A stretch of DNA of 28,587 bases from a virus: positions 1 through 28,587 of IMG/VR virus record IMGVR_UViG_3300018412_000036, one strand, 5' to 3'. The position numbers and the translations under genes are program-made. The notes under the pieces were generated by a model. It searched no databases. It was not told where the DNA came from and was given only the letters and a program-made list of their open reading frames with translations. Of this stretch, positions 1-28,587 are shown in pieces (the first letter of the stretch is position 1; the number at the start of each line of letters is the position of its first letter).

Positions 1-6
1 AGAAGA

Positions 7-27
7 CAGCATACGAGCTGTATGCTG
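7..27. repeat. 21-bp perfect dyad at the left edge
   Basis: CAGCATAC and GTATGCTG are perfect 8-base arms around a GAGCT centre. The dyad lies just beyond the end of the excisionase gene, where an integrase gene or an integrase/excisionase binding site would be expected. No T-run follows on either strand, so it is not an obvious terminator. A minus-strand frame opening with ATG at 44 runs through it to the window edge (MPENLISIQL...), but it has no good ribosome binding site and no recognisable integrase sequence. The role is unknown. Confidence 0.4.
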
Positions 28-45
28 ATAAGATTCTCTGGCATG

Positions 46-228
46 TTAAACGGCTCGGTTAACACCGCCTGCCTCTATCCATTTATGCACCGCTTGTCGG
101 CTGTATTTTGCTGGGTGAGTTAGTACAGGCTCGGGAAATCCATGACGTTTCCTGAGAAAATAAATAGCTGTTCGCTTTTTGCCAATCAGTTCCGATACTT
201 CTTGCTCTGACATGAAATCAGTACTCAT
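46..228 (-). CDS. Excisionase / AlpA-like DNA-binding protein
   Basis: A 60-residue protein whose pattern EVSELIGKKRTAIYFLRKR followed by FPEP and a KW near the C-terminus fits a MerR/AlpA-type winged helix, the fold of many phage excisionases. Such proteins bend DNA at the attachment site and direct the integrase towards excision. The start at 228 is preceded by a strong GGAGGAAAA ribosome binding site. It is the last gene of the leftward early operon visible here, which is where xis sits before int in lambdoid phages. The integrase itself is outside the window, so the excisionase role rests on fold and position. A transcriptional activator of the AlpA kind is the alternative. Confidence 0.7.
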   Translation of the reverse strand: MSTDFMSEQEVSELIGKKRTAIYFLRKRHGFPEPVLTHPAKYSRQAVHKWIEAGGVNRAV

Positions 229-255
229 TTTTCCTCCACTACCGGCTGCACCCGG

Positions 256-531
256 TTATCGATCATTGTAGGCGCACGCGGAACAACCCCCGCGAGCACC
301 TTCTATGCATTTGAGACACATCGCGTGTTCTACGCGCTTGGCCTTCATCCCTTCAATTACTGCTGGTGGCACCATCATTGGCATCACTACGTGAATCACC
401 TGGCCTTTGAGTCGCTCAATTTCGGCGGCGTGCTCCATTGCGACTTTTTTCCAGTCGTTGGCCTCATCGCGCCACCAAGCAACATCTGATTTAAGGCGGC
501 GCAAGCGCCGCTGTTTCAGTTTGCTGGGCAT
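256..531 (-). CDS. Small phage protein with coiled coil and C-terminal Cys cluster
   Basis: A 91-residue protein. The N-terminal third is very basic (KLKQRRLRRLKSD), the middle is a probable coiled coil (EAND...AAEIERLKGQ), and the last 25 residues carry a CLKC...CSAC pair that could bind zinc. The ATG at 531 overlaps the TGA of the upstream gene (TGATG), so the two are translationally coupled. A TTG one codon earlier is also in frame but is less likely. I do not recognise the family. Basic N-terminus plus possible zinc knuckle suggests nucleic acid binding, which is inference only. Confidence 0.65.
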   Translation of the reverse strand: MPSKLKQRRLRRLKSDVAWWRDEANDWKKVAMEHAAEIERLKGQVIHVVMPMMVPPAVIEGMKAKRVEHAMCLKCIEGARGGCSACAYNDR

Positions 532-782
532 CAATCGTCATCCTCGTCTTCACCCCAGTCTTCATAGCAATCACTGCCGTAGTCCATCATGCCAGGCTGA
601 ATAAGCGGATTGGTAGCCGCCAGCATTTCAGATGCCGCCCCACGGCGTTGCATCCTGCGAAGCGCCTCATACAGTTCAAACGCTTCCGTGCGTTCCTCTC
701 CGATATCGAGGGAGCATGCATACTGGTATGCGTCGGTAACGAGCGATTCGAGCTTTTCAAAAACCTGTTCTTTGGTCGCCAC
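531..782 (-). CDS. Small acidic phage protein, function unknown
   Basis: An 83-residue protein starting at a GTG (VATKEQVFEKLESL) directly after the TGA of the upstream gene, with AAGGGGGT as ribosome binding site. A longer frame reaching back to 851 lies inside the upstream gene and is not favoured. The first 50 residues look helical. The C-terminus is strongly acidic and ends in EDWGEDEDDD. Such acidic tails occur in DNA mimics and in small phage partner proteins, but nothing here shows a specific function. It sits inside a tightly packed operon with stop/start overlaps on both sides. Confidence 0.6.
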   Translation of the reverse strand: MATKEQVFEKLESLVTDAYQYACSLDIGEERTEAFELYEALRRMQRRGAASEMLAATNPLIQPGMMDYGSDCYEDWGEDEDDD

Positions 783-783
783 A

Positions 784-1677
784 TCACACCCCCTTCGGCG
801 CTGACTTGATGTGCAGGCGAGGCTCACCGTCTTTCGGCTCCGGCCATTCACGTGCTTTGTTCACAGCCAATTTTTCGATCATCGCCTGGTTAATCTGTTC
901 GTCAGTGATGCCAGCACGACGTTGTGCATCCCATAACAGGAATTGCATATCCGCCCATTCACTCAGGTCGTCAGGTTCGGCTGCGGCTTCCAGCGCCTCT
1001 TTTGAAAGATGCTTAAGCGGCCCTACCGGGCCAACATTACCGAACGTGACCTGCGACCATTCGGCGTGCTGGCTACGTATCATTTCGCGATGGTCAGCCT
1101 GGAGCATGGCGGCGCGGCAGTGGTTAAACGTTCTCATCGCTAAGGTGGCGCGGTCCTCTGTCGCCATATGGTTGATTTGGACAAAGTTGCAGGCTTCTTT
1201 GTATGTCATCTTTTCCGGTACCGTTGCCGGGATTAATGGCGCACTGGCGGCATTCGGGTGCAATGCGCGGATACCATCAGCGATATCAGTCAGCGTGGAC
1301 GAATATTCCAGTTGCGCGTCGTTGCTGAACTCAAACGTGCCGGTGTCCGGGTCACGGCTTCCGTGCTCGTTATCGTAAGCCTCACGTTGCTTATCTACCC
1401 AATCAGCGGCTGCGGCTATGCCGTCCCGGTAGAAAGAGACAGTAGGGATTGATGGCGCGGGGTGGGAGAACAACGGACCCGGTTCTAGGTCGAAACGCCT
1501 CAGTCTTACATCACACGTGCGCTCCTCACCCGCTTTGTTCCATGCGACAACATCAGCCACCGGCTCTTGCTCCATCCCCGCCAGGATTGCGCGGGCCATA
1601 GCTACCGCTATCTCCGAGTAGCGTTCCGGATTGTTTGCGACTTCTTCCAGGCGCTCTTTGCTCAGTTCGTGTTTCAT
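784..1677 (-). CDS. Ea22-like protein fused to a DUF550 (dATP/dGTP pyrophosphohydrolase-like) domain
   Basis: A 297-residue protein. The N-terminal half (MKHELSKERLEEVANNPERYSEIAVAMARAILA, then EPVADVVAW and GPLFSHPAP) has the layout of Ea22/Ead-like accessory proteins of lambdoid phages. The C-terminal ~95 residues (HAEWSQVTFGNVGPVGPLKHL, EPDDLSEWADMQFLLWDA, GITDEQINQAMIEKLAVNKAREWP) match the DUF550 family, which is MazG-like and annotated as dATP/dGTP diphosphohydrolase. The EW.D..FL.WDA stretch would carry the acidic metal-binding residues. The ATG at 1677 has AAGGAGG upstream and overlaps the previous gene's stop. A longer frame back to 1800 lies within the methyltransferase gene. Nucleotide-pool modulation during infection is an inference. 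Confidence 0.75.
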   Translation of the reverse strand: MKHELSKERLEEVANNPERYSEIAVAMARAILAGMEQEPVADVVAWNKAGEERTCDVRLRRFDLEPGPLFSHPAPSIPTVSFYRDGIAAAADWVDKQREAYDNEHGSRDPDTGTFEFSNDAQLEYSSTLTDIADGIRALHPNAASAPLIPATVPEKMTYKEACNFVQINHMATEDRATLAMRTFNHCRAAMLQADHREMIRSQHAEWSQVTFGNVGPVGPLKHLSKEALEAAAEPDDLSEWADMQFLLWDAQRRAGITDEQINQAMIEKLAVNKAREWPEPKDGEPRLHIKSAPKGV

Positions 1678-2153
1678 ACTGCCTCCTTCACGAAGATGAT
1701 CCAGTGGGTTTTGTCGGCTTTCCCGGTGCGCTGGCCAATGACTGGCTTTGCATCTGTAAGCGCCAGAATCTGGCTCACGGGTATTTGGGTTTCGTTCCAT
1801 TTGAAGATAAGGACGCCGTGTGGCCGCAATACCCTGAATGCTTCGGTGAAGCCGGCACGCAAATCATCCCGCCAGGTCTCTTTGTTCAGGCGACCATATT
1901 TCTTACCCATCCAGGCATTTTCACCAACGCGTTCTAGGTGCGGCGGGTCGAACACCACAACCGGAAAGGTCGCATCGGCAAACGGCAAAGCACGGAAATC
2001 GGCTATAACGTCAGGGTTGATAACCAAGCTGCGACCATCACACAGTGTATGTTGCTCGGCCCGGATGTCAGCGAATACTGCGCGCATATCCTGCTTATCA
2101 AACCAGAACATGCGGGAGCCGCAGCACATGTCTAAAATTGTTTGCTCGGTCAT
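1674..2153 (-). CDS. Small class I SAM-dependent methyltransferase (DPPH type)
   Basis: A 159-residue protein. Motif I is near the N-terminus (LDMCCGSRMFWFD, residues 8-19), an acidic residue follows in the FADIR strand, and the catalytic-type motif DPPH lies at 69-72 (VVVFDPPHLERVG). The sequence FRVLRPHGVLIFKW is a typical late strand of the Rossmann fold. DPPH/DPPY motifs belong to amino-methyltransferases, so DNA adenine or cytosine N4/N6 is a possible target, though no target-recognition domain is present. I chose the ATG at 2153 because GGAGG lies 9 bases upstream. A GTG at 2159 is possible. It resembles the methyltransferase found beside yfd genes in other prophages. The substrate cannot be told from the sequence. 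Confidence 0.8.
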   Translation of the reverse strand: MTEQTILDMCCGSRMFWFDKQDMRAVFADIRAEQHTLCDGRSLVINPDVIADFRALPFADATFPVVVFDPPHLERVGENAWMGKKYGRLNKETWRDDLRAGFTEAFRVLRPHGVLIFKWNETQIPVSQILALTDAKPVIGQRTGKADKTHWIIFVKEAV

Positions 2154-2155
2154 CT

Positions 2156-2716
2156 TCACTCCCCTCCCTCTTCATGAGCTGCCACCGAGAAGGCCTCAAC
2201 CCATTTAAGCGATTCGGCCAGCGCTAAATCTGGACGCCCCTGATTCAGGCAGCCAACGATGTAACCATGTGCCCCAATGGCTTCAATGAGGATTTGTTGG
2301 CCGACTTCTGTTGTTTGCTCGGCCTCCAGTTCGGCGATGCGCTGCTTAGCTTCTTCATATGCCTCTATAACAACCAGCAATAGCTCAGCATTACCAAACA
2401 ACTCAATCAGGTTTGGTTTCCATGCAACACAATCATCATCAGGATCCTGCATGTTATGAACATAGGTGTCATAAGCCCCCATGAAACGACCAAAGCCACC
2501 TTTATCTGCCGCCAAAACCTGCCACGCCCGCAACAGAAATAGCTTTTGCTCGCGAGTCATGCCGGGGCAGTAAGATAACTCTTCGGAAATGTCAGCTAGG
2601 CCATATCCCCAGCGGTCTTCAACACGCTGTGCGGCATAAAACAGTTTCCAGAAATACGCCATTTCTTCTTCGTCTGGGCGTACCATCTTCATTTGAAAAG
2701 TACGTGATGTGCTCAT
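2156..2716 (-). CDS. Phage protein of unknown function
   Basis: A 186-residue protein with no motif I can name. It is mostly helical: EEEMAYFWKLFYAAQRVED at the start, a middle section with EQKLFLLRAWQVLAADKGGF, and a probable coiled coil at 120-145 (AYEEAKQRIAELEAEQ). The ATG at 2716 overlaps the TGA of the upstream ParB-like gene (ATGA), with GGAGAAAA as ribosome binding site, so it is part of the same coupled operon. Its stop lies 3 bases before the methyltransferase ATG. No signal peptide or membrane segment is visible. Confidence 0.75.
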   Translation of the reverse strand: MSTSRTFQMKMVRPDEEEMAYFWKLFYAAQRVEDRWGYGLADISEELSYCPGMTREQKLFLLRAWQVLAADKGGFGRFMGAYDTYVHNMQDPDDDCVAWKPNLIELFGNAELLLVVIEAYEEAKQRIAELEAEQTTEVGQQILIEAIGAHGYIVGCLNQGRPDLALAESLKWVEAFSVAAHEEGGE

Positions 2717-3540
2717 GCTGTTTTCTCCCGTTGTGCTGAAATAGCCTTATGTTCATCAACAATCGCCAGCACCTCTGCCAGTGCCAGACCTTCCAGAGTA
2801 ACGACACCGTTATCATCGATCCCCGCTTTGCTGATCAGCTCTACCAGGCGGCGAGCGCTTTTAACGCTGACCTCCGGCGCGATAATCTTTTTGGTGATTT
2901 TCTTTTTGCCAGCGGCAGCGGCGACGGCGCGATCCTGCTGCAGGACCTTCCCGGCGTTCTCGCCATGCTCGCGAACCCGCTCAACGGCAACCCCTACGGA
3001 AACTTCGCCATTTTTCACGATCTGCTGAACGTCATGGTTAGCCGTGGCGATGATGAGCAGCTTCTCTACTGTGGGAACTGACTTATGAACCAGCTTCGCT
3101 ATTTCCTGAGTTGTCAGGTTGAATGTGGTCGCCAGCTCTTTAACTACCTGCGCCTGTTCCAGTGAGGTGAGTGGTAGCTGGTTATTACTGGTCATCACGC
3201 GAGCCAGGCGCTCAACGTCATTACCAACGAATGGCATGATGTGAATGCGATCAACGGGTTTTCCAGCATCGCGGCAGCGCTCATAGCAACGGCGACGACG
3301 GTGGCCTTCAACAACCCAAACACCGCCTTCGTCGCGTGGGGTGACTTCAAGAGGCGGCACAGTGCCGCCGTTCATGAGGTAGTCAAAAAGAGCGTCATCA
3401 GCCAGGCGAGTACGTTCGTCATCGTCGCGCTTGTTGAAGCCTTCTTTGACGTGAATATCGTTAAGGCTGATAAACATCCCGGTATCGGTGCGTTTAATAA
3501 CCCCGCCCGTGGTCATCTGTTTGAATGAATTAGCGGCCAT
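2713..3540 (-). CDS. ParB/Srx-fold protein (ParB-like partition or nuclease family)
   Basis: A 275-residue protein. Residues ~22-110 form a ParB N-terminal domain with the signature VVEGHRRRRCYERC (EGHRRR at 78-83) and the strand-turn PPLEVTP. Residues ~120-190 form the following helix-turn-helix (LTSLEQAQVVKELA...TTQEIAKLVHKSVPTVEKLL). The ParB box binds or hydrolyses CTP in true ParB proteins, and some phage relatives act as nucleases. No ParA is encoded nearby, so a role in plasmid-style partition is doubtful. Action as a DNA-binding regulator or nuclease within the left operon is more likely. It overlaps the HD gene by 11 bases upstream and the next gene by 4 bases. Confidence 0.85.
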   Translation of the reverse strand: MAANSFKQMTTGGVIKRTDTGMFISLNDIHVKEGFNKRDDDERTRLADDALFDYLMNGGTVPPLEVTPRDEGGVWVVEGHRRRRCYERCRDAGKPVDRIHIMPFVGNDVERLARVMTSNNQLPLTSLEQAQVVKELATTFNLTTQEIAKLVHKSVPTVEKLLIIATANHDVQQIVKNGEVSVGVAVERVREHGENAGKVLQQDRAVAAAAGKKKITKKIIAPEVSVKSARRLVELISKAGIDDNGVVTLEGLALAEVLAIVDEHKAISAQREKTA

Positions 3541-4087
3541 TGCTGGTGGCCTCGCTAGTGATAGAGCCAGCTTCCATCAGTTCGTTGAACCGGTTCATGA
3601 ACAGGCCATAAGCCTGACCTGGGCGAAGCGGATTAACCTGAATCAGATCGGAGCAGGGGATATCGTCGAGAATGGCCCAGCGTGTGCCGTCGTCGAGTTC
3701 AAGATCGCGCCGTTCGGTCGCCAGCATGGTGAGGTCGGCATACTTTACGACTGGTGACATGTCGATCGGCAGGTTGTACTTCGTACGGATTAGCGCATCA
3801 ACACGGTCTTCGATGAACTTATAGTCAGGCAGCAGGCGTTTCAGCGGCTGCGGAATGTCCTGGCAATACGCTTCCGCGGCGTCATGCATGAGCGCTTCAA
3901 ACGCAAATTCCGGTGGCACGATGTAGCTACACAGAACTGAATGCTGAGCCACTGAATAAAACTCAGGGACATGACCAGCGAAACGGCAGATGTTAGAGAG
4001 AGCATTGGCGATATCTTCGATATCAATATCGTCAGCCGTAGCGTTTAGATAGTCGAAATGTTTACCGCTGAGAGTTGTAAGAAACAT
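3530..4087 (-). CDS. yfdR: HD-domain phosphohydrolase, YfdR-like
   Basis: A 185-residue HD-superfamily protein related to 5'-deoxynucleotidases of the YfbR type. The metal ligands are visible: H49 in SVAQHS, the paired H68-D69 in ALMHDAAEAY, and D118 in VVKYADLTML. The family removes phosphate from deoxynucleoside monophosphates. Its neighbour upstream is a YfdQ-type protein, the same order as yfdP-yfdQ-yfdR in the E. coli CPS-53 prophage, where YfdR has been reported to bind DnaA and to affect chromosome initiation. That activity is inferred here only from family and synteny. The start has GGAG upstream (GGAGAACAAACAATG). The stop overlaps the ParB-like gene. Confidence 0.85.
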   Translation of the reverse strand: MFLTTLSGKHFDYLNATADDIDIEDIANALSNICRFAGHVPEFYSVAQHSVLCSYIVPPEFAFEALMHDAAEAYCQDIPQPLKRLLPDYKFIEDRVDALIRTKYNLPIDMSPVVKYADLTMLATERRDLELDDGTRWAILDDIPCSDLIQVNPLRPGQAYGLFMNRFNELMEAGSITSEATSNGR

Positions 4088-4179
4088 TGTTTGTTCTCCA
4101 TTACGCGCTGCACCGCGCTGTTTTTGGGTTGTAAGAAGCCCTCGCCAGTGGCGATTAATAAAATGAATTTCGCTTCCAT

Positions 4180-4201
4180 AAATGCCCCCGGAGGGGCATT
4201 T
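4180..4201. repeat. 9-bp perfect hairpin between YfdQ- and YfdR-like genes
   Basis: AAATGCCCC and GGGGCATTT are perfect 9-base arms around CGGA. The hairpin lies in the 123-base gap after the YfdQ stop, read leftward. No clean T-run follows on the minus strand, so it may be a weak attenuator or an RNA-stabilising 3' end rather than a full terminator. The remaining gap holds the ribosome binding site of the HD gene. Confidence 0.6.
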
Positions 4202-4210
4202 GCAGCAGCG

Positions 4211-5035
4211 TTATCGAGCGAAAGCGCCGATAAAGGTATTAACTTCGCTACCCTGGAATTTCTCGACAAGAAGATCGCGAAACTCAGCGGCAATCTGTTC
4301 CTGAATAGCTTCCAGCTGGCTTACACGTAAAACCAGTACCGGGCGATCACCTGTGATGATGCTCAGGCGCAATTTGAAAGGACGCTCGGCCAGCCCTTCG
4401 AACGGCACACACTTGAACTCAAACGCCACTGGCATAATGTCTTTAGTTTTGGCTTCCACTGACTCCATCAGAGAGCGTTTGCCGCTAAAGTCGTTATCTT
4501 CAAAGTCAGATGACTGGATGGCTTCGATGGTAATCTTACGCAGTGCAGCAGCCGCTTTTTTTGCCGCGATCACTTCACCATCAGCATCAAAGCCAGTCAG
4601 GTTATCAGCCCAGTCTTCGATCCATTCGGCCAGTTCTTTCTGACCATTACGATCACCATTGACTGCAAGCAGAGCGGAATATGGCGCGGTTTTCTTAAGT
4701 TGGACCTGAGCGGTGTTATCTGCGTGGCCCGGTTGGGTGAGCGTGCCCAGGTTGAGAACGGTGACAGCTTTCATGTTGTCAGCATCAATGAAGCAACTGG
4801 TGCCTGTGGCTGAAAGCTCTTTCGAGTAACGGGCAAAATCTTCAATGCTGGTGGTGCTGAGAACGCCACGGAAGCGGAAACGACCTTCGGCGAAAGTTTC
4901 CAGAGACTGAACTTTTACACCTTCCGGCACTGCCACTGACGTCACGAATAAATTAGCCAGGCGTTCATTAACCTGTTGGCCTAATACCAGGTCACGGACC
5001 TGGCCGATTGCTGATGCATCTAATGTCTGAGACAT
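4211..5035 (-). CDS. yfdQ: DUF2303 family protein, YfdQ-like
   Basis: A 274-residue protein of the DUF2303 family, the size of E. coli YfdQ. Recognisable stretches are [23 protein letters not shown], the [12 protein letters not shown] strand followed by PGHADN, and [11 protein letters not shown]-type helix (here [13 protein letters not shown]). The family is common in the left operon of enterobacterial prophages, always beside YfdP/YfdR-like genes. The biochemical function is not known. The C-terminal half ([20 protein letters not shown]) is beta-rich. The start at 5035 is preceded by AAGGATC. It is followed by a 123-base gap with a strong hairpin. Confidence 0.88.
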
Positions 5036-5080
5036 AACTTATTGATCCTTTGTAATTTAAAAGAGAGGGAATAAAGACGG

Positions 5081-5452
5081 TTAGGACTTAGCGCGAAGCT
5101 TTCCGTCCGGTTCACCAGCCAGGGTAAGGAGCTGGCCCTGATCTTCCTGCAGAATGGTCAGCTTGCCGCCGCGATTGACATACATCGGGGTTTCCGTGGT
5201 GTCTTCTTCGGACGACTTGCCGCGAGGGGTGGGGCGCACATACGCCAGCTTGTGTTTGATCAGTACGCGCTTCTCATCGACAGAGTTGCTCATGCGATCA
5301 AGTTCGAAAGTAAGGGTAACTTTCCCTTTCTGGCCGTTATTCAACACACCGAAAGCTACTTCACTGAGGGCCATCGAAATCTTGTTTTCAAAGACTCCGC
5401 CATCCAGTTCGCCGATGAAATCCGGCACTTTGGTTGCACGTTCATTAGACAT
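5081..5452 (-). CDS. yfdP: YfdP-like phage protein
   Basis: A 123-residue protein starting MSNERATKVPDF; a start three codons earlier is possible. The layout is a beta-rich N-terminal domain (ENKISMALSEVAFGVLNNGQKGKVTLTFEL), a KHKLAYVRPTPRG strand, and a C-terminal tail with MYVNRGGKLTILQED. It is the first gene of the left operon and directly precedes the DUF2303 gene, as yfdP precedes yfdQ in CPS-53. Function is unknown. The name rests on synteny, size and general resemblance. Confidence 0.75.
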   Translation of the reverse strand: MSNERATKVPDFIGELDGGVFENKISMALSEVAFGVLNNGQKGKVTLTFELDRMSNSVDEKRVLIKHKLAYVRPTPRGKSSEEDTTETPMYVNRGGKLTILQEDQGQLLTLAGEPDGKLRAKS

Positions 5453-5502
5453 AGGTATCAACCTCGGGTTAATGCCCCTGCAAGGGCGTTAGTTTCTCCA
5501 CA

Positions 5503-5585
5503 CAACACAGAAGAGCACCTGCGGCTGCAACCGCCCAGGTGGATTGGGTTATGAGCCCGTCGCCTGGTGATGCTCTTGTGTGTTG
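5503..5585 (-). ncRNA. tRNA-like element 1 with initiator-type anticodon arm
   Basis: The outer stem is 7 + 7 pairs with one C-C mismatch (CAACACA-C-AAGAGCA against TGCTCTT-C-TGTGTTG). Inside it are two hairpins. One carries CGGGCTCATAACCC (5559-5546), identical to the anticodon-arm core of E. coli initiator tRNA, including the three G-C pairs and the CTCATAA loop, extended outward by CCAGG/CCTGG. The other is GCGG/CCGC (5534-5521). There is no D arm. Being nearly palindromic it could fold on either strand, but the tRNA resemblance is on the minus strand. It ends about 50 bases before the YfdP-like start. Confidence 0.55.
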
Positions 5586-5677
5586 CGTAAAAAAGAGGGC
5601 GGTAACATCGTACAAAACGGGAAAACAGTGTTACCGCCCCAAAGACTTCTCACAGCTATCGCGTTCCAGCGATTGGG

Positions 5678-5804
5678 TTGTGGTTGTGGGATTCGAACCC
5701 ACATAACGTCCAGCTGGTCCGCATGAGATAAACTGGGTTATGAACCTTGTTTAGAGCTCACCTCCCCATACGAGGGGCGCTCTACCCGATTAAGCTAAAC
5801 CACA
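5678..5804 (-). ncRNA. tRNA-like element 2: acceptor, D and T arms with a ~58-nt insertion
   Basis: Read on the minus strand: a 7-pair acceptor stem TGTGGTT/AACCACA (extended to 9 pairs by GT/AC), then TA, a D arm GCTT-AATCGGGTA-GAGC with the conserved A14 and GG, a C-rich hairpin CCCC-TCGTAT-GGGG, and a perfect T arm GTGGG-TTCGAAT-CCCAC, followed by A and CCC instead of CCA. The anticodon-position loop has only 6 bases, reading CGT in the Thr(CGU) setting. Between it and the T arm lie about 58 extra bases holding a second hairpin (TAAAC/GTTTA) whose loop TTCATAA again shows CAT. It is too irregular for a normal working tRNA. It could be a tRNA mimic, an RNase P substrate or a decayed tRNA. 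Confidence 0.55.
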
Positions 5805-6117
5805 ACGGATAGAGCACTGAGGGAACAAGACGCCTTACGGAGTCATTTGCAGGCGTATCAGCATCTCGCTTATCGCTTACACAGTGCTCTAACCTGTTGT
5901 GTGCAGGGATTGAACCTGCTCCCCCGTGTTTTTTAAGCCGCTCACGGGTACTCTGGGCTTGCTCGTCTTTCCGCGCGGTCAGCGGTCTACTTCCCGCCGT
6001 CACTGCCGTCGAGAGTGCTGGCATCTCACTGACCTGATAACTCCCAGGATCAACTGGAGTGGTTGTTATCGCGACCAAAGCGCCACTATCCAGGACATTT
6101 ATTAGGACCGTCTCCAA
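5782..6117 (-). CDS. Possible small leader protein overlapping tRNA-like elements
   Basis: An open frame of 111 codons from a TTG with GGAAGAG 7 bases upstream. The first ~70 residues look protein-like (VLINVLDSGALVAITTT, then ARKDEQAQSTRERLKKHGG). The rest simply reads through the T-arm-like sequence and element 3 and ends inside the D arm of element 2. I do not recognise the protein. Either a short gene runs into the RNA elements, or the frame is open by chance over conserved RNA. It lies where an N-like gene would sit, but is not basic enough to be a typical N. Confidence 0.35.
   Translation of the reverse strand: METVLINVLDSGALVAITTTPVDPGSYQVSEMPALSTAVTAGSRPLTARKDEQAQSTRERLKKHGGAGSIPAHNRLEHCVSDKRDADTPANDSVRRLVPSVLYPLWFSLIG
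5801..5901 (-). ncRNA. Structured element 3, long stem competing with element 2
   Basis: An 18-pair imperfect stem: CACAAC, GG and TAGAGCACTG at 5801-5819 pair with CAGTGCTCTA, CC and GTTGTG at 5882-5901, leaving one mismatch and one bulged base. Inside is a second stem (ACGCCT/AGGCGT type) with a 15-base loop. The strand 5801-5806 is also part of the extended acceptor stem of element 2, so the two cannot form at once. Confidence 0.5.
5903..5919 (-). ncRNA. Orphan T-arm-like hairpin (element 4)
   Basis: On the minus strand GCAGG-TTCAATC-CCTGC is a canonical T arm with a 5-pair stem and 7-base loop. It is followed by ACACAAC and A, a spacing like a tRNA 3' end, but no GTTGTGT 5' partner or D arm lies upstream, and no CCA follows. 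The downstream ACAAC can pair with the GTTGTGG that begins element 2. Confidence 0.45.
6036..6070. repeat. Hairpin GATAAC/GTTATC
   Basis: Six-base arms GATAAC (6036-6041) and GTTATC (6065-6070) enclose a second inner stem CTCC.CAG/CTGGAG. It lies inside the possible leader gene and adds to the density of dyads in the pL leader. Confidence 0.45.
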
Positions 6118-6192
6118 GTGGTAACTCTTCCAGTCCCGCTAAACACCCGGAGAGATGCTTAACGTGAATGGCTGATTCCCTCGTCTCTTCCG

Positions 6193-6205
6193 AGGTGTCA
6201 CACCT
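6193..6205. repeat. 13-bp dyad AGGTGTcACACCT
   Basis: A perfect palindrome with a single central base, next to a second small hairpin CCTC/GAGG at 6180-6195. It is compact enough to be a protein-binding site, but it does not resemble the GTTT-N8-AAAC operators of this phage. Confidence 0.4.
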
Positions 6206-6347
6206 GATCGCCACGCTGGTGGAACGCTTTCGGGCTTACCTGGCTTGCACATTCCGGCTACCCGTTGGATTAGGGATACTGTCAAGGAATCCCCGGACCG
6301 CTGCGACGCATGTGCCATACGACGTACTACAAGAAACCTTTTACGAT

Positions 6348-6577
6348 TCACCCGCCCCGGTTCGGCAGCGCTACCTTGCCGGGGCAGATGCAAAGGGCAG
6401 TTACGTTGCCAGTCGGCTTATTGGTCTGGGCTGTAGCATCAGGTGCAGCCGCGCGGGGTTTGCTCACCGCCCCAGGTTCTCCCCGCTATTGTTTAGCGCG
6501 AAACCTGAGAGAAACGCCTTCAACGCTGTCGGCTTTCGCCATGTTTGGTTCACTTCGCGAATCATCCCCATCTTCAT
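6348..6577 (-). other. Two short overlapping frames in the distal leader
   Basis: On the transcript strand ATG 6577 to TGA 6464 encodes 37 residues (MKMGMIREVNQTW...), and a GTG at 6467 overlapping that stop (GTGA) encodes 39 residues to 6348 (MSKPRAAAPDATAQTN...). A further frame to 6139 begins inside the second. The GTGA overlap suggests either translational coupling or a gene split by a frameshift. None has a strong ribosome binding site, and the plus strand is also open here for 154 codons (6168-6632), so coding is uncertain. Confidence 0.25.
6355..6381. repeat. Nested hairpin CCCCGG/CCGGGG
   Basis: Arms CCCCGG and CCGGGG enclose a nearly self-complementary centre GGCAGCGCTACC, so the element can form a cross-shaped or long hairpin structure in DNA or RNA. 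Confidence 0.4.
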
Positions 6578-6590
6578 ACGCCTGGGGCGG
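6467..6590. repeat. 10-bp inverted repeat enclosing smaller hairpins
   Basis: CCGCCCCAGG (6467-6476) and CCTGGGGCGG (6581-6590) are perfect 10-base arms 104 bases apart. Inside are CAGGTT/AACCTG and CGCTA-TTGTT-TAGCG. This is the first structure met by a transcript from pL. Confidence 0.45.
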
Positions 6591-6632
6591 CTACTTCGTG
6601 GGCGTCCTGCCTGTTCGCTGTTGATGAAATAG

Positions 6633-6660
6633 AGTTTAATTATTCAAACTAAAATGTCAA
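6633..6660 (-). promoter_or_regulatory. Predicted pL promoter
   Basis: On the minus strand a perfect -35 TTGACA (6660-6655) is followed after 16 bases by TAAACT (6638-6633) as -10. The -10 overlaps an operator with the same pattern as those at pR. It lies just beyond the repressor terminator and points into the leader and left operon. Confidence 0.65.
6634..6649. promoter_or_regulatory. Operator OL1
   Basis: A 16-base site of the form GTTT-N8-AAAC (GTTTAATTATTCAAAC), overlapping the pL -10. The same arms and spacing occur at 7397 and 7444 in the pR region. Confidence 0.6.
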
Positions 6661-6667
6661 TCTGGTT

Positions 6668-6683
6668 GTTCGTAAAATTAAAC
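6668..6683. promoter_or_regulatory. Operator OL2 (one mismatch), with a further half-site
   Basis: GTTC-N8-AAAC, one mismatch from the operator pattern. A GTTT half-site follows at 6691, 23 bases further on, matching the spacing of the OR sites. Confidence 0.45.
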
Positions 6684-6700
6684 TAAATATGTTTGGATGT

Positions 6701-6722
6701 AAAAAAACCAGCCGTAGCTGGT
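6701..6722 (-). terminator. Intrinsic terminator of the repressor gene
   Basis: On the minus strand ACCAGC-TACG-GCTGGT is followed directly by a run of seven T. It lies 20 bases after the repressor stop and separates repressor transcription from the pL start further left. Confidence 0.85.
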
Positions 6723-6742
6723 CTTAAAGTTGGAATGTCTTC

Positions 6743-7396
6743 TTATGGGAGATTCATTTCAAGCCTGACGCAGACGCCGACTATCTCGCATGTGTTATCA
6801 ATAGGGATGGGTTTATAGGCAGGGTTAAGAGGCATTAAATACATGTTAGGCCCATCAATCATGAGTTTTTTGATGGTCGAATCACTGGACCCATTCAATC
6901 TTGCTACTACGATTTTCCCACTTATTGCTTCAATATCAGGATCAACGATTACCAACGACCCATCAGGCAACGAAAGACCGGAACCTGCGGGGCTAGACAT
7001 TGAATCACCCGTTACACGCAATGAAAAAGCGTAAGGAGAAACTTTCGCCGTTGTTTCAATCCATTCAGTCACTTCGTCAAGATTTCCTTCAACCATCTCC
7101 TTCCAATGACCAGCCTGCACTGACGACAAAAGAGGCACGCGGCGCCTTATGTCGGGGCCAGGATTTGAGTTGCCGTTTGATTCCTCAATCAGGCCGCCCT
7201 CAGTAAGCCACCTCTCCGTCACGCCCAAAACATCCGCAAGCTTACTCAGATACTCAACGGACGGCTTTGTCCCGCCGTTGACCCATTGGCTAACGGTTCC
7301 TCGAGATGCTCCAGTGGCTTTTATTAAATTGCTGCTCCGCAAATTCAGCGCCTTCATACGCTGGCCGATGCGGTCACTCATATTTTCATTTTTCAT
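6743..7396 (-). CDS. cI: CI-type phage repressor (HTH + S24 peptidase)
   Basis: A 217-residue repressor. The helix-turn-helix is at ~20-45 (RSSNLIKATGASRGTVSQWV), followed by the usual VEYLSKLADVLGV helix. The self-cleavage site is Ala95-Gly96 in SSVQAGHW. The LexA-type catalytic pair is S132 (TGDSMSSP) and K176 (STIKKL), so the protein should be inactivated by RecA after DNA damage. Three in-frame ATG codons exist at 7414, 7396 and 7381. The first lies inside an operator. I prefer 7396, though 7381 (MSDRIGQRM) is possible, and none has a good ribosome binding site, so a leaderless mRNA as for lambda cI is plausible. Divergent from the Cro-like gene. Confidence 0.92.
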   Translation of the reverse strand: MKNENMSDRIGQRMKALNLRSSNLIKATGASRGTVSQWVNGGTKPSVEYLSKLADVLGVTERWLTEGGLIEESNGNSNPGPDIRRRVPLLSSVQAGHWKEMVEGNLDEVTEWIETTAKVSPYAFSLRVTGDSMSSPAGSGLSLPDGSLVIVDPDIEAISGKIVVARLNGSSDSTIKKLMIDGPNMYLMPLNPAYKPIPIDNTCEIVGVCVRLEMNLP

Positions 7397-7412
7397 GTTT
7401 AAAAAGTTAAAC
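7397..7412. promoter_or_regulatory. Operator OR3
   Basis: GTTTAAAAAGTTAAAC, a near-perfect 16-base dyad directly upstream of the repressor start. It overlaps a second dyad, TTAAAC...TGTTTAA, at 7407-7426. Confidence 0.6.
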
Positions 7413-7420
7413 ATATCTTT

Positions 7421-7436
7421 GTTTAATTTCTTGACT
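7421..7436. promoter_or_regulatory. Weak operator OR2 (half-site)
   Basis: A GTTTAA left arm with a poor right arm, placed 24 bases from OR3 and 23 bases from OR1, the regular spacing expected for three operators on one helix face. It overlaps the pR -35. Confidence 0.4.
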
Positions 7437-7459
7437 ATTTTTTGTTTGAAACATTAAAC
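7431..7459 (+). promoter_or_regulatory. Predicted pR promoter
   Basis: TTGACT (7431-7436) and TTAAAC (7454-7459) with 17 bases between. The -10 lies in operator OR1. It drives the Cro-like gene 31 bases downstream and the rightward early operon. Confidence 0.6.
7444..7459. promoter_or_regulatory. Operator OR1
   Basis: GTTTGAAACATTAAAC, matching the GTTT-N8-AAAC pattern and covering the pR -10. A fourth dyad, TGTTTAAACA, covers the Cro start codon at 7491-7500. Confidence 0.6.
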
Positions 7460-7489
7460 TTTGAGGGTCTAACAAACCTTGGAGGAGAA

Positions 7490-7687
7490 ATGTTTAAACA
7501 AAATCTAATAAACCATTTTGGTACAGCTACAGCCGCTGCTAAGGCGCTTGGCGTATCGAAATCGACAGTAAGCCTCTGGAAGGAAAGTGTTCCATGGAAA
7601 TACGCGCTCTTGGCAGAGAAAAGAACAAACGGCGCCCTTAAATACGATCCATTGGCCTACTCAAAGAATAACGAATCAGCTGCTTAA
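7490..7687 (+). CDS. cro: Cro-type repressor
   Basis: A 65-residue protein starting MFKQNLINHFGT, with a helix-turn-helix in TAAAAKALGVSKSTVSLWKE, the pattern of Cro/CI superfamily proteins. The ATG at 7490 has GGAGGAG just upstream. A longer frame from 7442 would start inside the promoter and is rejected. Position divergent from the repressor and first under pR identifies it as Cro. It should bind the GTTT-N8-AAAC operators and shut down repressor synthesis. The start codon itself lies in a TGTTTAAACA palindrome, so autoregulation at this site is possible. Confidence 0.9.
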   Translation: MFKQNLINHFGTATAAAKALGVSKSTVSLWKESVPWKYALLAEKRTNGALKYDPLAYSKNNESAA

Positions 7688-7716
7688 ACATAAACCACAG
7701 AATCAAGAGGTTAACC

Positions 7717-8259
7717 GTGGGTAATCACTGGCAAGTAGATAAACAACCAGCCTGGCTGGTGGCCGCAATCAAGAAGACGATTGCCGCACTCCCTGGCGGA
7801 TATGCCGAAGCCGCTGAATGGCTAGGCGTGACAGAGGACGCGCTTTTCAACCGACTGCGTGCTGGTGGCGATCAGATCTTCCCGATGGGGTGGGCGATAG
7901 TCCTGCAGCAGGCAAGCGGCACCAAACATATCGCTGATGCCGTTTCGCGCCAGTCAAACAGCGTAAACGTTCCGCTGGTGGCTGTTGAGGACATTGAGAA
8001 CGCTGACATCAATGAACGCCTGATGGAAACGATTGAATGGATTAGCGAGCACTCTCAGTACGTCCGTATAGCGACAGCTGACGGGGTTATTGATGCCGCC
8101 GAACGCGAGAGGATTGAAGAGAACAGCTATCAGGTCATGGCTAAGTGGCAGGAGCATTTAACGCTGCTGTATCGGGTTTTTTGCGCCCCTGAAAAGAGTG
8201 GGACCGGCGAGTGTGCAGCTCCCGGCCCCGCGGCGCTTCGCAATCGTGTGGAGAACTAA
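7717..8259 (+). CDS. CII/YmfL-like regulatory protein
   Basis: A 180-residue protein of the phage CII (CP76/YmfL) type. The N-terminal ~75 residues hold a helix-turn-helix-like stretch (GGYAEAAEWLGVTEDALFNRLR) followed by FPMGWAIVLQQASGTKHIADAV, typical of this family. The C-terminal part is helical and includes ADGVIDAAERERIEE. It should bind DNA and set the lysis/lysogeny balance or early gene level. The start is GTG with AAGAGG upstream. The gene follows Cro as ymfL follows ymfT in the e14 prophage. Direct targets cannot be seen. Confidence 0.8.
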   Translation: MGNHWQVDKQPAWLVAAIKKTIAALPGGYAEAAEWLGVTEDALFNRLRAGGDQIFPMGWAIVLQQASGTKHIADAVSRQSNSVNVPLVAVEDIENADINERLMETIEWISEHSQYVRIATADGVIDAAERERIEENSYQVMAKWQEHLTLLYRVFCAPEKSGTGECAAPGPAALRNRVEN

Positions 8260-8262
8260 CGC

Positions 8263-8592
8263 ATGAACAGTTTAACGGCAAAGAACCGTTTACCGCAACT
8301 GAGGATGATCCCGATTCCGGGTGTTCCGCTGTTTCGGTATGAACGCAGAGTATCAAACCGCTGGGTTGCATGTAACCACAGCCGAGCGGCTGGTGTCGTG
8401 GGTGTCTACTACCGGAGGGCAAAACAGTTATGCGCGTCCTTAACCGATGGTTCAAAGACAGAAGGGGCATCCCCGTCCACGTTATCCGCTGGGAGCCTGA
8501 GACTCAACGAGTTATCTACCTGCGTGAAAACTATGAACATGGCGAGTGCTTTAGCCCAATCAAAGAATTCATGCGCGATTTCATCGAGATAG
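8263..8592 (+). CDS. Small phage protein in the YmfM position
   Basis: A 109-residue frame with GGAG upstream, beginning 3 bases after the YmfL-like stop. The first ~60 residues look coding (NRLPQLRMIPIPGVPLFRYERR, GVVGVYYRRAKQLCASL). The last ~50 are overlapped in another frame by the DUF4222 gene and are low in complexity, so the real protein may be under constraint only in its N-terminal half. In e14 the gene after ymfL is ymfM, a protein of similar length reported to cause SOS-linked filamentation. I infer the match from synteny and size only. Confidence 0.5.
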   Translation: MNSLTAKNRLPQLRMIPIPGVPLFRYERRVSNRWVACNHSRAAGVVGVYYRRAKQLCASLTDGSKTEGASPSTLSAGSLRLNELSTCVKTMNMASALAQSKNSCAISSR

Positions 8593-8612
8593 GGGCTAAG
8601 GATGAGCACTAA
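8430..8612 (+). CDS. DUF4222 family protein
   Basis: A 60-residue protein with the DUF4222 pattern: RWFKDRRGIPVHVIRWEPETQRVIYLRENYEHGECFSP. GGAGGG lies about 10 bases before the ATG. The family is common directly before the O-type replication gene in enterobacterial prophages, with unknown function. Here it overlaps the upstream small gene for most of its length in a different frame and the initiator gene by 11 bases, so this stretch is dense with overlapping coding. Confidence 0.8.
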   Translation: MRVLNRWFKDRRGIPVHVIRWEPETQRVIYLRENYEHGECFSPIKEFMRDFIEIGAKDEH

Positions 8613-9495
8613 ATTAACCAGTTACGTCTGGGACGGTTGCGCATCGTCTGGCATGAAATTATCCAGTGTGGCGATTATGGCGCGCCTGGCTGATTTCAGC
8701 AGTGACGAGGGCGTTTGCTGGCCTTCTATCGCGACTATCGCACGACAATTAGGGGCAGGGGAGAGCACTGTCAGAACGGCTATCGGCGCGCTGGAGAAAG
8801 AGGGCTGGCTGACCCGCAAAGCACGCCGTCAGGGTAATCGCAACGCATCCAACGTTTACACCCTCAACGTTCAGAAGCTGCGTGCTGCTGCGTTTGCTCA
8901 CCTGCCAGAATCTGACACGTCAAATCCTGACGCATCAAAATCTGACGCGTCGAAATCTGATGCATCAGAATTTGACCCATCAAAATTTGAGGCGTCGGAA
9001 TCCAGCAAAAAAGGCGGTTTTGACCCGTCAGAATCTGGTGGGGATCCGTCAGTAAATACAACTACTGATCCATCAGATAAAAACAAAACCTCTTGTCAGG
9101 TTGCTGGGCAACCCGACCCTGGTGTTTTGATTACTGACCAGTCGAAACAGGTTTTATCTCACCTCAACCAAAAAACCGGTGCACGTTATCAGGTCTGCAG
9201 ATCGTCGATGGACCCAATCCGCGCACGCCTCGGTGAAAAATTCACCCTGGAAGAACTGCTGCTGGTGGTTGATTACTCCACAGCCAAGTGGGGTGATGAT
9301 TTGCAAATGGCTGATTATCTGCGTCCCTCAACGCTATTCCAGCCGAGTAAATTCCCGGCATACCTCCAGTCGGCAACGAAATGGAAAGAGGCTGGACGCC
9401 CTTGCAGGGTGAACGGCAAATGGGAGAGCGCGGCTTTCAAAGCTGATTACTCAAACAGCGTTCAAACCGAAATACCTAATGGGTTCAGGGGGTGA
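8602..9495 (+). CDS. O-type phage replication initiator
   Basis: A 297-residue protein. Residues 1-100 form a winged helix (SSVAIMARLADFSSDEGVCWPS, TIARQLGAGESTVRTAIGALEKEGWL), the DNA-binding part of lambda O-like and DnaT-like proteins. Residues 104-133 are a low-complexity tract of (S/F)DxS(K/E) repeats, encoded by 15-base DNA repeats. Residues ~185-275 are the conserved phage C-terminal domain (ITDQSKQVLSHLNQKTGARY, LRPSTLFQPSKFPAYLQ). By analogy with lambda O it binds iterons inside its own gene and recruits the host or phage helicase loader. No P-type loader or DnaC-like helicase follows, so recruitment may go through host proteins. Confidence 0.85.
   Translation: MSTKLTSYVWDGCASSGMKLSSVAIMARLADFSSDEGVCWPSIATIARQLGAGESTVRTAIGALEKEGWLTRKARRQGNRNASNVYTLNVQKLRAAAFAHLPESDTSNPDASKSDASKSDASEFDPSKFEASESSKKGGFDPSESGGDPSVNTTTDPSDKNKTSCQVAGQPDPGVLITDQSKQVLSHLNQKTGARYQVCRSSMDPIRARLGEKFTLEELLLVVDYSTAKWGDDLQMADYLRPSTLFQPSKFPAYLQSATKWKEAGRPCRVNGKWESAAFKADYSNSVQTEIPNGFRG
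8911..9033 (+). repeat. 15-bp iterons, probable replication origin
   Basis: Six tandem 15-base units from 8911 to 9000, consensus TYTGACGCRTCAAAA, plus a seventh at 9019-9033. Most units contain the dyad TGAC-N-CGTCA or a close variant. Shorter GATCCRTCAG copies follow at ~9049 and ~9068. The arrangement inside the initiator gene is that of lambda ori, where O binds. The A/T-rich stretch at ~9050-9095 is a candidate unwinding region. Confidence 0.7.
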
Positions 9496-9497
9496 GC

Positions 9498-9944
9498 ATG
9501 AGCCTGATTCACGAAGTCCTGAAATACATCGAAGCACACCCTGGTAGCAGTGCTGCAAGTCTCCGACTGGTGTTTCCACACGTTCCGCGCACCTGGGTGC
9601 AACGCGCCGCTTACCGCCTGTTTGAAAGTGAGTTCACCACAAGGGAGATGATCAAGGGCCAGTTCTGCTACTTCGCGGCAAAGGCTTATCCCGAAACTGG
9701 CGGGATGCCCATCGCCGAAATCACCCGATCACGGGGTCTGGTACGCAAGGCCCAGGAACTGGAATCGAAAGGGCTGTGGCTGCGCGCAGCGACGGTATGG
9801 CTTGAAGCGTTCGATGCATCGCGATTAACCGACGAAAGGGCGCATTGCCTGGCCCAGCGCCTGAAATGTCTTGAGAAGCGCGCATATAGCGCTGGTGGTG
9901 AGCGTGTTTACGATTTACCTGGCAGATTCAATGGTGAGCTATGA
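9498..9944 (+). CDS. PerC-like regulatory protein
   Basis: A 148-residue protein. The N-terminal half is a winged-helix-like domain (EVLKYIEAHPGSSAASLRLVF...RTWVQRAAYRLFE). The C-terminal half matches the PerC family (VRKAQELESKGLWLRAATVWLEAFD, followed by CLAQRLKCLEKRA). PerC proteins were first known as virulence activators in enteropathogenic E. coli and are frequent in prophages, where they act on host promoters. The ATG at 9498 has AGGGGG 5 bases upstream; a GTG at 9492 is in frame. It overlaps the methyltransferase gene by 4 bases (ATGA). Regulation of phage or host targets is inferred from family only. Confidence 0.75.
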   Translation: MSLIHEVLKYIEAHPGSSAASLRLVFPHVPRTWVQRAAYRLFESEFTTREMIKGQFCYFAAKAYPETGGMPIAEITRSRGLVRKAQELESKGLWLRAATVWLEAFDASRLTDERAHCLAQRLKCLEKRAYSAGGERVYDLPGRFNGEL

Positions 9945-12226
9945 GATACGGATCAGTTTGCAGTGGCATTGAAGCCGCATCGGTTGCCTGGGAACCACTG
10001 GGATGGAAGCCGGCATGGTTTGCTGAAATAGAGAAATTCCCGTCGGCAGTGCTGGCAGCGCATTGGCCTGATGTGGCGAACCTTGGGGATATGACCAAAA
10101 TCTCAGCCGCAGTTCGTGCCGGTGAAGTTGAAGCGCCGGATGTTCTGGTTGGCGGCACTCCGTGCCAGGCATTCAGCATCGCAGGTTTGCGTAATGGGCT
10201 TGCGGATGCACGTGGGCAATTAACCCTTTCATATGTGGAATTAGCAAATGCAATCGACGACAAGCGCCGCGAGCGCGAAGAAGAAGAAGCGATCATCGTC
10301 TGGGAAAACGTCCCCGGCGTCCTCTCGTCAAAAGACAACGCCTTCGGCTGCTTTATTGGCGCGCTTGCCGGAGAAGACTGCGAACTGCAGCCAGCAGGGG
10401 GAAAATGGTCGAACGCTGGTTGTGTGTATGGACCATCGCGCATTGTCGCCTGGCGATTGCTCGACGCTCAATTTTTCGGCGTGGCACAACGACGCAAGCG
10501 TGTGTTCGTTGTCGCAAGTGCTCGAAGTGGATTTGATCCCGCAGCGTTACTTTTTGAGTACGACGGCGTGCGCCGGGATACTCCGCCGAGCCGAGAACCG
10601 CAAGCGGCAATTACCGCAGATGCTGGAAAACGCATTGAAATCGGTAGTCACTGGGACAACCCGGTAAATCCGCACCCAACATTGAACCAGTCGAACAACG
10701 AAGGTGGTATTGGGCAAAGCAACAAGGAGATATTCGCGCAGCGTGGGAGTGGTTTGGTTGGAGAAATTCAGGCGTTTGGCGGTGGCAACACCAGCGGCAG
10801 TATTGATGTTGCAGCTTGCCTTACGGCAAAAGGACAACGCATAGATTTTGATGTCGAAACCTTTGCTGTGCACGGCACGCAAGACCCAGATATAAATCGC
10901 GAACTGGCCCATACACTTGGTCGAAACAACGGGCAAGAGAACGCCTGCATCGCATTCAGCTATAAAGACCACGGTGCTGACGCAACGGTTGATATGGCAC
11001 CCACGCTACGTGCAGGGAACCACGACACCAGTCACGCCAATAGCGGTCAGCCCCCAGCCATTGCCTATGCATTCAAAGCAGGACAAGGCACCAAAGCTGG
11101 CGGGATTGGCTTTGCAGAAGAGCAGGCACCTACCCTCACCAGTGCAAGTAGCGGAACAAACTTAAGCCCTGCCATCATGCAGAGCATGGCTGTTCGTCGC
11201 CTCACGCCAGTTGAATGCGAGCGCTTACAAGGATTCCCTGATAACCACACCCTCATCAACTGGCGTGGCAAAGAAGCGACCGAATGCCCAGATGGCCCGC
11301 GCTACAAAGCGATCGGCAACAGCATGGCTGTACCGGTCATGCGCTGGATTGGTGAACGCATCGCTGCTGCAATGCCAGTTGAGGAAACAGCCCCACGCAC
11401 CTGGCAGCGCCCGTTCCTGAAATGGGCTGGTGGTAAATTCTCCCTGCTGTCTGAACTCGATAGCCTCATCCCTGCTGGCCTGCGATTGATTGAGCCGTTT
11501 GTCGGCGGTGGTTCGGTGTTTATGAACTCCGACAAGCACGCCAGTTTCCTGCTTGCTGACGTCAATCAGGATTTAATCAACCTCTACCAGATGCTGGCGG
11601 TGGACCCGGATCAGGTTGTAACGCATGCCCGCCGCATGTTCTCCCTGCTGAACAATGCAGAGAGTTACAGCAAGCTGCGCGATGAATTTAATAACCAGCT
11701 AATGGGTGGTCCTGAACGTGCGGCGGCGCTGCTGTACTTCAACCGTCACTGCTTTAACGGCCTGATCCGGTACAACCTCGATAGCCAGTTCAACGTAGGC
11801 TTTGGTAAATACCGCGCTCCGTATTTCCCTGAAAAAGAGATTCAGGCATTTGTCGGGATGGCTCACAACTGCGTGTTCCTGAATGCCGGCTTCCGCAGAA
11901 CGTTGGCGCTGGCAGGTGAGGGTGATGTTGTTTACTGCGATCCACCATATGAACCGATGCCGGGAACCAGCGGATTCACTGGATATGCTGCTGGTGGCTT
12001 CAAGTGGGCTGATCAGATTGCTCTGGCAGAATGCTGTGTTGCTGCTCATCAGCGTGGGGCAACAGTTGTGATCAGCAATTCTACCGCACCCCGCATCATC
12101 GACCTTTATGAACAACACGGTTTCACATTGCATCACGTAAGTGCACGCCGTGCGATATCCAGCAAGGGCAGCACGCGTGAAACATCATCAGACGTTGTTG
12201 CCATCCTCAGAGGGTCCGCGCTATGA
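9941..12226 (+). CDS. Bifunctional DNA methyltransferase: cytosine-C5 (Dcm-like) fused to adenine-N6 (Dam-like)
   Basis: A 761-residue fusion. Residues 1-480 are a C5-cytosine methyltransferase: motif I SVCSGIEAASVAW (5-17), catalytic GGTPCQ (71-76), ENVPG (122-126), QRRKRVFVV (183-191), a ~220-residue target-recognition region, then LTPVECERLQGFPD (421-434) and YKAIGNSMAVPV (455-466). Residues ~488-761 are a Dam-type adenine methyltransferase: FLKWAGGK (492-499), IEPFVGGGSVF (517-527) and DPPY (667-670). Both catalytic sets look intact. The Dam half is nearly the length of E. coli Dam, which suggests GATC as target; the cytosine target is unknown. The likely role is protecting replicating phage DNA from host restriction. 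Start overlaps the PerC-like stop. Confidence 0.93.
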   Translation: MRYGSVCSGIEAASVAWEPLGWKPAWFAEIEKFPSAVLAAHWPDVANLGDMTKISAAVRAGEVEAPDVLVGGTPCQAFSIAGLRNGLADARGQLTLSYVELANAIDDKRREREEEEAIIVWENVPGVLSSKDNAFGCFIGALAGEDCELQPAGGKWSNAGCVYGPSRIVAWRLLDAQFFGVAQRRKRVFVVASARSGFDPAALLFEYDGVRRDTPPSREPQAAITADAGKRIEIGSHWDNPVNPHPTLNQSNNEGGIGQSNKEIFAQRGSGLVGEIQAFGGGNTSGSIDVAACLTAKGQRIDFDVETFAVHGTQDPDINRELAHTLGRNNGQENACIAFSYKDHGADATVDMAPTLRAGNHDTSHANSGQPPAIAYAFKAGQGTKAGGIGFAEEQAPTLTSASSGTNLSPAIMQSMAVRRLTPVECERLQGFPDNHTLINWRGKEATECPDGPRYKAIGNSMAVPVMRWIGERIAAAMPVEETAPRTWQRPFLKWAGGKFSLLSELDSLIPAGLRLIEPFVGGGSVFMNSDKHASFLLADVNQDLINLYQMLAVDPDQVVTHARRMFSLLNNAESYSKLRDEFNNQLMGGPERAAALLYFNRHCFNGLIRYNLDSQFNVGFGKYRAPYFPEKEIQAFVGMAHNCVFLNAGFRRTLALAGEGDVVYCDPPYEPMPGTSGFTGYAAGGFKWADQIALAECCVAAHQRGATVVISNSTAPRIIDLYEQHGFTLHHVSARRAISSKGSTRETSSDVVAILRGSAL

Positions 12227-12609
12227 AGCTGAAATTACCGTTCCCGCCAAGCGTGAACACCTACTGGCGTGCCCCGAACAAAGGGCCGCTGAAAGGTCTC
12301 CATCTGATCAGCGCCAAAGGCCGCGCATTCCAGAGCGAAGCCTGTGCTGCAATCATTGAGCAACTGCGCCGCTTGCCGAAGCCATCAAGTTCTCTGTGTG
12401 CAGTGGAAATCCTGCTGTATCCACCGGACAACCGCCGCCGTGACATCGACAACTACAGCAAAGGGCTTTTTGATGCGCTGACCCATGCCGGAGTATGGGA
12501 AGACGACAATCAGGTGAAAAAGATGCTGGTGGAGTGGGGGCCAGTAACACCGAAAGGGAAGGTTGAAATCACGATCAGCAAATACGAACCGGCGGGTGCA
12601 GCCGCCTGA
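12223..12609 (+). CDS. rusA: RusA-type Holliday junction resolvase
   Basis: A 128-residue endonuclease that cuts Holliday junctions during phage recombination. The metal-binding acidic residues are visible: D74 and D76 in RRRDIDNYSK and D94/D95 in GVWEDDNQV, matching the three aspartates of RusA. The N-terminal LPFPPSVNTYWR and the SAKGRAF turn are also family features. The length matches RusA (about 120). The start overlaps the upstream stop by 4 bases. It lies in the usual place between the replication genes and Q. Confidence 0.93.
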   Translation: MKLKLPFPPSVNTYWRAPNKGPLKGLHLISAKGRAFQSEACAAIIEQLRRLPKPSSSLCAVEILLYPPDNRRRDIDNYSKGLFDALTHAGVWEDDNQVKKMLVEWGPVTPKGKVEITISKYEPAGAAA

Positions 12610-12624
12610 TAAGTGGAGAAGACC

Positions 12625-13326
12625 ATGCAACAGTTAATCAATGTAAAAAATGATCCTGGATTCCCTGCGATGAGCAGCCTGGAGATTGCTGGATTGTGTG
12701 AAAAGCGACATGACCATGTGTGCCGAGATATCAAGTCAATGCTGGATCAGCTCAATATTCAATCTCCCCAGATTTGGGGAGATTACCGGGATGATATGGG
12801 CAGGTCTTACCCTTGCTTCCATCTGCCAAAAGACTTGTGCCTGACTTTGGTGTCTGGTTACAGCGTGGTGCTGCGCAAGAGGATTATCGATCGCTGGCTG
12901 GAGCTTGAAGAAATAAAGGCACCTGCCGTGCCGCAGTCATTACCGGAGGCCTTGCGCCTCGCTGCTGATCTTGCTGAGCAAAAACAGCAACTGGTGAATG
13001 AACTGGCAGTTGCTGCGCCGAAAGTAGAGTTCGTGGACCGTTACGTTACAGCCACGGGTTCTCTGACGTTCCGGCAGGTTGCGAAACTGCTCAATGCAAA
13101 AGAGCCTGAGTTTCGGTTATTCCTCCTGGATAATCGGATCATGTATCGGCTCAATAACATTCTCACGCCATACCACCACCATACCGAAGCTGGACGGTTT
13201 GAAGTAAAGACCGGTACCACGCAGGCATCAAACTATGCATTCAGTCAGGCGCGGTTCACGGCTAAGGGTGTGCAGTGGATTGGCGGTTTGTGGACATCGC
13301 ACAAAGCTAAGGCAGGTATTCAGTGA
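12625..13326 (+). CDS. Rha-family regulator / KilAC-type antirepressor
   Basis: A 233-residue protein. Residues ~10-100 match the Rha domain (MSSLEIAGLCEKRHDHVCRDIK, then YPCFHLPKDLCLTLVSGYSVVLRKRIIDRWLELE). Residues ~125-230 match the KilA C-terminal domain of phage antirepressors (VEFVDRYVTATGSLTFRQVAKLLN, YRLNNILTPYHHHTEAGRFEVK, FTAKGVQWIGGLW). Such proteins bind DNA or repressors and promote lytic growth. The ATG at 12625 lies after GTGGAGAAG; a GTG at 12613 is inside the ribosome binding site and is rejected. The stop overlaps the GTG of the DUF968 gene. Confidence 0.88.
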   Translation: MQQLINVKNDPGFPAMSSLEIAGLCEKRHDHVCRDIKSMLDQLNIQSPQIWGDYRDDMGRSYPCFHLPKDLCLTLVSGYSVVLRKRIIDRWLELEEIKAPAVPQSLPEALRLAADLAEQKQQLVNELAVAAPKVEFVDRYVTATGSLTFRQVAKLLNAKEPEFRLFLLDNRIMYRLNNILTPYHHHTEAGRFEVKTGTTQASNYAFSQARFTAKGVQWIGGLWTSHKAKAGIQ

Positions 13327-14312
13327 GAGCGTTGCTGAATCCGATCTTCATCCCTGAACTGGGCGTTATTGCATTTAAACCTGGCTCGCGCCTGCTGCCA
13401 TATTTTAATCGCGGTCGCATGCTGATTGAAAACGAGCCTGAGCGCCTGGCCGAATTACCCAGTGGTGAAATACCGGCGGCAGAGCAGCCGCTGGCAGAAG
13501 ACCCGGCATTGCGATCAGTATTCACTAACGAAGCGGTGTTACGTCGCGCTGGTGGCCTTTCAGGGCTTGAGGACTGGTTACTTCGTGAAAACTCCTGTCA
13601 GTGGCCGCACGAGTCCTGGCACATGGAGAGCATCACCACGATGCGCCACGTCCCAGGGGTAATCCGTCTGTGCTGGCACTGTGACAACCTGTTGCGCGAT
13701 CAGCACATCAGCGCTCTTGAAACCATTGCCCTGGCGAACTGTGCTGCCTACATCCTCTCAACAGTGCGGCGCGAGCTGGGCTTTGATGACACCCACGCCC
13801 TGACACTGCCAGAGCTTTGCTGGTGGCTGGCACACAACGGTCTGATCGAGGCAATCCCCGAGACCGCAGCACGTCAGGTGCTGCGTCTGCCGAAACCGGT
13901 CATTCACTCAGTAACCAGAGAGGCCGATCTTGTTCCAACACGCGGACCCTCTGAGATTGTGCAGGAAACAGCAAAGCGCGTGCTGGCGTTAAAGGTTGAC
14001 CCGGAGACACCGGAATCATTCATGCTGCGCCCGAAGCGCCGCCGCTGGGAAAACGAGAAATACACCCGCTGGGTTAAAGCGCAGCAATGCGCCTGCTGTA
14101 ACAACCCGGCAGACGACCCGCATCACCTGATAGGGCATGGACAAGGAGGGATGGGAACAAAGGCCCATGATTTATTCGTGATACCGCTGTGCAGAGCACA
14201 TCACGATGAGTTGCATCGGGACCATGTGGCCTTCGAGGCCAAATATGGCAGTCAGATTGAGCTGCTGTTTCGTTTTTTAGACCGTTCGTTAGCGATTGGC
14301 GTGCTGGCGTAA
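13323..14312 (+). CDS. DUF968 family protein with HNH-like zinc region
   Basis: A 329-residue protein of the DUF968 family, found before Q in many lambdoid prophages. The N-terminal two thirds are helical (WPHESWHMESITTMRHVPGVIRLCWHCDN). The C-terminal ~90 residues look like an HNH/zinc nuclease core: KAQQCACCNNPADDPHHLIGHG and then PLCRAHHDELHRD, with CxxC, HH and CxxHHDE as candidate metal and catalytic positions. A nuclease role in recombination is inferred from that. GTG start, overlapping the upstream gene by 4 bases. Confidence 0.85.
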   Translation: MRALLNPIFIPELGVIAFKPGSRLLPYFNRGRMLIENEPERLAELPSGEIPAAEQPLAEDPALRSVFTNEAVLRRAGGLSGLEDWLLRENSCQWPHESWHMESITTMRHVPGVIRLCWHCDNLLRDQHISALETIALANCAAYILSTVRRELGFDDTHALTLPELCWWLAHNGLIEAIPETAARQVLRLPKPVIHSVTREADLVPTRGPSEIVQETAKRVLALKVDPETPESFMLRPKRRRWENEKYTRWVKAQQCACCNNPADDPHHLIGHGQGGMGTKAHDLFVIPLCRAHHDELHRDHVAFEAKYGSQIELLFRFLDRSLAIGVLA

Positions 14313-14328
14313 ATCTGTGGAGAGATTA

Positions 14329-14745
14329 ATGCGTGATATTCAAACGGTTCTTGAATTGTGGGGTGCATGGGCGGCGTCTGACTCATGTGGTGTTGATTAT
14401 TCGCCAATTGCTGCAGGCTTCAAAGGACTGCTTCCGCAAAATGGGAAAACCCGAATCTATTGCTCTGATAATGACGGTTTGATTATCGAGGGGTGCATGG
14501 CACGCCTGAAAAAGAAGCGGCCTTATGATTATCACATGCTGGTTGGGCACTATGTATACAGGGTGTCAAAAAGGCAGATGGCGAAGAACCATAAAAAGAG
14601 TGAAAAGCAGATTCGTATCGAAATGATGATGGCGGAAGGATTCATTGAGGGTTGTTTATCAATGTTGGATATTCGCCTTGAAATGGATGCCGTAGTTATT
14701 GTCGAAAAAAATCAAAATAGTTCTAGTGCGGTCCGCATTTTTTAA
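14329..14745 (+). CDS. Q: Late antiterminator Q
   Basis: A 138-residue protein of the phage-82-type antitermination Q family. Recognisable parts are MRDIQTVLELWGAWAAS, VDYSPIAAGFKGLLPQ, ARLKKKRPYDYHMLVGHYVYRVS and AEGFIEGCLSMLDIRLEMD. Q loads on RNA polymerase at the late promoter just downstream and lets it pass the terminator at 14799 to transcribe the lysis, accessory and head genes. GGAGAG lies before the ATG at 14329; a longer frame from 14296 overlaps the previous gene and is rejected. The C-terminal 15 residues are not part of the usual family core. Confidence 0.92.
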   Translation: MRDIQTVLELWGAWAASDSCGVDYSPIAAGFKGLLPQNGKTRIYCSDNDGLIIEGCMARLKKKRPYDYHMLVGHYVYRVSKRQMAKNHKKSEKQIRIEMMMAEGFIEGCLSMLDIRLEMDAVVIVEKNQNSSSAVRIF

Positions 14746-14751
14746 TATAAC
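14721..14751 (+). promoter_or_regulatory. Candidate late promoter pR'
   Basis: TTCTAG (14721) and TATAAC (14746-14751) lie 19 bases apart, straddling the end of Q and about 50 bases before a terminator. The position is right for the Q-controlled late promoter, but the -35 is poor. Confidence 0.3.
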
Positions 14752-14798
14752 GTGTTAAGAGTGGTCACTTAGACACGAACTTAAAACACTTTTTAAAC

Positions 14799-14820
14799 CT
14801 CGCTTCGGCGGGGTTTTTTC
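14799..14820 (+). terminator. Terminator at the start of the late operon (tR')
   Basis: CCTCGC-TTCG-GCGGGG with a stable TTCG loop is followed by TTTTTT. It lies between the Q gene and the holin, where the Q-dependent terminator of lambdoid phages is placed. The rest of 14821-14927 shows no gene. Confidence 0.85.
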
Positions 14821-14927
14821 ATTTCTGGACTCGGGAATCACTCACACTTTTACCTTTTCAAAAGCGCCCGAAGGCCAGACCCCCTTTATTAATCACGCAC
14901 AGCACTTCCCAAACGTGGAGGTGGAGC

Positions 14928-15143
14928 ATGCTACGAATGGAAAAAATAACTACTGCCGTTGCATACGGCACATCTGGCAGTAGCACTCTTTACTGGCTAC
15001 TCCAGTCTCTGGATAAGGTCTCACCGTCTCAATGGGCGGCTATCGGGGTATTAGGGAGTCTGCTATTTGGCTTTCTGACCTACCTGACCAATCTGTATTT
15101 CAAAATCAAAGAGGATCGGCGTAAAGCCGCCAGGGGCCAATGA
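14928..15143 (+). CDS. S: Pinholin of phage-21 type with dual start
   Basis: A 71-residue class II holin very close in layout to S21 of phage 21: a SAR-like first segment ([21 protein letters not shown]), then [22 protein letters not shown] as the pore-forming second segment, and a charged tail [13 protein letters not shown]. It begins M-L-R-M, so translation can start at 14928 or 14937. The longer form has an extra Arg at the N-terminus, the device by which S21 makes a 71-residue antiholin and a 68-residue holin. GGAGGTGGAG precedes. Pinholins depolarise the membrane and release a SAR endolysin, which is what the next gene encodes. Confidence 0.93.
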
Positions 15144-15679
15144 TGGGGACGAGAGCAAAGCTAAGTGCTGCGGTTCTGCTGCTGATTGGTGCTGGTGCAT
15201 CAGCACCGACGATTCTCGATCAGTTCCTCAACGAAAAAGAGGGGAACAGCCTCACGTCGTATCGTGACGGCTCCGGCATCTGGACCATTTGCCGTGGTGC
15301 CACACAGGTGGACGGCAAACCGGTTCGCCAGGGAATGAAGTTAACGCAGGCCAAATGCGATGCGGTGAACGCCATCGAACGCGATAAGGCGCTGGCATGG
15401 GTGAATAGAAACATCAAAGTTCCGCTCACCGAACCGCAGAAGGCCGGGATTGCCTCGTTTTGCCCGTACAACATCGGTCCCGGCAAGTGTTTCCCCTCAA
15501 CGTTCTACAGCCGGATCAATGCTGGCGACCGCAAAGGGGCGTGTGAGGCAATTCGCTGGTGGATTCGGGACGGTGGCAAAGACTGCCGGCTGACGCAGGG
15601 CCATAAAAATGGCTGTTACGGGCAGGTTGAGCGCCGGGATCAGGAAAGTGCGCTGGCGTGCTGGGGGATAGAGCGATGA
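15140..15679 (+). CDS. R: SAR endolysin (glycoside hydrolase 24 lysozyme)
   Basis: A 179-residue lysozyme. The N-terminus has a short weakly hydrophobic signal-arrest-release segment ([19 protein letters not shown]). The GH24 catalytic set E-8aa-D-5aa-T is intact: E34 in NEKEG, D43 in YRDGSG, T49 in WTICRG. C51 next to the active site and further Cys residues could give disulfide control, as in other SAR endolysins. The enzyme is exported to the membrane inactive and released on depolarisation by the pinholin. ATG at 15140 overlaps the holin stop; a second ATG follows at 15143. Confidence 0.93.
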
Positions 15680-15695
15680 TTAACGCGGTGAAACC

Positions 15696-15998
15696 ATGAA
15701 AATATTCATTCTCCTTTTTGTGTTCCTTCTATCTGGATGTGATACCGGTCCAGTGCCTGCCAAATCAACGATGGCTGTTTCATCCCAGCTTTCTGCTGAT
15801 GCAGACCGAATCAAGGTTACAAAGATGTCTGAATTCCGCGACGCGCTTGCGTATGACAACTGGCGAGGCGTTTACCTGATTCAGGATAAGCAAACCGGTC
15901 AGGAATACATCGGCATTAGCGGCATCGGAATTTCTGAAATCAGCTCGCACACCCAACTGGTTGGCAAGGTGCAGCAGCAGGTAAGGGATGAGCGATGA
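15696..15998 (+). CDS. Small lipoprotein between endolysin and Rz
   Basis: A 100-residue protein with a clear lipoprotein signal: [15 protein letters not shown], Cys15 as the lipidation site. The mature part has [38 protein letters not shown], a small beta-rich domain. I do not recognise the family. It lies where no gene is needed for lysis, and its stop overlaps the Rz start (ATGA). Candidates are a superinfection-exclusion or surface-altering lipoprotein of the Bor/Cor kind; that is inference from location and lipidation only. Confidence 0.7.
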
Positions 15999-16456
15999 AC
16001 CGCTTAACCGCCATTGCCTGTTCGGTGGTCATCTGCCTGATTGTCTGCCTCGGCTGGCTGGCGAGCCACTACCGCGACAATGCCATCGCCTATAAAGACC
16101 AGCGTGACAGAGCGACCAGTGCGCTGACGCTGGCGAACGACACCATTAGCGACATGCAGACGCGCCAGCGTGACGTGGCGGCATTGGACGCGAAATACAC
16201 CGGAGAACTGGCAGATGCAAAGGCTGAAAATGACAGGCTTCGTGCTGATGTTGTCGCTGGTAAGCGTAAGCTGCAGCTCAAAGCAACCTGCACCTCGAAC
16301 GGAACGCCCGGAACCACCAGCCTGGCTGATGGCTCAAGCCCTCGACTTACAGCAGATGCTGAACTCAATTATTGGCGTCTCAGAGACGGAATCTCCACCG
16401 TCACCAAACAACTGACTGGCCTGCAAGCGTATGTGCGTGAACAGTGCCTTAAATAA
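15995..16456 (+). CDS. Rz: i-spanin Rz
   Basis: A 153-residue inner-membrane spanin subunit. One N-terminal membrane anchor ([23 protein letters not shown]) is followed by a long coiled-coil periplasmic part ([50 protein letters not shown]). It works with Rz1 to fuse inner and outer membranes in the last lysis step. Rz1 is encoded inside it in another frame. Confidence 0.93.
16215..16415 (+). CDS. Rz1: o-spanin Rz1, embedded in Rz
   Basis: A 66-residue outer-membrane lipoprotein in the +1 frame of Rz. The signal ends in SLVSVSC (lipidated Cys at ~20), followed by a proline-containing mature part ([17 protein letters not shown]) typical of Rz1. The start may be 16215 or 16230 (MTGFVLML). It pairs with Rz across the periplasm. 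Confidence 0.88.
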
Positions 16457-16467
16457 CCGAGGAAACC

Positions 16468-16704
16468 ATGAGCGAAGCAAAACCGCAGGACGGCAGCACC
16501 GTTAAGGGCTACCGCACTTTAGGCGATAAAGAAATTGCCAATATGAATCGCGTAAAAGAAATCAGCCGCCAATTTTTGGCTCAGCTTGAATTTCTGAATG
16601 ATGGCGTAAACGACCCGCGCTGGCTTGCGATTGCTCGTACCGATATGCAAACCGCATGCATGGCAGCCTGTCGTGCAGTAGCCCGCCCTGACGCCGATTG
16701 CTAA
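16468..16704 (+). CDS. acb2: Acb2-type anti-CBASS cyclic-nucleotide sponge
   Basis: A 78-residue protein with the Acb2/Tad1-hairpin domain: a KGYRTL motif, MNRVK helix, and the C-terminal DPRWLAIARTDMQTACMAACRAVARP. In the characterised family, small helical hairpins assemble into hexamers that sequester the cyclic di- and trinucleotides made by CBASS, and some bind Thoeris signals, so host abortive-infection effectors stay off. GAGGAAA precedes the ATG. It is expressed from the late operon right after the spanins. The identification rests on motif pattern and length; the nucleotide bound here cannot be told. Confidence 0.8.
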   Translation: MSEAKPQDGSTVKGYRTLGDKEIANMNRVKEISRQFLAQLEFLNDGVNDPRWLAIARTDMQTACMAACRAVARPDADC

Positions 16705-16714
16705 GGCATTACAG

Positions 16715-16735
16715 CAGGCATTCACTGAGTGCCTG
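16715..16735 (+). repeat. 9-bp hairpin after the Acb2 gene
   Basis: CAGGCATTC and GAGTGCCTG pair around ACT (with one T-G pair). No T-run follows, so it is probably an RNA 3' end or partial attenuator. The rest of 16705-16800 has no gene. Confidence 0.45.
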
Positions 16736-16803
16736 TCATAATGCTTTCTTAGGATAAATCTTAAGCGTAATCTGCAACTTCCATTTATGAAAAGGAGGTT
16801 GTG

Positions 16804-17004
16804 ATGTTAGAGAAATTTAATTGCAAAAATTCCGAAGAACAAGACCGCGTCGCAGTTGTTCAGGCCGCCCTTGAAATTGCTAAGGCTGCTGTTGGTGCCT
16901 CCCAGGCTAGAACAGGGAGTACGGTGGGGCACGATTTAAACACTGTCGCAAAAGAAATTGATAATTTAGCATCTTCAATTCTTGGCGCAATTCGCAAGTC
17001 TTGA
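16804..17004 (+). CDS. Small helical protein, function unknown
   Basis: A 66-residue protein with a strong ribosome binding site (AAAGGAGG, 6 bases before ATG). The sequence is helical throughout: NSEEQDRVAVVQAALEIAKAAVGASQ, then a Gly/Thr turn, then DLNTVAKEIDNLASSILGAIRK. It ends with a good terminator, so it can be a separately expressed accessory gene. It sits beside the Acb2 gene in the accessory block, which makes a defence-related role possible but unproven. Confidence 0.65.
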   Translation: MLEKFNCKNSEEQDRVAVVQAALEIAKAAVGASQARTGSTVGHDLNTVAKEIDNLASSILGAIRKS

Positions 17005-17023
17005 CTCAAGTAAATTAATAGTT

Positions 17024-17053
17024 AAGCCACTGGCATCCGCTGGTGGCTTTTTT
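17024..17053 (+). terminator. Intrinsic terminator
   Basis: AAGCCAC and GTGGCTT pair around a 12-base loop and run into TTTTTT. It closes the small-protein gene ending at 17004. Confidence 0.8.
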
Positions 17054-17093
17054 ATTGCGCCTCGCACGCGCAGCCTAACGATATCTTTCAGTA

Positions 17094-17147
17094 GTGAGCC
17101 TGGGGCATTCCGCTTTATCGGGTGGTCTTCCCGCGCGACAGGCTCAC
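17094..17147 (+). promoter_or_regulatory. 54-base structured element upstream of the 17166 gene
   Basis: Perfect 9-base arms GTGAGCCTG and CAGGCTCAC enclose 36 bases that hold a smaller hairpin CGGG-TGGTCTT-CCCG. It ends 18 bases before the start codon, so it lies in the 5' untranslated RNA and could affect RNA stability or ribosome access. Confidence 0.5.
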
Positions 17148-17165
17148 GCCTAAAAGGAAACAACC

Positions 17166-17951
17166 ATGAACTGCCAGATTAAAAAATTAATCATCAGCAT
17201 TTCATCGCTTGGCTCTACGCTTTCCGGTGATCACATTGCTGTTCACGTGTACGCCAGCAATGAAGCTGAAAAGTTATTAGTTGGCCGCCTGGATTTTCTG
17301 GGAAAAACAGACGCTGGTTTCAAACGTTCCCTGAACGTGATTTGCCCTGATGGCTTTACTCTCACCGCTGTTGTCGTGGATGGATACGGCATTCCGCATC
17401 CATTCAGCGACAATTGGGGCGTAACTGTCGCTGATGATTTGTATTTTCCGCTTGGCGGGCAGTATCCGGCTGAACAAGACATGAATAAACAACTATCCGG
17501 CGCAGCTGGCGATGTCCTGCATGCGCTCTTTTTTCGTGGCGCGCTGGTGGATGGCGATTTGCCGTCAAAGTCTGGTGCTGCCGAACTGCGTGAACTGGGT
17601 TATGTGAAGACGCAGGACACGGCAACGGCGTTCAGTGGCGAGAATCATTACAACTTCCTCACTGCTGCCGGGCAAGAGTTCGCTATCAGCCATCTGGTAG
17701 ACAGCCGCTTTGGTAAACAGTCACCGATGGAAATTAAAGATGCGCAGGTGTTCATCAATGATGCCCTTATTACCTATGACATTGCCGCCACGACTGTGAA
17801 GACCTGGGAACAGACTGTTGAAGACCGTCTCAACGAACAGTCAGCCAACCTTGCCAGCCTGTCGACATTGCAGGCATCCATTGGTGAGGTGGTCAGCGCC
17901 ACCATCGAGAAAGAACTACAGCCCGGTGGTTTGCTGTACGCGAGGAAATGA
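17166..17951 (+). CDS. Phage accessory protein of unknown function
   Basis: A 261-residue protein. Residues 1-85 are beta-rich (IKKLIISISSLGSTLSGDHIAVHVYAS, LVGRLDFLGKTDAGFKRSL). Residues ~110-180 look like a winged-helix-type region (DVLHALFFRGALVDGDLPSKSGAAELRELGYVKTQ then ENHYNFLTAAGQEFAISHLV). The C-terminus is a probable coiled coil (TWEQTVEDRLNEQSANLASLSTLQASIGEVV). No signal peptide. I do not recognise a family name. It opens a set of four overlapping or closely spaced genes ending with two glycosyltransferase-like proteins, so it may act with them. AAAAGGAAA is the ribosome binding site. Confidence 0.75.
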   Translation: MNCQIKKLIISISSLGSTLSGDHIAVHVYASNEAEKLLVGRLDFLGKTDAGFKRSLNVICPDGFTLTAVVVDGYGIPHPFSDNWGVTVADDLYFPLGGQYPAEQDMNKQLSGAAGDVLHALFFRGALVDGDLPSKSGAAELRELGYVKTQDTATAFSGENHYNFLTAAGQEFAISHLVDSRFGKQSPMEIKDAQVFINDALITYDIAATTVKTWEQTVEDRLNEQSANLASLSTLQASIGEVVSATIEKELQPGGLLYARK

Positions 17952-18187
17952 CTATGCGCATAACCGTACTTGATGATGATCCAGGTGAGAGAATCATACC
18001 CGGCCGCGAACGTATCACCGTGTATCTCGATGGCGCAGAGGTGAAGTGCTGCCTGACCGCTGACGATGTTAAGGGTGAAGTCGTGGATATTGAGCGAGAT
18101 TACAGTGGCCGCATGCTTGCGGTGAACGGTGAAGTTCAACGGCGCACCCGTTATGGGAAGGTGAGGATTGTGCGATGCCCGCGTTAA
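17948..18187 (+). CDS. Small beta-rich phage protein, unknown
   Basis: A 79-residue protein (MTMRITVLDDDPGERIIPGRERITVYLDGAEVKCC). The pattern of short strands and charged turns suggests a small beta barrel or sandwich. The ATG overlaps the upstream stop (ATGA), so translation is coupled to the 17166 gene. A start at the second Met (17954) is possible. No known family is evident. Confidence 0.7.
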   Translation: MTMRITVLDDDPGERIIPGRERITVYLDGAEVKCCLTADDVKGEVVDIERDYSGRMLAVNGEVQRRTRYGKVRIVRCPR

Positions 18188-18226
18188 GCCTGTTCCCCGC
18201 CTAAACATATTCACACGGAGTTTATT

Positions 18227-19684
18227 ATGCAGGTCACTATTGATGGTGTCCCGTATGTTCCTGCCTGCGTTTCATCAGCACGAATCGGTATTGCGATCAG
18301 CACTCACAATCGACCATCAGTAATTTCCCGCGCCATTGAGCAGCACTTGAAACACCTTCCCGCTGGGGCGTTGCTGGTGGTCGTTGATGATGGTTCGCTA
18401 CCTGCCGCCACAATCCCGGCAGGCGTCGAACTTGTTCGGCTGGAAACCTCGCAGGGCATAGTGGCTGCAAAGAACGCCAGCCTTACCGCGCTGGTGGATG
18501 CCGGATGCGAACACCTGTTTCTGTTCGATGATGATGCCTGGCCGATAGCGGATAACTGGCAATTGCCTTACATCGAATCACCAGAGCCACACCTTGCATA
18601 TCAATTTCTGGATCTGGCCGGAAGTCGTAAGCTCAACGATATTGCTGTGCTTTACCGCGATGATCGGCACGTTGCTTACACTGGGCAGCGCGGCGTGATG
18701 CTGTATTACCATCGTTCGGCGATTGATGCCGTCGGCGGTTTCGATACGGTATATGGTCGCGGGATGTATGAGCATAGCGATCTGGCTACCCGGATTCACA
18801 ATGCCGGGCTGACGTCGTGGGCGTTTGCTGATATTGCTGGCTCTGAGAAGCTGATTTATTCGCTGGATGAACACGAAGCGGTAGAGCGATCGGTACCGCG
18901 ACCCAATCGCGATGAGCTGGTGCGGCAGAATGTGACAGTCCACAACCAGCGACGTGATACCGGATATACCGGTTATGCGCCATTCCGTCCTGCATGTGAC
19001 GTGGTGATCACCACTCTACTCACCAGCGAAGCGGACCCGCAACGCGGTGAAAGGCTACAGCCTAATCCAGCGCTTCTTGGTAAATGGGCCTCATCAGTGA
19101 AGGGTGCCAGCGCTGTGGTACTTGCTGACCAGCTTGATGTTGCACCTTCTGGCGCACAGTTGGTTGGCGTACCCACGGTGGCAATGAACGTTTATTTCCG
19201 TCGCTGGCTTCATATCTGGCAGTACCTGCGTGACCATCCTGAATACCGCTTCGTCTGGTGCACTGACGGTACCGACGTCGAGATGCTGCGTGAACCCTGG
19301 GTGGATATGTCGCCCGCACGTATTTATGCAGGTTCCGAATTGAAGACGTATGCGGACCCGTGGGCAGCGAGTAATCATCCGGAGCGGATTTATCAGGAGT
19401 TCATCAGCGAGCACCGCAATGATGTGATGTTGAATGCTGGCCTGCTGGGTGGAACCCGTGAAGATGTCATGGCGATTGCTCACGGTATCGTGCGCCTTTA
19501 CTACCTGACCGAAAGCAACCGGTTCTGGAATAAGGAGCAGCCTGCCGCAGCCGTAGGCGACATGCTGGCATTCGGTATTGTGGCTTATCGGTTTAGCGAT
19601 CGCCTGATCACTGGCCCCCGGGTGCACACGGTATTCAAAACAAACGGTATCGGTAAGGAGTTTGCCTGGTGGATGCACAAGTGA
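18227..19684 (+). CDS. Glycosyltransferase-like protein (GT-A, family 2 type) with second domain
   Basis: A 485-residue protein. Residues ~17-220 are a GT-A glycosyltransferase: RIGIAISTHNRPSVISRAIEQ, VVVDDGS (52-57), ASLTALVDAGCEHLFLFDDDAWP with the metal-binding DDD at 101-103, and a GGFDTVYGRGMYEHSDLATRI acceptor region. Residues ~250-485 are a second domain with FVWCTDGTDVEMLREPW and AGLLGGTREDVMAIAHGI, which looks like another sugar-transferase-like fold. No membrane segment is present, so it acts in the cytoplasm. The acceptor is unknown; phage DNA, a virion protein or a host glycan precursor are possible. Confidence 0.8.
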   Translation: MQVTIDGVPYVPACVSSARIGIAISTHNRPSVISRAIEQHLKHLPAGALLVVVDDGSLPAATIPAGVELVRLETSQGIVAAKNASLTALVDAGCEHLFLFDDDAWPIADNWQLPYIESPEPHLAYQFLDLAGSRKLNDIAVLYRDDRHVAYTGQRGVMLYYHRSAIDAVGGFDTVYGRGMYEHSDLATRIHNAGLTSWAFADIAGSEKLIYSLDEHEAVERSVPRPNRDELVRQNVTVHNQRRDTGYTGYAPFRPACDVVITTLLTSEADPQRGERLQPNPALLGKWASSVKGASAVVLADQLDVAPSGAQLVGVPTVAMNVYFRRWLHIWQYLRDHPEYRFVWCTDGTDVEMLREPWVDMSPARIYAGSELKTYADPWAASNHPERIYQEFISEHRNDVMLNAGLLGGTREDVMAIAHGIVRLYYLTESNRFWNKEQPAAAVGDMLAFGIVAYRFSDRLITGPRVHTVFKTNGIGKEFAWWMHK

Positions 19685-20256
19685 AGTTTGCAGTGGTGGG
19701 GCATCACTCGCGGTTTGCTCAGTCCATCATGCTGGTTAACGAACTGAATGCTCAACTCTTCATGGATGAAGGCCAGCATGGTGCGAACTGGAATCACCGC
19801 CGTGCACTGGACTGGGCCGCCAGCCAGACATGTAGAGTGGTTATCGTTGAGGATGACGCGCGGCCTGTCCGTGGATTCGTAGAGAAGGTCAGCGCCTGGC
19901 TCAATGATAAGCCTGACGATCTCATCAGCTTCTACCTCGGCACTGGCCGCCCGCCACAGTATCAGGCGGCTATTGCTGAGCGGTTGATTGCAGCTGATAA
20001 GACGCGGGCAGACTTCATCACTTTGCCTCAGTTGATTCATGGCGTGTGCTATAGCGTGCCGGTTGCAAAGCTGGCTGACGTGCTGGCCCGATGGGATCAC
20101 AGCGCGGCTGCTGATTATGCCGTGGGGAATGCATACGGTGGAGCGGTGGTTTATCCCTGCTGGTCACTGGTTGATCATGATGATGGCGAACCGGTAGAGC
20201 ACCACCCCGATGGTTCGGTGCGCACTGAGCGGCGTCGGGCATGGAGGATGGCATGA
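19669..20256 (+). CDS. Second glycosyltransferase-like protein (GT25-like)
   Basis: A 195-residue protein. It has a short Rossmann-like core with VVIVEDDARPVRGF (EDD at 61-63), the metal-binding pattern of GT25-type transferases, preceded by NWNHRRALDWAA, and followed by DLISFYLGTGRPPQYQ and GVCYSVPVAKLADVLARW. GTG start with AAGGAG 8 bases upstream; it overlaps the previous gene by 16 bases and the HNH gene by 4, so all are in one translationally coupled set. It probably works with the upstream protein on the same acceptor. Confidence 0.7.
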   Translation: MDAQVKFAVVGHHSRFAQSIMLVNELNAQLFMDEGQHGANWNHRRALDWAASQTCRVVIVEDDARPVRGFVEKVSAWLNDKPDDLISFYLGTGRPPQYQAAIAERLIAADKTRADFITLPQLIHGVCYSVPVAKLADVLARWDHSAAADYAVGNAYGGAVVYPCWSLVDHDDGEPVEHHPDGSVRTERRRAWRMA

Positions 20257-20615
20257 AGCGTGAACCGCGCGTATATGGCAGCCGATGGGATAAAGCCCGT
20301 CGTTCGTTCCTTGCCATGCACCCGCTGTGTGTCATGTGTCAGCAACAGGGCCGAACGGTCGCCGCAACCGTTGTTGACCACATCATTCCGCACAAGCTGA
20401 AAGACGCCATCACTTCGGGTGACAGGGCCGCGATTGCACACGCTCAAAAGCTGTTCTGGGATTCCGATAACTGGCAGTCGCTATGCAAGCAGCATCACGA
20501 TTCCACTAAGCAGAGGATGGAGAGGCGTGGCGTGGTCATCGGTTGCGATGAGAACGGGAACCCGCTCGACCCCAACTCGCACTGGATGAAAACCCAGCGG
20601 TCAGGCGACAAATGA
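20253..20615 (+). CDS. HNH endonuclease of the packaging module
   Basis: A 120-residue HNH protein. Motif: CVMCQQQG, then VVDHIIPHKL, then DNWQSLCKQHHDSTKQ, giving two CxxC-like zinc pairs and the H..N..H catalytic set. In HK97-type phages an HNH protein next to cos (gp74) stimulates cos cleavage by terminase. The position before the small terminase gene is the same here. ATG 20253 lies after GGAGG and overlaps the upstream stop (ATGA). Confidence 0.9.
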   Translation: MKREPRVYGSRWDKARRSFLAMHPLCVMCQQQGRTVAATVVDHIIPHKLKDAITSGDRAAIAHAQKLFWDSDNWQSLCKQHHDSTKQRMERRGVVIGCDENGNPLDPNSHWMKTQRSGDK

Positions 20616-20813
20616 GAATGAGTCTCAAATGGGGGTGGGGGAGGTGAAATCTTCAATTCCCCATCGCCCAATGACCGACGCCAGTCCTTTCTGTGCACAA
20701 CCGCGAAATGAAAAGTTTTTTTCTGGATGTTTTTTGATTAACCGCGCTAATGGTTTCTATATGAAACCACATTGCGCAATTGATATAAATTCTCATTTAA
20801 TGGGGTGGTTCCG
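20616..20813. other. Probable cos region between HNH and small terminase
   Basis: A 198-base gap with no convincing gene. It contains a G-run (GGGGGTGGGGGAGG, 20631-20644), a 19-base dyad TGGTTTC-tatat-GAAACCA (20751-20769) and a perfect palindrome ATTGCGCAAT (20771-20780). HK97-type phages carry cos here. The exact nick positions cannot be read from the sequence. Confidence 0.5.
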
Positions 20814-21278
20814 ATGGCAGGACGACGCCCGAAACCGACCCCTCTTAAGTTGGTTACAGGGAATCCGGGAAAGCGAAAGCTAAACGATAAAGAGCCTAAA
20901 CCAGCAAGGGAAATTCCCAGCCCTCCGGCTCATCTTACTGACTGGGGAAAAGTGGCCTGGGGAAAGCTCACAGTTTTGCTGGATGGAATGGGCGTTTTGA
21001 CGGTTGCAGATGTTTTTGCTCTGGAACGGTTATGTGACATCTACGCCGACATCCTTCAATTGCGGATCACTATTGCCGACGAGGGGCGCACATACACCGT
21101 GCAGACCGAAGGCGGTTTTCTCATCAAACCAAATCCGGCTGTCTCGATGCTGGCCGACGCCGATCGCAGGTTTAAAAGTTACCTGGTTGAATTTGGTCTA
21201 ACCCCTGCCGCCAGGACGAAGGTAAAAGTTGATGGTCGAGAAAAAGAAGAAGACCCGCTCAACCAGTTCTTCGGTTGA
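20814..21278 (+). CDS. terS: Terminase small subunit, P27 family
   Basis: A 154-residue P27-type small terminase. The start MAGRRPKPTPLKLVTGNPGKRK is typical of the family, followed by a helical core (AWGKLTVLLDGMGVLTVADVFALERLCDIYADI) and LLIKP-type hinge (here GGFLIKPNPAVSMLADADRRFKSYLVEFGL). It binds cos and recruits the large subunit. The ATG at 20814 is preceded by GGGGTGG; a GTG at 20805 is inside that. It overlaps the TerL gene by 47 bases. Confidence 0.93.
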   Translation: MAGRRPKPTPLKLVTGNPGKRKLNDKEPKPAREIPSPPAHLTDWGKVAWGKLTVLLDGMGVLTVADVFALERLCDIYADILQLRITIADEGRTYTVQTEGGFLIKPNPAVSMLADADRRFKSYLVEFGLTPAARTKVKVDGREKEEDPLNQFFG

Positions 21279-22968
21279 CCAGGCAACGCAATATGCAATG
21301 GACGTTGATTCCGGGAAAGAAATTGCCGGACCAGATATTCGTAATTCATGTAAGCGCCATCTGAATGACCTGAAAACCTGTAAGGCCCGAGGCCTTTTAT
21401 GGGATGTGGAGGCGGCGCAGCGAGCAATCAATTTTTTCTCGATGGTCCTTAAGCTGAATGGCGGCGATTACGAAGGGAAGCCTTTTGTGTTGCTGCCATG
21501 GCAGTGCTTCATCGTCGGATCTCTTTTTGGCTGGAAAAATGCAGACGGTTACCGCCGTTTTCGCATGGTTTATGTTGAATCCGGCAAAGGTTCGGGCAAA
21601 TCGCCACTGGCGGGCGGCGTTGGACTGTATTGCCTGACGGCAGACAACGAACCACGCGCCGAAGTGTATGCGGCTGCCACGAAAAAAGACCAGGCCATAA
21701 TCCTTTTTCGCGACGCCGTCGCAATGGTGGATCAGTCTCCGGCGTTGTCGCAGCGCATTACTAAATCAGGTGGCGCGGGTAAAGAATGGAATCTGGCGTT
21801 TTTGCAGGCGGGTTCTTTCTTTCGCCCGATAAGCTCCGACGATGGGCAGTCTGGTCCTCGCCCCCACTGCGCACTGATTGACGAAATCCATGAGCACAAG
21901 AGCAATATTGCCGTCGAAATGATGCGCGCCGGTACAAAAGGGCGCAGGCAGGCGCTGATTTTCATGATCACTAACAGCGGTCACGATAAAACCAGCGTCT
22001 GCTACGACTATCACGAATACGGGCGAAAAGTTGCAGATGGCTCGATAGAGGATGACAGTTTCTTTTCCTTCATCTGCTCCCTGGATGAAGGGGATGATCC
22101 TTTCAAGGATGAATCGTGCTGGAAGAAGGCTAATCCGTCTCTTGGCCATACATTTACTGAGCGATACCTGCGTGAACAGGTTACTCAGGCGCGTGGGATG
22201 CCCTCAAAAGAGAGCCTGGTACGCCGCCTTAATTTCTGCCAGTGGGTTGATGCTGATAACCCCTGGATGAGCAGCGAGGTCTGGTCAAACTGCGAAGAAG
22301 ATTTTGACCTGGACGAACTCGAAGGCGAGGAATGTTACGGTGGACTCGACCTTTCCGGGACGCGTGATCTGACCTCTCTGGCGTTATTTTTCCCCAAACA
22401 GAAAAAGCTGGTGGTGGAATTCTGGACGCCAAAAGACACCCTTGCCGATCGCGCCAAAACGGACCGTGCACCTTACGACGTATGGGTAAAAAACGGCTAT
22501 GTGAATGCCACGCCGGGGAAAGCTGTTAAGTATGGCTTTGTGGCCGAACGTATCGCGCAGCTGGCGTTGCGCTTCGATATCAAAGCGATCGCATTTGACC
22601 AGTACCGCATCAAGTATCTTGAGCCAGAACTGGAAGAAGCTGACGTTTCTGTCCCGATGATTCCGCACGGGCAGGGGTATTACAAAGCGCAGGATTCTGG
22701 CCTCTGGATGCCGCATTCCATCGAGCTTTTTGAAGAAATGCTGGATGACGGCACAGTCACCATCAAAACCAATCCATGCCTGCGCTGGAATGCCTCATCG
22801 GCAGTGACAGAGGCAGACCAGAAAGAAAACCGCATCTTTGCTAAAAAGCGAAGCACCGGCCGTATCGATGGCGTGGTGGCTTCTGCTATGGCGATTGGTG
22901 CTGCAGAAGGGGATATTGCCGACGAAGGCGATATTGACGACTTTTTCTCCAGACCGTTGAGCATGTAA
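21232..22968 (+). CDS. terL: Terminase large subunit
   Basis: A 578-residue packaging motor of the HK97/P27 type. The ATPase domain has Walker A ESGKGSGKS (116-124) and Walker B ALIDEIHEH with D217-E218. The nuclease domain follows from ~370 (YGGLDLSGTRDLTSLALFF, IAFDQYRIKYLEPEL, and the late GVVASAMAIGAAEGD) with the acidic metal ligands. It cuts cos and pumps DNA into the prohead. The ATG at 21232 overlaps the end of TerS; the upstream TTG is less likely. Confidence 0.95.
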   Translation: MVEKKKKTRSTSSSVDQATQYAMDVDSGKEIAGPDIRNSCKRHLNDLKTCKARGLLWDVEAAQRAINFFSMVLKLNGGDYEGKPFVLLPWQCFIVGSLFGWKNADGYRRFRMVYVESGKGSGKSPLAGGVGLYCLTADNEPRAEVYAAATKKDQAIILFRDAVAMVDQSPALSQRITKSGGAGKEWNLAFLQAGSFFRPISSDDGQSGPRPHCALIDEIHEHKSNIAVEMMRAGTKGRRQALIFMITNSGHDKTSVCYDYHEYGRKVADGSIEDDSFFSFICSLDEGDDPFKDESCWKKANPSLGHTFTERYLREQVTQARGMPSKESLVRRLNFCQWVDADNPWMSSEVWSNCEEDFDLDELEGEECYGGLDLSGTRDLTSLALFFPKQKKLVVEFWTPKDTLADRAKTDRAPYDVWVKNGYVNATPGKAVKYGFVAERIAQLALRFDIKAIAFDQYRIKYLEPELEEADVSVPMIPHGQGYYKAQDSGLWMPHSIELFEEMLDDGTVTIKTNPCLRWNASSAVTEADQKENRIFAKKRSTGRIDGVVASAMAIGAAEGDIADEGDIDDFFSRPLSM

Positions 22969-24242
22969 TGGACGAAACACAATACACAGTAGACCTGCGC
23001 ACCAATAACGGCTGGTGGTCGCGAGTGGCCTCATGGTTCGCTGGTGGCAGGCTCGTTACACCAGAGCAAGGCTCACAGACTGGACCTGTATCTTCGCACG
23101 GCCATGTCGGAGATTCAGCCGTTACAGATGAGCGTATTCTGCAAATTTCGACCGTATGGCGGTGTGTTTCCCTTATTTCCACGCTTACCGCCTGTCTTCC
23201 GATGGATGTTTTTGAAACCGACAGTGGCGATAACCGCACTAAAGTGGGGCTTGAAAATCCTCTGGCTCGCCTGCTGCGTTACTCTCCAAATCAGTACATG
23301 ACGGCGCAGGAATTCCGCGAAGCTATGACCATGCAGCTTTGCTTTTACGGTAATGCATATGCCCTGATTGAGCGAAATAGTGTGGGGGATGTTATTAGCC
23401 TGCTCCCTCTTATGTCGGCCAACATGGATGTTCGCCTGGAAGGGAAAAAAATTGTGTATCGCTACCAGCGCGATCATGAATACGCCAACTTTGCGCAGCG
23501 GGAAATATTCCACCTTAAAGGCTTTGGCTTTAATGGTCTGGTGGGGTTGTCTCCGATTGCCCATGCAGGTAAATCCGCTGGGGTGGCCGTCGCAATGGAG
23601 GATCAGCAACGCGAGTTTTACGCCAATGGCGCAAAGTCTCCGAAGCTTTTAACCACAGGCGACAAGGTGCTGTCAAAGGAGCAGCGCTCGCAACTGGAAG
23701 AAAACTTCAAAGAAATAGCGGGTGGTCCAGTTAAAAAACGTCTCTGGATCCTGGAAGCCAATTTTCAGGCACACGACATCGGTGTGAGTCCCCAGGATGC
23801 TGAAACGATGGCATCACGTAAGTTTCAGGTCAGCGAGCTGGCGCGATTCTTTGGCGTTCCTCCGCACCTGGTAGGCGATGTTGAAAAGTCGACCAGTTGG
23901 GGAACCGGTATTGAGCAACAAAACCTGGGCTTTCTGCAGTACACACTGCAGCCGTATATCTCCCGCTGGGAAAACTGCATTACACGCTGGCTGGTGAAGC
24001 CCGCAGATGTTGGCCGCTATAACGCAGAGCATAATCTCGATGGCCTGCTGCGTGGTGATTCAACTTCGCGCGCAGCCTTCATGAAAGCGATGGGTGAAGC
24101 AGGTCTCAGGACCATCAACGAAATGCGGCGACTCGATAATATGCCGCCTTTACCCGGCGGTGATGTCGCGATGCGCCAGGCGCAATACGTACCAATCACT
24201 GAACTCGGTTCAAACCAAAAGCCCCGCACTGACGGGGCTTAA
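22968..24242 (+). CDS. Portal protein, HK97 family
   Basis: A 424-residue portal protein. Family features are VWRCVSLISTLTACLPMDVFE, NPLARLLRYSPNQYMTAQEFREAM, CFYGNAYALIERN and, later, SELARFFGVPPHLVGD. Twelve copies form the ring at one capsid vertex for DNA entry. The ATG overlaps the TerL stop (taATG). The last codons form one arm of a terminator-like hairpin at 24219-24247. Confidence 0.95.
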   Translation: MDETQYTVDLRTNNGWWSRVASWFAGGRLVTPEQGSQTGPVSSHGHVGDSAVTDERILQISTVWRCVSLISTLTACLPMDVFETDSGDNRTKVGLENPLARLLRYSPNQYMTAQEFREAMTMQLCFYGNAYALIERNSVGDVISLLPLMSANMDVRLEGKKIVYRYQRDHEYANFAQREIFHLKGFGFNGLVGLSPIAHAGKSAGVAVAMEDQQREFYANGAKSPKLLTTGDKVLSKEQRSQLEENFKEIAGGPVKKRLWILEANFQAHDIGVSPQDAETMASRKFQVSELARFFGVPPHLVGDVEKSTSWGTGIEQQNLGFLQYTLQPYISRWENCITRWLVKPADVGRYNAEHNLDGLLRGDSTSRAAFMKAMGEAGLRTINEMRRLDNMPPLPGGDVAMRQAQYVPITELGSNQKPRTDGA

Positions 24243-24247
24243 TTTTT
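24219..24247 (+). terminator. Terminator-like hairpin at the portal/protease junction
   Basis: AAGCCCCG-CACTGA-CGGGGCTT (one overlapping TAA, the portal stop) runs into AATTTTT. It lies inside the late operon, 12 bases before the protease ATG. Q-modified polymerase would read through, but unmodified polymerase would stop here. Confidence 0.6.
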
Positions 24248-24258
24248 ATGGGGCCATC

Positions 24259-24939
24259 ATGACTGTAATACGAAAAACCCTGTCCTTTGACGAAACGGAG
24301 ATCAAATTCACCGGCGATGGCAAACAGGGCATTTTTGAAGGTTACGCCTCCGTGTTTGGCAACGTCGATTCTGACGGTGACATCATCCTGCCTGGCGCAT
24401 ACAAAAACACGCTCGCAAACCGCACGCGGAAAGTGGCGATGTTCTTCAATCATCGCGCCTGGGAACTCCCGGTGGGCAAGTGGGACGCCTTTCAGGAAGA
24501 CAGTAAGGGGTTGTTTGTTCGTGGGCAACTTACACCCGGCCACAGCGGTGCATCAGACCTGAAAGCCGCAATGGAGCACGGGACAGTAGAAGGGATGTCA
24601 GTCGGGTTCGCCGTCAATAAAGACGATTATTCGTTATCTCCCGGCGGCGGCCGTATCTACAAAAACATTGCCGATCTTCGTGAAATCAGTGTCTGTACGT
24701 TTCCGGCCAACGAGCTGGCGAACGTGTCGGCAATGAAATCCATCGACGGGATCGAAACTATTCGCGACGTTGAGAACTGGCTGAGGGATTCAGTTGGTCT
24801 CACTAAAACGCAAGCGGTCGGGTTCATCGCCCGGTTTAAGTCAGCGGTTCGGAGCGAGTCCGAAGGCGACGAAAACAAAGCCTCGTTTGACGCTCTCATC
24901 AAGAGCATCACGCAATTTCCAAACAACTTAGGAAAGTAA
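24259..24939 (+). CDS. Prohead protease, HK97 gp4 type
   Basis: A 226-residue maturation protease. It has the family GYASVFGNVDSDGDIILPGAY start, H65 in MFFNHRAWELP and S114 in VEGMSVGF, the His and Ser of the catalytic set, with LREISVCTFPANELANVSAMK further on. It removes the delta domain from the capsid protein and then itself. The gene begins at MTVIRK (24259); a longer frame lies inside the portal gene. Confidence 0.95.
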   Translation: MTVIRKTLSFDETEIKFTGDGKQGIFEGYASVFGNVDSDGDIILPGAYKNTLANRTRKVAMFFNHRAWELPVGKWDAFQEDSKGLFVRGQLTPGHSGASDLKAAMEHGTVEGMSVGFAVNKDDYSLSPGGGRIYKNIADLREISVCTFPANELANVSAMKSIDGIETIRDVENWLRDSVGLTKTQAVGFIARFKSAVRSESEGDENKASFDALIKSITQFPNNLGK

Positions 24940-24941
24940 CT

Positions 24942-26102
24942 ATGTCTGAACTCGCTCAAATTCAGAAAGCTATCGAAGATTCCCAGACAAAGATGCAGGG
25001 TCTCTTCGACGAACAAAAAAGCCAGATTGAACAGACTGGCGTGATCTCCAAAAAAACGCAGGATGACCTGATCAAGGTTCAGGACGAACTCAAAGCAGCC
25101 GGTACCCGCCTCTTCGACCTGGAGCAAAAATTTGCATCCGGGGCAGAGAATCCGGGGCAGAAGAAATCATTCTCCGAACGTGCCGCCGAAGAGCTGACGA
25201 AGTCCTGGAACGGCAGCAAAGGCAGCTTCGAAGCCAAAACCTTCAACAAATCTCTGGGCAGTGATTCTGATTCTGCTGGCAGCCTGATTCAGCCGATGCA
25301 GGTGCCTGGGATTGTGATGCCGGGATTGCGCCGTCTGACCATCCGTGACCTGCTGGCGCAGGGGCGAATTTCCAGCAACTCGCTGGAATACGTACGTGAA
25401 GAGGTTTTCACCAACAACGCCGATATTGTGCCGGAAAAAGCGCTGAAACCGGAATCAGATATCACGTTCAGCAAACAAACTGCCAACGTTCGTACGATCG
25501 CGCACTGGGTGCAGGCATCCCGTCAGGTGATGGACGATGCACCAATGCTGCAGTCCTACGTGAACAACCGTTTGCTGTATGGCCTGGCGCTGAAAGAAGA
25601 AAGCCAGATGCTGAACGGTGATGGCAGCGGTGACAACCTTGACGGTATCAACCATGTGGCGACTGCCTACGATACCAGCCTGAATGCTGCTGGTGACACC
25701 CGCGCAGATATCATCGCGCACGCGATCTTCCAGGTCACTGAATCTGAATTCAGCGCATCCGGTATCATTCTTAATCCGCGTGACTGGCACGGTATCGCGC
25801 TTATGAAAGATAGCGAAGGTCGCTACATCTTCGGGGGTCCGCAGGCGTTTACCAGCAACATCATGTGGGGGCTGCCAGTCGTTCCGACCAAAGCACAGGC
25901 GCAGGGTACGTATACCGTTGGCGGCTTTGATATGGCGTCGCAGGTGTGGGACCGCATGGACGCAACGATTGAGGTTAGCCGCGAAGACCGCGATAACTTC
26001 GTGAAAAACATGCTCACCATTCTTTGTGAAGAACGTCTGGCGCTGGCGCACTACCGCCCGACAGCAATCATCAAAGGTACGTTTGCCGCGGCTGGCAGCT
26101 GA
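24942..26102 (+). CDS. Major capsid protein, HK97 gp5 type
   Basis: A 386-residue capsid protein closely matching HK97 gp5. The N-terminal delta domain (1-103) is a long coiled coil that acts as scaffold. The processing site is K103-S104 (FNK|SLGSD). The residues that make the covalent chainmail in HK97 are all present at the same numbers: K169 (EKALKP), N356 (VKNML) and E363 (ILCEERL). So this phage very likely builds a crosslinked capsid. A strong hairpin follows the stop. Confidence 0.97.
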   Translation: MSELAQIQKAIEDSQTKMQGLFDEQKSQIEQTGVISKKTQDDLIKVQDELKAAGTRLFDLEQKFASGAENPGQKKSFSERAAEELTKSWNGSKGSFEAKTFNKSLGSDSDSAGSLIQPMQVPGIVMPGLRRLTIRDLLAQGRISSNSLEYVREEVFTNNADIVPEKALKPESDITFSKQTANVRTIAHWVQASRQVMDDAPMLQSYVNNRLLYGLALKEESQMLNGDGSGDNLDGINHVATAYDTSLNAAGDTRADIIAHAIFQVTESEFSASGIILNPRDWHGIALMKDSEGRYIFGGPQAFTSNIMWGLPVVPTKAQAQGTYTVGGFDMASQVWDRMDATIEVSREDRDNFVKNMLTILCEERLALAHYRPTAIIKGTFAAAGS

Positions 26103-26109
26103 TGGAGGA

Positions 26110-26133
26110 GGGCGGGTTATCCCGCCCTTTTTG
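26110..26133 (+). terminator. Intrinsic terminator-like hairpin after the capsid gene
   Basis: AGGGCGGG-TTAT-CCCGCCCT followed by TTTTT, 8 bases after the capsid stop and just before the connector gene. It probably lowers expression of the downstream connector and tail genes relative to the capsid. Confidence 0.75.
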
Positions 26134-26136
26134 TTT

Positions 26137-26454
26137 ATGGCTATTGATGTCCTTTCCGTTGTGAGCATTGAGGAACTGAGACAGCACCTGGAGTTTGATT
26201 CTGATGACCGTGATGCAGTGATCAAACGCTACGCTCAGGCAGCACTCGAGCATTGCCTCAAGTGGTGTGATGAGCCGAAATGGAAGGCTGCTGATGACAT
26301 TCCGGCACCTGTCGTTTCCGCAATGCTACTGATAACGGCTGATTTATTTGAGCACCGCACGGCGCAGAGCGACATTCAGCTTTACCAGAATCAGGCCGCT
26401 GAAAATCTTATGTTTCCGCATCGTAACTGGCGCGGAGTGGAAGAGGGCAGTTAA
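26137..26454 (+). CDS. Head-tail connector, HK97 gp6 type
   Basis: A 105-residue connector protein. Helical pattern with SIEELRQHLEFDSDDRDAVIKRYAQAALEHCLKWC, and AAENLMFPHRNW near the end, both typical of the gp6 family. It forms the ring under the portal. The ATG lies 4 bases after the T-run of the hairpin and has no good ribosome binding site, so initiation may be weak. Confidence 0.9.
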   Translation: MAIDVLSVVSIEELRQHLEFDSDDRDAVIKRYAQAALEHCLKWCDEPKWKAADDIPAPVVSAMLLITADLFEHRTAQSDIQLYQNQAAENLMFPHRNWRGVEEGS

Positions 26455-26795
26455 TGGAACCTGGACGTTTTCGCCACCGCGTGACGGTGCAAAATTCCCG
26501 ATCAGTCCGATCACCATCCGGGCAGCCAAAACCTGAATGGTATGACGCTGCTATAAATATTCCGGCTGAAACAAAAGCGATCAGTGGTCGCGAACTGGTT
26601 GCGAGCGGGGCGGCGAAAGCTGAGGCGACTATCCGTGTCTGGATGCGATTCAGGGCCGATGTAACAGCAGCGTCCCGGCTGGTGGTGCTAAACGGGCCAT
26701 TTAAGGGACAAACCCTGCAAGTGAGCGGGCCACCTATACCGGATGCGAAATGTACCCGGCTGGAGATTCTGTGTAAACAGGGGGTAGTGTCGTGA
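26454..26795 (+). CDS. Head closure protein
   Basis: A 113-residue head closure (head-tail joining) protein. It begins MEPGRFRHRVTVQ and has SGRELVASGAAKAEATIRVWMRFRADV, the pattern of the family, which caps the connector and joins head to tail. Start overlaps the connector stop (taATG). Confidence 0.9.
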   Translation: MEPGRFRHRVTVQNSRSVRSPSGQPKPEWYDAAINIPAETKAISGRELVASGAAKAEATIRVWMRFRADVTAASRLVVLNGPFKGQTLQVSGPPIPDAKCTRLEILCKQGVVS

Positions 26796-27238
26796 TTGAT
26801 CACAATCTGGATTTCTCCGGGTTACTGGACATTTCCCGTGACCTCGAAATACTCAGTAAGGCTGAGAATACAAAGGTTCTGCGTGACGGCACCCGCGCCG
26901 GGGCCGAGGTGCTGAAAGCTGCCGTCATCGAACGCGCGCCGGAACAAACCGGGAAGCTCAAACGAAACGTTGTGGTGGTCACGATGCGCGGGCGCCGCAA
27001 TGCGATCGCCTCCGGCGTCCATATTCGCGGTGTTAACCCCGAAACAGGCAACAGCGACAACAAAATGAAAGCCAGCAACCGGCGCAACGCTTTTTACTGG
27101 CGCTTTGTTGAGCTGGGTACGTCGAACATGCCAGCGCATCCTTTCGTGCGCCCTGCTTACGATACCCATCAGGAGCAGGCAGCCCAGGCCGCAATTGCCC
27201 GGATGAATCGGGCTATCGATGAGGTGCTGGCAAAATGA
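26792..27238 (+). CDS. HK97 gp10-like minor tail/neck protein
   Basis: A 148-residue protein of the HK97-gp10 family: VLKAAVIERAPEQTGKLKRNV and YWRFVELGTSNMPAHPFVRPAYD are its signature parts. It belongs to the neck or tail-tip assembly of siphophages. GTG start overlapping the upstream stop (GTGA). Confidence 0.92.
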   Translation: MIDHNLDFSGLLDISRDLEILSKAENTKVLRDGTRAGAEVLKAAVIERAPEQTGKLKRNVVVVTMRGRRNAIASGVHIRGVNPETGNSDNKMKASNRRNAFYWRFVELGTSNMPAHPFVRPAYDTHQEQAAQAAIARMNRAIDEVLAK

Positions 27239-27582
27239 CGGAATCTGATATCAATGCGCTGATTGGCGCGCTGGCTGACGGGCAGGTTTACCCCTACGTG
27301 GTGCCGCTTAACGCCCAGGGTGAATCAGACGTTCTTCCTCCCTGGGTGGTGTTTTCGCTGCCCTCTGATGTGATGAGCGACGTATTTTGCGGGCAGGCCG
27401 AATCAGCCGTTACCGTTCAGGTTGATGTGTATTCCAGAGATATGGATGAGGCTCGCGCTATCCGGGATCAGGCGCAGGCGAACCTGTCCGTTTTGGGGCT
27501 GGAAAACATCAGCCGGTTCTCGATGTACGAGCCCGAAACCCAGTTGCACCGTGCGACGCTTGAAGCCTCGATCATCGTTTAA
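27235..27582 (+). CDS. Tail terminator / completion protein (DUF3168)
   Basis: A 115-residue DUF3168 protein: INALIGALADGQVYPYVVPLN, PPWVVFSLPSDV, VQVDVYSRDMDEARAIRDQAQ. It caps the tail tube at its set length. Start overlaps the previous stop. It is followed by an intrinsic terminator. Confidence 0.9.
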   Translation: MTESDINALIGALADGQVYPYVVPLNAQGESDVLPPWVVFSLPSDVMSDVFCGQAESAVTVQVDVYSRDMDEARAIRDQAQANLSVLGLENISRFSMYEPETQLHRATLEASIIV

Positions 27583-27603
27583 TTAACCCTCTACCCCGAC
27601 CCG

Positions 27604-27634
27604 AACCCGGCCACCGTGCCGGGTTTTCTTTTTT
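27604..27634 (+). terminator. Terminator-like hairpin before the tail tube gene
   Basis: AACCCGGC-CACCGT-GCCGGGTT followed by TTTCTTTTTT. The T-run also carries the tail-tube ribosome binding site region (GGAGATAACT). Confidence 0.7.
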
Positions 27635-27644
27635 GGAGATAACT

Positions 27645-28355
27645 ATGTCAGCGTTATTCGAACGTGCGCAACAAACACAGGTGCTTATCAGCAGTGTGCC
27701 GGTAACAGCGGCGGAGCTTGCCACCGCTACATTTCTTAACCTGAGCTGCACCATCAAACAGGCCTCTTTCACCGCAGGGCAGAAGCAAGATATCGACGTG
27801 ACCACGCTTTGCTCTGAGGAGCAGGAGAACATCAACGGCCTGGCGGCTCAGTCTGAGATGTCACTCAGCGGCAACTTTTTCCGCAACCCGGCTCAGGATG
27901 CCCTGCGTACCGCTTATGAAAATGACGCGGTGTATGGTTTTAAGATCCTTTTCCCGTCCGGTAACGGCTTCCTGTTCCGTGCCGAAGTTCGCCAGCACAC
28001 CTGGGATTCTCAAACTAACGGTGTTGTGGCTGCAACGTTCAGTCTGCGACTGAAAGGCAAGCCTGAAAACATCGATGCAGTATCGACACTGGTGTTTGCC
28101 ACTGATCTGGCTCCTACACTGTCAGTGACTGCAGGCTCAGCGCTTTCAATGACCGTTGCGGCAAGTGGCGGTGTTTCCCCCTACACCTACAAATGGAAAA
28201 AAGGTGGCGTGGTGGTTTCAGGCCAGACGTCAGCAACCTTCAACAAAGCCAGCGCTGTTTCTGGTGATGCTGGTGTTTACACCTGCGAAGTTACCGATTC
28301 CGGCACTCCTGAGCAGGTCATCACCTCTGCTGAATGCACCGTCACAGTTAACTAA
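27645..28355 (+). CDS. Major tail tube protein with C-terminal Ig-like domain
   Basis: A 236-residue tail tube protein. Residues 1-150 are the tube fold (MSALFERAQQTQVLISS, DIDVTTLCSEEQENINGL, SEMSLSGNFFRNPAQDALR). Residues ~150-236 are an immunoglobulin-like domain (SGGVSPYTYKWKKGG, GDAGVYTCEVTDSG) exposed on the outside of the tail, as in many siphophages, where it may help contact the cell surface. GGAG precedes the ATG at 27645. Confidence 0.93.
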   Translation: MSALFERAQQTQVLISSVPVTAAELATATFLNLSCTIKQASFTAGQKQDIDVTTLCSEEQENINGLAAQSEMSLSGNFFRNPAQDALRTAYENDAVYGFKILFPSGNGFLFRAEVRQHTWDSQTNGVVAATFSLRLKGKPENIDAVSTLVFATDLAPTLSVTAGSALSMTVAASGGVSPYTYKWKKGGVVVSGQTSATFNKASAVSGDAGVYTCEVTDSGTPEQVITSAECTVTVN

Positions 28356-28361
28356 TGGAGA

Positions 28362-28379
28362 TCGCCGGGCAACCGGCGA
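28362..28379 (+). repeat. Hairpin with GCAA tetraloop before the tail chaperone gene
   Basis: TCGCCGG-GCAA-CCGGCGA, a 7-pair stem with a stable GNRA loop, ends 8 bases before the ATG at 28388. It covers the area of the weak ribosome binding site, so it may control translation. Confidence 0.5.
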
Positions 28380-28387
28380 GTAACGTA

Positions 28388-28587
28388 ATGGCAAAAAATC
28401 TTAAAGCCCTGGCGATGGCGAAAATGTCTGGTTTTCGTCACCTTTCTGTTGTCGTGCCTGAGTGGGAAGGCGAAACGGTAATTTTGCGTGAACCCTCAGC
28501 AGAAGCCTGGCTTCGCTGGCAGAGCATTGTTAAAAAGGATGATGAAACCGAATTATCTGTTTCTGAGAATGCCAGGCGTAACCTGGA
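28388..28587 (+). CDS. Tail assembly chaperone, 5' part
   Basis: The gene runs off the window. The visible 66 residues (MAKNLKALAMAKMSGFRHL, VVVPEWEGETVILREPSAEAWLRW) fit the tail assembly chaperone family that follows the tail tube gene in HK97-like phages. In these phages a programmed -1 frameshift near its end makes a longer form; that site would lie beyond this window. Confidence 0.75.
   Translation, partial: MAKNLKALAMAKMSGFRHLSVVVPEWEGETVILREPSAEAWLRWQSIVKKDDETELSVSENARRNL

Follow-up and report, generated by a model that had tools for sequence, protein, structure and literature searches.

A conserved tRNA-like fold in the leader of a lambdoid phage and its place among candidate modular non-coding RNAs of enterobacterial phages

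Introduction

The closest described counterparts of the element presented here are the prophage small RNAs STnc100 and PasD (RF02076), which are abundant in pathogenic E. coli and whose function is not known. STnc100 and the Pas RNAs are validated by Northern blotting, and it was Hfq RIL-seq that revealed the Pas RNAs (PMC5331693, PMC13192938). A structural kinship between PasD and STnc100 is also reported, and the accessible portion of that source does not mention a tRNA-like domain for either RNA (PMC13192938). Phages likewise carry genuine tRNAs, which counter tRNA-cutting defences of the host (PMC10264068, PMC11555353) and are sometimes borne by the linker of the RNA GOLLD (PMC12286853). 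Our search of the literature, thin on subscription papers, found no published description of a tRNA-like element in a prophage leader.

Genetic context of the element

The window, by which we mean the whole stretch of DNA analysed, comes from IMG/VR, where it forms a virus record 28,587 bases long, and it has a lambdoid gene order. In agreement with the initial annotation, which had placed the element in a transcript leader rather than in a tRNA cluster, it lies within a non-coding leader of ~1.1 kb, flanked by a CI-like repressor gene on one side and by the phrog_204/DUF2303 operon on the other (Table 1). By which phages the leader RNA would be transcribed, and when, we infer from gene order and a candidate promoter. 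The terminator-like hairpin that follows the domain is absent from the list returned by a simple scan. Among named phages, the best matches to the leader DNA include Citrobacter phiNP, Klebsiella KpF5, mEp390, mEp460, SfV and cdtI.

Two other parts of the leader recur elsewhere. A well-conserved non-coding module (6065-6332, minus strand), for which Rfam gives no match, is common to mEp390, KpF5 and the epsilon15-like PAT1, where it sits between the terminase and portal genes; in the P1-like plasmid L059, a similar stretch comes after a tRNA-Ile. Immediately 5' of the long hairpin lies an isolated T-arm-like hairpin (GCAGG-TTCAATC-CCTGC, 5903-5919, minus strand), with similar ones in phiNP (L002).

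Table 1. Coordinates of the features discussed in the text
Feature	Position	Strand	Remarks
CI-like repressor gene	6743-7414	minus	
Candidate leader promoter TTGACA-16-TAAACT	6633..6660	minus	just past the CI-like gene; alone, not above chance
Upstream long hairpin, base CACAAC/GTTGTG	5801..5901	minus	3' strand shared in part with the 5' strand of the acceptor
tRNA-like domain, including the 2-bp acceptor-helix extension (G-2:C74, U-1:A73)	5677..5806	minus	cmscan, RNAalifold, pair counts
Acceptor 5' strand TGTGGTT	5798..5804	minus	pairs with 5679-5685 AACCACA; 5678 is A73; no CCA after
D arm GCTT-AATCGGGTA-GAGC	5779..5795	minus	cmscan, RNAalifold, counts
Extra hairpin 1, CCCC-TCGTAT-GGGG	5764..5777	minus	100% paired, two covarying pairs
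Elongated anticodon-position arm TGAG/CTCA + TAAAC/GTTTA + GG/CC	5724..5760	minus	RNAalifold, counts
Anticodon-position 7-nt loop TTCATAA	5744-5738	minus	with U33
Third hairpin, variable-arm position, self-complementary 8-mer CCAGCTGG	5707..5722	minus	alignment, RNAalifold
T arm GTGGG-TTCGAAT-CCCAC	5686..5702	minus	cmscan, RNAalifold, counts
Intrinsic-terminator-like hairpin GGCGGTAACA..TGTTACCGCC-TCTTTTTT	5588..5639	minus	3' of the tRNA-like domain; read directly; forms a hairpin in the computed fold
Next hairpin module	5499..5590	minus	directly before the first gene
CGGGCTCATAACCC, ~120 nt downstream, identical over 14 nt to the anticodon stem-loop of the E. coli initiator tRNA (metZ)	5559-5546	minus	
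phrog_204 gene (unknown function), first gene 3' of the leader	5081-5461	minus	
DUF2303/phrog_210 gene, next after phrog_204	4211-5035	minus	

Anatomy of the tRNA-like domain

Searching the window with cmscan, the tRNA model RF00005 matches exactly positions 5678-5804 of the minus strand with 43.9 bits, where the gathering score is 29 (E 2e-6 for the window, 1e-7 for the leader), and no other Rfam family matches anywhere in the window. This Infernal call and the sequences of the arms bear out the tRNA-like fold with acceptor, D and T arms that had been proposed initially. ARAGORN with default settings reports neither tRNA nor tmRNA in the window, a miss that is expected given the 127 nt of the element.

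The arms follow one another as in a class II tRNA, with one hairpin added. Therefore, the anticodon loop first described as one base short is the six-base loop of the extra hairpin. The hairpin reading CAT, which had been assigned to an insertion, does exist; it is not a second anticodon-like hairpin, being the anticodon-position arm itself with a full 7-nt loop. In almost every homologue read, the 8-mer of the third hairpin is self-complementary (CCAGCTGG, CCGGCCGG for most relatives, CTGGCCAG and G-U variants); with few independent changes, this palindrome is only a hint of an RNA dimerisation site.

The domain departs from a decoding tRNA in several respects. In place of a four-arm cloverleaf of normal length with a 5-bp anticodon stem, it has seven helices in 127 nt, including the extra hairpin, and its anticodon-position stem spans ~11 bp with internal loops. 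The closing helix of the elements sharing this fold, hereafter class 1, is 9 bp long and continues through U-1:R73 and G-2:C74: R73 is able to pair with U-1 in 23 of 23 sequences, and position 74 is a C pairing with G-2 in 21 of them. Class 1 encodes no CCA. Since the would-be C74 is paired in the closing helix and CCA is not encoded, the element is unlikely to be a decoding tRNA and probably translates no codons. Its anticodon-position loop, TTCATAA in the window, is ATCATAA or TTCGCAA in relatives, and most class-1 members have [TA]TCATAA with U33.

Conservation of the fold

The fold is common to 22 other distinct relatives from lambdoid and P1-like phages. A scan for the inner motif returned 21 viral contigs and, among genomes, Yersinia massiliensis and Raoultella ornithinolytica; a match in Desulfobacula (L294) was rejected as a homologue on inspection. 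Further records, from Serratia, Citrobacter, Enterobacter, Salmonella and Cronobacter, came from a blastn comparison with plasmids and phages; the majority are 86-99 kb long and several are P1-like. The covariance model, applied afterwards, gives these records, which were found without it, 98-155 bits; class 1 altogether scores 98-158 bits, against at most 35 bits for real tRNAs and other slot types (see below). Pattern scans favour the motifs they use, and their counts are to be read as minima. Among 296 genomes in the order searched, class 1 turned up once, in the seed genome itself, and is therefore rare in reference genomes. Its contexts comprise the lambdoid leader of the window, the late region of P1-like phages by lpa/pacA (L059, L302) and a position upstream of the c1 repressor (L303). 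The P1-like plasmid L059 was matched by blastn against E. coli genomes, and its RefSeq record carries the class-1 element (5003-5131) as a 129-nt tRNA-Met assigned by PGAP, probably a misannotation.

Left unguided, RNAalifold predicts 35 pairs in seven helices from 15 distinct sequences, recovering the acceptor, the D arm, the extra hairpin, the long arm with its 7-nt loop, the third hairpin and the T arm; a pair count by hand agrees (99.4% paired). Across 23 sequences, in an alignment fitted to the structure of the covariance model, 99.5% of cells are standard pairs and 9 pairs are changed on both sides. Covariation amounts to 0.250 versus 0.130 in shuffles, and none of 500 shuffles reaches the covariation score or the paired percentage, these controls leaving phylogenetic relatedness in place; sliding the partners by 1-3 columns reduces pairing to 42-51%. 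The long arm is the clearest case, with five versions across homologues (TAAAC/GTTTA, TACGC/GCGTA, TACCC/GGGTA, TAACC/GGTTA and TAATC/GATTA), and the acceptor is compensated in the Serratia plasmid L300 (TGTGACG/CGTCACA). While the inner segments TATCTCATGCGG and GACGTTAT are nearly invariant, the acceptor and T stems vary with compensation. Free drift of the arms, named in the initial annotation as the outcome that would speak against the fold, is not what the homologues display: their changes compensate each other. Relatives in many phages of gut bacteria keep the same fold despite changed letters, and the shape itself is therefore under selection; comparison among homologues shows that the three inner helices are maintained along with those of the acceptor, D and T arms. 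In thermodynamic folding, the window copy alone does not adopt the consensus fold, which lies 3 kcal/mol above the minimum.

A slot with several occupants

In a candidate modular non-coding RNA of phages, an upstream hairpin is followed by GTTGTGG[slot]CCACAAC, and the class-1 domain is one of several contents of this slot. Comparison of the sequences shows that the slot recurs after the long hairpin in phages whose surrounding genes differ. A scan with the 3' strand of the hairpin returned at least 119 stretches. GTTGTGG/CCACAAC is its own reverse complement, and about half of the slots in one scan were antisense duplicates; the totals of that scan are not used here. The upstream hairpin retains the same topology, with changed but still complementary stem letters, in L191, L305, L016, L025 and L041. 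In the window, the computed energies of the hairpin-closed and tRNA-like states are similar, and which of the two prevails varies with the length of flank folded; once the terminator is included, the base of the upstream hairpin beats the acceptor.

The occupants are diverse. Some are 73 nt long with normal geometry and no U33 (L011, L025), and others measure 81 nt (L016, L021) or 89 nt (L041). There are forms with a D-loop hairpin (L083, L093, L107), a further form (L063/L087) and forms reduced to a T arm (L099, L106). Phages resembling phiV10 (L064, L101 and others) carry in the slot a true tRNA-Arg(UCU) scoring 69-72 bits, with a free G73-CCA encoded and without continuation of the helix through -1/-2. 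The anticodon regions differ by slot class, reading CAU, CGC in L137/L180/L190, or CCC without U33 in L011/L025.

Finally, the slot of some members holds STnc100-like domains. In one STnc100-like group, the D-position loop GGCTGAT is complementary over 5 nt to the T-position loop AGATCAGCA. In L175, both loops are changed at two pairs (GTCGA/TCGAC versus GCTGA/TCAGC), and the stems at both positions covary. Complementary D- and T-position loops are also seen in L006 and other STnc100-like slots. These loops suggest that STnc100-like RNAs form the tRNA elbow with kissing loops; with 14 distinct combinations of arms and a single double change behind it, the case is only suggestive.

A Citrobacter phage-plasmid (L301, 2000-2650) carries a chain made of a true tRNA(CAU) with CCA, a hairpin, an STnc100-like slot, a second hairpin and a class-1 element. 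Its STnc100-like slot has a tRNA-like D stem (GCTC/GAGC) yet kissing loops, and the chain looks like an intermediate.

An initiator-loop module downstream

The 14-nt match to the initiator anticodon arm in the next hairpin module was reached in none of 2000 shuffled leaders (single-base shuffles against one target, picked after the match had been seen). Among relatives, the stems of this module vary and covary, and the loop and its flanks are constant, a constancy that is not independent evidence because the scan selected for the motif. The 21-mer around CGGGCTCATAACCC occurs in at least 119 viral stretches, and the motif reappears in L083/L109/L131, where it lies in the upstream hairpin at its tip, and in L201/L207. 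In L229, L207 and similar records, the second hairpin of the module has loops, e.g., ACTCCTAA, that resemble the anti-Shine-Dalgarno sequence and could base-pair with the next gene's GGAG.

Possible roles of the domain

As we read it, with moderate confidence, the element is a tRNA-like structural domain, genuine and conserved, that belongs to a large modular non-coding RNA of phages and would serve as a scaffold in a stable trans-acting RNA; it would be neither a decoding tRNA nor a product of decay. The tRNA-like shell would be a compact, nuclease-resistant scaffold that closes an RNA domain and would present to a partner the inner arms, which are strongly conserved and include the CAU loop. 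As is thought for its Hfq-bound relatives STnc100 and PasD, the RNA would be stable and act in trans, and the shared GTTGTG strand may toggle it between the hairpin-closed and tRNA-like states. This scaffold role is favoured because the architectural relatives STnc100 and PasD are Northern-validated and the Pas RNAs come from Hfq RIL-seq. Since the window itself has no STnc100 match, the link to Hfq small RNAs rests on the shared slot architecture and on a sub-threshold match in SfV.

VapC is known to cut initiator tRNA, and the shell with its CAU loop could be a bait diverting such an anticodon nuclease, or another tRNA enzyme, from host tRNAs during infection. We regard this as unlikely, albeit worth keeping in mind. 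The [TA]TCATAA loop with U33 of most class-1 members fits the idea, as does the exact initiator stem-loop copy, which lies within covarying stems and whose motif occurs in three contexts; these recurrences are no proof. Phage tRNAs that oppose tRNA-cutting defences provide a precedent (PMC10264068, PMC11555353). Conversely, the anticodon regions differ among slot classes, some slots have no tRNA-like loop at all, and the long stem would present the loop unlike a tRNA does.

It is rather more doubtful that the element is a processing signal, at which RNase P (5804/5805) and RNase BN/Z would split the upstream RNA from the operon mRNA and release an RNA of ~127 nt. The intact acceptor, D and T arms and the U at -1 would suit these enzymes, and the bona fide tRNA-Arg(UCU) with encoded CCA must be processed in the same slot of phiV10-like phages. 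Unlike that tRNA, class 1 extends its helix through U-1:R73 and G-2:C74 and encodes no CCA, and its unit already finishes with a terminator-like hairpin.

It appears quite improbable that the element is a functional tRNA(CAU) carrying an unusual insertion, which would receive Met or Ile and take part in translation, perhaps after removal of the extra arms. Its 7-nt loop with U33 and CAU and the PGAP annotation of the L059 homologue as tRNA-Met are outweighed by the ~11-bp stem with internal loops, the extra hairpin between D and anticodon arms, the lack of an encoded CCA, the pairing through 74 and the CGC loop of one group; moreover, we know of no bacterial enzyme that would remove the extra arms.

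Although phages often integrate in tRNA genes and relatives hold a true tRNA-Arg in the slot, a functionless passenger, be it a decaying tRNA gene or an attP copy of a host tRNA 3' end, is contradicted by compensatory changes over 23 sequences, by conservation of the D and inner arms and by carriage on P1-like plasmid prophages, which do not integrate at tRNAs, and can practically be dismissed: all arms are present rather than just a 3' tRNA fragment, and none of the neighbours tested in the window (phrog_204, DUF2303 and the CI-like repressor) is an integrase.

More broadly, and only tentatively, enterobacterial temperate phages might possess modular non-coding RNAs that form one family, with domains built around a tRNA-like elbow that has either canonical D and T loops or STnc100-like kissing loops, and with added copies of the initiator anticodon loop; such RNAs would imitate tRNA to engage the translation or tRNA machinery of the host, perhaps switching between two folds via GTTGTG. 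That the closing domain of STnc100 and PasD shares a slot with tRNA-like folds and real tRNAs gives these RNAs a structural frame and points to testable partners, namely Hfq, RNase P, tRNA enzymes, tRNA-cutting defences and the 30S P site. Automatic annotation can call such domains tRNA genes, as in L059, or miss them entirely.

Comparison with known systems

Like the put RNA of HK022, the element is a structured RNA in a lambdoid left-operon leader. Antitermination of the put type was considered and rejected: the AGAGC..GCTCT hairpin is absent from the HK022 stretch examined, and no two-stem put structure was recognised in the window.

The Rfam models of GOLLD and ROOL have no match in the window (cmscan). 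In contrast with these RNAs, the element belongs to enterobacterial lambdoid, epsilon15-like and P1-like phages and contains a diverged tRNA-like domain, not a full tRNA; the tRNAs of GOLLD linkers are a parallel in kind, by analogy, and not evidence of membership.

In tmRNA, as in the present RNA, a tRNA shell closes a larger RNA. However, tmRNA lacks a D stem, carries a CCA end and is charged with alanine, whereas the element has a D arm and no encoded CCA; ARAGORN and cmscan detected no tRNA-like domain with a tag reading frame in the window.

With canonical class II tRNAs (RF00005), the element shares the acceptor, D, anticodon-, variable- and T-position arms in that order, as well as A14, the GG of the D loop, a TTCRA.. 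T loop and U33. It differs from them by the extra hairpin between the D and anticodon positions, the ~11-bp anticodon-position stem, the 9-bp closing helix that pairs position 74 and the absence of an encoded CCA.

Finally, STnc100 differs from class 1 in having no tRNA-type D or T loop, the GGCTGAT/AGATCAGCA subgroup having complementary loops instead, and cmscan finds no RF02076 match in the leader of the window at E values up to 1. The SfV copy aligns to RF02076 over its full length, below threshold (39.5 versus 47 bits), and the closing helix, the abutting T-position hairpin, the 3' terminator and the prophage location occupy the same positions as in SfV. STnc100/PasD and class 1 are thus alike in being prophage-borne and in occupying the same slot, with a closing helix, a D-position hairpin and a T-position hairpin that abuts the 3' closing strand, followed by a terminator.
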